From assembly GCA_007745835.1 (NCBI GenBank), contig CP036424.1:2839968-2903967 (forward strand): a stretch of 64,000 nt of DNA, read 5' to 3'. Each line of letters opens with the position of its first letter. Position 1 is the stretch's first letter. This DNA comes from Planctomycetes bacterium MalM25. GTDB lineage: Bacteria > Planctomycetota > Planctomycetia > Pirellulales > Lacipirellulaceae. The notes beneath the pieces were generated by a model, which saw only the letters and a program-made list of their open reading frames with translations, had not been told where the DNA came from and did no database searches. Shown one piece after another: positions 1-64,000 of the stretch. The position numbers were made by a program, and so were the translations under genes.

Positions 1-275
1 ACCGGGCGGCGAGCCGTCTATTGGATCGTGCCGGGCCCGGCTGCCAGGCGGGTGGCTCAGGCGGCTGCGTTGCGGGCACGCCGGAAACGAACTAGTATTC
101 TGTAAGTCGTTTGCCGACGTAAAGTTAAGTGCTCGCAGCGGGTCCGGCCCCTCCTCAGCCGCGTCCCGTCAGCAGAAAGTGCGTCCCGAGGGCGTGCGAC
201 CGATTCCCTAGAACATCCCAGGCATCCGCTCGCCGGTCACCGCCGAGCCGACGAACGCCAACCGCCGATCTCGCT

Positions 276-1691
276 ATGACCACCGCCGTACAGACTCGAA
301 CCGACCTGGCATACCAGAAGTGCGTGATGCCCGGCTGCAGTGCGACGTATGACGTGGGCGAGGTCCGCACGAGCTGCGATGCGTGCGGCGCGCTGCTCGA
401 CATCGCCTACGACTGGGACCGGGTGAAGCCGCCCACTTCGCTCAAAGACTTCGAGAAGAAATGGGCCCGCCGAAACGAGCCGCTCGAGCGCTCCGGCGTG
501 TGGCGTTTCCGCGAGCTGCTGCCGTTCGCGCCGGACGAGAAGATCGTGTCGATCGGCGAGGGGCAGACGCCTCTGCACCCGTCGGTCGGCGTGGCGGACT
601 ACGTCGGCATGAAGCCGGGCCGGCTGATGTTGCAGTACGAGGGAATGAACCCCTCGGGCAGCTTCAAAGACAACGGCATGACGGCCGCCTTCACCCACGC
701 GCACATGATCGGCGCCGAGCGGGCGGCGTGCGCCTCGACCGGCAACACGTCGGCGTCGCTCGCGCTGTACTGCGGCATGAGCCGGCTCATGCAAGCGGTC
801 ATCTTCATCGGCTCGGGCAAGATCAGCTACGGCAAGCTCTCCCAGGCGCTCGACTACGGCGCGCTGACCGTGCAGATCGCCGGCGACTTCGACGACGCCA
901 TGCACCGCGTCCGCCAGGTCAGCAAGAAGCTGGGCATCTACCTCGTGAATAGCGTGAACCCGTTCCGCCTCGAGGGGCAGAAGACGATCATGCTGCGGGT
1001 GCTCGAAAGCCTGAACTGGGAAGTGCCCGATTGGATCTGCGTGCCGGGCGGGAACCTGGGCAACAGCAGCTCGTTCGGCAAGGCGTTCCACGAGCTCAAG
1101 GAGCTCGGTCTGATCGATCGCATCCCGCGGATCGCGATCATCAACGCCGCCGGCGCCAACACGCTGCACGAGCTGTACGAGAACCGCGGCCTCCGCTGGA
1201 ACAACGGCCAGCCCGACACCAAGATCATCGACAGTTACTACGCCGAACTCGATGCCGCGAGCCTGCGAGCGGACACGATCGCCAGCGCGATCGAGATCAA
1301 CCGCCCGGTGAACCTGATGAAGTGCCTGCGGGCGCTGGAGTGCTGCGACGGCGTTGTCCGCGAGGTCTCCGACCAACAGATCCTCGACGCGAAGGCCCGC
1401 GTCGCCGCGAACGGCCTCGGCTGCGAACCGGCGTCGGCGGCGAGCGTGGCGGGAGCCAAGGTCCTGCGCGAGCAGGGCGTCATCGAGCCGGGCGAACGCG
1501 TCGTCTGCGTGCTCACCGGCCACCAGCTGAAAGACCCGACGGCCACGGTCGCCTACCACAGCAGCGACCAGGGCGAGTTCAACCGGGTGCTCGGCAGCCG
1601 AGGCGTCAGCACGGCGACCTTCGCCAACCGCGCCGTCAAAGTCGAGAACGACCTCGACAAGATCGTGCGGACGATCCAACTCAACAGCTGA
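276..1691 (+). CDS. thrC: Threonine synthase
   Basis: PLP-dependent enzyme converting O-phosphohomoserine to threonine in the cytoplasm. The 471-aa product has the PLP-lysine motif [12 protein letters not shown] (Lys about 131), a glycine-rich phosphate loop (STGNTSAS) and a C-terminal [14 protein letters not shown] segment, all typical of the family. An N-terminal zinc-ribbon-like set of cysteines (about 16, 21, 34 and 37) precedes the fold. The frame is open upstream to 129, but I chose ATG 276 because the extra 49 residues are basic, low-complexity and not family-like, while MTTAVQ leads directly into the cysteine module. No convincing Shine-Dalgarno is visible. Nothing nearby belongs to threonine synthesis, so it appears to be a stand-alone housekeeping gene. 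Confidence 0.93.
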
Positions 1692-1778
1692 GACCCGCAG
1701 CTCTTCTCCGTCTCTTCGGCGAACGTTCTCATCGGATTTCTTCTTAGATCACCCCGCTCTGAGCCTTAGGATTCACCT

Positions 1779-3362
1779 ATGCGAAGCCTTGTCGCTTGCG
1801 CCGCTGTCATCCTGTGCCTTGCGGTTTCGGCTCTCGCCAAAGAGCCCTCGCCGCGCCCGAACATCCTGTTCATCTTCTCCGACGACCACGCCTGCGACGC
1901 GATCGGCGCCTACGGCGGCTGGCTCGCCCCGCTGAACCCGACGCCGAATATCGACCGCCTCGCCAGCAGCGGGGCGTTGTTCAAGAACAGCTTCTGCACG
2001 AACTCGATCTGTGGCCCGAGTCGGGCGGTCATCCTCACGGGCAAACACAGCCACATCAACGGGTTCTTTCAGAACAGCGAGAAGTTCGATCCGAGCCAGT
2101 GGGTCTTCCCACGCGAGCTGCAGTCCGCCGGCTACCAAACGGCAATCATTGGCAAGTGGCACCTCGGCTGTGATCCCAGCGGATTCGACTTCTGGCGTGT
2201 CTTGAAGGGGCAAGGCGCCTACTACAACCCACTCTTCCGCACCGCGGGGGGCCCCGAAGAGGTCGAGGGACACTGCACTCAGATCGTGACCGACACGGCG
2301 CTCGACTGGTTGAAGAAACGCGACGAGGACAAGCCCTTCTTGCTGATGTGCCAGCACAAGGCGCCCCACCGCAACTGGATGCCCGACCCGCGCGACCTAG
2401 AACGCTGGGCGGACACCACCATCCCGGAGCCGGACAGCCTGCTCGACACGCTCGAGGACAACGCGAGTCCGGCGCTCGCCTCGGAGATGTCGATCGACGT
2501 TCACATGCACCCGAACCTCGACCTCTTCCTCGAAACGACGCCGAACTCGGCCGAGTCGGGCGTCCGGTCGAAGGACGAATCGGGCAAACGCAACATGAAA
2601 CGGCTGACCCCGGCCCAACGAAAAACCTGGCGGGCCGGTCTCGCCGCGGAGAACGCCCACTTCGAAGAGGCCGCGCCCGAATCCGGACCGGAGCGCGTCC
2701 GGCTGAAGCACCAGCGCTACGTCAAGAACTACCTGCGCACCGCTTACGGGGTGGACCGCAGCGTTGGGCAATTGCTCAGCTACCTGGAGGAGAACGGCCT
2801 GGCGGACAACACGATCGTCGTTTACTCATCCGACCAAGGCTTCTACCTCGGCGAACACGGCTGGTACGACAAGCGTTGGATGTACGAGCAGTCGCTCCGC
2901 ATGCCGCTCATCGTCCGCTGGCCGGGTGTCACGCGGCCGGGTCAGGTCGTCGAGCCGATGGTGCAGAACCTCGACTACGCCCCCACCTTCCTCGAGGCGG
3001 CGGGCCTCGCGGCGCCGGCCGACCTGCAGGGGGCTTCGCTCGTCTCGCTACTTCGCGGGCAAACCCCCGGCGACTGGCGTGACTCCCTCTATTACCACTA
3101 CTACGAGTTCCCCGGTTACCACATGGTCGCGCGGCACCGCGGTGTACGGACCGTACGTTACAAGCTGATGCACTTCTACCGGACCGGCGAGTGGGAGTTC
3201 TACGACCTGCAAACCGACCCGGAAGAGATGGACAACCAGTACGACAACCCGGCCCACGCCGAGACGATCGCCGAGCTCAAGGTCGAGCTCAATCGGTTGG
3301 CCGAGGAGTGCCGGGATGAAACGGACGTGTCGCCTCAGAACGCGGCCACCGTCACCCAGTAG
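1779..3362 (+). CDS. Secreted type I sulfatase
   Basis: Hydrolyses a sulfate ester, probably on a polysaccharide or glycosaminoglycan, outside the cytoplasm. 527 aa. A signal peptide (about 1-20) is followed by the metal-binding NILFIFSDDH and the formylglycine motif C-G-P-S-R (Cys 78), which needs activation by a formylglycine-generating enzyme not seen here. Further family landmarks are GKWHLG, the DQGFYLGEHG metal site and KRWMYEQSLRMPLIVRWPG. The DQGFYLGEHG/KRWMYEQS region resembles N-acetylglucosamine-6-sulfatase-like subfamilies, but substrate cannot be read from sequence. It converges with the next gene (10-nt gap). Start ATG 1779 gives a clean signal peptide. Confidence 0.93.
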   Translation: MRSLVACAAVILCLAVSALAKEPSPRPNILFIFSDDHACDAIGAYGGWLAPLNPTPNIDRLASSGALFKNSFCTNSICGPSRAVILTGKHSHINGFFQNSEKFDPSQWVFPRELQSAGYQTAIIGKWHLGCDPSGFDFWRVLKGQGAYYNPLFRTAGGPEEVEGHCTQIVTDTALDWLKKRDEDKPFLLMCQHKAPHRNWMPDPRDLERWADTTIPEPDSLLDTLEDNASPALASEMSIDVHMHPNLDLFLETTPNSAESGVRSKDESGKRNMKRLTPAQRKTWRAGLAAENAHFEEAAPESGPERVRLKHQRYVKNYLRTAYGVDRSVGQLLSYLEENGLADNTIVVYSSDQGFYLGEHGWYDKRWMYEQSLRMPLIVRWPGVTRPGQVVEPMVQNLDYAPTFLEAAGLAAPADLQGASLVSLLRGQTPGDWRDSLYYHYYEFPGYHMVARHRGVRTVRYKLMHFYRTGEWEFYDLQTDPEEMDNQYDNPAHAETIAELKVELNRLAEECRDETDVSPQNAATVTQ

Positions 3363-3372
3363 GCGGGCCGTC

Positions 3373-4878
3373 CTAGCGGTCGCCGTCCTGCCCGGCCCGG
3401 ATGCGATCGAGCAGAGAACGCATCGCCTCCAATCGTTGCGGTTTCTCGGCGGCGAGGTCTCGCGATTCGCCCGGATCGTCATCGACTCGATAGAGTGAGC
3501 CGGGCTGAGAAAGATTACGCACCTCCCAAGGGCCGAGCCCATCGCGGGTCTTGCCCGCGGGGACGTACTTCCACGGGCCCATGCGGAGGGCGAGCCCCTT
3601 CGCTTCGTGGACCAGGTGCGGGCGGCCGACGGGGTCTTCGCCGAGCAGCGTGTCGAGTTCGTCACGACTATCGGGCAGGCCGCCGACCGGCAGCTTGGCG
3701 CCGGTCAAGGCCGAGAGCGAGGCGGCCAAGTCGATCTGGCCGAGCAGCGCATCGCTCACCGTGCCGGCGGCGATCCTCTCGGGCCAACGGGCCACGAACG
3801 GGACGCGCGTGCCTCCCTCGTACATCGAGTACTTGCCCGCGCGGTGCGGTCCCGCCGGGACGTGGTCGCCCAGGAGTTCGTTGGCTTGATCGACATAGCC
3901 GTCGTCCAACACCGGGCCATTATCGGAAGTGAAGATGACGAGCGTGTCGTCGAGAACTCCGAGCGCCTCGAGCTTCTCGGTCAGCCGGCCCACGCACCAA
4001 TCGAGTTGCAGCATGGCGTCGCCTCGCGGGCCGAGACCGCTCTTTCCGGCGAAGCGTGAATGCGGCATCCGGGGGACGTGGATGTCGTGAGCCGAGAAGA
4101 ACAGGAAGAAGGGGGCCTCGCTGCTGGCGTCGAGGAACTCGTGGGCGTGCTCGACGAGGACGTCGGCCATGTCCTCATCGACCCACCGAGCGGCCTGCCC
4201 CCCCGTCATGTACCCGATGCGTGACACGCCGTTGACGATCGTGTGGTTGTGCCCGTGCGACCAACGCTGCTTCAGCAGGTCGGGTCGCTCGGCGCCGGTC
4301 GGCGCGTCTCCGATCCGCTTGCCGTAGCTCACGGCGATCGGGTCCGTGGGGTCGAGGTCGATCACGCGGCCCTGCTCCAAGTAGACGCACGGCACGCGGT
4401 CCCCGGTCGCGGGCAGCAAGAAGTGGTAGTCAAAACCGATCTCGTTCGGGCCGGGGCGGACGTCCCCGTTCCAGTCGATCGGCCCGTCCCCCAGCCCGAG
4501 GTGCCACTTGCCCACGACGCCGGTCCGGTAGCCGACCGACCGCAGCTGACTCGGCAGGGTCGGCGTGCTCGGGGCGATGATCAGGTTAGCGTCGCCGGGA
4601 CGGATGCCGCTGTTCTCCTGACGGAAGGCGTACCGACCCGTCAGCATCGCGTACCGCGAAGGCGTGCACGTCGCCGCCGAGCAATGCGCGTCCGTGAACC
4701 GAACCCCCTCCGCCGCCAAGCGATCGATGTTCGGCGTGCTGAGCGTCGTCTGCCCGCTGCACGAAACATCGCCGTAGCCGACGTCGTCTCCGTAGATAAG
4801 CACCACGTTCGGCCGCTCGGCCGCCGTCGCGACCGCAACGCCTGACAGGCAGACAAGGAACAGCAGGTAAGCACGCAT
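3373..4878 (-). CDS. Secreted arylsulfatase (type I)
   Basis: 501-aa sulfatase with signal peptide (about 1-20), metal site NVVLIYGDDVGYGD, formylglycine motif C-T-P-S-R (Cys 71), GKWHLGLGDG, and the second metal site FTSDNGPV. This is the general arylsulfatase A-like layout and is catalytically complete by motif. ATG 4878 starts exactly at the signal peptide; the frame stays open to 5019 but the extra 47 residues look non-coding. It is the last gene of the minus-strand glycosidase/sulfatase block, 219 nt downstream of the GH16 gene, so it may use its own promoter. Substrate is unknown; the context suggests a sulfated polysaccharide. Confidence 0.92.
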   Translation of the reverse strand: MRAYLLFLVCLSGVAVATAAERPNVVLIYGDDVGYGDVSCSGQTTLSTPNIDRLAAEGVRFTDAHCSAATCTPSRYAMLTGRYAFRQENSGIRPGDANLIIAPSTPTLPSQLRSVGYRTGVVGKWHLGLGDGPIDWNGDVRPGPNEIGFDYHFLLPATGDRVPCVYLEQGRVIDLDPTDPIAVSYGKRIGDAPTGAERPDLLKQRWSHGHNHTIVNGVSRIGYMTGGQAARWVDEDMADVLVEHAHEFLDASSEAPFFLFFSAHDIHVPRMPHSRFAGKSGLGPRGDAMLQLDWCVGRLTEKLEALGVLDDTLVIFTSDNGPVLDDGYVDQANELLGDHVPAGPHRAGKYSMYEGGTRVPFVARWPERIAAGTVSDALLGQIDLAASLSALTGAKLPVGGLPDSRDELDTLLGEDPVGRPHLVHEAKGLALRMGPWKYVPAGKTRDGLGPWEVRNLSQPGSLYRVDDDPGESRDLAAEKPQRLEAMRSLLDRIRAGQDGDR

Positions 4879-5097
4879 GAGAAGCCTTGGTGTCCTAACG
4901 ACGATTGAGCCCGGGGACCTCTGACCCCCGGAAAGCCGGTCTGCGGGTGACGCCGCCACTATAACCACAACCGCGGAGCGTTCCTCAAGGGGAGCGAGGC
5001 CTTCCCGACTGGAAGCCAAGCAACTCGCTGAGGCAAATCGACCCAGAAGGCTCCTACGCAGACAACCTCCCTGAACTGGGAACGGCCGCGACGCAAC

Positions 5098-6018
5098 TCA
5101 ATCCTTCGTAAGGCTGACCACCTTCGGGGCGCCCGCTTGCTGATAAACGCGGACATAGTCGATCTCGTATCGGACCGGGAACGGCGTGTCCGAAGGGTCG
5201 CCACCGTGAACGCCAGCGACCGCCAAATTGAGCAACAAGTAGTGCGGCCGACGGAAAGGGTTGGCGCCATCCTCATCGGCGTTCCGAACGGCTCGGGTAT
5301 CGATCGCATTAACCAGCTCGTCATCCACATAGAGTCGGATCGACCCCGCGTCCCAGTCCATGCGGTAGACATGAAACGACTGACTCCAAGAGCGATCTCC
5401 GAAGTCGGCGAGAGGCCTCTTGGAGGCGTCCCATTGAGGCCGCCCCCCTTCTCCCAGCCAAGCCGCGTTCGCCAGCAGGCTGTCGTCGTAGTACTCCATC
5501 ACATCGATCTCGCCACAAGCGGGCCATCTGCCTTCTCCAAGAGTCCAGAACGCGGGCCAGGCACCTTGAACGGCGGGGATCCGAGCCCGCATAACGAATC
5601 GGCCGTAGAGCCAGCTCCGCTTGCCTCGCGTATTGAGCGAGGCCGAGGTGTATTCCGCCTGCGTCCGCTGGCGGACCCAGGCTGGAACCCCGCGACCGCT
5701 CGCCGCGGGCTCGACCTTCCGCGTCTCGCGCCGCGCTTCGATAATGAGTCGCCCCTTCTCGCACCAAGCGTTCTCGGGCTGATACCACTGCGCTTCGTGA
5801 TTCCGGACGAAGCCCGACTCAAAGCCCCAGTTGTCCGCGGAGGGAGAACCGTCTTGCTCGAACTCGTCCGACCACCGCAGGACGTACTCCTCGTTACCCG
5901 GGGGATCCCCTCCCTCAGACGCAAGGGCCGTGCTCAAAGCCAGGAGCAAGGTGAGTGACGCAGCCAACGCAGACGAGCTGGGTGCCGTTCTGCCAGCTGC
6001 GCCCCGACTGAAGAACAT
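5098..6018 (-). CDS. GH16 family endo-glycosidase (laminarinase/agarase-like), secreted
   Basis: 306-aa secreted glycoside hydrolase cleaving beta-1,3 or beta-1,4 bonds in polysaccharides such as laminarin, agar or carrageenan. A signal peptide covers about 1-33. The GH16 active site is GEIDVMEYYDD: Glu 170 nucleophile, Asp 172 and Glu 175 acid/base, in the beta-bulge spacing E-x-D-x-x-E. Substrate-binding aromatics (GAWPAFWTLG) precede it, and the C-terminal strand YEIDYVRVYQ closes the jelly roll. No carbohydrate-binding or dockerin module is attached. It sits between two sulfatases and next to GH128-type enzymes, which favours a beta-1,3-glucan-type target, but specificity is inferred. Confidence 0.9.
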   Translation of the reverse strand: MFFSRGAAGRTAPSSSALAASLTLLLALSTALASEGGDPPGNEEYVLRWSDEFEQDGSPSADNWGFESGFVRNHEAQWYQPENAWCEKGRLIIEARRETRKVEPAASGRGVPAWVRQRTQAEYTSASLNTRGKRSWLYGRFVMRARIPAVQGAWPAFWTLGEGRWPACGEIDVMEYYDDSLLANAAWLGEGGRPQWDASKRPLADFGDRSWSQSFHVYRMDWDAGSIRLYVDDELVNAIDTRAVRNADEDGANPFRRPHYLLLNLAVAGVHGGDPSDTPFPVRYEIDYVRVYQQAGAPKVVSLTKD

Positions 6019-6226
6019 AAGTGATTGTCTCGGGGTGGCTCAGGTGGAGGCCGTCAAGTGTCGCCGTGCAGCCTCGATCTCCTCAATGGCGACGAACCCA
6101 CGGTGGGGTGGTTCACAACTCCGCTGACAACTCGCTCGTTTTCTGAGGGGACCGACTCGCTAAGCTGTGAACATTGCGAGATCGTCGGCCTCCGCTCCCG
6201 CTCAACTTGAAATCGATCCAATCGAA

Positions 6227-7060
6227 TCAGTGACTCGCGTAGAGCTCGCCCAGCGGGGTCGGTTCCCCCTCGTCATCGACCAGGGATGAGGTGCCGAGGG
6301 GCGCGCTCTTCGGCGAGGCGTTGAACCAGGCGTAACGATCGACGAACGACGCCTCGTCGAGTGCGGGGAGCACTTCGCGCATAAACGCCGCGATGCGCTC
6401 GGGCCGGTGCCGGTTGGCGGCGGGGCTGCTGGCTTCCCAATCACCAACGGCAAACTCGGTGAGCCAAAGCGGCCGCCCGAACTCGCGGTGGACCGCTTCG
6501 AGCTTGCGCATCAGGTGCTCGACGCTCGGGCCCATGTAAGAATGCACGGCGATCGCATCGACTCGGAGCGAACGCTCCTCAACCCCCGCCATAAAGGACC
6601 GCATCCACTCCTTGTCGGGGTGGACGCACCCCGGGCTCACCAGCGGGGCGCCGATCTCCATGAGCTGCGGCCAGAGGTTCAGAACGCGTTTCACGGCCAT
6701 GTTCGATTGGTCGGGCTGGTCGGGCTCGTTGAAGCCGAGCACGTGGCGCACCTCGCCCGATTCGTAGCGTGATTTGAGGTCGACGATCAGACGCCGGCGG
6801 CGTTCTTTGCTGTCCTCGCCCCACAGCATCGGGGTGAAGTCGATGTCGGGCGCCAGCCCTTCGGGGCGGTGAGCGCCCCACGAGTACATCCAATTCGGCT
6901 GCAGAACCTCGACCCGCCGACGCCACTTGCCATCCGCCCGCGCCGCCAGGCAGCAACCCCGCTTGGGCGACGACAGCGCAGACGAGGCGAGGGCGGGGCG
7001 TGCGGCCGCGGCCGTCGCGGCGGCGCCAACGATCTGGGTGAAGCGGCGTCGGGTGATCAT
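6227..7060 (-). CDS. Single-domain GH128-like glycosidase (Glyco_hydro_cc), Tat signal
   Basis: 277-aa secreted TIM-barrel glycosidase of the Glyco_hydro_cc/GH128 family, known as endo-beta-1,3-glucanases. Visible catalytic motifs are GFNEP (Glu 112, acid/base) and WLTEFAVGDWE (Glu 202, nucleophile). The N-terminus TRRRFTQIVG plus an Ala-rich stretch looks like a twin-arginine signal. ATG 7060 forms a 4-nt ATGA overlap with the stop of the upstream gene, so translation is probably coupled. The upstream neighbour carries a related catalytic domain attached to LamG and dockerin-like modules; this protein is the stripped-down catalytic form. Confidence 0.88.
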   Translation of the reverse strand: MITRRRFTQIVGAAATAAAARPALASSALSSPKRGCCLAARADGKWRRRVEVLQPNWMYSWGAHRPEGLAPDIDFTPMLWGEDSKERRRRLIVDLKSRYESGEVRHVLGFNEPDQPDQSNMAVKRVLNLWPQLMEIGAPLVSPGCVHPDKEWMRSFMAGVEERSLRVDAIAVHSYMGPSVEHLMRKLEAVHREFGRPLWLTEFAVGDWEASSPAANRHRPERIAAFMREVLPALDEASFVDRYAWFNASPKSAPLGTSSLVDDEGEPTPLGELYASH

Positions 7061-9711
7061 CGCGTGCCTCTGCGGGCGACAAGGAACAGGAAGCCGACCA
7101 GCGCCAGAGCGGACGGCTCGGGGATGGCGGAAGCGGAGGCGGCCACGGCGCCGTAATTGGCCCGCCACTCGTTCAGGTCGGCGGTATCGACTTGGCCGTC
7201 GCCGTTGCTGTCGCCCGCCGTGTAAGCGGCCACGGCCTGGCCCTCGGAGTCACGCCACACGCTGTAATCCGCGGCGTCGACCCGGCCGTCGCCGTTGAGG
7301 TCGCCAGCGAGGACGACCTCGATGACGCCATCGGCCACCAAGCGATCGGCCCGCCAACGGAGGCCGCTCGCGAGGCCCGGCAGGGAGATCGTTTCAAACT
7401 GCCCGCTCGCGCTGGCGAAGTCGAACAGGTCGAACGCGTCGCCGAGCCCCGGGGTCCCGGCCCCGACGAGCTGGACGACGAGCGTGGCGTCGGTGACGGC
7501 GAGCGTGCCGTCGATGGCGATCTTGTCGGCGTCCCCGTCGGCGCGGATATCGAGACGCAACTCGCTGCCGTTCTCAGCGAGCAGGTCGCCCTCCACAACC
7601 AGCAACGTCGGGTCCGAAGCGGGCGCGACGGTCAGGGCTTGGTAGTTCTGCAACGCGTCGGCGGCGTCGAAGGTGGTGTTCTGGTAGTAGCGAGCGAGCG
7701 CGAGGTCACCGTGGAAGGGGTCACCGACACCCGAGTCGACTCCGGTCACCGAGCTGGCGCCCGCCCCGATCCCGGCCACGTTTCCGCCCGCCCAGTCGTC
7801 GATCGTTTGTCCCGAGAGCGAGCCGACCTGCTGACCATCGACGTAGAGGGTGACCGTGTCGCCACCGCTGGTGAGATCGATGACGCCCACCGCGTGACGC
7901 CAACCTGACGCGACCGGATGCGTCAGATTGATGTCGGCTCCGTCGCCATCGACGTTGAACGTGAGCACACCGTCGTCCAGCACGAAGGCGACACCTCGCG
8001 CCGCCCCGCCGACCTCCATGAGGACCTGGTCGGCGCCCGCGCTCGTGTCATCAACGCGGAAAGCGACCTCGAAGGTGGCGTCCTGGCGGCTGCGGGGGCC
8101 ATCGGTCTCGAAGTACTGGTTGAGCCCCTCGGCGCCGCCGGTCGTCGCGATCGGGTAGGCAGCCGTCAGGCCCGGGAAGGCAGGGTCGTTGACCGTCACG
8201 GGCGAAGCGGCCTGGCCGAACGCGACCGAGTCAACCGAGCCGAGCGCGTCGGACCAGACGTTGTCGCCCGGGGTGTCGAGGGCGGCGTCGTAGTTGAGCT
8301 GGAGACCCGCGGTCACGGGCGACACGGCCGGAGAGAGGACCGTGAACCCGGGTCCGCCGACTTCGATCACCGAGTCCCCCACCGTGAGATTCGAACCGAA
8401 GTGAGCGACCTCGCCCTGGGCGACGAGGGTCGTCCGATTGGTAAGCCGGACCGGGCCCTCGACGCGCCCTTCGACCTCCAAGCGGGTGTCGCTGAGCGAG
8501 TACGTTCCCCGGCCCCCTTGCAGGGTCAACCGGAGAGCCGCGCCCTCGTCGACATGGATGGCGCCCCCGCCGCTGTAGGAGCCGTCCTCCAACAGAAGCT
8601 CTCCCTCGACGACTTGCAGGGCCCCTTGGTTCGAGATCGCCCCGGTCAGGCGGACCTGCGCCGGTCCCTCCTTGCGGAGCGTGGCCCCGTCGCGGATGCG
8701 GACGTAGCCGTCTCGCAAGTTGGCGAGCGACCAGTCGGCGGCGGCGGAGATCGTACTGACCCCGCCGAGGGCGTCGAGCGACCGCATCGCGTCGGGCGTG
8801 GCGGCGCCCGTGTTGGTGAGCGAGCCGCCACGCAGGTAGACGACATCGGTCCCCAGGCTCTGGCCGCTTAGGTCATGGGTGTCGCCCGGCAAGAGGGTGC
8901 CGACGTATTGATCGCCGATGACGGTCGGGGCCCGGTTGGGGTCCTCGAAGACCATCGCGTCGTCGAACCAGTTGTAGTAGGAGTAGCGCTCGACATAGCT
9001 CCGCGACTCGAGCGCCGGGATGACGATCTCCAGGAAATCGGCGTTCGCCTGGATCATGGCGGCGGTCGGGTCGTTCCCCTCCCAGTCGTGCATCGCGAAC
9101 TCGGTGATCCAGATCGGTCGGTTGTACCGGTTGTGGAAGAAGTCAACGCGGTTCAGGAAATTGTTTGCGGCGCTCACGCCGTTAGGACTGCTGGCGCCGT
9201 ACCAGTGGAAGGCGACCGCGTCGAGTCGGATGTCGTCGTTTGGGTCGGCGTTGCCGTTGAGCAGATCGACCTCGGTCATGAACTCGTCCATCCAGGCGCG
9301 TCCGCCCGCGTCGTCGCCGAACCCGGGACCAACCAGCCGGTGATTCGGCAGCGTGTTCTGGATCGTGGGCCAGATGCTCAACGCGGTCTGGACCGACGTG
9401 TTCGACTGGCTCTCGCGTTCGGGCTCGTTGAGCACCAGCAGCGTATCGACATCGTTGAGGTTCGCGACCCCGTTCACCTTGGTCTGGATGTTGTTCGGGT
9501 ACTTGATCAGCGGCACAAAATCAGCGTGCGTGCCGCTCGCGTCGGACGGGATCGTGTGCCACCAACGGTAGTACCAGCTCGCGTTCGACGCGTTGTGGTC
9601 CGCGGCGCTCGAACCGGCCCAGCCGAGCTTCGGCGAAGCGGCGTCGACCGTCGAAACGACGGCCGCCGCCATTGCGGCAACGGCCAACAAGGTTAAGCAG
9701 TGAGGTTTCAT
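7057..9711 (-). CDS. Multidomain GH128-like glycosidase with LamG, dockerin-like repeats and PEP-CTERM tail
   Basis: 884-aa secreted modular enzyme. Order: signal peptide (1-24); GH128-like barrel about 25-260 with VLNEPERE (Glu 96) and WITEFAMHDWEGND (Glu 204); beta-rich repeat region about 280-440; LamG/concanavalin-like domain about 450-690; linker; dockerin-like pair (GDLNGDGRVDAADYSVWRD, then GDSNGDGQVDTADLNEW) about 795-860; PEP-CTERM tail IPEPSALALVGFLFLVARR. The LamG region is strikingly similar to that of the neighbouring sulfatase. I chose ATG 9711 for the signal peptide; a TTG at 9747 is possible. Inferred role: surface-attached beta-1,3-glucan hydrolysis. Confidence 0.88.
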   Translation of the reverse strand: MKPHCLTLLAVAAMAAAVVSTVDAASPKLGWAGSSAADHNASNASWYYRWWHTIPSDASGTHADFVPLIKYPNNIQTKVNGVANLNDVDTLLVLNEPERESQSNTSVQTALSIWPTIQNTLPNHRLVGPGFGDDAGGRAWMDEFMTEVDLLNGNADPNDDIRLDAVAFHWYGASSPNGVSAANNFLNRVDFFHNRYNRPIWITEFAMHDWEGNDPTAAMIQANADFLEIVIPALESRSYVERYSYYNWFDDAMVFEDPNRAPTVIGDQYVGTLLPGDTHDLSGQSLGTDVVYLRGGSLTNTGAATPDAMRSLDALGGVSTISAAADWSLANLRDGYVRIRDGATLRKEGPAQVRLTGAISNQGALQVVEGELLLEDGSYSGGGAIHVDEGAALRLTLQGGRGTYSLSDTRLEVEGRVEGPVRLTNRTTLVAQGEVAHFGSNLTVGDSVIEVGGPGFTVLSPAVSPVTAGLQLNYDAALDTPGDNVWSDALGSVDSVAFGQAASPVTVNDPAFPGLTAAYPIATTGGAEGLNQYFETDGPRSRQDATFEVAFRVDDTSAGADQVLMEVGGAARGVAFVLDDGVLTFNVDGDGADINLTHPVASGWRHAVGVIDLTSGGDTVTLYVDGQQVGSLSGQTIDDWAGGNVAGIGAGASSVTGVDSGVGDPFHGDLALARYYQNTTFDAADALQNYQALTVAPASDPTLLVVEGDLLAENGSELRLDIRADGDADKIAIDGTLAVTDATLVVQLVGAGTPGLGDAFDLFDFASASGQFETISLPGLASGLRWRADRLVADGVIEVVLAGDLNGDGRVDAADYSVWRDSEGQAVAAYTAGDSNGDGQVDTADLNEWRANYGAVAASASAIPEPSALALVGFLFLVARRGTR

Positions 9712-9743
9712 ATTCAGCTTGCCTGTTCCGAGGGAAGCGTGGC

Positions 9744-12700
9744 TCAACGCCAGGTGCGTGCGTAAGCGATCAGCCAGCCGAGGGCCGTCGCCGTGAGGGC
9801 AGCCGGCTCGGGCACGGCGGTCGCCTCGACGAGCGCCGGCACGCTCGCACCGTAATTGTCTCGCCAGATCAGGTAGTCGGCTTGGGTGACTTGGCCGTCG
9901 CCGTCGCCGTCGCCGCCGACGCCCGCGTCGACGGCTTGGCCTTCGGCGTCACGCCACACGGTGTAGTCGCCCGCGTCGACGAGGCCGTCGCCGTTGTAAT
10001 CGCCCGCGAGGGTGACCAGCAGCTGCACGCGGTCGGCCGCGTAGTTCACTTGCCACATCAGTCCCGACACCAGGCCAGGAAGGTCGTACGAATCGAACTT
10101 ACCCGAACGGGCGGAGCCGCTGGCGATGTCGAACCGGTCACCCGCCGCCGGGTCGAATCCGTCCGAGGCGGCGACGATCAGATCGCCCGCCAGCGCGACG
10201 AGGCCACTCGCCTCGACGCGGTCCGACTCGTCGGTCGTCAGCAGGTCGAGCGCGAGCGATGAGCCCGCTTCGAGCGTGAAGTCGCCGTCGATCGCCAGCG
10301 TGACGGCCGGCTGACCGGTCGAGGGCGCGATGTCTTGCAGCAGCCACTGGTGGTTTTGATCGACCTCGGTCGTGCCGAAGGCCGTGCCGCCGTAGAACCG
10401 CGCGACGGCGATCTCCCCATGGAAAGGCGAGCCCGTGCCCGAGCTGACGCCGGTCACCGAACTCGCCCCCTCGCCGAGGCCGAATACGTTGCCTCCGGCC
10501 CAGTCGTCGATCGTTTGGCCGCTGAGCTGGCCGACGAGCTGGTTGTTGAGATAGAGAGCGACCGAGTCGGTTCCGCTCTCCAGATCGATCACCCCGACGG
10601 CGTGGTTCCAGCCCTCGGTGACGCCCGTGGTCAGGTTGATGTCGCTGGCGTCGCCGTCGACGTTGAAGGTGAGCTGGCCGTCGTTGAGCACCATCGCGAC
10701 ACCCCGAGCGGCCCCGCCCGCTTCCAGCAGCACCTGATCGGCGCCGGCGGAGGAGTTGGTCACGTTGAAGACAACCTCGAAGGTCGCGTCCTGACGGCTG
10801 CGCGGTCCCGATTGCTCGAAGTAGTTGTTGAGTCCCTCGGCGCCGCCGCTCGTGGGGATCGTGTAGGCCGCCGAGAGGTGGGGGAAGGTCGCCGTATCGA
10901 CGGGTGTGGTGGTCGCGGCGGAGCCGAAGCTCAGATTATCCGGCGAGCCAGCCGCGTCGCTCCAGAGTGAATCGCCCGACAGGTCGAGGGCGGCGTCGTA
11001 GTTGAGCTCGAGGTCGGTGGTTACGATCTCGAGCGGGTCGTCGCCGCTGCCCCCCTCTCCCGGCACAATGCCCTCAGGTCCCACCCGCACGGCGACGCCG
11101 GTCCGCGCGAGCACGTGGCCTCGGACGGAGCCGTTGGTGAACGCGACGGCTCCCCCTTGCAGGTCGAGCGTGCCCGACAGATCAACTCCGCCGGCGAAGG
11201 TGACGTCCGCCGAGCCGGCCTTCGTGACGCTCCGCCCCGGGCGGAACTCGCGGACCTGACCGCCGAAGACGAACCGCTGGTTGCCGTTGCCTTGGAGGGT
11301 GAGGTCGTCGTAGACCTCGATGTCGGCGTCGACGTTGAAGGTGAACGCGCCGGGCGTGGCGTCGAGGGCGTCGAGATCGATCACGGGCGCGGCGCCCGCG
11401 CGGCTGGCGGTCATCATCAGCGGCAACCCGGCGATCGTCGCCGAGCGTTCGCCCACGAGCGGCGCGTCGGCGCTGGCGAGCGTGAGGCGGTTGGCCATGT
11501 AGGCCAGACCGCCGGCCCCTTTCAGGTCGTTAGTCACCGTGTAGTCACCGCTCGACTTGGCGCGGAAGGTCATCCGGTTGTCGGCGTAGCCGTCCCGCCA
11601 GCTCGCGGTGACCGAACCGCCCGGGTTGTCGCCATCGACCCACGCATTCGCGGACGAGAAGGCGCCGTTCGTGACCGCGTTCTCGCGGAAGCGGAAGTGA
11701 TCGAACTGATTGGTCAGCGGCGCCTGGTTGTCGTGCCGCGGCTTGTCCATCTGCACCTGGTAGCCCGCCATGAGCTGATGCAGTTCCTCGACCACCGCGG
11801 CGTTGGCGAGCGAGCCGACCACGTTGTTCGATTCGTCCAGGTCGTTGTCCAGGTCGTAGAGCTGGAAGCCTGTGCCGTTCTGGTGCATGTACTTCCACTT
11901 GCCCTTGCGGACGGCGGACTGCTGGTTGTTGTAGCGCGAGATGAACAGGTCCTCGTGCGCCACGCCCGGGAGTGTGCCGTTGATGTAGGGCAGCAGGTTC
12001 TTGCCGTCGACGACGTCGCTCGGCCCGAACGCGCCCTCGCCGGCGCCGCTGTAGGCGGTCGGGACGAGGTCGATCGCGTGGACCAAGTCGGTCGAGACCG
12101 TCCCCTGCACGCCGGCGTTCACGCCCGCGCCGGCGACGATCATCGGCACGCGCATGCCCCCCTCGAACTGGCTCCCCTTGCCGTTGCGGAGTTCGCCGTT
12201 GTCGCTCGAGTTGGGCCCGCTGTCGCAGCAGTCGCCGCCGTTGTCGTTGATGAACAGCAGCATCGTGTCGTCGGCGATGCTGTCGGACGTGTCGCCGTCG
12301 TTGTTCGGGTCGTCCAACGCGTCGAGGATCTTGCCGACGTTGCGGTCCATCGAGTACTGCATCGCCGCGTAGGTGCGGCGCTGGCCGGTGAAGCCGGGCT
12401 CGTTCAAGGAGTCGATGAACGCCAGGTCGCTCGCGGTCGCCTGCATCGGCGTGTGCGGCGCCGTGAACGAGGTGTACAAGAAGAAGGGGTCGGCGTCGTT
12501 CGTGGCCTTGTCCCGGATGTAGTCGACCGACTGGTCGCCGAACACGTCGGTCACGTACTCGCCGTTGTACTGGCTCTCGACGACCGAGGTGGAGCTGATC
12601 GAGCCGGCGCCGTCGGAGATCGTTCGGCGGAGCGCCTGGGTGCCCGTGGCGCTGCCGGCGAAGTAGCCCCGCGACCCGCCCCAGAGACCGTCGAAGTGCT

Positions 12701-13190
12701 CAACGCCCTGGTTCTCGGGGCGGTTGCCGAGCTGGCCGCCGCCGTTGGCGTGCTGGCCGATGTGCCACTTGCCGACCGCCGCCGTGTCGTAGCCGACCGT
12801 CTGCATCCGCTCCCAGACGGTGACCGCCGAGGTCGGCAGGCCCTGCACATACGAGGCGTTGTTGATCGCGGTCAAGTCGCCTTGGATGTTCGATCCGTAG
12901 CCGAACCGGGTGCCGTACTGACCGGTGGTGATCATCGCCCGAGAGGGAGAGCACACACTCGCCGTGTAGGCGTTCGTGAACGTCACCCCCATGCCGGCCA
13001 AGCGGTCGAGGTGAGGCGTCGGCACGGCGCCTCGATTGCCCGGGTCGGCGTTCGGGTCGGCGTCGCGCATGAAGCCGTAATCGGCCCAGCCGGCGTCGTC
13101 GGTCACGATCAGCACCACGTTCGGCTTGTCCGCCTGGCAAGCGTGCCCGGCTAACAAGAAGGAAGCAGCGAATAGGGAAGCGATTCTCAC
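9744..13190 (-). CDS. Sulfatase fused to LamG, dockerin-like repeats and PEP-CTERM tail
   Basis: 1148-aa modular sulfatase. Residues about 1-20 are a signal peptide from a GTG start. The type I sulfatase domain (about 21-500) carries NVVLIVTDDAGW, C-S-P-S-R (formylglycine Cys 80), GKWHIGQHANG and the metal motif FINDNGGDCCDSGPN. A beta-rich region (about 500-720) is followed by a LamG domain (about 733-960) sharing long stretches with the GH128-like protein downstream, dockerin-like repeats (GDYNGDGLVDAGDYTVWRD, GDGDGDGQVTQADYLIWRD) and a VPEPAALTATALGWLIAYART tail. Large size is due to appended surface modules. Probably desulfates the polysaccharide attacked by its neighbours. Confidence 0.9.
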   Translation of the reverse strand: MRIASLFAASFLLAGHACQADKPNVVLIVTDDAGWADYGFMRDADPNADPGNRGAVPTPHLDRLAGMGVTFTNAYTASVCSPSRAMITTGQYGTRFGYGSNIQGDLTAINNASYVQGLPTSAVTVWERMQTVGYDTAAVGKWHIGQHANGGGQLGNRPENQGVEHFDGLWGGSRGYFAGSATGTQALRRTISDGAGSISSTSVVESQYNGEYVTDVFGDQSVDYIRDKATNDADPFFLYTSFTAPHTPMQATASDLAFIDSLNEPGFTGQRRTYAAMQYSMDRNVGKILDALDDPNNDGDTSDSIADDTMLLFINDNGGDCCDSGPNSSDNGELRNGKGSQFEGGMRVPMIVAGAGVNAGVQGTVSTDLVHAIDLVPTAYSGAGEGAFGPSDVVDGKNLLPYINGTLPGVAHEDLFISRYNNQQSAVRKGKWKYMHQNGTGFQLYDLDNDLDESNNVVGSLANAAVVEELHQLMAGYQVQMDKPRHDNQAPLTNQFDHFRFRENAVTNGAFSSANAWVDGDNPGGSVTASWRDGYADNRMTFRAKSSGDYTVTNDLKGAGGLAYMANRLTLASADAPLVGERSATIAGLPLMMTASRAGAAPVIDLDALDATPGAFTFNVDADIEVYDDLTLQGNGNQRFVFGGQVREFRPGRSVTKAGSADVTFAGGVDLSGTLDLQGGAVAFTNGSVRGHVLARTGVAVRVGPEGIVPGEGGSGDDPLEIVTTDLELNYDAALDLSGDSLWSDAAGSPDNLSFGSAATTTPVDTATFPHLSAAYTIPTSGGAEGLNNYFEQSGPRSRQDATFEVVFNVTNSSAGADQVLLEAGGAARGVAMVLNDGQLTFNVDGDASDINLTTGVTEGWNHAVGVIDLESGTDSVALYLNNQLVGQLSGQTIDDWAGGNVFGLGEGASSVTGVSSGTGSPFHGEIAVARFYGGTAFGTTEVDQNHQWLLQDIAPSTGQPAVTLAIDGDFTLEAGSSLALDLLTTDESDRVEASGLVALAGDLIVAASDGFDPAAGDRFDIASGSARSGKFDSYDLPGLVSGLMWQVNYAADRVQLLVTLAGDYNGDGLVDAGDYTVWRDAEGQAVDAGVGGDGDGDGQVTQADYLIWRDNYGASVPALVEATAVPEPAALTATALGWLIAYARTWR

Positions 13191-13315
13191 AAGGGGCCTC
13201 TTCAGTGGCCGCTTCGCGTGGTTCCGTCACGTGGCGGGCCGGGGTGAATCATCAAAGCAATAGAACGGGGCGGCGCGACGCGGGTGACGCGCCGCCCCGG
13301 GAGTCAATCGTGCAA

Positions 13316-14962
13316 TCAAAGACGCCGAACGCGGATGAAAAGGCAAGCCGTCAGCAGCAAGGCCACGGAACCGGGCTCGGGGACAGCGACCGCCGAACCG
13401 CCGGTGATCGCGTTGTAACGAGACAGCACCTCCGTCGCGTCCCACGCGGTCCCGGGGTCGTACTCGAAAATGGCGATCTGGCCCTCGAACGTGTACGGCG
13501 TCGCGCCGGTTCCGTCGAGGAGCGGGCCGCCGCCAGCGACGTTGCCACCGACTTGGCCGAGGCCGGCCTGGTTGCCGCCCGCCCAACGGTTGATGTCGGT
13601 TGTCGCCCCCGAAGTCGAGGCGACCAGGACGCCGTCCACGTAGAGATCAACGAAATCGTCCGACGAAGCGGCGTCTGCGCTGAACGTGTTGTTGATGACA
13701 ACCGCCACCTGGGTCCAATCAGCGTCGGCAAGGGTCGTGGTGATCGTCTGCTCATTCCCGTCGAACTGGCCGTTGACGTAGAAGCTGAGCTGATCGTCCT
13801 GCAGCGAGAGGTACGAACCGGTGCCGGTGCCGCCGATCTCGAAGAGGACCTGATCGCCCCCCGACAGGTCGTCGGGCTGGAACCAGATCTCGAACGAGCC
13901 GTTCTGCCGGCTCGCCTGCAGGCCGCCCGTCGCGTTCTCGTAGACGTTCGCCTGGCCCGTGGCGCCCTGGTCGAAGGCGCGGGTGATGCCCGGCACGGCG
14001 GGGTCGTTGACCGGAACGGTGGCCGGCGAACCGTAGTTGTCCGCCCAGTAGGTGCGGTCGGCCTGATCGATCACGCCCACGGCGCCCGGGTCGCGGCTGC
14101 CGCCGACGAACGCCGTGGCGTCGGCGCCGAGGTTGTCACGCCAGACCGTGTAGTCGGCCGCGTTGGTGAAGCCGTCCCCGTTGTAGTCGCCCTTCTGAGG
14201 CACGTTGAACGCGAACTGCTCGATCGCCGGCTCGACCGAGTCCCAGCGGCGGTTGCTCGGGTCGTCGAGCGACGCGTCGAAGCGATACGGCAGCACCGGC
14301 GGGGGCGGGGCGTCGAAGAACGGCGTGCCCGCGAGCGTCCACTGGTGCCCCGCACCGTTCGCCTGCTGCGCGCCGGTGTCGACGACAAAGTGCAGGCCCT
14401 CGACCGGCTCGGGCGTCGTGTCGAAGCGGGTGCGGATCGAGCCCGTGCTGTCGACGCCGATCGCCAAGCCATTGCTGCTCGATGTGAAGTTGATCGGCGT
14501 GTCGAACGTGGCGTACGGGATGATCGCCCCGCCCGTGCCAGCCAGCGTGAATTCGACGTCGGCGGTCGCCAGGACGGTCTCACCGTTGTCGGTGCCGTCC
14601 CAGGCGTTCGGGGCGCCGCCGGTCAGCTCGTAGAAGGTGAACGTGAAGGTTCCGTTGCTCGTGTTGTTGGCGGTGCCGGTGTTCGGGGAGCGCAGCGGCA
14701 GCGCGATGCCGGTGAGCGAGACGTCCGTCCCGATGTCCCACATCTCGGGCCAAACGGCGACCCAGTTATAGGCGCCGGCGCCGTTGCCCGTATCGTTGGC
14801 GCGGATGTCGAACGTGCCGTTGCCGGCGTGCGTGGCGCCGTCGAAGATCAGATCGTTGCCCAACAGGCCCGAGCCGATCGTGTAGCCATTCTGAAAGCTG
14901 GCCGCCGGGGCCGACGCGGCCAGCAGGCCAACCGCGGTCAGGGCGATCGCGTGTCGAAACAT
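13316..14962 (-). CDS. Secreted LamG protein with internal dockerin-like repeats and PEP-CTERM tail
   Basis: 548-aa non-enzymatic-looking surface protein. Signal peptide 1-20; a beta-rich N-terminal domain (about 22-200) related to the PEP-CTERM protein upstream; a LamG-type domain (about 310-525); sorting tail VPEPGSVALLLTACLFIRVRR. Dockerin-like repeats (GDYNGDGFTNAADYTVWRD and IDQADRTYWADNYG) lie at about 258-310, within what aligns as the N-terminal part of the LamG region, instead of after it as in the neighbouring enzymes. ATG 14962 starts at the signal peptide; the longer frame upstream is not protein-like. Likely carbohydrate binding or surface display; no catalytic motif recognised. 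Confidence 0.82.
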   Translation of the reverse strand: MFRHAIALTAVGLLAASAPAASFQNGYTIGSGLLGNDLIFDGATHAGNGTFDIRANDTGNGAGAYNWVAVWPEMWDIGTDVSLTGIALPLRSPNTGTANNTSNGTFTFTFYELTGGAPNAWDGTDNGETVLATADVEFTLAGTGGAIIPYATFDTPINFTSSSNGLAIGVDSTGSIRTRFDTTPEPVEGLHFVVDTGAQQANGAGHQWTLAGTPFFDAPPPPVLPYRFDASLDDPSNRRWDSVEPAIEQFAFNVPQKGDYNGDGFTNAADYTVWRDNLGADATAFVGGSRDPGAVGVIDQADRTYWADNYGSPATVPVNDPAVPGITRAFDQGATGQANVYENATGGLQASRQNGSFEIWFQPDDLSGGDQVLFEIGGTGTGSYLSLQDDQLSFYVNGQFDGNEQTITTTLADADWTQVAVVINNTFSADAASSDDFVDLYVDGVLVASTSGATTDINRWAGGNQAGLGQVGGNVAGGGPLLDGTGATPYTFEGQIAIFEYDPGTAWDATEVLSRYNAITGGSAVAVPEPGSVALLLTACLFIRVRRL

Positions 14963-15074
14963 GAGAGGTTGCTCCAGGGCGCCCCCTCCGCACACGCGGG
15001 TGCGAAGAACGACGCGGGTTGAGATAAGGTTGAGAAAGGCCCGCCGCGCCACCCCGCGCGGCGGGCCGTGTCCG

Positions 15075-15701
15075 TCAGCGTCGCTTGAAGGTCGTCGCCA
15101 AGCCCAGCAGCCCCAGCAGGGCCATCGAGGTCGGCTCGGGGATCGCCAGGGTCGCCGTGCCGCCGACACTCACCTTCAATCCGTTCTCACCGGAAGGCGA
15201 TTGGACGGCGTTCCAGCTCTTGAAACGGAGGTTGCCGGTCGAGCTGATCGCGATGCGGAACCGGTCCTCGACTCCGTCGATCTGGCCGGTGATCGGCGTG
15301 TCAAAGACCGCGGTGTACTGATCGACAGCGCCCAGGTACTGGAGGGTGGCCGTCCGGGAACCGAGCACGACGTTGTCGGCGGCGAGCCCGAAGTTGTTGT
15401 CTGCGCCGAAGTACGTGATCTCGACCGTTACGGTCTCCTCGGTGGTCGACGTTCCGCCGCGCGGGTTGAGACCGATGCCTGTGATGCTGATGTCGACCGG
15501 GCCCATCCCGGTCGGGACGTCCAGGTTGCGAGCGGGCGTGAACGTGGTGGCCGTGCCGGTGTCTTGGCCCGAGCCCATCGTCACGTCGTCGATCAGCAGG
15601 TCGCTGAAAGTTGTTGTCGGGTCGGCGCCGGCCACAAACATGGCGGCGTGCACCGGCGCGGTGACCGCCGCGAGCAGGAGGAAGCAAGTGGTTCGGATCA
15701 T
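15075..15701 (-). CDS. PEP-CTERM sorting-domain protein
   Basis: 208-aa secreted protein: signal peptide (about 1-19), one beta-rich domain with the segment DISITGIGLNPRGG that has a counterpart in the next protein downstream, and the tail IPEPTSMALLGLLGLATTFKRR (PEP motif, hydrophobic helix, basic end). In other bacteria such tails are cut by an exosortase during export; no exosortase is in the window. The function of the body domain is not recognised. It lies in the sigma/FecR-led block, 78 nt after the lipoprotein gene. Confidence 0.82.
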   Translation of the reverse strand: MIRTTCFLLLAAVTAPVHAAMFVAGADPTTTFSDLLIDDVTMGSGQDTGTATTFTPARNLDVPTGMGPVDISITGIGLNPRGGTSTTEETVTVEITYFGADNNFGLAADNVVLGSRTATLQYLGAVDQYTAVFDTPITGQIDGVEDRFRIAISSTGNLRFKSWNAVQSPSGENGLKVSVGGTATLAIPEPTSMALLGLLGLATTFKRR

Positions 15702-15779
15702 GAGACTCTCCAAGTTGCGTTTCAGAAGGAGTAAGAAAAGGAACAGAGTAAGGAGCGCCGCTTGGCGACCCTCGGTGAA

Positions 15780-16214
15780 TCAGCCGCTGGTTAGGTCGAA
15801 GTTGGCGTCGTCCGCCCCGCCGCGTGAGACCGAATAGGTAAGCTCGGAGGGGGAGCGGTAACGCGGCGGGACACGCTCTTCGGACACGATCTCGACTCGG
15901 TCCGAGTTCTGCGGGTCGACCATCCGCGACTCGAACGTCGAGATGCTCACCCGGTGCTCGCCGACGACGGCGCCGGTGTCGCTGCTTTGGGCGCGGAGGT
16001 TGTAGCGGCCCTGCTCATCGGTCACGCCAATCGACGGGGGACCGACCACCGGATCGGCGCCGGTGCGCTGGGGCTGGAAGTAGAGTGAGGCGTTCGCCAG
16101 CGGCTCGCCGTCGAGGGTCACCACCCCCGACACGGGCGCCATCTGGAACTCCCCACCGCAACCGACCAGCAGCGCGAGCGGAACGAGCACGGCGACGCGA
16201 TCAAATGCTGTCAT
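15780..16214 (-). CDS. Carboxypeptidase-regulatory-like lipoprotein
   Basis: 144-aa predicted lipoprotein. The lipobox LLVGC places the lipidated Cys at 19. The rest is a transthyretin-like fold: [20 protein letters not shown] and [12 protein letters not shown] are the usual strand signatures, followed by GEHRVSIST. Proteins of this type commonly follow DUF1559 genes in planctomycetes; here it overlaps the DUF1559 gene by 14 nt, so the two are probably co-translated partners. Specific function unknown; a structural or binding role at the membrane is likely. A second DUF1559-lipoprotein pair lies at 58962-60454. Confidence 0.85.
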
Positions 16215-17271
16215 CAGTCAACTCCTCCCCGCCGATGGTGCCGAGCGCCAAGTAGACCTCGTCGTCAATGACGTCGCGGACCGCGTGAATCGAACCGTCG
16301 CAAAACGCGAACTGAATCACCCCGCCGGGATGGACGGTGGAGAAAGACCGGAAGCAGAGGCTCGGGTTCCCGCCGAGTCCGGGAGGCACTTCGCGTGACG
16401 ACTTGCGGCACTCCTCGACGGTCGCGGTCCTGTAGATCGAGCTGCGTCCTTGATCGTCTCGTATGAAATGTCCCTTGCTGTGGTACCTCCAACCGGAGGC
16501 CCAGGCGTTGCGTCGGATCGCATCGGGGCCCGGGTGGAACTCGCCCACCAACGCGGTCTTCGAGGTGCCATCGGTGACCTGAGCTAGGGTTGTCGGCGCG
16601 ATCTCGATCCGCCCCCCCGCCGCGACCAGAGCGCCGCGGAAAGCACGGTTGTCCCGCCGCCCCGCGTTGCCGTTGACGTTCAAACGATCCCACCAAATGA
16701 GGCCACTGGTTTGCCGGGTCTGATCGACCGTTCCCGAACAGGCGCGGTAGGAGCTGGCGGCCCAGTTCACGCCGTGTGCGAAGAAGGGCTCGCTGGCGAA
16801 CTGCTCCTCGGGACAGACGTAGGCCGCCATGGACTGTTCACCCGCTTGGCGATTCGACACGCCGGAAGCGTTTACAGCAGTCGACAGATAGTTCTTGTTG
16901 CCGCTGAAGTCGAACTGGTCGAAAGCGGCCTGCTCTTCGAGGTACGGCAGGATCGTAATCCCCCAGACCTGGCCCACTTCTTCCTTGCTCCCGCCCGGAC
17001 CGTCGTCGTCGTTGAAACGCCCCTTGCCCTCGACCCCCGCCGGCAGCGAGCCGGTCGTTGACTCGTAGTTCAAGCAGGCCAGGCCGATCTGCTTCAGCTG
17101 GTTCTGGCACTGGCTCCGCCGCGCAGCGGCGCGGGCGGCCTGCACCGCCGGAAGGAGCAGGGCGACCAAGATGCCGATGATCGCAATCACCACCAGCAGC
17201 TCGACCAGCGTGAACGCGGCCTGCGGTCGGCGGAGACGATTCGATTGGATGAGATTCGGAAGAGGAGTCAT
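16201..17271 (-). CDS. DUF1559 pseudopilin-like protein
   Basis: 356 aa. N-terminal class III signal [22 protein letters not shown] with Glu+5, then the conserved [20 protein letters not shown] helix, a variable beta-rich body, and the C-terminal [18 protein letters not shown] (H-x9-DG-type motif). This is the DUF1559 family, enormously expanded in planctomycetes and processed like type II secretion/type IV pilus pseudopilins; molecular role unproven. Note Ala rather than Gly at position -1 of the cleavage site. It follows the FecR gene by 12 nt and overlaps the lipoprotein gene, so it belongs to the sigma/FecR operon. Confidence 0.92.
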
Positions 17272-17283
17272 GCGTTACTCAGG

Positions 17284-18804
17284 TCATGGATGCGCCGCGA
17301 GATCGGCCGCCGCGGCGGGCGGATCCTTCTCGCGGACCACGTAGAACCCCCAGCGGAAGCGGTCGCCGTAATCAACGCCGTTCGGGCCCACGCCGGCGTA
17401 GATCGTGTCGCCCGCTTTGAGCTCACCGAGCGGACCACGAAAAGTGAGGTAGCTGCTTCGGTCGCAAATTTTATGAAGGAGCCTGGGCCCGTCGTTCACG
17501 TTGACCGCGACATCGAGAACCTGGTCTTCGTCCCAACGGTGTGGCCACTTGCGCTCGAGCCAACCGGCCTCGATGCGGTACACCCCGTCCTCGGGCACGG
17601 TGAAGGCCGAGATGCTGTAGTGGTCAAGCTTCCGCCCCGACTGGGTGCTCCCGAGTCCCGGGTGCCCCCCCTCACGGTGAACACGCACGTAACGTCGAAA
17701 CGCGGGTTTCTTCTCGCGATCGACGGGGCGGTAGCTCTCACTGGGGGCGTCCCAGACCAGCTCGGCGTAGCCGGAAGGATCACCGAACGGGCTCACTGCA
17801 TTGGTGTAGTACCGCCAAGGACCTTCACGGGAAGGATGGCCTTCAATCCCAGGCTCCCAATCGTGCCAGCGGTCGGCGATCACGACGGCGTTGTTCAACT
17901 CCTCTCGATCGGGCAGCTGCTCGGTCAGCTGGCGAGCTGCGGCGTCGTCGCCCGCTTCGACAGTCGCGCCGCTGGAGCGGACGCCCTCGCCCGCCTTGAG
18001 ACGCCGCCCGCCATCCGCCTGGCCCTCTTTGAGGACTTCGACCTCACCTTCCGTGACGACCACATTCACCTTGGGGTCCCCCCCCTCGTCCGAGACGCTC
18101 ACCGCAAACTCGGTCCCGTGGTCGATCACGTCGACCCCGGGCGTATCGATGCGGAAGCCGGTGGCCCAGGGGGGAGCGACCGCCGCGAGCTTGCCCTTGA
18201 GCAAGGTCGCCCCGTTGGCCTCCTCGGCGATCAGGTGCGCCGGTCCTTCCAACACGACAACGGCGCCCTGACGGAACTCGATCTCGACCAGCCCGCTAGC
18301 GATCGCGATCGCTTCGCCGGCGGCCACCAGATCGGCCGGCTCGTAGCGACGCGCATCGGCCTGCCAATCGGCCCCATCGACGCGCGTGATCGTGGCGACA
18401 AGACCGGGCCAGCTGGTCTCTTGCAGGTCGATGGCGACCGGTAACTCGTCGGGATTCTGGTCTGGCCCCGTCGGTGTGCCCGTCAGAGTAAGCGCCATCA
18501 ACAGCGTGGCCGCGACAGCGAAGACGCCGAGCAGCCAGCGCGTCGCGACGGCGGGCTGCGTTCCGTTTACGGCGGCCGGAATGGGAGGGTCCTCAATCAT
18601 CTCTTCAAGACGCGCCCGCACACGTGCTGCCGCGAGTGTCCCGAACAAGTCGGAATGCAGAGACGCGTAATCCAGGTAGTGCCGTCGCGACTCGGGCGAG
18701 CTGCGCAGCAACTCTTGCAACTGGGTGTACGACGACGCGTCCAGCCGGTCGGTGCAGGCCGCCTCGAAGAGGGCGTGCTCTTGTTGGTCGAGCGATCCGC
18801 TCAC
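17284..18804 (-). CDS. FecR-domain membrane protein (putative anti-sigma/signal sensor)
   Basis: 506 aa. An N-terminal cytoplasmic helical part (SPESRRHYLDYASLHSDL is typical of planctomycete FecR-type proteins) is followed by one membrane helix (RWLLGVFAVAATLLMALTL, about 88-108), a FecR domain (about 140-265, with DTPGVDVIDHGTEFAVSV and VVVTEGEVEVL), and a C-terminal beta-rich extracytoplasmic domain resembling a carbohydrate-sensing jelly roll. GTG 18804 overlaps the TGA of the sigma gene as GTGA, so the pair is translationally coupled. Inferred role: transmits a surface signal to the sigma factor encoded just upstream. Confidence 0.88.
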   Translation of the reverse strand: MSGSLDQQEHALFEAACTDRLDASSYTQLQELLRSSPESRRHYLDYASLHSDLFGTLAAARVRARLEEMIEDPPIPAAVNGTQPAVATRWLLGVFAVAATLLMALTLTGTPTGPDQNPDELPVAIDLQETSWPGLVATITRVDGADWQADARRYEPADLVAAGEAIAIASGLVEIEFRQGAVVVLEGPAHLIAEEANGATLLKGKLAAVAPPWATGFRIDTPGVDVIDHGTEFAVSVSDEGGDPKVNVVVTEGEVEVLKEGQADGGRRLKAGEGVRSSGATVEAGDDAAARQLTEQLPDREELNNAVVIADRWHDWEPGIEGHPSREGPWRYYTNAVSPFGDPSGYAELVWDAPSESYRPVDREKKPAFRRYVRVHREGGHPGLGSTQSGRKLDHYSISAFTVPEDGVYRIEAGWLERKWPHRWDEDQVLDVAVNVNDGPRLLHKICDRSSYLTFRGPLGELKAGDTIYAGVGPNGVDYGDRFRWGFYVVREKDPPAAAADLAAHP

Positions 18805-19319
18805 GAGTGCCCCTCCGTGGCCAGGGTCGCTTGGATGCAACCGAACAAGAGCCCACGGATGCGAGCCAGCGAGTTGTAGACGCCGCCCGCGGAACGCCCG
18901 ATCTCATCGGCCAGCTGTTTGATCGTGCGGCCGTCGGTGTAGGCCAACTCGACCAGGGTCCGGTCCTTCTCAGGCAGTTTCTTTAAGCAACCGGCTAGCG
19001 CTCGGCGACGGGCCTGACGCTGCTCGGGCTCCTGCTCGCTCTGCGCTACCAGCAGCAGCTCGATCACGTCGTCGGCAAGCGGGGTGACGCGGCGGGATTG
19101 CATCAGATTCATCGCCTTGTAGCGTGCGATCCGGCAGCCCCAGGCGATGAAGCTCGTGCCCGGCTCGAAGTCCGAGAACTTCTGCCACATCGTCAGCACC
19201 GTCTGCTGGAGCAGGTCCTCGGCGTCCTGATGATTTGGCGTGATCGCGCACAGGAAACCCATCAGCTGAGCCTCATGGTCCGCCAGCAATGTCAGAAAAT
19301 GTTCGCGATCGCTCGCCAT
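18801..19319 (-). CDS. ECF-type sigma factor (planctomycete/verrucomicrobial family)
   Basis: 172-aa RNA polymerase sigma-70-type factor. Region 2: AITPNHQDAEDLLQQTVLTMWQ, then IAWGCRIARYKAMNLM. Region 4: LPEKDRTLVELAYTDGRTIKQLADEIGRSAGGVYNSLARIR, a helix-turn-helix for the -35 element. Length and sequence match the short ECF sigma family of Rhodopirellula and Verrucomicrobium relatives. ATG 19319 fits the family start; an upstream ATG at 19340 is less likely. It heads the 16-kb minus-strand block and overlaps the FecR gene, so it is the probable master regulator of the block. An 8-bp inverted repeat lies about 70 nt upstream. Confidence 0.92.
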   Translation of the reverse strand: MASDREHFLTLLADHEAQLMGFLCAITPNHQDAEDLLQQTVLTMWQKFSDFEPGTSFIAWGCRIARYKAMNLMQSRRVTPLADDVIELLLVAQSEQEPEQRQARRRALAGCLKKLPEKDRTLVELAYTDGRTIKQLADEIGRSAGGVYNSLARIRGLLFGCIQATLATEGHS

Positions 19320-19390
19320 GCCTATCGATCCGCCAATCAAGACAAGTCGTGTCAGCGCCTCGGGGCACTGTTATTCGCCTCAAAAGGGGT

Positions 19391-19422
19391 ATTTGGCGAC
19401 ACCCGAGAATCACACGCCAAAT
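19391..19422. promoter_or_regulatory. Inverted repeat ATTTGGCG-N16-CGCCAAAT upstream of the sigma gene
   Basis: Perfect 8-bp arms at 19391-19398 and 19415-19422 with a 16-nt spacer, about 70 nt upstream of the sigma-factor start and beside an A/T-rich patch. Size and position suit a dimeric regulator site or autoregulatory element. No regulator is identified; function is inferred. Confidence 0.35.
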
Positions 19423-19608
19423 ATCGAGATTTTTTTCCTAGCCTGTATCGGACGCCGGGCGTTTGCCCCGGGCCTCTATAGGCAGCGAGGGCAACCGGAG
19501 TAGGTTGGCGACGGGGGCAGCGAGCCAATACGGGCCGGCCCAGTGGAACCGGCGCCGTTCTGGAGTCGTTGGCTAGCGACGCTGCCAAGAGTCGGCCGAA
19601 CCACTGCA

Positions 19609-19629
19609 CCTGCCTACTGATCAGGCAGG
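19609..19629 (-). terminator. Hairpin downstream of the VOC gene
   Basis: Perfect 7-bp stem CCTGCCT/AGGCAGG with a 7-nt loop, about 49 nt beyond the stop codon of the VOC-family gene. There is no clear T-run, so it is only a possible terminator for the VOC/DUF1559 transcript. Confidence 0.35.
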
Positions 19630-19677
19630 ACTCTGCCCGGGCAGCCTTCCAACGTGATGGCAGGAATACGTTGCGGC

Positions 19678-20115
19678 CTAACTAGCAAACAGCTGCCCGG
19701 CGATGTCTTGGAACGCTTTGAATTCCAGGGCGTTGCCGCTGGGATCGAGGATGAACATCGTCGCCTGCTCGCCCGGCTCGCCGGCGAAACGGACGTACGG
19801 CTCGATGACCCACTCGACCGGCTGCGACTTGAGCCGCTCGGCGAGCCGCTGCCAGTCAGCCATCTCCAGCACGACGCCGCTGTGCGGCACCGGCACGCCG
19901 TGGCCATCGACCGGGTTCACCAGCTGGTCGATCTTGCCGTCGGGGCCGAGCGCGGGATTGAGGTGGACCACGAACTGATGGCCGAAGAGGTCGAAGTCGA
20001 TCCAGGCCGAATCGCTGCGGCCCTCGGGGCAGCCGAGCACCTCGCCGTAGAACCGGCGGGCCTCGGCGATGTCGCGCACCTGGAGGGCGACGTGGAACGG
20101 AGTGAGCTTGGGCAT
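19678..20115 (-). CDS. VOC (glyoxalase/dioxygenase) family protein
   Basis: 145 aa. Vicinal-oxygen-chelate fold: [26 protein letters not shown] is the classic first beta-alpha-beta module, and the second half has [18 protein letters not shown] and [17 protein letters not shown], with candidate metal ligands in [20 protein letters not shown] and ALEFK. The family includes glyoxalases, extradiol dioxygenases and antibiotic-resistance proteins; the exact reaction cannot be told. ATG 20115 begins the fold; an upstream in-frame start at 20184 would add unrelated residues and overlap the DUF1559 stop. It follows the DUF1559 gene by 4 nt. Confidence 0.87.
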
Positions 20116-20119
20116 GGCT

Positions 20120-21226
20120 TTAGTTGCTGACGACCTCTTCCCCGTTTGGGGTGGCCAACGCGTGCCAAACGGAGAGTTCGACATCGTCCGAGATGAAGGT
20201 CGAGCTGCAGTCGACGCGAACGAGGTTCACGCCGCCCGGGTGGTTGCTCCTCGCGGTGTGCTGGAACTGGCCACGCCAGCCAGAACTGTTCCCCGGGTTG
20301 TTGACCTGCGTTGGGTCGTCGCACGGGGTGGCTTCTGTGGGCGTGCAGTACCGCGTGTAGTCGGGCCAGTCGTTCGTGGAGCCGTTGATGCTAGCGACTG
20401 TGGTGTTGGGGCCCTGGTCGTGCATATACAACGCCGTGCCAGGGAAGTGGTAAGCCCCGCGTGAATCGAGCCCTTCAACGGTTAGCAGTTCGCTGAACAA
20501 GGCGGTCTTGCTCGTACCATCGATGACTTGGCCCATCCGCAGGCGACGGTTGACTTGGAACACGCCCTGTCGCAACAAGCTGGACAGGCCGTTCGGGCAT
20601 CGCTCCGCGTGCAGGGGCGGTGTGTTCAATCCCGAACCGTACGGGTCTTGCCCCGACTTCAGCAGGAAGATGAAGGGATTGGGGTTCTTGCACTGATTCG
20701 GGTCGGGATCGTTCATGTAGATCCAACCGATCCCGGCGTTGCCGACGTAGTTGCCCCGCGCCCCGTAGAAATCGATCCCGTCGGGAACCGGTCCCACCGG
20801 CTCGGATGAGGGGCAGCGCAACGTTTCGATTTGAATGTGATGCGACAGGTCGCCAGAGTCGACCCGCTCGCGCATCGGGATGTTCCAATCGACTTGATCG
20901 AACGCGGCGGCCTCTTCGATGTAAGGCATGATGCGCGTGACCCAACTGAACTCGGTCGGGTTGCTGCTCGTGTCACGCAGGCTGGCGCCTTCGGGCAGTT
21001 CTCCGTTGGTGGTCTCGAAGTTGGTGATCGCCAGACCCAACTGCCGCATATTGTTGAGGCATGACGAACGCCGCGCCGATTCGCGGGCCGCCTGGACCGC
21101 GGGAAGCAACAGGGCGACCAGGATGCCGATGATGGCGATCACCACCAGCAGCTCGACGAGGGTGAACCCCAAGGATCGACCGCCCCGAGAGCGAGCGGCG
21201 GAGAGAACGCGTTGGCGAAAAAGCAT
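20120..21226 (-). CDS. DUF1559 pseudopilin-like protein with degenerate C-terminal motif
   Basis: 368 aa. Class III signal [21 protein letters not shown] follows a short basic leader ([16 protein letters not shown]), then the conserved [14 protein letters not shown] helix. The usual C-terminal HPGG...CDGSV motif is changed: [19 protein letters not shown] keeps HPGG but lacks the DG pair. The rest ([19 protein letters not shown]) is family-typical. This is one of five DUF1559 genes in the window and the only one with this change. It is divergent from the PEP-CTERM gene at 21648. Confidence 0.9.
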
Positions 21227-21647
21227 CGCTAGAACCTCGAGAGCAAAGAAACCGTGCCTGCCGCCCTCAGCCCGTCTGATCTGCCGCCAATATAGGAGTC
21301 AGACAGCCCGCCAGAAAGCTTATTCGACCTGTTTCTTGCCAGACGCCCAGCCGCCAATCGCACACCGCCTTGCGCATGGCAGTCGTGCTTTTGCGGCGGC
21401 TCTTGCAGAAAAGGCTTAGACGGACCCCGCCTGCCGTGTAGATTGTATGGGCGTGCGACGGCCAGCGAACCCCGCACGCTAACGAGGCAGAGAACAGGCG
21501 AAGCGATCCCACAGGGCCTAAGAAGGCTCCCGGGAGGGCTTCGCCTTTTTTTTACGCCATCGAGACAACTAGGTGAGAAGCCGGCGCCGAAACGCCATGC
21601 TTCGATTGATTCCACGCCCCGACTAACACCCACCACGGAGTGATCCC
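21227..21647. other. Divergent intergenic region with structured leader
   Basis: 421 nt between the divergently transcribed DUF1559 gene and a PEP-CTERM gene. It must hold promoters for both. Positions 21451-21553 contain a structured leader ending in a strong terminator, listed separately. The remainder shows nothing I can name. Confidence 0.6.
21451..21553 (+). promoter_or_regulatory. Structured 5' leader ending in a Rho-independent terminator (attenuator or riboswitch candidate)
   Basis: Two elements in order: a perfect 7-bp stem GCGTGCG (21451-21457) with CGCACGC (21473-21479), then a 9-bp stem AGGCGAAGC (21496-21504) with GCTTCGCCT (21538-21546) enclosing a GC-rich inner hairpin and running straight into eight T residues (21546-21553). 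It lies 94 nt upstream of the ATG of the PEP-CTERM gene on the same strand, where a terminator makes sense only as a regulated attenuator or as the end of a small RNA. It matches no riboswitch consensus I could confirm. Confidence 0.55.
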
Positions 21648-22457
21648 ATGCAAGCTGCGTTTCATCCTCTCTACTTTGGCGCGCTAAGCGTTGCATTGAT
21701 GGCGACGCCCGCCTCGGCCTCGATCCTCGATGACTTCAATTCGGCCACACTGATCACGGACTTCCAGTTCGACGATGCGCTCGGCACGGCGATCGAAAGC
21801 ACGGCGAACACGGCCGATCCGGCCGCCCCGTTCGATTCGGACGCCGACTTCAGCGCGGCCGCCACGAACGGCCTCGGTCAGTTCGATGGCTCCGGCAAGG
21901 ACAACACCGCGTTCGGTTCGGTCTACTCGGACATCACGGGCATCTCCTCCGGCCGCGTGCTGGCTTACTACGATGTGACCTGGGCTTTTGACGAGCAGGT
22001 CTTCGACGGCAGCCAAGACGAAGAATTCCGGCTCTCGCTGGTTACGAACGACCCGCGGTCAACGTTCATCACCGGCGAGACGTTCTTCACACGCACTTCG
22101 GCGACGGAAGTGGAACTCCGTGGCAACGCGGTGGGCACCGGGTCCGTCGACACACCTACCGTAACTTTGGGCAGCAGCGGTAGCCTGCTGACAATCCTCG
22201 AAGTCGATCTGGACGCGGAAACGATCGAGCTCTGGTACTCGGCCGATGGCGGAGTCAGTTTCCTCTCGACCGGGGCCGGATCGATTGAGCCAACCCGTGG
22301 CGTCGAGTCGGTCCGGCTGGTCCTCAACGAGGACTTCTCCGATGACAGGCTGCTGATCGAGCGGTTCGCCGTTGCAGTGATCCCCGAGCCGACGTCGCTC
22401 GTCGTGCTGTCGCTCGGCTGCCTCGTCTCGGCTTGCCGGCGAAAGCCCGCCCGTTGA
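21648..22457 (+). CDS. PEP-CTERM sorting-domain protein
   Basis: 269-aa secreted protein: signal peptide (about 1-24), one beta-rich domain, and the tail VIPEPTSLVVLSLGCLVSACRRK. The body has the signatures NGLGQFDGSGKDNTAFGS, NDPRSTFIT and SIEPTRGVESVRLV, which recur in the second half of the large protein at 25809-28619, so they are paralogues. No catalytic motif is recognised; surface or matrix role inferred. Preceded by the structured leader at 21451-21553. Confidence 0.85.
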   Translation: MQAAFHPLYFGALSVALMATPASASILDDFNSATLITDFQFDDALGTAIESTANTADPAAPFDSDADFSAAATNGLGQFDGSGKDNTAFGSVYSDITGISSGRVLAYYDVTWAFDEQVFDGSQDEEFRLSLVTNDPRSTFITGETFFTRTSATEVELRGNAVGTGSVDTPTVTLGSSGSLLTILEVDLDAETIELWYSADGGVSFLSTGAGSIEPTRGVESVRLVLNEDFSDDRLLIERFAVAVIPEPTSLVVLSLGCLVSACRRKPAR

Positions 22458-22522
22458 GCGGCGCCTTTTACGGTAGACGCCTCTTAGCCGCCGCCCCCCG
22501 GGGCGGCGGCACGTTGGAACGC

Positions 22523-24244
22523 ATGAAGTTGGCCCGGTCACCCATTGCCCGTCGTGGATTGCTCGCGATGAGCGTCGTTTGCGTGTTGAGCGCAGCGGCG
22601 CCCGCGGTGCAGACGGCGACCGGCGTCTCGTGGGCGATCGCCACGGGGCACCCCGAGGCGACCGAAGTCGGCGCCGAGGTGCTGCGTGCCGGGGGTAACG
22701 CGATCGACGCCGCTGTCGCCGCCTCGCTTGCGCTCGGTGTGGCCGAGCCGTACGGCTCGGGCTTGGGCGGCAAGCTCGTCATGCTCCACCGCAACGGCAA
22801 AACGGGCGAGGTCACCTGCATCGAAGCGCTCTGCGCTTCGCCCGCAGCGACCGACCCCGCCGAGTTCGCTTCGCTCAGCTCGCGACAGCGCAAATACGGC
22901 TACCGTTCGGTCTGCGTGCCGGGCCTACCGGCGGGGCTGCACGCGGCCCACGAGCGCTGGGGCTCCAAGCCGTGGCGTGGGCTGACCGCTCCGGCGACCA
23001 AGCTGGCGCGCGAGGGGGTCACCGTCTCCCAAGCGATGCGTGAACTCTGGGCCCCGCACCAGAAAGACCTGGCGGCGGACCCCGAAGCGGGCCGGCTCTA
23101 CCTGGTCGATGGTGAGACGCCCGCCGTCGGCGATCGCTTGGCGAACGCCGACTTAGCCGCCACGCTCGATCGCTACGGCGAACGGGGCGCCGACGGTTTC
23201 TACCGAGGCGTGACCGCCGCACGCATGCTCGACGCGGCGCAGGCCGCGGGGTCGCCGCTCTCAGCCAACGACTTGGCGACCTACAAGGCCCGGGTCACTC
23301 AACCGTTGGCGGTCAACTACCGTGGCTACCGCGTCTTCAGCAGCCCGCCGCCTCTGACCGGGGGAGTCACCGTGTTGGCGGCACTCAAGTCGCAGGAGTC
23401 GGCCGACTGGGCAGCGGGCCAACCACGCGACGCCGTGTACGTGGATCGGCTGTCGCGAAGTCTCCAAGTCTTCTATCCGAGGATCAGCGAGCGGGTCGCC
23501 GACACACCGGACGCGGCCGACTTCGCCCGCCGCTTGCTCGCCCCCGCGTCGATCGAAGCGGCGACTCGTCGAGCGCTCCAGCTCGATCCGGCCAACCCCG
23601 CAGCAACGCCCGCGCTCAGCCGAGCTGAGGGCTCCAACGACGACCTGCCCAACGCGAGCACCAGTCACTTGGTGGTCGCGGACTCGGAGGGGAATCTCGT
23701 CAGCTTGACGCAGTCGCTCAGCCTGCACTTCGGAGCCGCGGTCGTGGCCCCGGGCACCGGCGTGCTGCTGAACGACAGCATGAGCAACTTCGCGACCAGC
23801 TGGAAAGCCTCGCCCAACTACGTGGCCGGCGGCAAACGCCCACGCAGCACGGTCTCGCCCGTGATCGCCACGCGCGACGGCCTACCCGCCCTCGCCCTGG
23901 GCATCCCCGGCGGCCAGCGCATCCCGACAACCACGCTGCAGCTGTTGGTCGACACGCTCGGCTCGAACGTGCCGCTCGACGAGGCGTTCGACCGGGACCG
24001 CTTCCACCTGCGTCGCCCGATCAGTTCCAAACAGCCCAAGAACCACCTCGACGTGGAAGAGGGCGCCGACGCCGCGGTGACCGCCACGTTGCGTGCCGGG
24101 TTGAAAGAGCGTGGCTGGCTGACGACCGGCAAGCCGCGCAACGGGCGGTACTTCGGCGGTGGCAACGCGATCCGCGTGCGTCCGGGCGGGGTTCTGTTCG
24201 CGGTCGCCGACCCCCGCCGCACCAACCACGCCGCGGCCGAATGA
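22523..24244 (+). CDS. ggt: Gamma-glutamyltransferase family protein
   Basis: 573-aa secreted Ntn-hydrolase that transfers or hydrolyses gamma-glutamyl groups (for example from glutathione). Signal peptide about 1-32. Family landmarks: GHPEATEVGAEVLRAGGNAIDAA; GSGLGGKLVML; the self-cleavage and nucleophile site NAST-SHLVVADSEGN with Thr 380 expected as nucleophile; VLLNDSMSNF; RSTVSPVIA; and GIPGGQRIPTTTLQLLVD. The large/small subunit split is expected just before Thr 380. A 7-residue extension (ALSRAEG) lies just before the site. ATG 22523 gives the signal peptide. The stop overlaps the next start (ATGA at 24241). Confidence 0.9.
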   Translation: MKLARSPIARRGLLAMSVVCVLSAAAPAVQTATGVSWAIATGHPEATEVGAEVLRAGGNAIDAAVAASLALGVAEPYGSGLGGKLVMLHRNGKTGEVTCIEALCASPAATDPAEFASLSSRQRKYGYRSVCVPGLPAGLHAAHERWGSKPWRGLTAPATKLAREGVTVSQAMRELWAPHQKDLAADPEAGRLYLVDGETPAVGDRLANADLAATLDRYGERGADGFYRGVTAARMLDAAQAAGSPLSANDLATYKARVTQPLAVNYRGYRVFSSPPPLTGGVTVLAALKSQESADWAAGQPRDAVYVDRLSRSLQVFYPRISERVADTPDAADFARRLLAPASIEAATRRALQLDPANPAATPALSRAEGSNDDLPNASTSHLVVADSEGNLVSLTQSLSLHFGAAVVAPGTGVLLNDSMSNFATSWKASPNYVAGGKRPRSTVSPVIATRDGLPALALGIPGGQRIPTTTLQLLVDTLGSNVPLDEAFDRDRFHLRRPISSKQPKNHLDVEEGADAAVTATLRAGLKERGWLTTGKPRNGRYFGGGNAIRVRPGGVLFAVADPRRTNHAAAE

Positions 24245-25785
24245 CCCCGTCTCTCTCAGTATCGCCGATCCCTTTGAATCGCGTCCGAGCCCTCGCCGTC
24301 CTGCTGCTGACACTCGCCAGCGGCGTTGCATCGGGGCAGATCACGCTCAGCGGGAACTTCGACCACGGCTCGCTCGATCTCGCGAACAGCTCGGTGGCCG
24401 GTTCCTTCGTGCAGCTCGCCGGGCGCGACAACTTCAACCCGGGGCAGTGGAAGTGGCTCTACTTCTCGGCCGACGGGGTCGCCGGCGAGGCACCCACCTT
24501 CCAGATCGACGACGATTTCGTCACCGGCGGCGGGAATCTCAACGACCACGAGATGGTCTACAGCTACGACCAGGACGAGTGGTTCTTCTTCGATAACAAC
24601 GCCCGCAACGCGGCGGCCGACACGTTCACCTTCTCGAACAACGCCGCCTTCGCAAACGACCGCGTGTACGTCGCGTACGGCTTACCTTACTCCGTTGGCC
24701 GAGCGGTGAACCACGTCGCAGCGATCGCCTCCAGCCCCTGGGTCGCGCCGACTCTGTCGGGCGACGCGAACCTCGTTGTGGGTCAATCCCCCGGCGGGTT
24801 CGACGACCTCGGCCGTGGCGTGCCCCAACAGGACCTCTACGGCTACCGCATCACCGACCCGGACGCGACCAACGCCAAGGCGAAGGTTGTGCTCGCGGGC
24901 GGCGTCCACTCCAACGAGACCCTCGGCAACCACACGCTCGAGGCGATGGTCGATTACTTGCTGGGCGACACGCTCGAGGCGGGCTTGCTCCGGCGCCGCG
25001 CCGAGTTCTACGTCTACCCGATGGTGAACCCTGACGGCCGGCTGGCGGGGTACAACCGCAGCACGGTCGAAGAGCCCAACCTCGACCCCAATCGGTTCTG
25101 GGACCCACCCAACTACGGCGGTCAGACCGAGATCGAAGCGATCGGCGAGGCGATGATCGCCGACACGGGGGGCGACGTCGATTTCTTCATCGACTTCCAC
25201 TCGACGGTCCAGAAGGGCTCGGGCCATTTCGCCTTCATCGATCTGGACCGCAACTTTCACCTGAACCCCGTCTGGCAACGGTTCTTGGAGTTGGAACCAA
25301 CAGTCGGCGAATCGGACGCCAGCCTCATCAACAACACGGGCGCCAAGTTCGGGCTCGAACAGCTCGACGCCGGTTTCACGATCACGTTCGAGACTCGCTT
25401 CCTGGCGGGTGAGAACGAGGATCGCTTCGTGACCCTCGGGCAGAACTTTGGCCAAGCCTTCGCGGACGTCCTCGCGACTCCTTTCGGCGATCTCGATTTC
25501 GACGGCTTCGTCGGCGGCGACGACTGGCTGATCTTCACGCAGTTCGCCGAGACCGAGACCACCGGCCTCTCCGCCATCGCGTCCTACGCACGCGGCGACC
25601 TGAACCAGGACGGAGTGGTCGACGTGTTCGACTTCGGCCTGTTCAAAGAGGCTTACGAAGCGGAGAACGGCGCCAGCGCCTTCGCCCGCCTCCTGGCCGG
25701 GGTTCCCGAACCGGGCGCCGGCACGCTGCTCACGCTGGCTATGACGCTATTGGCTACTCAGACGAGACCCATCATCCGCGGCTGA
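24241..25785 (+). CDS. Secreted M14 zinc carboxypeptidase with dockerin-like and PEP-CTERM modules
   Basis: 514 aa. Signal peptide about 1-32; N-terminal beta-sandwich (about 33-190); M14 peptidase about 195-415 with zinc ligands His 223 and Glu 226 (GGVHSNETLGN), His 320 (FIDFHST), substrate-binding NPDGRLAGYN and DPNRFW, and catalytic Glu 384 (FETRF); dockerin-like repeats (GDLDFDGFVGGDDWLIFTQ, GDLNQDGVVDVFDFGLFKE) about 420-475; PEP-type tail VPEPGAGTLLTLAMTLLATQTR. All key M14 residues are present, so activity is expected. It overlaps the gamma-glutamyltransferase gene by ATGA, suggesting a peptide-degrading pair. Confidence 0.9.
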   Translation: MTPSLSVSPIPLNRVRALAVLLLTLASGVASGQITLSGNFDHGSLDLANSSVAGSFVQLAGRDNFNPGQWKWLYFSADGVAGEAPTFQIDDDFVTGGGNLNDHEMVYSYDQDEWFFFDNNARNAAADTFTFSNNAAFANDRVYVAYGLPYSVGRAVNHVAAIASSPWVAPTLSGDANLVVGQSPGGFDDLGRGVPQQDLYGYRITDPDATNAKAKVVLAGGVHSNETLGNHTLEAMVDYLLGDTLEAGLLRRRAEFYVYPMVNPDGRLAGYNRSTVEEPNLDPNRFWDPPNYGGQTEIEAIGEAMIADTGGDVDFFIDFHSTVQKGSGHFAFIDLDRNFHLNPVWQRFLELEPTVGESDASLINNTGAKFGLEQLDAGFTITFETRFLAGENEDRFVTLGQNFGQAFADVLATPFGDLDFDGFVGGDDWLIFTQFAETETTGLSAIASYARGDLNQDGVVDVFDFGLFKEAYEAENGASAFARLLAGVPEPGAGTLLTLAMTLLATQTRPIIRG

Positions 25786-25808
25786 ACGCCGAAGGGAGGA
25801 GTTCCACC

Positions 25809-28619
25809 ATGCAACGCTTCTACGCCATCATCGCTGTGATCTGGCTCGCCGTCGGGACCGCGTCCGCGGTCGACCTCGAGTCGTTCGAGTTCGGCGACGC
25901 CAACGACACGGCCCTGACCGCCGCTGCCAACACCGCCAACCCGGGCAATTCGTGGTTCTACGACGAGGAGGCGACCACGCCGGGCGACGCTTCGACGGGC
26001 GACGTCTCCTCCGTGCAGACCGGCTCGTACCGCGTGGTCACGGACAGCGCGTTCGATACGGGTTTGGAGTCTCGGTACCTGGACATCGCTAACGTTGACA
26101 GCGGGCAGGTCTTCCTCTCCGCAACCCTGAGCAGTTGGCAGTTCAACGCCTACGACAGCACGAACAACGAACAGCTCCGCTTCACTTTCCTTGACGACGA
26201 CACGGGCAACAGCGGATCGACCGTGACCGCCCAGATGCAGATCCGCCGCAACGCCGACACCGGCTCGATGGAGCTGTTCGGCGACGCGATCGGCACGGCG
26301 GGCTCGTTCGACATCGCCAACACGGTCGATCTGCCGGACGGGCAGGCCACGCCGTTCACCATGGTGCTCGCGCTCGATAAGTCCTCGAACAGCTTTGAGG
26401 TCTTCTACAAAGACGGATCGAACCCGTCGCAGTCGCTCGGCCTGGGGGGCGTGTCGCGTGCCCGGGACGCCAACTCGATCCGTATGGTCACCAACAACTT
26501 CGGGGCGGAGAACTTCCCCGACTTCAACGTGTTCAACGAGTTCGCAAACATCGACCGCATCGCGGTGAGCGACACGAACCCCCTCACCGACCTGATCACC
26601 CTAGAGGTCGATCGCGACACCGGCGCGATGACCCTCAACAACACGTCTGGGGCCTCAGTCGCCGGCGTGACGGGCGTAACGCTCGATTCAGCGACGGGTT
26701 CGGTTGATCTCTCCGACTTTATCGATTTCAGCGGCACGCTCGCAAACAGCCAGATCGTGGCTCTCGATTCGGCCCCCGGATCGGCCCCCGGCCTTTGGGT
26801 GCGCACCCCGGTCGAGGACATCACCGCGACGCTCAACATCGCCGGCGGGGACCGCACGGTCGACGTCAACTTCGTGGGCAACGGCGGCCTCAAGTGGATC
26901 ACCGGTGACCTCGACTTCGACGGCGCCCTCGACGCCGACGACTACGGCATCCTCACCCTCAACGCCGAGACCGATCTGTCCGGGCTGTCGTCCGCCGCCG
27001 CCTACCAGCTGGGCGACCTCAACGACGACGGCGCGAACGACGTGCTCGACTTCGGGATCTTCAAGGACGACTTCATCGCCGCCAACGGCGCGCCCGCCTT
27101 CGCCCGCCTGGTCGCCGGCGTGCCCGAGCCGGGCACGGGCGTGCTCGCCTTGGCTTGCGTCGCCACGCTGTTCGGAGCTCGCCGGCGTAGCGGCGGGTCA
27201 ATCACCGCCAATCACCGCATGACGAGCCACCCGATGACTCCCAGACACGCTCCCCTGTTCGCCCTGCTCGCCTCCTTCGCCCTGCTCAGCGCGGCTCGCC
27301 CCGCCAACGCCGTGGTGCTGCACGACTTCCTCTTCAACGACACCGCGGGCGTCGCAATCGAAGCCGCGGCGAACAGCGTCGATCCGCTGACCCTCTTCGA
27401 CGCCGACTCCGACTCCACTGGCGTGACAACCAACGGCTTGGGCCAACTCGACCTATCGGGCAAGGACAACACGTCCTTCGGTTCGCACTACATCGACATC
27501 AACCCCGGGATCACGGACGGCAAAGTCTACGGCGTCTTGGAGGCGACCTGGGACTTCCAGAGTGTTCTCGACCCGGCCGAGAACGAGGAGCTGCGGATAT
27601 CGCTCATCAGCAACGACCCGAGGTCGACGTTCATCACCGCGCAGGTCGAGATCGAGCGGACCGACGACGACGAACTCGTCATCTTCGGCAACGCGTTCGG
27701 GACCGGCTCTTCCAACATCCCAGCGGCCACCCTGAACGGCGGCAGCCTCACCCAGACGGACACCTTCGTGACGGTGCTCGAGGCCGACCTGACGCTCGAC
27801 ACGTACGAGGTGTTCTTCTCCGCCGACGACGGGGCTTCGTTCCAATCGATCGGCGCTGGGGCCATCGACCCCACCCGTGGCGTTGAGTCCGCACGGCTTG
27901 TGTTCAACAACGACTTTGTCGGTGACAACGTGCTGCTCGATCGGTTCTTCTTCGCCGAAGACGAGCTCCCCTTCGACCTCGACCCGGAAGCTCCGGACCG
28001 CCTGACGCTCTATGTCCACCCGATCTCCGGCCACGTGGCGATCGTCAACGACACCGAGACCGACTTCGACATCGATTACTACCGGGCGCAGAGCGGCGAC
28101 GACTCGCTCGTGCCGGCGCGATGGAACAGCCTGCAAGACCGGACCGTCGACGCGGTTGATGGGGCGGACGGCGGCTCGATCGCCGGCGACGGCGTGGGCG
28201 AAACCTGGACCGAGGCGGGCGGCTCCGACGCCGGCGTCTTGTCCGAGTCGTTCTTGCTTTCCAGCTCGGTCGTGTCCGGCGGCGAGACGCTCCCCCTCGG
28301 CGCCGCCTTCGACCTGAACGGCGACGACCAGCAGCTTACCTTCGAGTACCGCGACGCCACGGACAGCAACGTCTTCGACGGCGAAGTGGTGGTCGGCGAG
28401 CTGCTGCCCGGCGACTTCAACCTCGACGGCGTTGTCGACGCGGCCGACTACACCGTCTTCCGCGACAACGTCAGCGGCCTGTTCACCCCCGCCGACTACA
28501 CGACCTGGGCGAACAACTACGGCGCAACGCTCGCGGCGCCAGCCGTAGCCGTCCCCGAGCCAGCCACCCTCGTGATCGTCGTCTCTGCGGTCATCCTTGG
28601 CTGCCGTAGGAGGCAGTAA
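25809..28619 (+). CDS. Two PEP-CTERM proteins fused in one reading frame
   Basis: 936 aa with two complete export cassettes in tandem. First unit (about 1-468): signal peptide, beta-rich domain, dockerin-like repeats (GDLDFDGALDADDYGILTL, GDLNDDGANDVLDFGIFKD), tail VPEPGTGVLALACVATLFGARRR. Second unit (from about 471): MTSHPMTPRHAPLFALLAS, a second signal peptide ending ARPANA, a domain paralogous to the protein at 21648 (NGLGQLDLSGKDNTSFGS, NDPRSTFIT, AIDPTRGVES), repeats (GDFNLDGVVDAADYTVFRD) and tail VPEPATLVIVVSAVILGCRRR. At 27219 the sequence ATGA offers a start with a stop one frame away, as in neighbouring overlaps, so a 1-nt insertion or 2-nt deletion probably fused two genes. Confidence 0.82.
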   Translation: MQRFYAIIAVIWLAVGTASAVDLESFEFGDANDTALTAAANTANPGNSWFYDEEATTPGDASTGDVSSVQTGSYRVVTDSAFDTGLESRYLDIANVDSGQVFLSATLSSWQFNAYDSTNNEQLRFTFLDDDTGNSGSTVTAQMQIRRNADTGSMELFGDAIGTAGSFDIANTVDLPDGQATPFTMVLALDKSSNSFEVFYKDGSNPSQSLGLGGVSRARDANSIRMVTNNFGAENFPDFNVFNEFANIDRIAVSDTNPLTDLITLEVDRDTGAMTLNNTSGASVAGVTGVTLDSATGSVDLSDFIDFSGTLANSQIVALDSAPGSAPGLWVRTPVEDITATLNIAGGDRTVDVNFVGNGGLKWITGDLDFDGALDADDYGILTLNAETDLSGLSSAAAYQLGDLNDDGANDVLDFGIFKDDFIAANGAPAFARLVAGVPEPGTGVLALACVATLFGARRRSGGSITANHRMTSHPMTPRHAPLFALLASFALLSAARPANAVVLHDFLFNDTAGVAIEAAANSVDPLTLFDADSDSTGVTTNGLGQLDLSGKDNTSFGSHYIDINPGITDGKVYGVLEATWDFQSVLDPAENEELRISLISNDPRSTFITAQVEIERTDDDELVIFGNAFGTGSSNIPAATLNGGSLTQTDTFVTVLEADLTLDTYEVFFSADDGASFQSIGAGAIDPTRGVESARLVFNNDFVGDNVLLDRFFFAEDELPFDLDPEAPDRLTLYVHPISGHVAIVNDTETDFDIDYYRAQSGDDSLVPARWNSLQDRTVDAVDGADGGSIAGDGVGETWTEAGGSDAGVLSESFLLSSSVVSGGETLPLGAAFDLNGDDQQLTFEYRDATDSNVFDGEVVVGELLPGDFNLDGVVDAADYTVFRDNVSGLFTPADYTTWANNYGATLAAPAVAVPEPATLVIVVSAVILGCRRRQ

Positions 28620-28751
28620 CTCCCTACAGCAGGATGCCACACGCTGCTTTACCTAAGCGGTCACGACGGCACAGACGCTGACCGGCAGGGTAGGGCCGCG
28701 GAGCGATGGACTACCGCAAATCCCAGAGGCAACGCAAGTCGTTGCCGCACA

Positions 28752-28770
28752 GGGCCTTAGAGAAAGGCCC
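28752..28770 (-). terminator. Hairpin following tRNA-Asp
   Basis: Perfect 7-bp stem GGGCCTT/AAGGCCC with a 5-nt loop, 8 nt beyond the 3' end of the tRNA on its strand. No T-run follows, so it may be a terminator or a processing signal. Confidence 0.4.
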
Positions 28771-28778
28771 ATAGCGAG

Positions 28779-28852
28779 CGACGCAGACGGGACTCGAACC
28801 CGCAACCTCCGGATCGACAGTCCGGGGCTCTAACCAATTGAGCTACTGCGCC
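28779..28852 (-). tRNA. tRNA-Asp (anticodon GTC)
   Basis: On the minus strand the sequence folds as a complete cloverleaf of 74 nt: acceptor GGCGCAG with CTGCGTC (one G-U), D-arm AGCTCAATTGGTTAGAGC, anticodon stem CCGGA/TCCGG with loop CTGTCGA giving anticodon GTC, and T-arm GCGGG-TTCGAGT-CCCGT. The discriminator base is G, as expected for tRNA-Asp. The terminal CCA is not encoded. Confidence 0.96.
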
Positions 28853-29120
28853 AGGCTCGACGGCCCCCGAAGGGGCCCGTGTGTCGAGCACAGACCCCTA
28901 ATCATATTCGCCATTTGCGGCCCGTCAATCGGGGGCCCCCGGGGAGTTTCAACCTCGTGGCGGCGGCGGCGGTCCGGGTGAGCTGGTGCTGCGGATTACG
29001 CCGCGTCGATCGGCCAAAGTGGTCCCGATTCGGGCCGGTCGGGCGGGGCAGGGTGGCCTAGGTTTTTAGCTGGGAAGGCCCGAGGTGCGGGCCGCCACGC
29101 CTCACGCCGAGGGCGAGACC

Positions 29121-29288
29121 ATGCAGCACTGGCAAGACAACGCAAGAGCCTTCGCCGCCGAGAGGACCGGTGAGCTGTGGGCTTGGTTCGATTCATTGAG
29201 CCGCGAAGAGTGGCTCATCGTGCTGGCGGTCTGCTGCGCCGCCGGCTTCCTATTCCTCAAGAGCTGGGGCCGTCGCGGTCCCTGCTGA
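29121..29288 (+). CDS. Small single-pass membrane protein
   Basis: 55-aa product beginning MQHWQDNARAFAAERTGEL, with one hydrophobic helix (WLIVLAVCCAAGFLFL) and a short basic C-terminus. It lies 21 nt before the GGDEF-like gene on the same strand and probably shares its transcript. An in-frame start at 29085 would add a low-complexity leader. Function unknown; a small partner of the following membrane regulator is plausible. Real-gene status rests on a clean helix and spacing only. Confidence 0.6.
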   Translation: MQHWQDNARAFAAERTGELWAWFDSLSREEWLIVLAVCCAAGFLFLKSWGRRGPC

Positions 29289-29309
29289 TCCTCCGAAGGT
29301 CCCGGCCCG

Positions 29310-30227
29310 ATGGATATCATCTCGTTGTGGGGGGGCGGAGTCGGTCTGCCCGAGACGGTCGCCCTCGCCGCCGTGGCGGTGATCGGTTACGTGTTCGGTC
29401 GCCGCCGCGACGAGGCCGCAGATGCTGTGCGGCCCGAAGAGCTGGTCCGCGCCGCGGAGGTCGCCCGGCAGCTGGAGACCGTCGCCGCGAGCCTGCGGAA
29501 CGACCTCGCCGCGCATCGCGCCGAGGTCGAACGATTCAAACACAAACTGCGTTCGGCCGATGGGGAGGGCTCCGACGCCTCGCGAACGCTCCAAGACGAG
29601 GCGGAGCGGATCCTTGAGCCGACGCTCCGCTTGGTGGGGCAGGTCGCCAGCGCCTACGACCAGATCCGCCGCCAGTCGCGCGCCCTCGCCGACTTCAGCG
29701 GCGGGCGCACGGACGAACTCACCGGCCTCTGCAACCGCCGCGCCCTGAGCGAGTTGCTCGGCATCGAGCTGTGCAGCCACGAGGCGACGGGCGGCGCGTT
29801 CTCGATCGCCGTGCTCGGGCTCGAAGCCCCGGAAGGGGAGGGCTCGCGTGCCATCCAGCAGGAGCGCGTCCTGCTGGCGACCGAGTTGCTTCGTCCGCAG
29901 CTCCGCGAGACCGACCTGCTGGCGCGGTACGGGCTCGACGAGTTCGTTGTCGTGATGCCGAACACCCGCCTCTTCGGCGCGAGCCGATTCGGCAAACGCG
30001 TCCGCGAAGCCTTCGTCGAAGCCGGCCTGACCGTGAGCTGCGGCCTCACCCAGTCGCAACCAGACGACACCGCCTCGACCCTGCTGGGCCGGGCCGACTC
30101 AGCCCTCTACAGCGCCAAAGCGACCGCCGCGGGCGAGCAGTTCTTGCACAACGGCTCGGCGATACGCAACGATGTGGCGCGGCCCGTCAAAGCGGCCGAG
30201 GAGCCGAGCGTCGCCGCCACCGCCTGA
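29310..30227 (+). CDS. GGDEF-domain protein with degenerate active site (GLDEF)
   Basis: 305 aa. N-terminal membrane helix (ETVALAAVAVIGYVFG), coiled-coil region (about 40-130), then a GGDEF-type domain opening with DELTGLCNRRALSELL. The signature is RYGLDEF rather than RYGG(D/E)EF, replacing the second glycine. The allosteric I-site RxxD is intact: RETD sits exactly five residues before GLDEF. Substitution of that glycine usually weakens or abolishes diguanylate cyclase activity, so the protein may be a c-di-GMP receptor or a low-activity cyclase. No EAL or sensory domain is visible. Confidence 0.87.
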   Translation: MDIISLWGGGVGLPETVALAAVAVIGYVFGRRRDEAADAVRPEELVRAAEVARQLETVAASLRNDLAAHRAEVERFKHKLRSADGEGSDASRTLQDEAERILEPTLRLVGQVASAYDQIRRQSRALADFSGGRTDELTGLCNRRALSELLGIELCSHEATGGAFSIAVLGLEAPEGEGSRAIQQERVLLATELLRPQLRETDLLARYGLDEFVVVMPNTRLFGASRFGKRVREAFVEAGLTVSCGLTQSQPDDTASTLLGRADSALYSAKATAAGEQFLHNGSAIRNDVARPVKAAEEPSVAATA

Positions 30228-30252
30228 GCAACCCAACCCGTTCGCGACCACC

Positions 30253-30945
30253 ATGACTTCGATCAACCGCCCCTTCGCCTGCGCCACGCTCCTCGCTCTG
30301 TTCGTCGCAGGCGTGGCCGCCGCCGAAGACAAGCCGGCGATGGCGCGGCTAACGCTCAACAGCGAGAGCTACAACGTCCCCCTCGGCAAGCCGTTCGCCA
30401 TCCGACTGGGGGGCGAGAAGCTCACGCTGCGGATCGATCTGCAAGACGAGCAGACCTTCTCCGAGGCGGGGGTCACATTCCGGTACCCCACCGGCTTCGA
30501 GGCGTCCGACGCCGCCCCCAGCGGGGGCGTCACCATCTGGACCCTCCAGGGGCAGTCGGCCGCCATCATGCTGCAGCGCTACGACGGCGAGCTCGACGCC
30601 AAGTCGCTCCGCCAGGTGCTGGTCGATAACCTGGTCGAGCAATCGGGGGGCGAGCAGCAGGCGGTTAAGCTGACCGGCGCCAAACGAGCCTACCAAGGCG
30701 TGCAGCTCCGCAGCTCGTCGCCGGGCGAGGCGGGCTCGCCCGCCACCCAGAGCGTGCAGAACGTCTTCACCTTCGCCAACGCCGAGGGTGTCTTCGCCCT
30801 GGTCGTGCAGGACGTCCGCCCGCCGGGCGAGAAGGACTCCAAAGAATACGGCGAGGCGCTGCGGCTGCTCGGCGAGTCGCTCGCCACGGGCAAGCCGCCC
30901 GCGCCCAAGCCGGCGCCCGAAGCCGAAGCCGCCGGAACACGTTGA
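30253..30945 (+). CDS. Secreted protein of unknown function
   Basis: 230 aa with signal peptide (about 1-24, ending GVAAA) and a soluble domain containing FRYPTGFEASDAAPSGGVTIW and a C-terminal Pro/Ala/Glu tail (PPAPKPAPEAEAAGTR). No family is recognised with confidence. ATG 30253 is preferred over upstream in-frame starts, which would overlap the GGDEF gene. It lies 25 nt after that gene on the same strand and converges with the next gene (6-nt gap), so it ends a three-gene group with 29121 and 29310. Confidence 0.72.
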   Translation: MTSINRPFACATLLALFVAGVAAAEDKPAMARLTLNSESYNVPLGKPFAIRLGGEKLTLRIDLQDEQTFSEAGVTFRYPTGFEASDAAPSGGVTIWTLQGQSAAIMLQRYDGELDAKSLRQVLVDNLVEQSGGEQQAVKLTGAKRAYQGVQLRSSSPGEAGSPATQSVQNVFTFANAEGVFALVVQDVRPPGEKDSKEYGEALRLLGESLATGKPPAPKPAPEAEAAGTR

Positions 30946-30951
30946 GCGGGC

Positions 30952-31236
30952 TTACTTCTCGCCTTCGGCGTCGTCCACCGCCTTGCGGACGCGGTGGAAA
31001 CCGGCCTTCATCTCGTCGGCAGCCAGCAGCAGCGCCGAGAAGACGGCACCGGCCGCCTCTTCGACCGCGTCCTGAACCGGCTCGTACTGGGTCGCGAGCT
31101 CTTCGACCTGGCCGCTGAGCCGGTCGTACTCCTCTTTGGCCTCCATCTGGGCCAAGTGAATCCTGAGCTTCAGCTCGTCGCGCTGTTGCTTCACGGCGCT
31201 GAGGGCGTCTTCGAGATCGTTCTTCTTGCCTGCCAT
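30952..31236 (-). CDS. Small coiled-coil protein
   Basis: 94 aa, highly charged and helical: MAGKKNDLEDALSAVKQQRD starts a coiled coil continuing through LSGQVEELATQYEPVQDAVE, with a more Ala-rich second half. No signal peptide; expected in the cytoplasm. Function unknown. It is 81 nt downstream of the cytochrome c-WD40 gene, whose C-terminus is also a long coiled coil, so a structural interaction is conceivable but untested. ATG 31236 is preferred over 31269. Confidence 0.72.
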   Translation of the reverse strand: MAGKKNDLEDALSAVKQQRDELKLRIHLAQMEAKEEYDRLSGQVEELATQYEPVQDAVEEAAGAVFSALLLAADEMKAGFHRVRKAVDDAEGEK

Positions 31237-31317
31237 AACGAAACTCCGCGTTGCGGGGAGAGAAAACACCGCCGCATCATCCCGGCTAACGCTGGAGAAA
31301 GCAAACGAGTCGATCCC

Positions 31318-33681
31318 TCAATCAGCGGGCGGGTGCTCTTCGCGCCACGCGTCCGCGGCTCGCAGGTCCTCGAGCAACGACTCGGCAAGCTGCGCGCGGC
31401 GCTGGGCGTCGGCCACCGCCGCCTGGCTCGCTTCGAGCCCCTCTTGCGACTCGGTGAGCGCCGAGTGCGCCCCTTTCTGCTCCTCACGCAGGTCGGAGAG
31501 CTCTTGCCGGAGCGTAGCGATCTGCTCGCGGAGCCGATCGACCGTTTCCGTCACCCGTTGCGAGGCCTCGGTCCGCGTAGCGTGCTGCGAGGCGGCCTGC
31601 TCGGCCTCCTGCGCAAGATGATCCCGCTCTTGGCGGGCCGCCTCGGCTTCGCCCGCCAGCCTCTCCGCGGCTTGGGTGAAAGCGCTGATCTCCGCGTTGA
31701 TCGCGTCGTGCTCTTCTTGGGCGGATGCGATCTTGGCCTTCTTCTTCACGAGCTGCGTTTGAAGAGCACTCACGCCGGCTTCTAGCTGCTCGAGATCGGG
31801 CAGGCCGGCGGACTGATTCACAACCTTTGCGAGCAACGCCTCCGCGTCGCGTTTCTGCTTGTTCGATTCGGCCGCGGCCTTCTGGTCGGCGGCGACTAGT
31901 TCCTTGGCGGCGGCGACCGCCTCGCGAGCCGCGTTGCGCTTCTCGCGGGCCGCGTCGAGCGCGTTCGCAAGACGCTCGGCCTCCTCGGCGTCGGTCGTCT
32001 TCACTTGATCGCCATTGACCGCCTCGCGGGCGGCGACGAACGCCTGCTTGGCCTTGGCCAAGGCTTCACTGGCCGACTTAAGCCCCTTGCCGCGTTGGGC
32101 GACCGACTTTGCTGACTCGCCGGCCACCTTCGCGGCGTCCGTCGCGGCAAGCTGGGCGTCGGCGACCTTCTTATCGTGCTCGGCGTGGCGGGCACGTCCC
32201 GCCTCGAGGGCGGCGAGCGTCTCATCGAGCTTCGCCTGCGACTCGGTCAACGACTTCTCGCTAGAGTCGACCAGTGAGGCCGCTTCCGCGAGCCGTTGGG
32301 CGAGGCGGGGAGGGTTCGGCGCGAGCGGGGCGACCGTCTCCTTCTTCTCGATGTCGATCGCCCGCACGCCGCCCGTCCAGTCGCTGGCAATGACCTGGGC
32401 GCCGTCGTGCGTGAAGACGGCCGCCAACGCGAGATCGGGCATGGTCGCCACATCGGCCAGGTGGCCGCCGTCCGGTTTCCAAACCTTGACCTTCCGGTCC
32501 CGCCCCGCGGTCACAAAGCGTCCGTCCGCCGCGAAGGCGACCGACAGGCCGCCCCCGCCGTGCGCGTTGATCGACTTGATCTGCTTGCCTTCCGGGTTCC
32601 AGAGCCGGACCGAGCCGTCCTCGCTCGCCGAGGCGAGCAGGCCGCCGTCGCGTCGCCAGGCGATCGCGGTGATGGCTCCTTTGTGCCCGCGGAGGTCGTT
32701 CCTCTCGTAGCCCTCGGCCGCGTCCCACAGCCGCAGGCCCGACGCCCGATCGCCGGTCGCCAACTGCTTGCCGTCCGGGCTGAAGGCGAGCGTGGTGATC
32801 CAGTCGGTGTGTTTCGCGCAGGTGTAGGCGACTTCACCATCGGCGACGCGGTAGACACGCACCTTCTTGTTCGGCCCGCCGAGCGCGACCAGCGTGTTGT
32901 CCGCGCTGAGGTCCGCGGCGAGCACCGCGTCGAGTTCGTCGCCCACCGTGGCGAGGCGGGCGCCACTCTTCACGTCGAACAACGCGGCCGAGCCCGTCGC
33001 CGCGTCACGCCCGCCGGCGACCAGCAGGAGCGACCCGTCGCGGCTGAAACGGACAACGCGTGGCGCGCCGTCCAGGTACGGGATCACGCCCAGCAGCTCG
33101 TGAGTCGCCGTGTGGTAGAGCGAAACTTGCCGCTGCCAGGGCGTCGCCACGAGGGGCGCCCAGGGGCTGGCGGCGAGCGAATCGATCGGCCCGACCGCCG
33201 GCGCGGTCAGCACCGGCTCGCGGAACCACCCGGCCGGCATCGCGGGCTCGCCCTGCGGCTTGCCGAGCGAAGCGGGGTCGACCGCCGCGATCGCCGCCCG
33301 CTTCGAAGCCATCGGCTTCGAGCCGGCGTCTTTGAGCAGGCCTCCCTCGATCCATTCGCGGATGACGGCGAGCTGCTTCTCGGGCAGCTTGTCGGCGCCG
33401 GGCGGCATGACCGGCTCCTCGTCGTGGTTGACGAGGCGCCACAGCCGCGACGCGTCCGGGTCCCCCGGCACGACGACCTCCCCGCCGGCGCCCCCTTCGA
33501 GCGTGGCGCCGAACCCGTCGAGCGCCAGCCCGCTCGCCGCGCTGTCCTGGTTGTGGCACCCGGCGCACTGCTCGCGGAGGATCGGCTTCACGTGCTCTTC
33601 GAACGTCACCTTCGCCAGAGCGCCTGGTGACGCCAGCGTGACGAGGACGATCGCAATCGTGTGAGGTAGGGTGCGGATCAT
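31318..33681 (-). CDS. Planctomycete cytochrome c-WD40 protein with long coiled-coil tail
   Basis: 787 aa. Signal peptide (1-23); planctomycete-type cytochrome c domain (about 24-110) with heme motif C-A-G-C-H and likely distal Met in EPVMPPG; WD40 repeats (about 170-455, for example HTDWITTLAFSPDGKQLATG, SASEDGSVRLWNPEGKQ); then a very long Ala/Glu/Lys coiled coil (about 465-775). The family belongs to secreted or periplasmic planctomycete proteins of unproven function that co-occur with DUF1549/DUF1553 proteins, as here (6-nt gap). The coiled-coil tail is unusually long. Probably membrane- or wall-associated electron-transfer or scaffold protein. Confidence 0.88.
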   Translation of the reverse strand: MIRTLPHTIAIVLVTLASPGALAKVTFEEHVKPILREQCAGCHNQDSAASGLALDGFGATLEGGAGGEVVVPGDPDASRLWRLVNHDEEPVMPPGADKLPEKQLAVIREWIEGGLLKDAGSKPMASKRAAIAAVDPASLGKPQGEPAMPAGWFREPVLTAPAVGPIDSLAASPWAPLVATPWQRQVSLYHTATHELLGVIPYLDGAPRVVRFSRDGSLLLVAGGRDAATGSAALFDVKSGARLATVGDELDAVLAADLSADNTLVALGGPNKKVRVYRVADGEVAYTCAKHTDWITTLAFSPDGKQLATGDRASGLRLWDAAEGYERNDLRGHKGAITAIAWRRDGGLLASASEDGSVRLWNPEGKQIKSINAHGGGGLSVAFAADGRFVTAGRDRKVKVWKPDGGHLADVATMPDLALAAVFTHDGAQVIASDWTGGVRAIDIEKKETVAPLAPNPPRLAQRLAEAASLVDSSEKSLTESQAKLDETLAALEAGRARHAEHDKKVADAQLAATDAAKVAGESAKSVAQRGKGLKSASEALAKAKQAFVAAREAVNGDQVKTTDAEEAERLANALDAAREKRNAAREAVAAAKELVAADQKAAAESNKQKRDAEALLAKVVNQSAGLPDLEQLEAGVSALQTQLVKKKAKIASAQEEHDAINAEISAFTQAAERLAGEAEAARQERDHLAQEAEQAASQHATRTEASQRVTETVDRLREQIATLRQELSDLREEQKGAHSALTESQEGLEASQAAVADAQRRAQLAESLLEDLRAADAWREEHPPAD

Positions 33682-33687
33682 GGTGGG

Positions 33688-36306
33688 TTAGTGATTGAAC
33701 AGGAACTCGCGCGAGTTCAGCACGGCCCAGAAGATGTCGTTGAGCTCTTGGACCGGCTTCTTCTTGTCGCCCGCCGCGGCGAGCAGCTCCGTGCGTTCTT
33801 GCTCGGTCGGGCGGCGAGAGAGAGAGCGGAGGTAGATCTGGTCGAGCACCTCGGTGGGCGACTTGTCCTCGTCGAGCAACCGCTTGACCACTTTGCCGCG
33901 GCCGACCTTGCCTTGGGTTGTCGAGCCGTTGAGCAGGTGGAGCGCCTGAGACAGGGTCGGGTCCCCCTTCGCCTCGCAAGCGCAGACCGTCTCGCGTTTC
34001 GAGCGGCCGAAGGTCGTCAGGAAGTAGTTGCCGGCGCGGCCGTCGGCGATCTGGGTCGCGTAGGAGCCGAGCGGCAGGTTGGGCAGCTTCTCGGGTGCGT
34101 CGGTCGCCTGGCTGAGGCAGTCGAGCAGCACCTCCGCCGGCAGGCGGCGGGCGTGGGCGCGGGCGAAGTTGCTGGTGTCGCCCCGATTGGAGTCGTTCGG
34201 TTCGCAGCTCCGCTGATAAGCGTTCGAGTTGCAGATGTCGGCGACCAACCGGCGGAGGTCGTAGTCGTACGCGATCAGCCGCTCGCCGAGGCGGTCGAAC
34301 AGCGCCGGGTTGCTGGGCGGGTTGCTCACGCGGATGTCGTCGACCGGCTCGACGATCCCCTGGCCGAAGAACTGCGCCCACACGCGGTTCGCCACGCTCG
34401 GCGCGAAGTAGGGGTTCTCCGGCGAGACGACCCAGTCGGCCAGCACGGCGCGGCGGTCCTGGCCCTTGGTGTCGGGCTCCTCACCGCCGAGGAACTTCGG
34501 CTTCATGTTGCGGCCGCCGACCGGGTGCTTCGATTCACCCGCGCCGCGGTTTGAGACGTACCACTCGCGGTAGTCCTCGCCCGCCTTGCGGCCGATCTGT
34601 GAGAAGAACGCGGTGAAGCTGTAGTAGTCGTCCATCGTCCAGCGATCGAACGGGTGGTTGTGGCACTGGGCGCATTGCATGCGGATGCCGAGGAAGGTCT
34701 GCGCGACGTTCTCGGCGATCTTCTTCTGGTCGCGTTCGATCTGGTAGAAGTTGGTCGGCGGCGTGTCGAACGTGCTGCCGCTGGCGGCGAGCACGTCGCG
34801 GACCATTTGGTCGAGCGGCCGGCCGCTCGCGATCTGCTCGGTCAGCCAACGCGAGTACAAGAACATCGGCTTGTACTCGACCCGGTTCACCTCGGTCCGC
34901 ACGAGCAGCAGCTCGGCCCACTTTAGCCCCCACACGCGGGCGAAGCCGGGGTCGTCGAGGAGGGCGTCGATCCGCTCGGCACGTTTCGTCGGGCTGGCGT
35001 CCTCCCCGAACGCGGCGATCTCTTCGAGCGTCGGCAGGCGGCCCGCGATGTCGATCGTCACCCGGCGGAGGAACTCCTCGTCGGTGCAGAGCGGGCTCGG
35101 GTTGATCCGCAGCGTGCGGAGCTTGTCGCCGACCAGCTCATCGACATAGTTGACTGCCGCCTCCTCGGTCGGCTCGAACGGCTCGTCGGTGGGCAGCACC
35201 AGGACCTGGCTGCCCACGGTGTGCGTGTCGAACCGCGCGGTGACGAACGACTCGCCCCGCCGGTCGGACGTGACCACGCCCCGCGGGGTGATCGCCGCGG
35301 AGGCGGTGTTGCTCGACTGGAAGACGGTCAGGTGCGTGACGTCGCGTGTCGAGCCGTCGGAGTACTCGGCCACGGTCACGAACCGCTGCGACTGCCCGCC
35401 GGCGCCGATCGCGGCCGCGGGGGGATAGAGCGAAACGGCCTCGACGCTCGGGGCTCCCTCCAGATCGTTGGGCGCGCCGGCGGCGATCCAGTCGCGGAGC
35501 TTCTCGTAGTACACGCTCTCGGCTTCGAACCGCTTGCCGCCCGTGTGGGTGACCGCGGCGATCGATTTGAGCAGCAGCAGGCTCTCCTCGGGCAGCGCAA
35601 GGTTGACTCGGCGGTTGACCATCTCGCGGGTAAGCCGGTGGTGGTCGCTCACGGGATCGAAACCGAAGAGCGAGAGCCGGAAGCCGTCCTTGCCGCGCGA
35701 AGAGCCGTGGCACCCGCCCGAGTTGCACCCCGCGACCGCGAGGATCGGCTGGACGTCGTGCGTGTAGCTGACGGGCTTCTGTGTCGCGAGGTTCGAAGCG
35801 TGAACATCGGCTTCGGCGCGGAGGCCGGCGAACTCGGCGCCGACGCGCGCCAGCCCGTCCGCCGACGCCCGCAGCACGCCCTCTTCGAGCGTGAACGCCG
35901 CGGCGTCGCCGTGCTCGACGCCGACGCGCCAGCTCGCGAGCTCCGTGACGTCGATCGTCAGCCCGTCCGCTTGTTTGGCAACGGCGATCAGCGTTTGGTA
36001 ATCGTCGGCGTGGTTCAGCTCGATCACCGGCGGGTAGATCGCCAGCTCGACTAAGCGCGTCGAAGAGGGTTCTTCCGCTGCGTTCTCAGCACCATCCGCC
36101 ACGGGGGCGGGGAGCATCAGCAAAGTGATAAAAACCCCAATCGCTTTAGTCCGAGCCGCGCCCGTCAGGAAGCGACCGAGCAAGCCACCTGTCCGACATC
36201 CGGGCGCCACCGCTTGGTCGCTTCCTGACGGGCGCGGCTCGGCGCTAGACGGGTTCGTGAATCGCGGATCGTTGCTCGGCATGGCTCTTGGGTTGCGTGC
36301 GTTCAT
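33688..36306 (-). CDS. DUF1549/DUF1553 protein with Ig-like domains
   Basis: 872 aa. After an N-terminal extension and hydrophobic signal ([20 protein letters not shown]) come Ig-like (Big_2) segments, the [20 protein letters not shown] motif (C-x4-CH), DUF1549 (about 390-600, with [14 protein letters not shown], a CxxCH motif) and DUF1553 (about 630-870, with [19 protein letters not shown] and [17 protein letters not shown]). These are secreted planctomycete proteins of unknown function, thought to be heme-associated. ATG 36306 makes an ATGA overlap with the upstream gene, but between it and the signal sequence lies a 92-nt palindromic repeat (36151-36242) that is translated in frame. Either that element inserted into the start of the gene or a later, non-ATG start is used. 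Confidence 0.88.
36151..36242. repeat. Palindromic repeat (REP/MITE-like) inside the 5' end of the DUF1549 gene
   Basis: Inverted repeat with 31-nt arms at 36151-36181 and 36212-36242 (one mismatch) and a 30-nt loop. The arm core (GAGCCGCG, GTCAGG, AGCGACC) matches the element at 61233-61307 with two differences, each present in both arms. The element lies between the ATGA start and the signal-peptide region of the gene and is open in the coding frame. Confidence 0.85.
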
Positions 36307-38648
36307 TTCTTGACGCCTCCCTCGGCGGCGCCGCGGGCCGCGGTTCGGTCCTTCCGTTTTGGGTCGATCCGCAGCTCGGCGTAGCCTTGGCGGTAGGTGA
36401 CCGGCTCGCCCTCGACCGTCAGCTGCACCTGGCAGCCGACCCCCCGGTGGCGGCCCGGCTTCGCGTCCTCGGCGATCGTCAGCGCGAACCGCGCTGACTC
36501 CGCGTCCGCCTCAATCTGGAGCGGCTCGGCCGTGACCCCCGGTGGCAATCCGACCAAATCGAGCTTCGCGGCGCCCTCGAAGGGCGTGCGTGGCGAGAGT
36601 TTCACTTCGAGCTCCGCCGCCTCGCCCTGCTTGGCGGTGAGCGTCGGCACGCTCACGTCGAAGTACGGCTCGGCGACGGTGAGTGTCACGAACCGGGTCG
36701 CCGTGTAAACGCGCCCGTCGAGGTTCGTCTCGCCGACAACGACGATCGGCCAATCGCCCGTGCGGGCCTTGCCGTTCGCGGTGACCGGGATGGTCGCTTC
36801 GAGCTTCCCCTTGGTGATCGATCGCGAGCGGTTCGACGACACGCCGGGAGAGTGGTAGAGCAACTTCACCCCGATCGGCTTATCGAAGCCGTCGCCGCGC
36901 TGCGCGGTCACCTTCAGGTCCAGCGAGCCGTTCCGGCAGATCGGCGCCTTCGGCGCTTGCAGGTCGATCGAGAAGGGGAGCTCGTCGGTCACCGCCACCG
37001 GCGCGCGCTCCGCGAAGTGGCTCCACACGGGCCGGTTGTTCCGGCCGCGCGCGTGCCACGTCTGCTGGCGGAAGCGGGTCGTCTGCGGCTCGGGGCTCTC
37101 CGACTCGGTGCGCGAAGCGACGAGCGTCGCCAATGCTGCGGCGTGCGGAGTTTCGGCTGTGGCGCTGAGTAGCACGGGCACCCGGTTGTAGTCGCCCGCG
37201 AGCGGCGGCGCCTCGACCGTCACGCCCGGCGGCAGGCCTTCGAAGTCGATCCGCAGCTCCCCCCCCACGTTGCGCCGGGTGACCGTCAGCAACGCGGCCG
37301 CCCGGCCGCCGCGCGGGACTTCCAACCGGGTCGCCTCGTAGCGGCGGCGCTCTTCCATTTTGATATCGACCAGCGGCTGGATCGGCTCGACCACGAGGGC
37401 GTAGACCTTCTCGGCGTCGCCCCGGTGCAGGTTGTCCTCGACCTGCAGCACGTAGTCGCCGTCGGCGGGGGCTTTGAAGCGGACGTAGCTGTCGGGGAAG
37501 GCCTGGTCGTCGTCGTTGCCGGCGAGGCGTTTGCCTTTGGCGTCGTAGACCCGCAGCACGGGGTCGAGCGAGGACCGCAGCCGCCGGGCCAAGACGCGCA
37601 GCTCGAAGGTCTGCCCCTTCTTCGCGGTGATGCGGAAGTGGTCGTAGTCGCCCGGCTCCTGGACGACGCCCGCCGCCACGCCGGGCGCAGTCATCGGGGT
37701 CGCCTCGCTCTGCTTGTTGTTTGGTTCGACTTCGAGGGCGGGCGGCGTATCGACCAGACGGATCGGCAGCGATGAGGGCGCGACGCCGCGGTCGTCTTCG
37801 CACCAGGCGTCGAAGGTCTCCGTGCCATCCAGCGGCGGAGTCACCGTGGTGACAACATCGCCCGTCGCGTCGCCGATCCAGCGCAGCTCGGTCGGCTCGC
37901 CCCGCACGGCGACCGGCGGGTAGACGGCCGTCGGGCGGGGGAACCGTCCGACGTGCAGCAGGTAGTTCGAGCGATCGTCGCCGCGGAAGGCGGTCTCGCG
38001 GACGCGGACGTAGACCTTGCCGCCCGCGGGGGCGAGCAGCGACAGGAAAGCGTCCGAATGGGCCGCCGCGCGGTCGTCGTTCGAGGCGATCAGCGCGCCG
38101 GCGGTATCGAGCAACTCGATCATGGGGTCGAAGAACGTCCGCCCGAGCCGCAGACCCTCGACCTCAACCGACAGGCGTTCGCCCTCGGCGATCTCGACCA
38201 CGTAGAGGTCCTCGTCCTCGCGTTTCACCACGCCGTGGACCGTCCGATCGAGCGGCACGGCTTGGGCCGCGTCGAGCGTGTTGTTCGGCTCGACTTCATC
38301 GAACGACTCGAGCGCGCCGACGTGCAGCGTCACCAGGTTGCTCAAGCCGGTCTTCGTGCGGAGCCGCAACGCGTGGCGGCCAAGCGGGCAGTCCTCGGCG
38401 ATGCGGAGCGTGGCGGCCGCCTTGTTCTTATCGACCGACTCCACGCCGACCAGTTCCACGCCCGGCTCGTAGAAGAGGACCTCTTCGGGGTTCAACCCGA
38501 GTCGCACCCCGGCCAGCTCGACCTTCACCTCGCGGCCGCGCTGCACGCCCTGCGGGATCAGGCGATCGATGCGGGCCTCGTAAGCGCTAGCCGTCAGCGC
38601 GAACCCCAACAACGAGCAAGCTAAGCCAGCTTTCGATAAGGAGGACAC
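36303..38648 (-). CDS. Secreted protein with pre-peptidase C-terminal (PPC) domains
   Basis: 781 aa from GTG 38648, which opens a signal peptide (SKAGLACSLLGFALTASA). Beta-rich throughout; at least two PPC-type domains: one around LSVEVEGLRLGRTFFDPMIELLDTAG through SNYLLHVGRF, another around FELRVLARRLRSSLDPVLRVYDAKGKR through YVLQVEDN. Later parts look like Ig-like or NEW3-type domains (TLTVAEPYFDVSVPTLTAKQ). No catalytic site seen. Such proteins regularly sit beside DUF1501 and DUF1549/1553 genes in planctomycetes. The frame extends far upstream of 38648 but that part is antisense to the DUF1501 gene and not protein-like. Confidence 0.85.
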   Translation of the reverse strand: MSSLSKAGLACSLLGFALTASAYEARIDRLIPQGVQRGREVKVELAGVRLGLNPEEVLFYEPGVELVGVESVDKNKAAATLRIAEDCPLGRHALRLRTKTGLSNLVTLHVGALESFDEVEPNNTLDAAQAVPLDRTVHGVVKREDEDLYVVEIAEGERLSVEVEGLRLGRTFFDPMIELLDTAGALIASNDDRAAAHSDAFLSLLAPAGGKVYVRVRETAFRGDDRSNYLLHVGRFPRPTAVYPPVAVRGEPTELRWIGDATGDVVTTVTPPLDGTETFDAWCEDDRGVAPSSLPIRLVDTPPALEVEPNNKQSEATPMTAPGVAAGVVQEPGDYDHFRITAKKGQTFELRVLARRLRSSLDPVLRVYDAKGKRLAGNDDDQAFPDSYVRFKAPADGDYVLQVEDNLHRGDAEKVYALVVEPIQPLVDIKMEERRRYEATRLEVPRGGRAAALLTVTRRNVGGELRIDFEGLPPGVTVEAPPLAGDYNRVPVLLSATAETPHAAALATLVASRTESESPEPQTTRFRQQTWHARGRNNRPVWSHFAERAPVAVTDELPFSIDLQAPKAPICRNGSLDLKVTAQRGDGFDKPIGVKLLYHSPGVSSNRSRSITKGKLEATIPVTANGKARTGDWPIVVVGETNLDGRVYTATRFVTLTVAEPYFDVSVPTLTAKQGEAAELEVKLSPRTPFEGAAKLDLVGLPPGVTAEPLQIEADAESARFALTIAEDAKPGRHRGVGCQVQLTVEGEPVTYRQGYAELRIDPKRKDRTAARGAAEGGVKK

Positions 38649-38719
38649 CGTGGAGCCTCGGGCTGCCGGGCAGGAAACGGGGCACGGCGGGGGACGCCGC
38701 GCGGGAGGAGGGGAAGCGA

Positions 38720-40030
38720 CTAGGCGAGCAACTCTTCGCGGACGCGGCCACCCTTGACGATCTCGATCGGTCGGTCGCCCGGCGCCATGAGCTCCTTCTC
38801 GGGGGCGATGCCGAGCTGGTGGAACACCGTCGCCGCCAGGTCCTCGGGGGAGATCGGGGTCTCTGCGGGTTCGTTGGCGGTCGCGTCGGACGAGCCGACC
38901 ACCGCGCCCCGCTTGATGCCCCCGCCGGCGAGGGCGACGCTGAACACCTTCGACCAGTGGTCGCGTCCCGCGTCGGCGTTGATCTTGGGCGTGCGGCCGA
39001 ACTCGGAGGAAACCATCACGAGCGTGTCGTCGAGCAAGCCGCGCTCGTCGAGGTCGTTGATCAGGGTCGAGAAGCCTTGGTCGAGCGCCGGGACCAAGCG
39101 TCGCATGTTCTGGGTGATCTGCTGGTGGTGGTCCCACCCGCCATAAGTGAGGGTCACGAACCGCGCGCCCGACTCCACCAGCCGACGCGCCAGCAGCAGC
39201 CGCTGACCCGCGGCGTTGCGGCCGTAGCGATCGCGGACCTTGCCCGGCTCCTTCTGCAGGTTGAATGCCTCGCGGGCGTGCTCCGAACCGATCAGGTCGT
39301 AGGCCCGTTGGTAGAAGGTGTCCATCGCCGAGACGGCGTCCGACTCGGCCCGCTCGGTGAACCGCTTGTTGATGGTCTCGAGCGCGGCGAGGCGGCGGTG
39401 GTAGCGCTCGTCGCTGACGTCGGCGGACAGGTTGAGGTCGCGGACGGCGAACTTGGCGTTCGCCGGGTCGCCCCCCACGCTGAACGGCGCGTACGCCGAG
39501 CTGAGATAGCCCGAACCGCCAAACTCGGTCACCTCGCCGGGGATCGAAATGTACGGCGGCAGGTTCTTACGGGGTCCGTACTCGTGGCTCACCACGCTGC
39601 CCAGACTGGGGTAGAGCAGGGCGGGGCTCGGACGGTAGCCCGTCATCATGTTGTGCTGGCCGCGCTCGTGGGCCGCTTCGCCGTGCGTAAGCGAACGGAC
39701 AACCGTCAGCTTATCGGCAATGCCGGCCGTCTTACGGAGCAGCTCGCTGAACCGCACGCCCGGCAGTTTCGTGCCGACCGAGCCGAGCTCGCCGCGGTAC
39801 TCGATCGGGGCGTCGGGCTTCGGGTCCCATGATTCCTGGGCCGCCATCCCGCCCGTCAGGTAGATGTGGATGACGCTCTTCGCCCGCACCGGTGGGGGAG
39901 TGAACGCGTTCGACGCGGCTTGCGCCGATCGCAGCGCAAAGAAGTCGCCCAGGTGCAGGCCGAGTCCGGCGAGGGCGCCGGTCGCCAAGAAGCGGCGGCG
40001 ACCGACCTTCCGCGGATCGCTGAGGAACAT
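38720..40030 (-). CDS. DUF1501 family protein (Tat-exported, alkaline-phosphatase-like fold)
   Basis: 436 aa. Twin-arginine signal GRRRFLATGALAGLGLH near the N-terminus, then the DUF1501 domain: SVIHIYLTGGMAAQESWDPK, HNMMTGYRPSPALLYPSLGSVV, GGWDHHQQITQNM, and VMVSSEFGRTPKINADAGRDHW with candidate metal ligands. The family is related to sulfatases/alkaline phosphatases but has no established activity; it is a hallmark of planctomycetes. ATG 40030 is chosen over a GTG at 40039. First gene of the minus-strand operon 40030-31318. Confidence 0.92.
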   Translation of the reverse strand: MFLSDPRKVGRRRFLATGALAGLGLHLGDFFALRSAQAASNAFTPPPVRAKSVIHIYLTGGMAAQESWDPKPDAPIEYRGELGSVGTKLPGVRFSELLRKTAGIADKLTVVRSLTHGEAAHERGQHNMMTGYRPSPALLYPSLGSVVSHEYGPRKNLPPYISIPGEVTEFGGSGYLSSAYAPFSVGGDPANAKFAVRDLNLSADVSDERYHRRLAALETINKRFTERAESDAVSAMDTFYQRAYDLIGSEHAREAFNLQKEPGKVRDRYGRNAAGQRLLLARRLVESGARFVTLTYGGWDHHQQITQNMRRLVPALDQGFSTLINDLDERGLLDDTLVMVSSEFGRTPKINADAGRDHWSKVFSVALAGGGIKRGAVVGSSDATANEPAETPISPEDLAATVFHQLGIAPEKELMAPGDRPIEIVKGGRVREELLA

Positions 40031-40333
40031 AACGGACACATCTCCGGGGACATCGCGCGTCGACCACGTGGCCTGACGCGATCGCCAATGGGAAACAGTT
40101 TAACCCCTGCAACTCCCCAGATCACGCAGCGACTGCGCAAAGGATCTGATAAGTTGCAAAACTCCGCACCGATCCGCCCTGAGTAGAAACAACTCAAATC
40201 AGAGCAAGGGTTTGCGCGATGCGGCGAAGAGCAACCAGAACCCCATTCCCCAAACGCAACTGCTAGTCTGGGCCACGCTGGCGAGATAGGTCGCCGCCCG
40301 CGTCCACCGATCGAACAGCCCACGGCGCACTCG
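40031..40333. other. Divergent intergenic region
   Basis: 303 nt between the DUF1501 operon (-) and the pseudopilus operon (+). It should contain divergent promoters. I see no repeat longer than about 8 bp and no clear -10/-35 pair. Confidence 0.5.
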
Positions 40334-41485
40334 ATGAACGACTCGACGCACCAAGACCTCGACCTCGGCGACGCGGTGACTGCGCCGCAGATCGTCGAGG
40401 CGCTGCTCCGCCGGACACTGGAACGCGGCGCGAGCGACCTGCACCTGCTGCCGACGCGCGAGGGGCTGCAAGTCGAATGGCGCGTCGACGGTGTGGTGCA
40501 ACGCCTGGGGCTCATCGACCGGGACGTGGCGAACAACGTTACCACCCGCCTGAAGGTGCTGGCCGGCCTGCTGACTTACGAGACCAACAAGCCGCAAGAG
40601 GGCCGACTTCGCGCCGAGGGATTGGACCGGCCGATGCGGATCAGCACGCTGCCGACCGTGTTCGGCGAGCGGATCGTGGCGCGGGTCTTATCGGAGGACG
40701 GCGGCGAGTTGCTGCGACTCGGCGACCTCACGTTGCCGAAGGGCGTCGCGGACACTTTGAGCCAAGCGCTGGCGGCCACCAGCGGCGCCGTGCTGATCGT
40801 CGGCCCCTCGGGCAGCGGAAAGACAACGACCGCCTACGCCTGCTTGCGCGAGATCCAATCCCGCTGGGGCGGTGGCCGCAGCGTGGTGACGCTCGAGGAC
40901 CCGGTCGAGGTCGTGCTGCCGGGCGTCGCCCAATCGCAGGCGAACCCGGACGCCGGCTACGACCTGGCGACGGCGCTCCGGTCGCTCGTGCGGCAGGACC
41001 CGGACGTGCTCTTCGTCGGCGAGATGCGCGACGCCGAGGCCGCGCGCATCGCCTACCAGGCGGCCATGACCGGCCAGCTGCTGCTGACCACGCTGCACGC
41101 GACCGACGCGGCGACCGCCATCGCCCGTCTGCTCGACATGGGAGCGCCGCCCTATCTGGTGCGCGGGGCGACGCGAGCGATCGTCGCCCAACGGCTCCTC
41201 CGCAAAGTCTGTGAATGCCGCCAAGGGGACGCGGCCCTACCCGACTGCCCACGTTGCGATGGCGTCGGCTACGACGGCCGCCTCGCCATCGCCGAGTCGA
41301 TCGACCTCGCCGACACCGCGCTCGCCCGATCGATCGATAGCGGCTATGATCGCGCCCGGTTCAACGAGGAGAGGCGGGCCGCGCAGTCGGCCACCCTCAT
41401 GGACCAAGCGGCGAAACTCGTCCATGCCGGCCTGACCGATCAGCTCGAAGTCGATCGCGTCTTGGGCTGGGAAGTCGGTCCGTGA
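40334..41485 (+). CDS. GspE/PilB-type ATPase, short form
   Basis: 383-aa secretion/pilus assembly ATPase. Walker A GPSGSGKTTT (Lys 163), Asp box (VVTLEDPVE), Walker B DVLFVGEMRD (Glu 230) and His box LLTTLHATDA are intact. A zinc-type cysteine set (Cys 293, 295, 305, 308) is typical of GspE. It lacks the N-terminal GspE domain that normally docks on GspL, and is shorter than the usual 500-570 aa. First gene of a tight operon with three GspF-like proteins and pseudopilins. Powers assembly of that pseudopilus by inference. Confidence 0.92.
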   Translation: MNDSTHQDLDLGDAVTAPQIVEALLRRTLERGASDLHLLPTREGLQVEWRVDGVVQRLGLIDRDVANNVTTRLKVLAGLLTYETNKPQEGRLRAEGLDRPMRISTLPTVFGERIVARVLSEDGGELLRLGDLTLPKGVADTLSQALAATSGAVLIVGPSGSGKTTTAYACLREIQSRWGGGRSVVTLEDPVEVVLPGVAQSQANPDAGYDLATALRSLVRQDPDVLFVGEMRDAEAARIAYQAAMTGQLLLTTLHATDAATAIARLLDMGAPPYLVRGATRAIVAQRLLRKVCECRQGDAALPDCPRCDGVGYDGRLAIAESIDLADTALARSIDSGYDRARFNEERRAAQSATLMDQAAKLVHAGLTDQLEVDRVLGWEVGP

Positions 41486-41495
41486 GAGGGGGCGG

Positions 41496-42536
41496 ATGGC
41501 GGAGCACGCGCGACTCGAAGAGCTGATCGCCCTCAACGGCGAGCTGGCCGCTCTGGCCCGCGCGGGGCTACCGATCTCCTCCGAGCTGGCCCGCGCCGCC
41601 GAGTCGCTCCCCGGTCGATCGCAAGAACTCTCCCGCCGGCTCGCCGGCCGGATCGACTCGGGCGAGCCCCTCAGCGAGGCGATCGCCGCCGAGGCCGATC
41701 ACCTGCCCCCGTACTACGCAGCGCTCGTCCGCGGCGGCGAAGCGACGGGGCGGCTCCCTTCGGCGCTCGAGGCCATGAGCGACGCGCTCACCCGGACCCT
41801 CGGCCTCCGCCGGACCGTCTGGCTCGCGACGCTCTACCCCGTGCTCGTGGCGTTGCTCTCGTTCGTGGCGATGGTGCTGGTGCTCCGCGCGGTCGGACCG
41901 AGTTACGACTGGGTCTTCCAGCAGCGGGGAGAAGCGGCGAACGCCTTCCGCGACGCCCGCGAGCTGATCGTCCGCCTCGCGACCTGGACGCCGGTTGCCT
42001 TGACGTTGGGCGCGGTCGTCTGGCTGGTGTGGCCGCACCGGCGCGGGGCGCTGGCGGCGCCGCTCGGCTGGGCGAACCGCCTGCCGGGCGTCGGCGAGGC
42101 GTTGCGTTTGCAGGCGTCGGCCAACTACTGCCGGCTGCTCGGGATGCAGCTCGGTCACGGCACACCGCTGCACGAAGCTCTGCCGCTCAGCGCCGAGGCG
42201 ACCGGCTGGCGCCCCTTCGTGGAGCCCTCGCAGGGACTCTCCGAATGCCTGCGCGCCGGGGGAGGGCTCAACGACCTGCCCGAAGCACGCGACGCGTTGC
42301 CCCCGCTCGCCGTGCCGGCGCTCACCTCCGACGCGGGCGCCCCTTTCGTGCTCAGCGCGATCGAGTCCGCTTCAGCGGAGTACGACGACCGGGCCCGCCT
42401 CGCGCTGGAAGCCGCGTCGACCCTGCTGCCGCTGGTAGCGACCACCGTGATCGGCGGCGGCTCGCTCGTGCTATACGGCCTCGCGATGTACGGCCCCTAC
42501 ATCGCCTCGCTGATCGAAATGACCACCTGGCATTAG
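41496..42536 (+). CDS. GspF/PilC-like platform protein 1
   Basis: 346-aa membrane protein of the type II secretion F family, the inner-membrane platform for pseudopilus assembly. Two cytoplasmic helical F domains (about 10-120 and 205-310), each ending in a membrane segment, with helices around LATLYPVLVALLSFVAMVLVL and LVATTVIGGGSLVLYGLAM. The most divergent of the three F paralogues here: the usual VP-FE-IF-FG-LP motif is not recognisable. A purine-rich GAGAGGGGG lies just upstream of ATG 41496. Confidence 0.82.
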   Translation: MAEHARLEELIALNGELAALARAGLPISSELARAAESLPGRSQELSRRLAGRIDSGEPLSEAIAAEADHLPPYYAALVRGGEATGRLPSALEAMSDALTRTLGLRRTVWLATLYPVLVALLSFVAMVLVLRAVGPSYDWVFQQRGEAANAFRDARELIVRLATWTPVALTLGAVVWLVWPHRRGALAAPLGWANRLPGVGEALRLQASANYCRLLGMQLGHGTPLHEALPLSAEATGWRPFVEPSQGLSECLRAGGGLNDLPEARDALPPLAVPALTSDAGAPFVLSAIESASAEYDDRARLALEAASTLLPLVATTVIGGGSLVLYGLAMYGPYIASLIEMTTWH

Positions 42537-42540
42537 GCCC

Positions 42541-43587
42541 GTGATCCCCGATGACCCCGCGTCGCCGACCGCCCCCCCCAACGCCGAGGGCGTGCTGGGG
42601 CGGATCGCCACGTGGACCGACGCGCGCCTGCCGTTGCCGGCGGTGATCCGGGCGATCGCCCTGGAGTCCCGCGGGCGCGACCGCGAAGGCCTCGAAGCCC
42701 TCGCCGATCGGATCGAGGCGGGCGACCCGATCGACCAGGCGTTCGCCGCGACCGAGTCGCACTTCCACGGCGCGCTGCGTCGTCAGCTGAACGCCGCCTG
42801 CCAGAGCGGCGGCGACCTGCGGGCGGCGTTGCCCGCCCTCGCCACGCTGAAGGCGGCCCAGCGGCGGATGCGTCGGCAACTGTTCGTGACGCTGACTTAC
42901 CCGCTCTGCGTGCTGGCGATCCTGGCGGTGGTGATCGTCTTCATCTGCTGGTACATCGTGCCGAACTTCGAGGAGATCTTTACGGAGTTTCAGCTCACCC
43001 TGCCGACCCTCACCACGTTCTTCATCGAGACCAGCCACCACCTCCCGGGCCTGATCGGCCTGATCGCCGCAGGGATGGGGGGGCTGTTCGTGGCGGGGCT
43101 GATCCCGGGGCTCTCGCGCTACGTCCACTGGCTCGCCACGAGCCTGCCCCTGTTCGGCCGGCTGTGGATCGCCGAGGGTCACTACGCCTTCGCGGAGCTG
43201 CTGGGCGCTTACACGGCGACGCGCCTGCCCGCGCCGCAGGCGCTGCGGTCGGTCGGCGCGGGGCTGTTCGATCGCAACCTGGCCCGCGCCGCGTTGCGGG
43301 CGGCCGATCGGTGCGAGGCGGGGCAGACCCTCGGTGAGGCGGTCGGCGGGTCGATCCACTTCGAGGGCGAGCTCGCCGCGATGATCGCCGACGGAGAAGC
43401 CCGCGGCGACCTGCCCGCCGCGCTGCGCGAGGCGGCGGACGTCTACAACGACAACCGGCAGAACCAGGTGACCTTCCTCGTCTCGGTGATCCCGCCGATC
43501 CTGATCATCGCGATCGGGATCTTTGTGGTGGTCATGGTGGCGGCGTTGTTCCTCCCCCTGATCAAGCTGATCGAAGGCCTAACCTGA
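42541..43587 (+). CDS. GspF/PilC-like platform protein 2
   Basis: 348 aa, GTG start 4 nt after the previous stop. Clear F-family protein: TLTYPLCVLAILAVVIVFICW helix, signature VPNFEEIFTEFQLTLPTLT, central helices (GLIGLIAAGMGGLFVAGLIP), second F domain and C-terminal helix ending FLPLIKLIEGLT. Second of three consecutive F-like genes; canonical systems have a single GspF or PilC, so these may form a hetero-oligomeric platform. Confidence 0.9.
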   Translation: MIPDDPASPTAPPNAEGVLGRIATWTDARLPLPAVIRAIALESRGRDREGLEALADRIEAGDPIDQAFAATESHFHGALRRQLNAACQSGGDLRAALPALATLKAAQRRMRRQLFVTLTYPLCVLAILAVVIVFICWYIVPNFEEIFTEFQLTLPTLTTFFIETSHHLPGLIGLIAAGMGGLFVAGLIPGLSRYVHWLATSLPLFGRLWIAEGHYAFAELLGAYTATRLPAPQALRSVGAGLFDRNLARAALRAADRCEAGQTLGEAVGGSIHFEGELAAMIADGEARGDLPAALREAADVYNDNRQNQVTFLVSVIPPILIIAIGIFVVVMVAALFLPLIKLIEGLT

Positions 43588-43606
43588 CCCCGAGAACTAC
43601 GGCCCG

Positions 43607-44956
43607 TTGAACCCGAATCCCATCCTCACCGTCTTCGCGTTGTTCGCCCTCGGGGTGACAATCCGGATGGCGATGCGCATGTACTACGGCGTGCGGGGTC
43701 CGGCGAGCAGCGACCCGGCGGGGCTAGTGCTGAGGGTCGTCGCGTTGCTGTTCTTGCTGAGCGCCTGGGTGGCGGTTGGCGGGGTGTTCCTCATCGCCGG
43801 CTTTGTTCTCTCCGTTGTGCTCGGTTTCTCTCTGACCGACTTGCAGCTAGCGCGTCGCCGCCGACAGCAGAACGCGGCCTGGTCGATCGTCAATCGGGCG
43901 ATCGAGCACGGACACCCCATCCAGGACATGCTGCGGAGCAACCTCGGCCGGTTCACCGGGAAGATCCGTTCCGCCATCCTCTCATGCGTCAACCAACTTT
44001 CAAACTCAGCGCTGATCGAAACCGCGATCGCCGACAACCCCAACGCCTTCCCCCCCGAAGCACAGGCCTGCGCCGCTCTGTCGACGGGAGGGGGGCTGCC
44101 CCTACCGAAGCTAGCAAGAGCGGCCCGCCTTGAGGACAAGCACCAATTGGGGCCCATCCTTCAGGGGTTGTTCTATCTAGTCATGATCGGTCTCGCCGCA
44201 GTCTTGATCGCCACGTTCGTCATGATCTCGATCGTGCCGGAGTTCGAGAAGATCTTCTATGAGTTCGGACTCGACCTGCCCCCGATCACCCAAAGCGTGG
44301 TCTCTGCAAGCAACTGGTTCGTCAACTACTGGTACCTGCCATTGGCTCCATTGCTCCTTTTCCTAGCGCCTCTGTGGGTCATCTGCTCTATCGTTTGTTG
44401 GCTGGCGCCGATCGGCTTGGTTTTCTACCTGTTCAAGAAGAACGTTTTCTTCTTCACGGTGATCAAGAAGCTCTTCTATCCTTACTGGTTTCTGATCACG
44501 TGGCTCAGCCAGCTCTTCTACCCTTGGCATCGCTACCGCACCCTGAACCTTCTGGCGGTCACGGTCGAGGAGCGGATGCCCATGGAAGAAGCGGTCCGTC
44601 GCCTCGGCGAGAACGCCGACGGGGTGGCGCATTACCCGAACGCCCTCGTGCGGCGGCGGATGGACCGGGCCCACGACGCGATCGTCGCGGGCGGCGACTG
44701 GCGCGAAGCCCTGCAATCGGCGCGGCTGCTCAGCGGCGCCGACGTCCAGCTGCTCCGCGCCGCCGAGCCCGCCGGCAACACGCCGTGGGCGCTCCGCTCG
44801 ATCGCCTCGCGCCAGCTCGGACGCGCCGTCTTCCGCTACGAGGCGTGGCGTCAAGGATTGTTCGCCACACTCATCCTCCTTTTCGGGGGCTTGGTCGCTT
44901 GGTTCGTCATCGCGCTGTTCATCCCGCTTGTGCGTCTGATCGAGGGCCTGGTATGA
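43607..44956 (+). CDS. GspF/PilC-like platform protein 3
   Basis: 449 aa, starting at TTG 43607; the next in-frame ATG (43670) would cut the first hydrophobic helix. It carries two extra N-terminal membrane helices (ILTVFALFALGVTI, VVALLFLLSAWVAVGGVFL), then the F-family region with VPEFEKIFYEFGLDLPPIT and C-terminal LFIPLVRLIEGLV. The central segment around 44380-44520 encodes an aromatic membrane stretch (FKKNVFFFTVIKKLFYPYWF) and has lower G+C than its neighbours. The stop overlaps the next ATG (ATGA at 44953). Confidence 0.88.
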   Translation: MNPNPILTVFALFALGVTIRMAMRMYYGVRGPASSDPAGLVLRVVALLFLLSAWVAVGGVFLIAGFVLSVVLGFSLTDLQLARRRRQQNAAWSIVNRAIEHGHPIQDMLRSNLGRFTGKIRSAILSCVNQLSNSALIETAIADNPNAFPPEAQACAALSTGGGLPLPKLARAARLEDKHQLGPILQGLFYLVMIGLAAVLIATFVMISIVPEFEKIFYEFGLDLPPITQSVVSASNWFVNYWYLPLAPLLLFLAPLWVICSIVCWLAPIGLVFYLFKKNVFFFTVIKKLFYPYWFLITWLSQLFYPWHRYRTLNLLAVTVEERMPMEEAVRRLGENADGVAHYPNALVRRRMDRAHDAIVAGGDWREALQSARLLSGADVQLLRAAEPAGNTPWALRSIASRQLGRAVFRYEAWRQGLFATLILLFGGLVAWFVIALFIPLVRLIEGLV

Positions 44957-45381
44957 CCCGAACCGAGCAACCCGCCAAGCCACGCCGGGGCGTCACGCTG
45001 CTCGAGGCGGTCGTTGGCCTCGCGGCGATCGGCGCCACGCTCGTGCTCGCTGGCAAGGCGACACGAGCGGTCGATCGGCAGTGGCGGCTCAACGAGCAGG
45101 AACGCCTCGCCCGCGAGACGCTCGACCACGCCCTGGAACTCGCCACCTGCGTGCCGGCGGAGCGACTGGACCAAGAGCGGCTCGACTCGATCGGCGCCTC
45201 CCTCTCCCCCGAGCGGCTGCCGGCGGTGGAGCTGACGGCCGCGTTGACCGAGAGTGACGACAAACCGTTCGGCGAGAAACGCGTCGTCTGGACCGTCGCC
45301 TGGACGCCCCACCCGGACGCCGATCCGATCCGCCGCCGGCTGACGGCGTGGGTTTACCCGGCCGCGGAGGAGGAGCCATGA
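44953..45381 (+). CDS. Minor pseudopilin-like protein 1
   Basis: 142 aa. Class III signal with cleavage after Gly: RRG-VTLLEAVVGLAAIGATLVL, Glu+5 present, followed by a small soluble domain. Resembles minor pseudopilins of the GspI type in size and layout, but the globular part is not diagnostic. ATG overlaps the stop of GspF 3 and its own stop overlaps the next gene, part of a run of four ATGA junctions. Probably processed by a prepilin peptidase encoded elsewhere. Confidence 0.82.
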   Translation: MTRTEQPAKPRRGVTLLEAVVGLAAIGATLVLAGKATRAVDRQWRLNEQERLARETLDHALELATCVPAERLDQERLDSIGASLSPERLPAVELTAALTESDDKPFGEKRVVWTVAWTPHPDADPIRRRLTAWVYPAAEEEP

Positions 45382-45905
45382 GACGAGAGGCCCTGAAGCA
45401 GCGACGACGCGGGCTGTCGCTCATCGAGGTGTCGGTCACGATCGCGGTTGCGACCCTCGCGATGGCGATCGTCGGCACGGGGATCGCCTCGCTGCTGCGG
45501 GTCGACGCGCGCTTCCGCAACGCATCGACCGCCGCGGCCGACCTGCCACTGCTCAAGCAAGCCCTCCGCGCCGACCTGCACGCCGCCGTCGATTGCCAAC
45601 TAGCGGGGGACACGCTCACCCTGTCCGGCGAAGCGCCCGTCACCTACACCTGGAGCGGCGACACCATCCAACGCGACACGGCCCAACGCGACACGGCCCA
45701 ACGCGACACGGCCGACTCGCAGCGCCGGTTCGGCGTGCCGGAGGGCGTTTCATGGAACCTTCAAGAAGAGAAGGTCGAGGGCGCTCGCCTTGTTCGGCTA
45801 ACTTTCAAACCTAAGGCGGAAGGCCAGCCACTGATCACGCAGCTGGTCGCCGAACTCGGCCGCCACGCCCGCCTCACGACCGGGGCGGGGGAGGGTGCAA
45901 GATGA
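45378..45905 (+). CDS. Minor pseudopilin-like protein 2 (GspJ-like) with QRDTA repeat
   Basis: 175 aa. Class III signal RRRG-LSLIEVSVTIAVATLAM with Glu+5, then a soluble domain. Its middle contains a 15-bp unit repeated three times (45669-45713), giving QRDTAQRDTAQRDTA in an exposed region. Size and layout resemble GspJ or a minor pilin. Joined by ATGA overlaps on both sides. Confidence 0.82.
   Translation: MRREALKQRRRGLSLIEVSVTIAVATLAMAIVGTGIASLLRVDARFRNASTAAADLPLLKQALRADLHAAVDCQLAGDTLTLSGEAPVTYTWSGDTIQRDTAQRDTAQRDTADSQRRFGVPEGVSWNLQEEKVEGARLVRLTFKPKAEGQPLITQLVAELGRHARLTTGAGEGAR
45669..45713 (+). repeat. 15-bp in-frame tandem repeat, three copies
   Basis: Three identical 15-bp units (CAACGCGACACGGCC) in the pseudopilin gene, encoding QRDTA three times. 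The unit length keeps the frame, so copy number can change without disrupting the protein. Confidence 0.95.
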
Positions 45906-46315
45906 ACCAAGCAAAGCCCAGACCACGTCGCGCGTTCGTGATGATCTCGGCGCTCGCGTTGCTGATCCTCGTCGCGTCGCTCGCGACGAGCTGGACGAGC
46001 GGCGTGCTCCGCCAACGGGGCCAGGCCCGCCTCGCCTCGCAGCACGCGCAGGCGGAGTGGCTCGGCGAGAGCGCCTTGCGGCGCGGGCTCGCCCGGCTGC
46101 GCCGCGAACCCGACCACCCGGGCGAGGCGTGGCTCCTCTCGCCCGACGAGCTGCAACAGGCGTACGGCGCGGCGATCACAACCCGCGTCGAACGCCCCGA
46201 AGAGGGCCCGCCCCGGCTGATCGCCGTGGTCCGTATCCCGAACGAATCCGACCCGCGCGTGACGCACACCGCGTCGCTGCGGCTCCCCACCGATACCGCA
46301 GGAGAATCGCCATGA
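45902..46315 (+). CDS. GspK/PilX-like minor pseudopilin
   Basis: 137 aa. The N-terminus RRAFVMISALALLILVASLATSW is a pilin-like helix without Glu+5, as in GspK/PilX proteins that cap a pseudopilus; cleavage would follow Arg-Ala rather than Gly, so processing is uncertain. Following residues (HAQAEWLGESALRRGLARL) match the helix after the GspK membrane segment. It is shorter than GspK (about 300 aa). Overlaps neighbours by ATGA on both sides. Confidence 0.72.
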   Translation: MNQAKPRPRRAFVMISALALLILVASLATSWTSGVLRQRGQARLASQHAQAEWLGESALRRGLARLRREPDHPGEAWLLSPDELQQAYGAAITTRVERPEEGPPRLIAVVRIPNESDPRVTHTASLRLPTDTAGESP

Positions 46316-47406
46316 GGCCCAACCCGACCCCCGCCCCGCCGCGGCGGGGCTTCACGCTGGTCGAGCTGCTGGTGGTGATCGCCATCATCGGCATCCTGGT
46401 CGCGTTGTTGCTGCCCGCGGTCCAGGCCGCGCGCGAGGCGGCGCGGCGGACGCACTGCCAGAACAACCTGCGGCAGCTCACCATCGGCGTGCACAACTAC
46501 GAGGCCGCCAAGGAGGTCTACCCGGTGGGCTCGACCAACCCGACCGGCCCGATCCGCAACCTCCCGGCAGGCGATCACAAAGGGTGGATCGCCCGCATGC
46601 TGCCCTACTTTGGCGAGCAGGTCCGTTTCAAGCACATGGACTGGTCGGTCGGCGCGTACCACCAAGCAAACGACCGGGTGCGGCAGTCGCTCATCGACGT
46701 GCTGATGTGCCCGAGCGGCTGGAACGACGAGTACCCCGGCTCGAGCTACGCCGGCGTGCACCACGACGCCGAGGCGCCGATCGACACGACCAACAACGGC
46801 ATGTTCATCCTCAACCAGAAGCTCCGCATGGAGGACGTGCAAGACGGGCCGAGCTACACGCTCCTGCTCGGCGAGAAGCTGATGGACGGCGGAAGCGACC
46901 TCGGCTGGATCACCGGCACCCCCGCCACGCTCCGCAACACGGGCACGCCGATCAATCAACCCTTCGTGCCGACCGCCACGGGGACCGACGAGACCGAACC
47001 GGTCGAGGACGAGGACGAATTCGGTGGCAGATTCGGCGGTGAGTACGGGGGTGGATTCGGCGGCGGGTTCGGCGGCGGGGGACCCGTCCCCTGGTACGAG
47101 CCCTACGGCGAAGAGGCTTATCAAAGCTATAGCAACAACTACTGGGGCGATTACGAAGAGGAGGAGCCCGAAGAAGAAGCGGAACCCGAGGACGACAAGC
47201 CACGCCAAGTCGATCCCTACCTCACCACCGGGGGCGACCCGACCTTCCCCCTCGCGGTCGGCGGCTTCGGCAGCCCCCACCCGGGCGGCGCCCAGTTCGC
47301 CTACGCCGACGGCTCGGTCCGCTTTATCCAAGAAGACATCAACCCGAAGCTGCTCGGCCAGCTCGCCAACCGCGCGGACGGCGAGATGATCGACCAATCG
47401 TACTGA
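46312..47406 (+). CDS. DUF1559 major pseudopilin candidate with Gly/Glu-rich insert
   Basis: 364 aa. Signal [23 protein letters not shown] and [20 protein letters not shown] helix, C-terminal HPGGAQFAYADGSVRFIQ. Between about 225 and 305 it has an insert unlike the other DUF1559 proteins here: repeated GG(F/E)GG units (FGGEYGGGFGGGFGGG), a Tyr-rich stretch and an acidic run (EEEEPEEEAEPEDD). It is translationally coupled (ATGA) to the GspK-like gene, directly linking DUF1559 to an assembly ATPase and platform in one operon. Confidence 0.9.
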   Translation: MRPNPTPAPPRRGFTLVELLVVIAIIGILVALLLPAVQAAREAARRTHCQNNLRQLTIGVHNYEAAKEVYPVGSTNPTGPIRNLPAGDHKGWIARMLPYFGEQVRFKHMDWSVGAYHQANDRVRQSLIDVLMCPSGWNDEYPGSSYAGVHHDAEAPIDTTNNGMFILNQKLRMEDVQDGPSYTLLLGEKLMDGGSDLGWITGTPATLRNTGTPINQPFVPTATGTDETEPVEDEDEFGGRFGGEYGGGFGGGFGGGGPVPWYEPYGEEAYQSYSNNYWGDYEEEEPEEEAEPEDDKPRQVDPYLTTGGDPTFPLAVGGFGSPHPGGAQFAYADGSVRFIQEDINPKLLGQLANRADGEMIDQSY

Positions 47407-47416
47407 GGCGCGCCGC

Positions 47417-47794
47417 ATGAACGTATCGAGCAACCCAACGGACCACCGGTTCAGCCTCGCCAACCTGATGCTGCTGACGGCGGTGGCGGCGGCGCTGGCC
47501 GTGTCGATCAACGTCGGTGAGTTGGCCGAGCAGCTCAGCGGCGTCCGTCTCCTGCGTCCCGCCATCCTCGTGCCGGTCGGCCTGGCGGGGTTCGTCGGCT
47601 GGATCGTGGGGCTGCTGGTCGGCGTGGGGCAGACCCGCTCGCTGCGGGGTGCGCTGATCGGTTGCGCGGTCGGTTGGGCGGCCGGCCTGTACTTGGCCGC
47701 CCTGATCGCCGCCCCCTCCGGCGGCTTGCGGATCGCCTCGGGCGCGATGATCGTCTGCCTGGCGCCGCTGGCGATCCGGGCGTCGGTCGACTAA
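47417..47794 (+). CDS. Small integral membrane protein
   Basis: 125 aa with about four hydrophobic helices (LANLMLLTAVAAALAVSI, ILVPVGLAGFVGWIVGLLVG, ALIGCAVGWAAGLYLAALIA, MIVCLAPLAIRA). No family recognised. It lies 10 nt after the DUF1559 gene and is likely the last gene of the pseudopilus operon. Role unknown. Confidence 0.68.
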   Translation: MNVSSNPTDHRFSLANLMLLTAVAAALAVSINVGELAEQLSGVRLLRPAILVPVGLAGFVGWIVGLLVGVGQTRSLRGALIGCAVGWAAGLYLAALIAAPSGGLRIASGAMIVCLAPLAIRASVD

Positions 47795-47861
47795 GCAAGC
47801 CTTATCGAGAACACCCAAAAAATTAACTACCCTTCACCGCACGCTGACCGTCCCCCCCCGC

Positions 47862-48617
47862 ATGAACGCTCCACTCGCCAGCCGCACCGCCCTGATCACC
47901 GGCTCGACGCGTGGCCTGGGCAAGGCGATCGCTCTGGAGCTCGCCCGCCGCGGCGCCCGGGTCGCGATGAACTACTTCGGCAACCAAGAGGTCGCCGACG
48001 CGGCGTTTGCCGAGCTGCAAGCGGTTGGCGGCGAGCACTGCCTCGTGCGGGGCGACGTGACCGACGAGCCGAGCGTCGATCGGCTGCTGGCCGAGATCAC
48101 GGAGCGGATCGGACCGGTCGATATCCTCGTGCTCAACGCGACCTGCGAGCAGCCCGAGCTGCCGATCGAAGAGTACGACTGGGCCTTCTGCCAACGGATG
48201 GTCGACTTCTTTTTCAAGAGCCCCTTCCTGCTCACCAAGGCGTGCCTGCCGCACATGAAGTCGCAGCGGTGGGGACGGATCGTCCACCTCACCAGCGAGG
48301 TCTTCGCCGAAGCCCGCGCTGACTTCTGCCCCTACGTCGCCGCCAAGGGGGCCCAGATCGGCCTGGCCAAGTCCAGCGCGGCCGAACTCGCACCGCACGG
48401 CGTTACGGTGAACTGCGTGGCCCCCGGCTGGGTGCCCGTCGAACGCCACGCCGACGCGACCGAGGAGGACCGCGCGGGCTACCTAGCGAGCAGCCCGATC
48501 GGCCGCTTCGGCACGCCGGCGGACATCGCCGGCGCGGTCGCCTACCTGGCGAGCGAAGAGGCGGCGTTCGTCAACGGCGCCTCGATCGACGTGAACGGCG
48601 GCCGGACCATCGGGTGA
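47862..48617 (+). CDS. SDR family oxidoreductase
   Basis: 251-aa classical short-chain dehydrogenase/reductase. NAD(P)-binding TGSTRGLG (13-20), structural LNAT (Asn 92), catalytic Ser 145, Tyr 158 and Lys 162 (PYVAAKG), and the C-terminal GRFGTPADIAGAVAYLASEEAAFVNGASIDVNGG typical of FabG-like enzymes. The T-x-N-A variant replaces the usual NNAG. Substrate unknown. It stands 67 nt after the pseudopilus operon and is probably independent. Confidence 0.9.
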   Translation: MNAPLASRTALITGSTRGLGKAIALELARRGARVAMNYFGNQEVADAAFAELQAVGGEHCLVRGDVTDEPSVDRLLAEITERIGPVDILVLNATCEQPELPIEEYDWAFCQRMVDFFFKSPFLLTKACLPHMKSQRWGRIVHLTSEVFAEARADFCPYVAAKGAQIGLAKSSAAELAPHGVTVNCVAPGWVPVERHADATEEDRAGYLASSPIGRFGTPADIAGAVAYLASEEAAFVNGASIDVNGGRTIG

Positions 48618-48747
48618 GGTCCGATGCCGAGTGGCCGGGCCCGGAGGCGCTGGCCCTAGCCCCGGTGGTGAGCGAGTGGGCGCAGCCTGCGATTTGTCTG
48701 TAGGAGGCGGGCCAGGTGGGGGTGGAGCTCATTCGGCCCCCCGTCGC

Positions 48748-49290
48748 CTACCCCTCATCGTGCTTGCCCAAGGCCAACCACGCCCGCTCGATCTGTCGCT
48801 GCGCCTCGGCGGCGTCGTCGATGCCCATGAAGCCGATCTTTCTCGGACGCCGACGCGTCGGGCCGCCGGACGAGGTGACCTCGAACACCAAGTTCTCAAA
48901 CCCGTAGAGATCTCTTGAGGGGCGGGCTTCGCGAGCTTGCTCTAGGGGGTAGCTGTTCGTGGGTGGCTGGAAACGGCTGCTCGCGATCAGGACACGCTCG
49001 CTGGTCACCAGATAGTAAGCGCCACGGAAGCACCAAGCGGCCAACCAAGGGGCGGAGGCCATCAGGGCTCCGCACATCAACATGATCGCGAACACCACGT
49101 CGAGCCCGAGGTCAGGGCCCGCAAAGCGAAGGGCTGCGGTTGCGATAGAAATCCAGAACACCCCCATCAGCAACAAAGGCAAACGACGCCAACACGCCGC
49201 GCGGATGCCCGGGCGAGTGAACCAGATTACCTCCTCGCCTTCACGCAGGAGAGCACGCACCTGATTGTCGATCTCCACTGCCTCGGCCAT
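48748..49290 (-). CDS. Membrane protein with PH-like domain
   Basis: 180 aa. N-terminal soluble part (VRALLREGEEVIWFTRPG), two hydrophobic helices (LPLLLMGVFWISIATAAL and DVVFAIMLMCGALMASAPWL), then a domain with YYLVTSERVLIASSRF and IGFMGIDDAAEAQRQIERAW that resembles bacterial PH-like domains found after short membrane anchors. Function unknown. The 130 nt to the SDR stop contain nothing recognisable beyond a short CTGTAGGAGGCG stretch shared with the repeat at 62255. Confidence 0.7.
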   Translation of the reverse strand: MAEAVEIDNQVRALLREGEEVIWFTRPGIRAACWRRLPLLLMGVFWISIATAALRFAGPDLGLDVVFAIMLMCGALMASAPWLAAWCFRGAYYLVTSERVLIASSRFQPPTNSYPLEQAREARPSRDLYGFENLVFEVTSSGGPTRRRPRKIGFMGIDDAAEAQRQIERAWLALGKHDEG

Positions 49291-49297
49291 GCGCCGC

Positions 49298-49893
49298 TCA
49301 CTCGGCCGTCGGGAGGTGCTTCTTGAGGTGCGCGTCGAAGCGCTCGAAGTCCTGCTCGATCTGGGCGTTCTTCATGACGTCGTAGCAGGCGAACGTCTCG
49401 AGCGGCTCCAAGCCGAAGAAGCGGAAGTTGAGGTGCATCGGCCAGAACAGATCGTCCGGCGTCTTCCCCTCGAAGAAGGTCTGCGCCGGGTCGCCGAACG
49501 ACTCGCGAGGCGCGTTGAACGTGAGCGACATCAGGTACTTCTTGCCGGTGAGCTTCCCGCCCGAGCCGTACTGCTTGCTGGGGTCGCTGCGGGTGCGGCC
49601 GTCGCCCGAGCAGAGCCGCCCGTCCATGCCGGCGGAGTAGACGTGGTCGAGGTAGCGCTTGAAGCTCCACGAGACGCCCATCCAGTTGACCGGCGTCTGC
49701 AGGAGACGACATCGGCCCACGTGTGGTTGTCGATCTCGCGATCGACGTCCAACTCGTCGGTCATCGTCGTGAGCCGCGTCTGGTACCCGCCGGCGTCGAG
49801 GTGCACCTGCAACCGCTCAACGAGCGAGGCGTTCAGCCGCCCCTCGGAGAACGGATAGGGCTGGTGGCCGTTGATGATGAAGGCGTTCTTCAT
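49298..49893 (-). pseudogene. Flavodoxin-fold NAD(P)H dehydrogenase (MdaB-like), frameshifted
   Basis: The N-terminal part from ATG 49893 (KNAFIINGHQPYPFSEGRLN through NHTWADVV) and the C-terminal part ([20 protein letters not shown] through [11 protein letters not shown]) are the two halves of one MdaB/NQO-type quinone reductase, in different frames. The switch is at about 49702-49708: GTCGTC-TCC-TGC would read [10 protein letters not shown] if one C were restored. The span is 596 nt, two more than a multiple of three, consistent with a 1-nt loss. Everything else looks intact, so this is a very recent mutation or a sequence error. FMN-binding residues (TPVNWMGV) are conserved. Confidence 0.85.
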
Positions 49894-49912
49894 GCTTCGC
49901 TCGGGGGAGGCT

Positions 49913-49944
49913 TAGCGGTTGAGGTCTTCAACGACCTACCGCTA
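49913..49944. promoter_or_regulatory. Inverted repeat upstream of the MdaB-like gene
   Basis: TAGCGGT/ACCGCTA outer arms and AGGTC/GACCT inner arms form an interrupted 12-bp stem with a 6-nt loop, 20 nt upstream of the ATG at 49893. It may be an operator or a leader hairpin. No regulator is identified. Confidence 0.35.
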
Positions 49945-50102
49945 CCCGAGCCGGCGTGGCGTGTCAACGACAACGCCTGTCAACAACGACTCTTGGCCAC
50001 GTGCGCGAACCCGAATTGTTTGGCGCAGCGCCCGACCAATCCGCGGCCAGAAGGCCAAAACGGGTGGCTCGCTTACAACAATCACCAGACTGCGAAGCGG
50101 GA

Positions 50103-51251
50103 TCAGAGCCCGTCGGTGACCTCGCCACCGTTTCGCGAGCCGTAAGCGGCGTAGACGTACTCGTCCACGCCGTAGGCGATCGTCAACACCGAACCATCGC
50201 ACAACGCGAACTGGCAACCGCCGGGGTGAGCCGAGCCAAACGAGCGATAGCTCTTGAATCTTTCCTCTCTAACGCTTTCATTGAATTCGTACGAATCAGA
50301 AACCGGCGTGAGCGGTGTAACAACCTCGGTCCAATCAGTAGCGGCTGCGAACCGCGATTCGAGCACGGCAACCGAAGTGGCGTTCTGCGTGAGATAAGAA
50401 GTCTGCCGCACATTGTCGTGGTCCCAACCTTGGTTCCACCCCTGGTCGTTCCCCGCGTTCAGAGAGTCGTCGTAGTGCTGGACGTACATGTACTTCTCAC
50501 CCACGAAGAAAGTCTTCGAGGTGCCATCCGTGATCTTAGTCAGCTTGAGCCCACCGCCTGCATGAACCACCCCGTTGCCGCCGGGTTTCGTGCCAGATGG
50601 CTTAGCCAGAATGAACGGGGAGAATCCACTCAGGTTGGGGGAAGAGGTCGCCAACTCACTCGTGTTAGGACCAAACCACGCCCATTGGGTTAGATTACAT
50701 AGCGTGCCACCATTCCCGGCGTAGTCGTTCCGTGCCACCACGTCAGGCTTTGGATTGGTGAAATTAAACTGGACACTATTGTGAAGGTAGGGGTAAACCT
50801 CCGCCCCACGGCGGCTGGGACAGATAAACGTCGAGATCGAGGTTTGGGCCGCTTGCGTGGTGCCGATCCGCTGTTCCGCGGTGATGGCTCCCGCATTCCC
50901 GTCGCTGCCCAATTCTCGGACCTGCCCCTCCTCGATGTACTCCAGAATGTTGTAGTACCAACCACCGGGCTGCCGCTCGTCGTAGCCCCGATCGGGGTCA
51001 CCCGACCACTGCCACCCCCACCCGCCCGAGGGCAAAAAACCATGGGTGCTTTCGTGGTTCAAAGCGGCGAGGCCCATCTGCTTCAACTGGTTCTTGCACT
51101 GCGACCGCCGCGCCGCCTCACGAGCCGCCTGCACAGCGGGGAGCAGCAAGGCCACCAAGATGCCGATAATGGCGATCACCACGAGCAGCTCCACCAGCGT
51201 GAAGCCCAACCGATGACGCCGTGCCGACCCGCGATTACTTGTAGTATCCAA
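50103..51251 (-). CDS. DUF1559 pseudopilin-like protein
   Basis: 382 aa. TTG start at 51251, since no ATG/GTG fits before the signal; short basic leader ([11 protein letters not shown]), then [41 protein letters not shown] and C-terminal [20 protein letters not shown]. Body residues such as [20 protein letters not shown] are typical. Monocistronic as far as visible. Confidence 0.9.
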
Positions 51252-51883
51252 AACAGTCCTGCCCGAAACGACGGTATGAGAAAAGAGGCTCGAAGTTGAG
51301 CCATCGATAAGCGTCTAGAGAAACGATAAGTGAAGAGTCAAACCGCGAGCTGTTCGCTAACCAACCAACCGACCGAGACGCTTCGACTGGCAGCACGTAG
51401 CATACAATCTACTTCGCCGGGGTGAACCGGTATGGCCTCACCCCTGCACCGCCTCGCCGACCAGGAACCTCACCTTGCCGCCCTCCTGACACCGGTGTCA
51501 CTTACATCTTTTTAGCGGCCTCTCGATTGGGTGTCAAGGAAAATGGCCTGCTATACAGGTGCCTAAGCAGCTAGCGTACGTCCTCTCTCGAAAGGGACAC
51601 GACTTGCTGAGCTGGCCCTCGCATCAACGGCTGCCCAAGCAGCCGCGTGCGGCCATCCGCACGCCCCCGGCCACAGACCTCTTGCATTCTTGAGAATCAG
51701 GCGGAGACCAACTCGCTGATGGATCCATAAAATCAAGCACTATCTATCGGCCATGCCAAACAATCTTTTGGCTCTCGCACAACGCCCTAAGTTGTGAATT
51801 GTGCAGGGCCTTTCCGCTTCTTAGACTGCGATGCTCTCATCTCGATTGAGGCCGCTTAGATCCGTCACTTCCTGGCTCGTCGC
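51252..51883. other. Intergenic region with operator-like palindrome
   Basis: 632 nt between the divergent DUF1559 gene and the sugar-acid operon. It contains the palindrome at 51487-51500 and, about 30-65 nt further on, a possible promoter (TTGGGT ... TATACA, 19-nt spacing, weak). A GCCCT...AGGGC inverted repeat sits at about 51783-51808. If the promoter guess is right, the operon has a leader of some 320 nt. No ORF here looks coding. Confidence 0.5.
51487..51500. promoter_or_regulatory. Perfect 14-bp palindrome TGACACCGGTGTCA (LacI/GntR-type operator candidate)
   Basis: Even-numbered palindrome with central CCGG, the form typical of LacI-family operators. It is the clearest operator-like site before the sugar-acid operon beginning at 51884. 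No regulator gene is in the window. Confidence 0.5.
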
Positions 51884-53158
51884 ATGCCTTCCCGCTACTG
51901 GTTCGTTGTCGGCACCTTTGCGCTCTCGGTGCTGCTTTACGTCGACCGGGCGTGCATCTCCGCGGCGAAGGAGTCGATGGTCGGCGACCTCGCCCTCGAC
52001 GAGAAGCAATGGGCCTGGGTGCTCGCCGCCTTCTCGCTCGGCTACGCGCTCTTTCAGACCCCTGGCGGTTGGCTGGCGGACCGCTTCGGTCCGCGGGTGC
52101 TGCTGACCTCGGTGGTCGCACTCTGGTCGGTCTTCACGGGCCTCACCGGCGCTGCGATCGGCCTCACGACCCTGATAGTTGCCCGCTTCGCTTTCGGCGC
52201 AGGCGAAGCGGGAGCGTTCCCCGGGATGGCGCGGGCCGCTTACTCGTGGATCCCGATGAACGAGCGCGGGTTGGTCCAGGGGATCAACTTCTCCGGATCT
52301 CGGTTCGGCGGCGCGTTGGCCCTCTTTGTTATGCCGCAGCTGCTCGCCGCGTTGGGGTGGCGCACCACGTTCGCGACGCTCATGGCCATTGGCTTCGTCT
52401 GGGCGATCGGCTGGTGGCTCTGGTTTCGCGACGAACCTACTCAGAAGTCCTCAGTGAGCCCCGAAGAGCTCGCTCTCATCGAATCTGGGCGGCAAGTTAC
52501 CTCCGAGGACCAGGAGCATGAGGCGGGCGATCTTACCGCCGGCGACTTGCTGCGTTCGGGCCGGATGGGCTTGCTCTGCCTGCAGTACTTCGCATCGAAC
52601 TTCACATTCTTTTTCTGCCTGACCCACTGGTTCCCGCACCTGAAGAGCGAGTTTGGCCTGAGCAGCGGCGCCGCCGGCGGCTACGCCGCCATGCCGCTCG
52701 TTTTCGGCGCGTTCGGCAACTGGTTCTCGGGCTGGCTGATCGACCGCCTCTATCGCTCGGGTCGCTGGCCTCTGTCTCGCCGATTGCCAGCCGCGATCGG
52801 CTTCTCGTTGGCGACCGCTGGCGTTTTGATGAGCATGCAACAGACCGAAGTCCTGCCGGCGGTGCTCTGGTTCTGTGTCGCGATCTTTGGTGCTGACATG
52901 ACGCTGGCCCCGAGCTGGTCGTGCTGCATGGACATCGGACAACGACATTCCGGCATGGTCTCCGGCACGATGAACATGGCGGGCAACGTGGGAGGGTTCA
53001 TCACGACGCTCGCCTACGCCTACCTGAAGGACTGGTCAGGCGCTCAGTCAACGTTCTTCTTCGTCGCCGCGGGGCTCAACGCGATCGCCGTCGTCTGCTG
53101 GCTGCTGCTCGACCCGCGCAAACCGCTCAGCGCTTCCGGCACGGGGGTTGATCGATGA
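51884..53158 (+). CDS. MFS transporter (ACS-like sugar-acid permease)
   Basis: 424-aa major facilitator with about 12 membrane helices. YVDRACISAAKESMVGDLALDEKQWAWVLAAFSLGYALFQTPGGWLADRFGPR is the first helix pair and motif A region of the anion:cation symporter branch that includes hexuronate, galactonate and glucarate carriers; FGAGEAGAFPGMARAAYSWIP follows. First gene of the operon; likely imports the sugar acid used by the enzymes downstream. The stop overlaps the next start (ATGA at 53155). Exact substrate unknown. Confidence 0.9.
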   Translation: MPSRYWFVVGTFALSVLLYVDRACISAAKESMVGDLALDEKQWAWVLAAFSLGYALFQTPGGWLADRFGPRVLLTSVVALWSVFTGLTGAAIGLTTLIVARFAFGAGEAGAFPGMARAAYSWIPMNERGLVQGINFSGSRFGGALALFVMPQLLAALGWRTTFATLMAIGFVWAIGWWLWFRDEPTQKSSVSPEELALIESGRQVTSEDQEHEAGDLTAGDLLRSGRMGLLCLQYFASNFTFFFCLTHWFPHLKSEFGLSSGAAGGYAAMPLVFGAFGNWFSGWLIDRLYRSGRWPLSRRLPAAIGFSLATAGVLMSMQQTEVLPAVLWFCVAIFGADMTLAPSWSCCMDIGQRHSGMVSGTMNMAGNVGGFITTLAYAYLKDWSGAQSTFFFVAAGLNAIAVVCWLLLDPRKPLSASGTGVDR

Positions 53159-54813
53159 CCCCCCTGAGAGGCATCACGATCGGCGCGGGGTACTTTGCGC
53201 GCTTCCATTTCGACGCTTGGCGACGGATGGACGACGTCGTCATCGAGGCGGTTGTCGATCGCGACGAAGCCCGAGCACGCGAGGCGGCCGAGCTGGTCGG
53301 CGCCTCGCGGTGGTTCACCGACGCGGCTGAAGCGCTCGACGCCGTGAAGCCCGACTTCGTCGACCTGGCGACGCCCCCCGCGGGGCGTCTCGCGCTCGTG
53401 GAGCTGTGCGCTGGCCACGGTGTCGACCTGATCAGCCAGAAGCCGCTGGCCGACGATTTGAAGGGCGCCGAAGCGATCGTCGCCGCCGCGAAGGCGGCCG
53501 GCGTCCGGCTGATGGTTCACGAGAACTTCCGCTACCAACCTTGGCGCCGCGAATCGAAGCGACTGATCGACGACGGGGCCATCGGCGAAGTCCACACGAT
53601 CACCGTCCGCACACGGCTGGGCGACGGCTGGGGACCCGACGCGTACCTCTCGCGTCAGCCCTACTTCCGCGAGATGCCCCGGCTGCTCATCCACGAGACG
53701 GGCGTCCACTTCTTCGACACCTTCCGCTACCTCGCCGGCGAGATCGACGAGGTCTCCGCCACCCTCCGCCGGATGAACCCGGTGATCGTGGGCGAGGACG
53801 CGGCGCTGGTCACGGTGCGGTTCGCCTCGGGCGCGGTCGGCGTGTGGGACTGCAACCGTTACAACGAATCGACCGACGAGAACCCGCGACTCACCTTCGG
53901 CGACACGTTCATCGAAGGGACTGAGGGCTCGATCCGACTCGACGGGGCAGGGCGCCTGTACCTCAAACGGCTGGGCGAACCGGAGACCGAGCACGCCTAC
54001 GATTGGAGCAACGAGGGCTTCGCCGGCGACTGCGTCTTCGCGACGCAGCGGCACTTTGTCGAGCGGCTCCGCTCGGGCGAGCCGTTCGAGACCTCCGGTG
54101 AGGATTACCTGCGTTCGCTCGCGGCCGTGGAAGCCGCTTACGAATCCGACGCCGCTGGGCGCCCCGTGCGGGTCGGCGCGCCACGGCGGATCGTCGATCT
54201 CACGCGTCCCATCGACGGCGACCTGCCGGGGGTCTCCATCCGCCCCGCCAAGCGGCTAGAAACCGACGGCTGGAACGCGACGACGCTCGAGATGTACTCG
54301 CACAGCGGCACCCATATGGACGCGCCGTGCCACTTCCTGCCGGAGGGCGCCAAGCTCGACCAGCAGGACCTGTCGGTCTGCTGCGGCCCGGCGCGCGTGA
54401 TCGACCTCACGCCGACCGAGCCGGCCGAGCTGCTCACCATCGAACGCTTCCAAACCGCCGCGGGGGACGCCCAATCGGGCGAGCGTCTGCTGCTGCGGAC
54501 CGACTGGCACAAACGCTACCCGGATGAGTCGTACCGCCACGCGCTGCCTCGGATCGGCGTCGAGCTGGCCGAGTGGTTCGTCGAGCGAGGCGTCGCCCTG
54601 CTAGGCGTCGAGCCCCCTTCGGTGGCCGATGTGAACGACCTCGAAGAAGTTACCGCGATTCATCGGATCTTGTTCGAGGGCGGCGTGTTGATTGTTGAAG
54701 GGCTTTGCGGGCTGGACACGCTGAAGAGCGATCGCGTTGAGCTGATCGCCTTGCCGTTGCGGATCGTTGACGGGGACGGCTCGCCCGTCCGCGCCATCGC
54801 CATCGAAAGCTGA
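53155..54813 (+). CDS. Gfo/Idh/MocA oxidoreductase fused to a cyclase-family hydrolase
   Basis: 552 aa, two enzymes in one chain. Residues 1-340: Gfo/Idh/MocA dehydrogenase with NAD-binding GITIGAGYFARFHFDAW, the catalytic QKPLA (Lys 96; usually EKP) and HENFRYQPW. Residues about 345-552: cyclase/kynurenine formamidase-like domain beginning IVDLTRPIDGDLPG, with the metal motif HSGTHMDAPCHF (about 383-394) and GVEPPSVADVN. Cyclase-family members hydrolyse cyclic amides or lactone-like bonds, so oxidation of a sugar followed by ring opening is a reasonable inference. ATGA overlap with the transporter gene. Confidence 0.9.
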   Translation: MTPLRGITIGAGYFARFHFDAWRRMDDVVIEAVVDRDEARAREAAELVGASRWFTDAAEALDAVKPDFVDLATPPAGRLALVELCAGHGVDLISQKPLADDLKGAEAIVAAAKAAGVRLMVHENFRYQPWRRESKRLIDDGAIGEVHTITVRTRLGDGWGPDAYLSRQPYFREMPRLLIHETGVHFFDTFRYLAGEIDEVSATLRRMNPVIVGEDAALVTVRFASGAVGVWDCNRYNESTDENPRLTFGDTFIEGTEGSIRLDGAGRLYLKRLGEPETEHAYDWSNEGFAGDCVFATQRHFVERLRSGEPFETSGEDYLRSLAAVEAAYESDAAGRPVRVGAPRRIVDLTRPIDGDLPGVSIRPAKRLETDGWNATTLEMYSHSGTHMDAPCHFLPEGAKLDQQDLSVCCGPARVIDLTPTEPAELLTIERFQTAAGDAQSGERLLLRTDWHKRYPDESYRHALPRIGVELAEWFVERGVALLGVEPPSVADVNDLEEVTAIHRILFEGGVLIVEGLCGLDTLKSDRVELIALPLRIVDGDGSPVRAIAIES

Positions 54814-54831
54814 CCCCCCAGGAACCGACCG

Positions 54832-55473
54832 ATGATGCGTCATCTCACTTCACTCGCCCTGCTCGCGCTTGCGGCTTCGACCGGCTCGGCGATCGAGATC
54901 GCTGTCGAGGCGGAGGACTTCGTCCGCCAGTCAAAGGACGAGGTCCGCCAGTGGCGCAAGACCTCCGCGACCGAGCAGCCCGAAGGACTCGCCGACCCCG
55001 ACCCCTCGCACCACGAGGGCGCGAGCGGTGGCGTCTACCTCGAGTTGCTGCCGGACACCCGAGTCACCCACGCCGACAAGCTCGAGAACGGCGTCAGCTT
55101 CTCCAACACGCCCGGCGTGGTTGGTGTGCTCGATTACCAAGTCGACTTCCCCGAGGCGGGGCGCTACTACGTGTGGGTCCGCGCCCACTCAACCGGCAGC
55201 GAGGACAACGGCATCCACGTCGGACTCAACGGCGAATGGCCCGATTCGGGCAAGCGGATGCAGTGGTGCGAAGGGAAGAAACAGTGGTGGTGGGAGAGCA
55301 AGCAACGCACCGAGAAGGCGCATTGCGGCGTCCGCTACAAGATTTACTTGGACGTGCCGACCGCGGGCGAGCACACCGTGTCGTTCTCGATGCGTGAGGA
55401 CGGCTTCGAGTTCGACAAGTTCCTGCTGACCACCGAGCGCGAGCGGACCCGCCCCGAGGGGGCCAACCCGTGA
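54832..55473 (+). CDS. Secreted carbohydrate-binding-like protein
   Basis: 213 aa: signal peptide (about 1-20) and a single jelly-roll-type domain opening EIAVEAEDFVRQSKDEVRQW, with YYVWVRAHSTGSEDNGIHVG and the C-terminal strand GEHTVSFSMREDGFEFDKFLL. The EAEDF...W and DGFEFDKFLL bookends match CBM35-like domains and the C-terminal domain of GH115 enzymes. No catalytic domain is attached. The only exported protein in the sugar-acid operon; it may bind the polysaccharide or glycoside that supplies the substrate. GTGA overlap with the next gene. Confidence 0.75.
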   Translation: MMRHLTSLALLALAASTGSAIEIAVEAEDFVRQSKDEVRQWRKTSATEQPEGLADPDPSHHEGASGGVYLELLPDTRVTHADKLENGVSFSNTPGVVGVLDYQVDFPEAGRYYVWVRAHSTGSEDNGIHVGLNGEWPDSGKRMQWCEGKKQWWWESKQRTEKAHCGVRYKIYLDVPTAGEHTVSFSMREDGFEFDKFLLTTERERTRPEGANP

Positions 55474-56702
55474 GCCTGAGGCTCGGCTGCATCGCCGACG
55501 ACTACACCGGCGCGACCGACCTGGGCGCGATGCTGGCGCGCGCCGGGATGCGCGTGCTGTTGGTGTTCGGCGACCCGGCCGAGCCTCTTGCGCCGGAAGG
55601 GTACGACGCGGCGATCATCGCCCTCAAGTCACGGTCGATCCCGCCAGGGGACGCCGTCGCGCAATCCCTGTCGGCGCTCGCCTCGCTCCAAGCCGCCGGC
55701 GCGCAGCGGTTCTTCTTCAAGTACTGCTCGACGTTCGACTCGACGCCCGAAGGGAACATCGGCCCCGTCGCCGAGGCGCTCGCCGACGAGCTCGACGTGC
55801 GGCGGGTGGCCTTCTGCCCCGCGTTCCCGGAGAACGGGCGGACGGTCTACAACGGCTGTCTCTTCGTGCACGGCAAGCCGCTGAACGAATCGGGCATGGA
55901 AGAGCACCCGCTGAACCCGATGACCGACGCCAACCTGGTACGCTGGCTTGGCCGGCAAACCGAGCGTGAAGTCGCGATCCTTTCGTACGACGCCCTCGAC
56001 GACGGCGCCCCAACGATCGGCTTCGACTCGTTCTACGTCGCGGACGCGCTCAAAGACGCCCATCTCAAGAATCTTGCCGCGGAGATCGCCAAAGATCGCT
56101 TGAGCACCGGCGGCTCGGCGATCGGGTACTGGCTCGCGAGGGCGCTTCTCCAGGGTGACGAACGCGAAGCCTCGGTCGGCCTCGGAGAGTTCGACGGACG
56201 CTGCGCCGTTCTCGCCGGCAGCTGCTCAACGGCGACCCAGCGCCAAGTGGCCGCGATGCGAGCTGCCAGCCCCGCGATGCGGGTCGATCCGCTGGCCCTC
56301 GCTTCGGGCGATCAAACGGTTGAGATGATCCTCGCCTGGGCCGCCGCCCAGCCCCAAGACACCCCGTTCATGATTCACTCGACCGCCGACCCGGAGGGGG
56401 TCGCTCTGGCTCACGAAAGGCTGGGACGCGAGCGGGCGTGCGAACTGATCGAGCGGACGCTCGGACGGGTCGCCGCCGGCCTGATCGACACGGGCGTGCG
56501 GAAGCTGATCGTCGCCGGGGGCGAGACCTCCGGCGCCGTGCTCCGCGAGCTGAGGATCGACGCGGTGCGGATCGGCCCCGAGATCGAGCCGGGCGTCCCC
56601 TGGGTCGCTTCGCTCGGGAAGCCCCGCCTGGCGCTCGCGCTCAAGTCGGGCAACTTCGGCTCCGATGACTTCTTCTCCCGCGCTTTGGAGCAGTTGGCAT
56701 GA
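55470..56702 (+). CDS. otnK: Four-carbon acid sugar kinase family protein (OtnK-like)
   Basis: 410-aa DUF1537-family kinase. N-terminal motif GCIADDYTGATDLGAMLARAG is diagnostic; FFKYCSTFDSTPEGNIGPV and FCPAFPENGRTVYNGCLFVHGKPL follow, and the nucleotide-binding C-terminal domain has VAGGETSGAVLREL, GVPWVASL and KSGNFGS. OtnK phosphorylates 3-oxo-tetronate at O-4. GTG 55470 overlaps the previous stop, and the following OtnC-type gene overlaps by ATGA, the order expected for the kinase-decarboxylase pair. Confidence 0.92.
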   Translation: MSLRLGCIADDYTGATDLGAMLARAGMRVLLVFGDPAEPLAPEGYDAAIIALKSRSIPPGDAVAQSLSALASLQAAGAQRFFFKYCSTFDSTPEGNIGPVAEALADELDVRRVAFCPAFPENGRTVYNGCLFVHGKPLNESGMEEHPLNPMTDANLVRWLGRQTEREVAILSYDALDDGAPTIGFDSFYVADALKDAHLKNLAAEIAKDRLSTGGSAIGYWLARALLQGDEREASVGLGEFDGRCAVLAGSCSTATQRQVAAMRAASPAMRVDPLALASGDQTVEMILAWAAAQPQDTPFMIHSTADPEGVALAHERLGRERACELIERTLGRVAAGLIDTGVRKLIVAGGETSGAVLRELRIDAVRIGPEIEPGVPWVASLGKPRLALALKSGNFGSDDFFSRALEQLA

Positions 56703-57331
56703 CCGAAGACCAGGCGCGCGAACAGATCATCCTGCACGGCGAGTCGCTCCACCGGCGTGGCTTCGGGGTCGGCTCGTCGGGCAACCTGAGCGTGCGCGTC
56801 GGCGACCGCTACGTGATGACGCCCACGAACGCTTGCCTCGGTCGGCTCGACCCCGAGCGGCTCTCGCTGCTCGACGCCGACGGCGAGCACCTGGCGGGCG
56901 ACGCGCCGACCAAGGAATCGTTCCTCCACCTAGCGACCTACGGCAAGCGGCCCAAGGACACGGCGATCGTGCACCTGCACTCGACCTACTCGGTCGCCGT
57001 CTCGTGCCTCGCGGAGGTGAACCAGGAGGATGTCCTCCCGCCGCTGACGGCGTACTACGTGATGCGTGTCGGCAGGTTACCGCTCGTGCCGTACTACCCG
57101 CCGGGCGACAAGACGCTCGCCGACGCGGTCGCGAAGCTGGCGGACAAGCACCACGCGATCCTGCTGGCGAACCACGGGCCGATCGTCGCTGGCACGAGCC
57201 TCGACCGGGCGGCCTACGCGATGGAAGAGCTCGAAGAGACCGCCAAGCTGCACCTGTTGCTCCAAGGCCACGCCACCCAACCCCTCACCCCGGCGCAGGT
57301 CGATGACCTCCGCGCCCGCTTCCCCAACTGA
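56699..57331 (+). CDS. otnC: Class II aldolase family 3-oxo-tetronate 4-phosphate decarboxylase (OtnC-like)
   Basis: 210 aa. Class II aldolase/adducin fold with GFGVGSSGNLSVR, MTPTNACLGRLDPERL, the zinc-binding HLHSTYSVAVS and the later HHAILLANHGPIVAG. In the characterised pathway OtnC decarboxylates 3-oxo-tetronate 4-phosphate to dihydroxyacetone phosphate. Adjacent, overlapping OtnK gene strongly supports this assignment over fuculose-phosphate aldolase. Confidence 0.88.
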   Translation: MTEDQAREQIILHGESLHRRGFGVGSSGNLSVRVGDRYVMTPTNACLGRLDPERLSLLDADGEHLAGDAPTKESFLHLATYGKRPKDTAIVHLHSTYSVAVSCLAEVNQEDVLPPLTAYYVMRVGRLPLVPYYPPGDKTLADAVAKLADKHHAILLANHGPIVAGTSLDRAAYAMEELEETAKLHLLLQGHATQPLTPAQVDDLRARFPN

Positions 57332-57345
57332 TTGATCCGCTGCCG

Positions 57346-57633
57346 ATGTACGTCGTGCTCGTTAAGTTCCGCCTCGCCCCCGACTTCGTTGACGCGTTCC
57401 GCCCGCTGGTGCTGGCGCAGGCCGTCAACTCGCTCGAGCGCGAGGAGGGCTGCCGGCGGTTTGACGTGGCCTTTGATCCGGACGAACCGACCGCCTGCCT
57501 GCTTTACGAACTGTACGACGACCGCGCCGCCTTCGACACGCACCTGAAAACGGGCCACTTCAAGCGGTTCGACGCCGACGTGTCGGCGGGAGTGCTCAGC
57601 AAGGACATAACCTTCTGGACCCTGTATAACTGA
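57346..57633 (+). CDS. ABM-domain (putative monooxygenase) protein
   Basis: 95-aa antibiotic-biosynthesis-monooxygenase fold: YVVLVKFRLAPDFVDAFRPL, REEGCRRFDVAFDPDEP and YELYDDRAAFDTHLKTGHFK. Members are small dimeric ferredoxin-like proteins; several sit in sugar catabolic operons without a known reaction. 14 nt after OtnC; its TGA shares one base with a possible ATG of the next gene (TGATG at 57631). Confidence 0.87.
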   Translation: MYVVLVKFRLAPDFVDAFRPLVLAQAVNSLEREEGCRRFDVAFDPDEPTACLLYELYDDRAAFDTHLKTGHFKRFDADVSAGVLSKDITFWTLYN

Positions 57634-57695
57634 TGACTCGCCTCTCCAACCGCCGCTCCCTCCATTCGCGTCTGACGCCCGCCAACGCATCCTCT

Positions 57696-58790
57696 ATGCG
57701 CACTTATAAGATCGCTCTGCTGCCTGGCGATGGGATCGGGCCCGAGATCCTGGACGCCTCGCTGCCGCCGATCGAGAAGGCCGTGGCGGCCGCGGGCGGC
57801 CTGCGGTTGGAATACACGCGGCACGAGGCCGGCGCGGAACTGTTTCGCCGCAGCGGTGTCGCCCTGCCGGATGAGACCCTCGCCGACTGTCTCGCGGCCG
57901 ACGCGGTCCTCCTCGCCGCGATCGGCATGCCCGACGTCCGCAAGCCGGACGGCACCGAGGTGCAGCCCGAGATGATGGTCGGCCTCCGCCGCGCCATGGG
58001 GCTCCACTCGGCGGCCCGGCCCGTGAAGCTCTACCCCGGCGTCCGCACGCCGCTGGCCGACCCGGGCGCGGGGATCGACCTGGTGATCGTCCGCGAGAAC
58101 CTGGAGGGCCTGTTCGCCTCGTACGGCGGGGGCTCGATCGTCGAGGACCAGGTGGCGACCGATACGATCGTCGTCACGCGTGAGGGGACGGCCAAAGTGG
58201 TCGATTTCGCCTTCCGCCTCGCCCGCCGACGGAAAGGCCGGCCGCTCGACGGGAAGCCGCGGGTCACGTGCGTCGACAAGGCGAACGTCTTCCGCAGCTT
58301 CGCCTTCTTCCGCAAGGTCTTCTTCGATGTCGCCAAGCAGTACGACGACATCACGGCCGACTCCGCGTACGTCGACGCGATGTGCCTCTACCTCCTGAAC
58401 CATCCCGACGCGTACGACGTGCTCGTCATGGAAAACCAGTTCGGCGACATCCTGTCCGATCTGACCGGCGGGCTGGTCGGCGGGCTCGGCATGGCGCCCT
58501 CGGGCGAGATCGGCGCCGACAAAGCGCTGTTCCAGCCGTCGCACGGCTCGGCGCCCGACATCGCGGGGCAGGGGGTCGCCAACCCGGCCGCGATGATCCT
58601 CTCAGCGGCCATGATGCTCGAGTGGCTCGCCGCCGAGCAGAAGGACCCGCAGGCTTCTGAGGCCGCCCGGCTGCTCGACGACGCCGTGGCGACCGCCCTG
58701 ACCGACCCGCGCAACCACACGCGCGACCTGGGCGGCGAGGCGACCACCCGCACCTTCGCCGACGCCGTCACCGCCGCGTTGCCCGGCTGA
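57696..58790 (+). CDS. Isocitrate/isopropylmalate dehydrogenase family protein
   Basis: 364-aa NAD(P)-dependent beta-decarboxylating dehydrogenase. ALLPGDGIGPEIL, VRENLEGLF, CVDKANVFR (catalytic Lys), YVDAMCLYLL and signature NQFGDILSDLTGGLVGG are intact. Possible substrates are isopropylmalate, tartrate, malate or a related hydroxy-acid; as it closes the OtnK/OtnC operon, a sugar-acid role (tartrate dehydrogenase-like) is more likely than leucine synthesis. The frame also has an ATG at 57633 overlapping the upstream stop, but the 21 extra residues are unlike the family, so I prefer 57696. Confidence 0.88.
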   Translation: MRTYKIALLPGDGIGPEILDASLPPIEKAVAAAGGLRLEYTRHEAGAELFRRSGVALPDETLADCLAADAVLLAAIGMPDVRKPDGTEVQPEMMVGLRRAMGLHSAARPVKLYPGVRTPLADPGAGIDLVIVRENLEGLFASYGGGSIVEDQVATDTIVVTREGTAKVVDFAFRLARRRKGRPLDGKPRVTCVDKANVFRSFAFFRKVFFDVAKQYDDITADSAYVDAMCLYLLNHPDAYDVLVMENQFGDILSDLTGGLVGGLGMAPSGEIGADKALFQPSHGSAPDIAGQGVANPAAMILSAAMMLEWLAAEQKDPQASEAARLLDDAVATALTDPRNHTRDLGGEATTRTFADAVTAALPG

Positions 58791-58869
58791 GAGAACGTTC
58801 GACACCCTCCATCGATCGTTCGGAAATACCAGATCGGCAGCGGGCTGAAAGCGGCTAGATTGGATGGAT

Positions 58870-58901
58870 GCGTTCCGGGGGCGATCGCGCCCCCGGAACG
58901 C
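58870..58901. terminator. Perfect 14-bp hairpin after the sugar-acid operon
   Basis: Arms GCGTTCCGGGGGCG (58870-58883) and CGCCCCCGGAACGC (58888-58901) with loop ATCG. Very stable, 80 nt after the dehydrogenase stop and 60 nt before the DUF1559 start. There is no T-run, so it may be an operon terminator, a leader hairpin of the next gene, or both. Confidence 0.5.
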
Positions 58902-58961
58902 ACCCCTCCTCCAAGCCCGCACGGCGGGCGTCGTTTTCCCAATCTGGCAAGGACCGTCGCC

Positions 58962-60005
58962 ATGCAAGCCGAGCGCGCCCCGCGTCGGGGTTTTACGCTG
59001 GTTGAGCTGCTGGTCGTGATCGCCATCATCGGCATCCTCGTCGCCCTGCTGCTGCCCGCGGTGCAAGCGGCGCGCGAAGCGGCTCGGCGCACCCAGTGCA
59101 TCAACACCGAGAAGCAGATCATCCTGGCTCTGCTGATGACCCACGACGTCAGCGAGGCGTTCCCCCAAGGAATCAGCATCCCAACACGGGGCCGGGTCGG
59201 GCCGAGCTGGACCACCAACCTCCTGCCGTACATGGAAGAGCAGGCCGTGTACGACCAGATCTACGACTGGCTGGTGGAAAAATCGAACAACCCCGGGCTC
59301 ACCCTCGCGGCGGGCGATCCGCTCATCGAGGTCTTCGCGAGCAACAAATCCGCGTTCCGCTGCGCCTCCTCGACGATGGCGGACGCCGACACGAATCCGC
59401 AGTACAGCGGGACCGGGAACCCGCCAAACAACCCCCAGATGGGCACCTCGAACTACCGCGGCTGCCGGGGAGTCCGCGACAACGCGGGCAACAACCTCAG
59501 CAAGAACGTGAACTGGTTGCCCAACGAATTCAACGGATTCCAAGGCGTTCCCAACAACACGCCGCGGCCGATCAGCACCCTGATCGGTGTGCTGTACCCG
59601 GGCTCGCCCGACCGGCTCGACGGCCCCACGAGCATCAGCAAGATCACCGATGGCACGTCGAAAACGATCATCATCGGCGAAGTCGAGCAACGCGAGCCGC
59701 CCGCCAGCGCGCCGAGCAACGTGGAGCTGTGGGAGACCACCCAGGGGTCCGACGACGGCAAGTACCGCTGGCCCACTTGGCCCGGCTCGCACGGCGATAA
59801 GGACGACACGCTGTTCAACATGTGGTTCGAGAGCCGCTCCTCGGTCAACTGGTACGACCGCGATGCCGCCAGCAGCGCCCACCCGGGTGGGGCCGTCTTC
59901 GGCTTCTGCGACGGTTCGGCCCACTTCATCTCCGAATCGATCGTGTGGCAGGCCTACGCCGGCCTCGGTACCCGTGCCGGCGGCGAGACCGATCTCGAGT
60001 TCTGA
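58962..60005 (+). CDS. DUF1559 pseudopilin-like protein
   Basis: 347 aa. Signal [43 protein letters not shown] helix and C-terminal [23 protein letters not shown] 58962 leaves a short basic leader ([10 protein letters not shown]); the upstream open frame runs through the hairpin and is not coding-like. It pairs with the lipoprotein gene 29 nt downstream, repeating the DUF1559-lipoprotein arrangement at 15780-17271. Confidence 0.92.
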
Positions 60006-60034
60006 ACGAACCGACCCCAAACGTAAGTTGCGCT

Positions 60035-60454
60035 ATGAATCTTATTGGGCGTGCTGGGTGCGTCTCGTTGCTGGCCCTCTCCATGGGGTGCGGCGGCGGG
60101 CCGAAGATGGCGAACGTCTCGGGCGTCGTGACCCTCGAAGGCGAGCCGGTTCCTAACGTCGTCGTCCGCTTTCAGCCGCTTCCCCCCGAAGGGGAGTCCT
60201 TCGCGACGGGCAAGGCGGCCTTTGGCGAGGCGGGAGCCGATGGCAAGTTCCGCCTCTCGACCTATGGCGAGTACGACGGGGCGGTCGTCGGCGTCCACCG
60301 CGTGACGGTCAGCAGCCTCGACTCTTCGCCCCTTCCGGGGACGGCGCCCCCCGACTTCCGGGTCGAGGTGGCCCCCGGCTCGAACGACCTGGAAATCGCG
60401 CTGAGCCCCGCCGCCACGAACGTCCCCGGCTTCTCCGACGACGCCGCTCGCTGA
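60035..60454 (+). CDS. Carboxypeptidase-regulatory-like lipoprotein
   Basis: 139 aa. Lipobox ALSMGC (Cys 19), then SGVVTLEGEPVPNVVVRFQP, EAGADGKFRLSTY and VGVHRVTVSS, the same transthyretin-like layout as the lipoprotein at 15780-16214. Located directly after a DUF1559 gene. Function unknown; proposed partner of the pseudopilin. Confidence 0.85.
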   Translation: MNLIGRAGCVSLLALSMGCGGGPKMANVSGVVTLEGEPVPNVVVRFQPLPPEGESFATGKAAFGEAGADGKFRLSTYGEYDGAVVGVHRVTVSSLDSSPLPGTAPPDFRVEVAPGSNDLEIALSPAATNVPGFSDDAAR

Positions 60455-60544
60455 GCGAACCGGCCGCGACGGCCGCGACGACTCGGTTCTGATCCGGCGA
60501 TGAATGCGTTAGGATCGGGCGCGTCTCGCCCCCGGAGCCACGCT

Positions 60545-61180
60545 ATGTCGGATCACCCCGCCGAAGACTCTCCCCCGGACGAACTCGTCGAGCGGGTTAA
60601 GCAGCGCGACGCCGACGCGCTCGCCCAGCTAATCGAGGCGGAACGCCGGCGGCTGATCGGCTTCGTTCGGTCGCTCATGAGCGAGAAGCTGCTGTCGGTC
60701 GTCGAGCCGGACGACCTGCTTCAAGAGATCTCGACGACCGCCCTCTCGGGCCTCGAAACCGCACCGCTCGACAAGTACGAGCCGTTCCAATGGCTCCAGG
60801 AGCTGGCCCGCCGGCGGGTGGTCGACGCCCACCGCTTCCACTTCGGCGCCCAACGCCGCGACGCGGGTCGGCGGCAATCGATGCACGGCGCGGGGGACGA
60901 CGGCGCGGGCGGCTTCGAGGCCTTCCTCGCCGCCAGCATCACCTCACCCAGCGCCGCCTTCAGCCGCGACGTGCGGGTGCAGCGCATGCACGAGGCGATC
61001 GACGGTCTCACGGAGGAGCAGTCGTCGGTCATCCAGATGCGCTACGCCGAGGGCCTTCCCACCAAAGAGATCGCCGCGAAGCTCGGCAAGACCGACGTCG
61101 CGATCCGCGTGCTGCTCTCCCGCAGCGTCCGCTTGCTCGAGAAGCAACTCGAGGACGTGCGTCCCAGCGATCGTTCTTGA
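60545..61180 (+). CDS. ECF-like sigma-70 factor
   Basis: 211-aa sigma factor. Region 2: LVERVKQRDADALAQLIEAE through VEPDDLLQEISTTALSGLETAP and WLQELARRRVVDAHRFHFGAQRR; region 4: LTEEQSSVIQMRYAEGLPTKEIAAKLGKTDVAIRVLLSRSVRLLEKQL. A linker of about 45 residues separates them. Resembles the planctomycete SigF/ECF-like group. ATG 60545 is preferred to 60500. No FecR or anti-sigma gene follows; it is the last gene before the repeat element at 61183. Confidence 0.88.
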   Translation: MSDHPAEDSPPDELVERVKQRDADALAQLIEAERRRLIGFVRSLMSEKLLSVVEPDDLLQEISTTALSGLETAPLDKYEPFQWLQELARRRVVDAHRFHFGAQRRDAGRRQSMHGAGDDGAGGFEAFLAASITSPSAAFSRDVRVQRMHEAIDGLTEEQSSVIQMRYAEGLPTKEIAAKLGKTDVAIRVLLSRSVRLLEKQLEDVRPSDRS

Positions 61181-61182
61181 TT

Positions 61183-61348
61183 CACCACGGAGAGCACCGA
61201 GATCACCGAGGAAAGGGGAAGAGCGTTTCCAGCCGAGCCGCGACCGTCAGGGAGCGACCAACCGAGTTAGAAGCCCGTTCGGTCGCTCCCTGACGGTCGC
61301 GGCTCGGGGGTGCCAACTTTTTCCGTGCTCTTGGTGCTCTCCGTGGTG
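61183..61348. repeat. Nested inverted-repeat element
   Basis: Outer arms 61183-61214 and 61318-61348 share the perfect 16-bp core CACCACGGAGAGCACC and further imperfect pairing; inner arms 61233-61259 and 61281-61307 are a perfect 27-bp inverted repeat whose core is that of 36151-36242. Together they fold into one long cruciform or hairpin just after the sigma gene. No coding capacity. A non-autonomous mobile or REP-like element is the best reading. Confidence 0.8.
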
Positions 61349-61353
61349 GTATC

Positions 61354-61387
61354 AAAAAAAGAGCCGCCGACTTGCGTCGACGGCTCT
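61354..61387 (-). terminator. Rho-independent terminator of the 61420 gene
   Basis: On the minus strand a 12-bp stem (AGAGCCGTCGAC/GTCGGCGGCTCT, one G-T pair) with a GCAA tetraloop is followed by seven T residues, 33 nt after the stop codon. Textbook intrinsic terminator. Confidence 0.9.
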
Positions 61388-61419
61388 CGGGGCACAGGGC
61401 AGGGTAAGGGAGTCGCTTC

Positions 61420-62127
61420 TCAACCGCGGACGAACAGCAGGCCGCTGTCCTGGGCGCCGGCCAGCTTGAAGCGGAAGCCGCCGGTCGCGTCGGCGACCCA
61501 GGAGCCGGCGAGCTGCTGGTTATCAGCCCGCACCAAGGTCAATTGACCGCCGGCGAGGGAGAAGCGACCGGCGAAGGTGCTCGCCTTGCCATTCGCGTTG
61601 GCGTTCCAGCGGAACGAGCCGTCCGCGTTGAGTGTCAGCTGCACCTGCGACGAGCCAACCGTCGCCCGCCAGGCGCCGACATGCCCAATCGCTTGGGGCG
61701 CCGACGGTGCGGCCTGGCCACCCGACAGCGACATGAGGGCGTCGAGGGCCGTCTGCTGAGGCGAGGCAGCCGACGGGGCCGCAACGGGCTGTTGCGGAGC
61801 TTGCGGAGCGATCGGCTGCTGAATCGCCGGTTGCTGGGCCACAGGCTGCTGGATCGGCTGCTGCTGAACGAACGGCTGCTGCTGGATGACCGGCTGCTGC
61901 ACAATCCGCTGCGGGGCGACCGGCTGCTGGTAAACGGGTTGTCGGTAAACCGGCTGGCGGTACGTCGGCGTGTAGCGAGGGGCGTGGTAGCCGCCACCGC
62001 CGTAACCGATCGAGACGCGGCCGCGGTAGCCGCCCCCCCCTCCGCCGCAGGCGAAGGCGTCGGCCGAGGGGCCCGCCGTCAGGGCGAGGGCGGCGAGCGA
62101 GAACGTCAGGCGAGTGATCGTGGACAT
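61420..62127 (-). CDS. Secreted Gln/Pro-repeat protein with planctomycete tail domain
   Basis: 235 aa. Signal peptide (about 1-26); Gly-rich segment (CGGGGGGYRGRVSIGYGGGG); long Gln-Pro-Val low-complexity region built on YRQPV, QQPV and IQQP units; short helix QQTALDALMSL; C-terminal lipocalin-like tail domain (HVGAWRATVGSSQVQLTLN, GSFRWNANANGK, GQLTLVRADN, AGAQDSGLLFVRG) that is attached to many planctomycete proteins. Function unknown. Paralogous in layout and leader to the gene at 62440. Confidence 0.82.
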   Translation of the reverse strand: MSTITRLTFSLAALALTAGPSADAFACGGGGGGYRGRVSIGYGGGGYHAPRYTPTYRQPVYRQPVYQQPVAPQRIVQQPVIQQQPFVQQQPIQQPVAQQPAIQQPIAPQAPQQPVAAPSAASPQQTALDALMSLSGGQAAPSAPQAIGHVGAWRATVGSSQVQLTLNADGSFRWNANANGKASTFAGRFSLAGGQLTLVRADNQQLAGSWVADATGGFRFKLAGAQDSGLLFVRG

Positions 62128-62167
62128 GGCTGGGTTTCCTTATTGATTCGAAGCTTGGGGTTGGCTG

Positions 62168-62229
62168 GCGGGGCTCGTTGTCGGTCCCCTTCTGACTAGC
62201 CAAGCGGCAGCGGTCGGAGGGTGTTACGG
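62168..62229 (-). promoter_or_regulatory. Leader/promoter block of the 61420 gene, shared with the 62440 gene
   Basis: Read on the + strand, GCGGGGCTCG (62168), GCCAAGCGG (62199) and GGGTGTTACGG (62219) recur upstream of the paralogue at 62986, 63015 and 63035, with spacing of 31/20 and 29/20. Conservation outside coding sequence suggests a common promoter or regulatory site. Confidence 0.55.
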
Positions 62230-62254
62230 AGTTTCTCACTTCACAATCGGCTCT

Positions 62255-62344
62255 CCTGTAGGAGGCGTCTCCGACGCCGATTCGAGGTTCTTAGCTCAAG
62301 ACGGCTGAAACACCGGAATCGGCGTCGGAGACGCCTCCTACAGG
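62255..62344. repeat. 29-bp perfect inverted repeat
   Basis: Arms at 62255-62283 and 62316-62344 are perfectly complementary (core GTAGGAGGCGTCTCCGACGC) around a 32-nt loop. A REP-like intergenic element of a second type, distinct from 36151/61233. Confidence 0.88.
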
Positions 62345-62360
62345 GCAGGTTCTTGGCCGT

Positions 62361-62411
62361 AAAAAAGCGGAAGGGGACGCCCCGACCCGCTGGTCGAAAC
62401 GCCCCCTTCCG
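62361..62411 (-). terminator. Rho-independent terminator of the 62440 gene
   Basis: On the minus strand CGGAAGGGG pairs with CCCCTTCCG around an inner GACC/GGTC hairpin and is followed by GC and six T residues, 29 nt after the stop codon. Confidence 0.85.
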
Positions 62412-62439
62412 GGCCAACCCAAGTTGTGGAGCCGACGGT

Positions 62440-62946
62440 TCAGTCGGCGAAAGCGGCGAGCGCCTCCAGGGCGAGCTGCTCGGGCGATTTCTCGGCCGCG
62501 GCCGGGGCGGCGGCGGGCTGAGCCGCCGGAGCGGCGACCGCCGGGGCGGGAGCGGCCGGGACGGGGGCGGGAGCCACAGCGGGCGCTGCCTGCGGTGCCG
62601 GGGCGAAGGTCGGCATCGCCGGCGGGGCGACGGCCTGCGGCTGCGTGACTACCGGCTGAACCACCGTCTGCACCGGGGCTTGAATCACCGGCTGGACCAC
62701 CACGGGCGGGTGGTAGACCGGCGTGTGCCGGACCGGGGCGTGGTGCACCGGGGCGCGATGGTAGTTGTTGTTCGCGTGGCGAGGGGCGTGCGACCGCATG
62801 TGAGGCAGGTTCCGGCTGTAGGCGATCGAGAGGCGGCTCGAGCTGCGGCCGTGCCCGCCACCCCCGCGGCAGCCCGCCTGGGCCTCCAGCGACATCAGGG
62901 CGGTGACCGAAAGGGCGGCGACGGCGAGCGTGATCGTGCGGGACAT
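62440..62946 (-). CDS. Secreted His/Pro/Ala low-complexity protein
   Basis: 168 aa. Signal peptide (about 1-24); Gly/Arg segment (CRGGGGHGRSSSRLSIAYSR); His-rich part (NNYHRAPVHHAPVRHTPVYH), then Pro/Val/Gln and Pro/Ala repeats, ending in a short helix (SPEQLALEALAAFAD). It parallels the 61420 protein segment by segment but lacks the C-terminal tail domain. The His-rich stretch could bind metal; function unknown. Confidence 0.78.
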   Translation of the reverse strand: MSRTITLAVAALSVTALMSLEAQAGCRGGGGHGRSSSRLSIAYSRNLPHMRSHAPRHANNNYHRAPVHHAPVRHTPVYHPPVVVQPVIQAPVQTVVQPVVTQPQAVAPPAMPTFAPAPQAAPAVAPAPVPAAPAPAVAAPAAQPAAAPAAAEKSPEQLALEALAAFAD

Positions 62947-62985
62947 GGCTGGGGTTCCTTGTTTTCAAGCGTTTTTGGGTTGGCC

Positions 62986-63045
62986 GCGGGGCTCGTTTCG
63001 TCCCCGTCTACAAGGCCAAGCGGCGGGCCGGCGGGGGTGTTACGG
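62986..63045 (-). promoter_or_regulatory. Leader/promoter block of the 62440 gene
   Basis: Contains GCGGGGCTCG, GCCAAGCGG and GGGTGTTACGG (as read on the + strand) in the same order and nearly the same spacing as at 62168-62229 before the paralogue. A shared regulatory or promoter element is inferred. Confidence 0.55.
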
Positions 63046-63052
63046 CTTTCTG

Positions 63053-63378
63053 GGTTCTTTTTTTGAACCACAAAGACACGAAGGGCACGACGGCCGATTT
63101 GGCGGGGTGAAGCCCAGCGACTGAAGGACTTGATTGGGTGAAGGCCGCGCATGTCCCCCTCCTCCTTTAGGAGGAGGGGCTAGGGGAGGAGGCGAGCCAG
63201 GTACCCGGCTTCTGCCCCCCTCTCCGCCTGTTCTGTGGAATACGACCTCCTCCGCAAGCGGAGGAGGGGAATCGAGCAGACCCACGATTAGCCCCCATCA
63301 CCTATTTTCCAGCCGTCCCACGTCGCGCTAGTTAGGCGGCCGTCGTTCCTTCGTTTCTTCGTGGTTCGCACAAAAAAA
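63053..63378. repeat. MITE-like element with about 30-bp imperfect terminal inverted repeats
   Basis: Terminal repeats at 63065-63095 (GAACCACAAAGACACGAAGG...) and 63338-63367 are imperfect inverted copies with four or five differences and end in T-run/A-run flanks. Inside are two hairpins built on CCTCCTCC: 63156-63179 (10-bp stem, TTTA loop) and 63246-63267 (10-bp stem). No transposase. Its right end abuts the terminator of the 63430 gene. Confidence 0.65.
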
Positions 63379-63402
63379 CGCCCCGGCCGAGCGGCCGGGG
63401 CG
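63372..63402 (-). terminator. Rho-independent terminator of the 63430 gene
   Basis: On the minus strand CGCCCCGGCCG/CGGCCGGGGCG forms an 11-bp stem with a minimal loop, followed directly by seven T residues, 28 nt after the stop codon. Confidence 0.92.
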
Positions 63403-63429
63403 TCGTCGTTTCGCTTCTAGCCGCGGGCC

Positions 63430-64000
63430 TCAGTCCGCCAGCCAGTTGGCGAGCGTGTCGGAGGCCGCTTCGGCCGTCTTCTTCGGCTCCAGCTCCTTCT
63501 TCATCGCCGCGGTGATCAGGCCGGTGTACTTCACGATGCTGGCGAGCGAGTCGGGCGTCGCGGTGGCGTCGATCTTCGTCACGTAGATCAGCAGCAGCTT
63601 GCCCGAGCCGTCCATCTCGACCGACCAGGCGCCCAGCTTCGTGCGGGCCGACTGCTCCAGCAGCCGCCGCATGGCGTCCGCCTCGAGGTCCGACGGGTCG
63701 AGCGTCGCGGCGAGCGACCAGACCTTGCGGACGTCGGCCCGGCCGTAGTACTCGGTCTCCTTGGTGACGAAAACCTCTTGGTTTCCCGTCTTTTTCGTGT
63801 CGACGGTCACCTTGAAGTGGCCGGTCTCGTGCTTCTCGTGCTTCAGGTCGGTCTTCGACAGGACGTCGGCGATCGGCAGCGGGGCGGGCTTCCAGTCGCT
63901 GGCGAGGAAGTCCTTCACCTCCGAGATATCGACGCAGTAGCTGATCAGCGAGCCCTTCTTGCTGATCGCCTGGACGACGCCCACCAGCTTGCCGTCCGGG
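63430..64000 (-). CDS. C-terminal part of a protein, possibly trypsin-like peptidase domain plus unknown domain
   Basis: The frame runs to the window edge without a convincing start (the GTG at 63984 is internal to PDGKLVGVVQAISKKG), so the 5' end is missing. The first visible segment, DGKLVGVVQAISKKGSLISY followed by CVDISEVKDFL, resembles the last strands of a trypsin-like serine protease domain (GKLVGV...). It is followed by an unknown domain of about 130 residues (DLKHEKHETGHFKVTVDTKK, ADVRKVWSLAATLDPSDLEA, LGAWSVEMDGSGKLLLIYV). The protease assignment depends on sequence beyond the window. Confidence 0.65.
   Translation of the reverse strand, partial: PDGKLVGVVQAISKKGSLISYCVDISEVKDFLASDWKPAPLPIADVLSKTDLKHEKHETGHFKVTVDTKKTGNQEVFVTKETEYYGRADVRKVWSLAATLDPSDLEADAMRRLLEQSARTKLGAWSVEMDGSGKLLLIYVTKIDATATPDSLASIVKYTGLITAAMKKELEPKKTAEAASDTLANWLAD

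Follow-up and report, generated by a model that had tools for sequence, protein, structure and literature searches.

A single gene in the window (the whole 64,000-nucleotide stretch of DNA that was analysed) encodes two complete PEP-CTERM surface-protein units in one frame, each with its own signal peptide and sorting tail. It probably specifies a secreted polyprotein, in which signal peptidase and exosortase would cut on either side of a membrane hairpin and free separately sorted proteins. The single frame, its conservation, the retained signals, an exosortase gene and many multi-tail genes are read directly from genome sequences. With somewhat less confidence, we favour the existence of a class of two- to five-unit secreted polyproteins in Planctomycetes, in which exosortase, alongside signal peptidase, would cut the chain internally as a polyprotein protease.

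Architecture of the fused gene

The ORF at 25809-28619 of the forward strand comprises 936 codons, is open from end to end and has GGAGG upstream of its own start (table 1). The first-pass annotation of this DNA had described an in-frame pair of PEP-CTERM units whose second signal peptide is internal, and this is borne out by the ORF, by PF07589 and by the residue positions, as is the order given for the internal tail, in which PEP, a hydrophobic stretch and Arg residues are followed by Met and a signal peptide. PF07589 matches two stretches of the protein (E 5.7e-07 for the whole protein), of which the internal one is the better. The PEP motif, the hydrophobic helix and the basic cluster are present in both tails; the extreme C-terminal position is true of the second tail, and the first has about 476 residues after it. 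Pfam Dockerin_1 matches module 2 only, at 13.7 bits against a gathering cut-off of 22.9.

The structure model of the whole protein has a pLDDT of 60.7, and the ectodomain core modelled as a single domain from 15 sequences has a pLDDT of 82. The top PDB matches of the domain model are mostly L-type/legume lectins, for example Emp46p, with E about 1e-6 and probability 1.00, at TM 0.36-0.54 and rmsd 6 or more. A ConA-like fold is therefore likely for the modelled ectodomain core, and a role in sugar binding would be a guess.

Table 1. Features of the fused gene and its upstream neighbours (window positions)
Feature	Position	Strand	Basis or detail
Single-unit PEP-CTERM protein, upstream	21648..22457	+	TIGR02595 16.4 bits, cut-off 16
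Gamma-glutamyltranspeptidase	22433..24244	+	PF01019 E 1.4e-118
M14 zinc carboxypeptidase with dockerin-like part; PEP tail by eye	24241..25785	+	PF00246 E 2.3e-13
First signal peptide, residues 1-20, ending TASA	25809..25868	+	By eye (hydropathy, -3/-1 rule)
Module 1 ectodomain	25869..27122	+	Beta domain like ConA-like lectins (fold), then dockerin-like repeats
Dockerin-like repeats of module 1	about 26904-27113	+	By eye
Internal PEP-CTERM tail	27123..27188	+	PEP 439-441, hydrophobic helix, Arg 458-460; PF07589 438-460
Short linker, Arg cluster to Met 471	27189..27218	+	
Internal (second) signal peptide, ending ANA (499-501)	27219..27311	+	Hydropathy, -3/-1 rule
Module 2 ectodomain	27312..28553	+	Homologous lectin-like domain and dockerin-like part (GDFNLDG from 28410)
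C-terminal PEP-CTERM tail	28554..28616	+	PEP 916-918, RRR; TIGR02595 just below cut-off

Conservation of the fused frame

Partners in one open frame without stops were sought in 59 related genomes; the gene is present in fused form in ten further genomes of the family, with 40-60% identity to the window's protein. Among 43 family genomes, largely the same as those 59, 12 (the window's own included) have the gene, fused or split, at a threshold of E 1e-40, and none of these adds to the partners already known from the wider set. Relatives with the syntenic locus include Botrimarina hoheduenensis Pla111 (G003), B. colliarenosi Pla108 (G002), Bythopirellula polymerisocia Pla144 (G025) and a Planctomycetales MAG (G021); the window's own genome falls in the genus of G002 and G003. 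Twelve syntenic loci were read, and the comparison of the junction in relatives, which the first-pass annotation had suggested, gave one open frame in 11 of them, the window included; the twelfth, in Adhaeretor mobilis HG15A2 (G020), is split into two same-frame ORFs parted by TAG and TGA, with an AAGGA-like site before the second. The fusion is not essential, since only these 12 of the 43 family genomes have the gene or its split form and the units are separate in Adhaeretor mobilis.

The ATGA at 27219-27222 is placed as had been claimed, with ATG in the frame of the protein and TGA in the +1 frame, and its resemblance to the overlapping starts and stops of neighbouring genes is what recommends a sequencing or assembly error, namely a 1-nucleotide indel at 27190-27225, as the source of the long frame. 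However, the same open junction, free of in-frame stops, is present in ten other assemblies, and the 678 junction codons of the 11 fused copies contain no in-frame stop, with 26 and 13 stops in the other two frames; the probability of such an error is negligible. Because the fused copies keep the tail and the signal peptide (retained in all 11) and their junction codons are without in-frame stops, the fused ORF is, to judge from its sequence, real and not an indel artefact. Frameshifting or translational coupling at the ATGA was considered and rejected: the ORF that ends there (26704-27222) is that of the +1 frame, and ATGA is present, by eye, in four of the 11 fused copies. An origin by gene fusion is plausible, considering the separate adjacent genes in Adhaeretor mobilis and in two paralogous loci, but the 1-nucleotide insertion by which it had been explained is not supported. 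In module trees the fused rows fall on one side of a branch for module A, with weak support (67/87), and the tree of module B needs two changes; the fusion may have a single origin, which these trees do not establish. The two paralogous loci (L061 and L062, in G007 and Adhaeretor mobilis) contain a homolog of module 1 and then a separate gene, whose front domain differs from module 2 and whose rear part is the same; this is perhaps the unfused arrangement.

Nei-Gojobori estimates put dN under dS at the junction in all six pairs compared, with ratios of 0.34-0.67 in five of them and a saturated dS in the other. This substitution pattern indicates that the junction is under constraint, although at the protein level it changes faster than the modules. 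The 11 fused proteins were collected by homology and not by motif, and in all of them P439, E440, P441, R458 and R459 are invariant, while the helix between them varies. At the predicted signal peptidase site, position -1 is Ala in ten copies and Gly in one, and position -3 is A, G, S, T or V in all 11.

These positions bear on the possibility that the fusion is real and the product stays uncut, as one surface protein threaded through the membrane by the hairpin, with the internal PEP a remnant or only an anchor. The greater variability of the junction relative to the modules speaks for such a protein. Against it, all 11 doublets retain the internal PEP and the -3/-1 residues despite a variable helix, and 61 genes of widely differing modules share the arrangement, the tails outside the doublets having been found by the PEP motif. 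We hold an uncut product to be rather unlikely.

Junctions between units

The distance from the Arg cluster to the next hydrophobic core ranged from 0 to 34 residues in the junctions scanned. In three fused copies (G005, G013 and G018) it is 0 or 1 residue, and there is no start codon before the core. Given such short linkers, the Arg cluster of the tail appears to double, in these three copies, as the basic start of the signal peptide.

Altogether, 65 internal tails were scanned in 53 loci. A core with a mean hydropathy of 2.0 or more follows in 64 of the 65 junctions, against 3.3% of 1300 control windows from ectodomains; an AxA-like site is also present in 64, by a loose rule with no control. 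These loci also have 104 terminal tails, in 92 of which the Arg cluster is followed by fewer than ten residues (median one).

A second protein could also arise by a separate start at an internal ATG, in which case the junction would be open simply because the genes are tightly packed. This agrees with the in-frame ATG found near the second signal peptide in eight of the 11 doublets, and with the 11 of 65 junctions where an ATG is preceded by a loose Shine-Dalgarno-like match. On the other hand, 48 of the 65 junctions are without ATG between the Arg cluster and the core, and 37 have no ATG, GTG or TTG there, for which internal starting was rejected as the main route; none of the 11 doublets has a stop at the junction, and no Shine-Dalgarno match was found before either in-frame ATG of the window's gene (Met 471, nucleotide 27219; Met 476, nucleotide 27234). 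As the general explanation, separate initiation is quite improbable. At the 11 junctions where such a loosely matched ATG is retained, separate translation may nevertheless add to the amount of the second unit.

Genes with several sorting tails

Sixty-one genes were read that continue past an internal tail with a signal peptide and another unit. Of the 27 Planctomycetota genomes that carry them, 22 belong to the window's family and four to other families of its order, while one (G122) lies outside the class. The genes were obtained from 11 of 12 syntenic loci, 17 of 20 fetched regions and, in the remaining sets, 20 of 20, 12 of 12 and one of three. The other three fetched regions (L078, L079 and L080) held ordinary tails only. 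In three of the 61 genes (L069, L126 and L134) the motif found no second tail, and L134 runs off its contig. Because related bacteria carry further such genes, with up to five tails in a frame, the joint looks like a real feature and not like a sequencing mistake.

The window's own genome has a second case, a protein of 1368 amino acids with three units, whose junctions have almost no linker. It has partners over the full or nearly full length in G007, G013, G017, G021, G028 and G033, and same-frame pieces in G005, G018 and G023. Among 150 PF07589 matches listed for this genome (150 of 240 candidates scored, at E up to 10, so that not all are above the cut-off), five lie in two multi-match frames, and by eye no other frame is shared by two of the matches listed. 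At the same loose limit PF07589 has matches in 13 of 14 control genomes too, none of them above the cut-off.

In another closed genome of the same family (G015), 32 of the 150 PF07589 matches listed, all above the cut-off and counted by eye, share 14 frames with two to four matches each, and all 14 were read. Twelve frames of this genome contain 22 internal tails, and both an AxA-like site and a core of at least 2.0 come after 21 of them; the remaining tail has a core of 1.92, with the AxA present. Eleven of the 12 frames were picked for repeated PF07589 matches only and one has a single match. These 11 are the fairer test, the selection of two other region sets, partly for matches crossing the junction, being one that favours complete hairpins.

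Three observations concern the make-up of the longer frames. One of the 14 frames of G015, that of L158 from nucleotide 755, of 1512 codons, has five sorting tails by motif; two of its adjacent units, of 262 residues each, are almost identical, which suggests a recent in-frame duplication of a whole unit, and its first unit is without its front part. Many of the third units start with a common NDRxYxFGDD-like motif, and the two units ahead of them are very diverse. The final place in three-unit frames may have a fixed role.

A junction model (A1) is not specific: at E 0.01 it picks up 57 of 59 relatives, with ordinary tails among the matches. Phylum scans with the model, which covered Planctomycetota, gave matches in 11 of 294 genomes at 1e-7 (22 candidates scored per genome) and in at least 80 of 393 at 2e-6 (16 candidates scored per genome), and they return mostly ordinary tails. 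Outside the family, the matches listed that cover 38 or more of the 50 positions without a stop are in G053, G122 and G046. G053 and G122 have real two-unit genes; in the stretches read, the tails of G046 and G054 are near the end of their frames. Within these Planctomycetota scans, multi-tail genes look rare outside the family. In G046, which is of the same order, PEP-CTERM tails also occur in open frames of 7330, 8905 and 12608 codons (contigs C1 and C11), giant surface proteins.

Proposed processing

In the polyprotein reading, the first signal peptide would start Sec export of module 1, and the internal PEP tail would halt the transfer, with its Arg cluster staying in the cytoplasm. The next hydrophobic stretch would re-enter the translocon as a signal peptide and export module 2, and the junction would thus form a two-helix membrane hairpin. 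Such a stop-transfer and re-start is expected of a helix and Arg cluster followed by a signal peptide because of the positive-inside rule, which Haft et al. (2006, PMC1569441) applied to the PEP-CTERM tail in their account of it. Exosortase would then cut at each PEP, and signal peptidase behind the second signal peptide. One passage of a ribosome would thus yield two surface proteins, sorted independently and in a 1:1 ratio, and the leftover hairpin would be degraded. The gain could be equal amounts of partners that are made and exported together. We infer the topology, both cleavages, the equal ratio and its benefit. In its boldest form, which is highly improbable, exosortase would join the cut end to the fresh N-terminus of the next unit, so that the hairpin is spliced out.

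The window's own genome has one exosortase gene, a 471-amino-acid ORF with a TIGR02602 score of 121 bits against a cut-off of 105.55. In a survey of 39 genomes it was matched as two pieces of a single frame, and 37 of the 39 have an exosortase match. The matches in G002, G013, G015, G023 and G038 are within open frames of 1739-1769 codons, possibly large fusion proteins.

Relation to known systems

Each unit resembles the substrates of the PEP-CTERM/exosortase (EpsH) system (TIGR02595/PF07589), being composed of signal peptide, ectodomain, PEP, helix and Arg cluster, and the exosortase gene is likewise in the same genome. According to the tail description of Haft et al. (2006, PMC1569441), the PEP-CTERM tail is near the extreme C-terminus, 87% of the tails having fewer than ten residues after them, with a median of three, and the very few much longer ones may be non-functional. 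In contrast to that C-terminal placement, there are here 87 internal tails in all (65 and 22); a core of at least 2.0 comes after 85 of them, and an AxA-like site after 86. As far as sequence can tell, these conserved internal copies argue against the view that the long-tailed exceptions are non-functional.

Processing at internal signal peptides has precedents. FbcH, the cytochrome b/c1 precursor of Bradyrhizobium, is a bacterial precursor cut at an internal signal peptide, but it is a single respiratory gene without a sorting tail. Signal peptidase also releases successive units from those enveloped-virus polyproteins that have helix-signal hairpins; these differ in being viral and in having no exosortase-like cut. 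In mammalian IGSF1, signal peptidase cuts at an internal signal sequence, and its authors state that they were unaware of other cellular proteins so processed (PMC9162367). The likeness to IGSF1 is the internal signal peptide within one chain; however, IGSF1 is eukaryotic, is without sorting tail or exosortase, and is one case and not a class.

In the titles and abstract openings listed from the literature searched, which included few subscription journals and preprints, there was no description of PEP-CTERM polyproteins or internal tails, nor, in those on internal signal peptides and sortase polyproteins, of such a gene class; by term search, PEP-CTERM appears in a Planctomycetota review (PMC12078418) only in the reference list. 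This silence is weak evidence for the novelty of the internal-tail class. PEP-CTERM has so far been treated as a C-terminal tag, and a conserved class with internal tags would suggest that exosortase can act within a chain. If true, this would be a rare bacterial case of a host-encoded secreted polyprotein, and both the position rule and the sequence in which the two cleavages occur would become directly testable. For annotation, it matters that internal-tail genes resemble assembly errors and could be wrongly split or flagged.

Gene neighbourhood

The upstream single-unit protein has 49% identity to the lectin-like domain of module 2. The coordinates of the gamma-glutamyltranspeptidase gene are those of the longest ORF, and its true start is probably further in. 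The M14 carboxypeptidase gene adjoins the fused gene on its upstream side, and in all 11 syntenic loci from relatives the corresponding place directly upstream is taken by a PEP-tailed ORF of about the same size, compared by size and tail only. The longer gene order appears to be kept in the loci of the relatives named above. Directly downstream of the fused gene is a tRNA-Asp (gtc) on the reverse strand, at 28778-28852 of the window.
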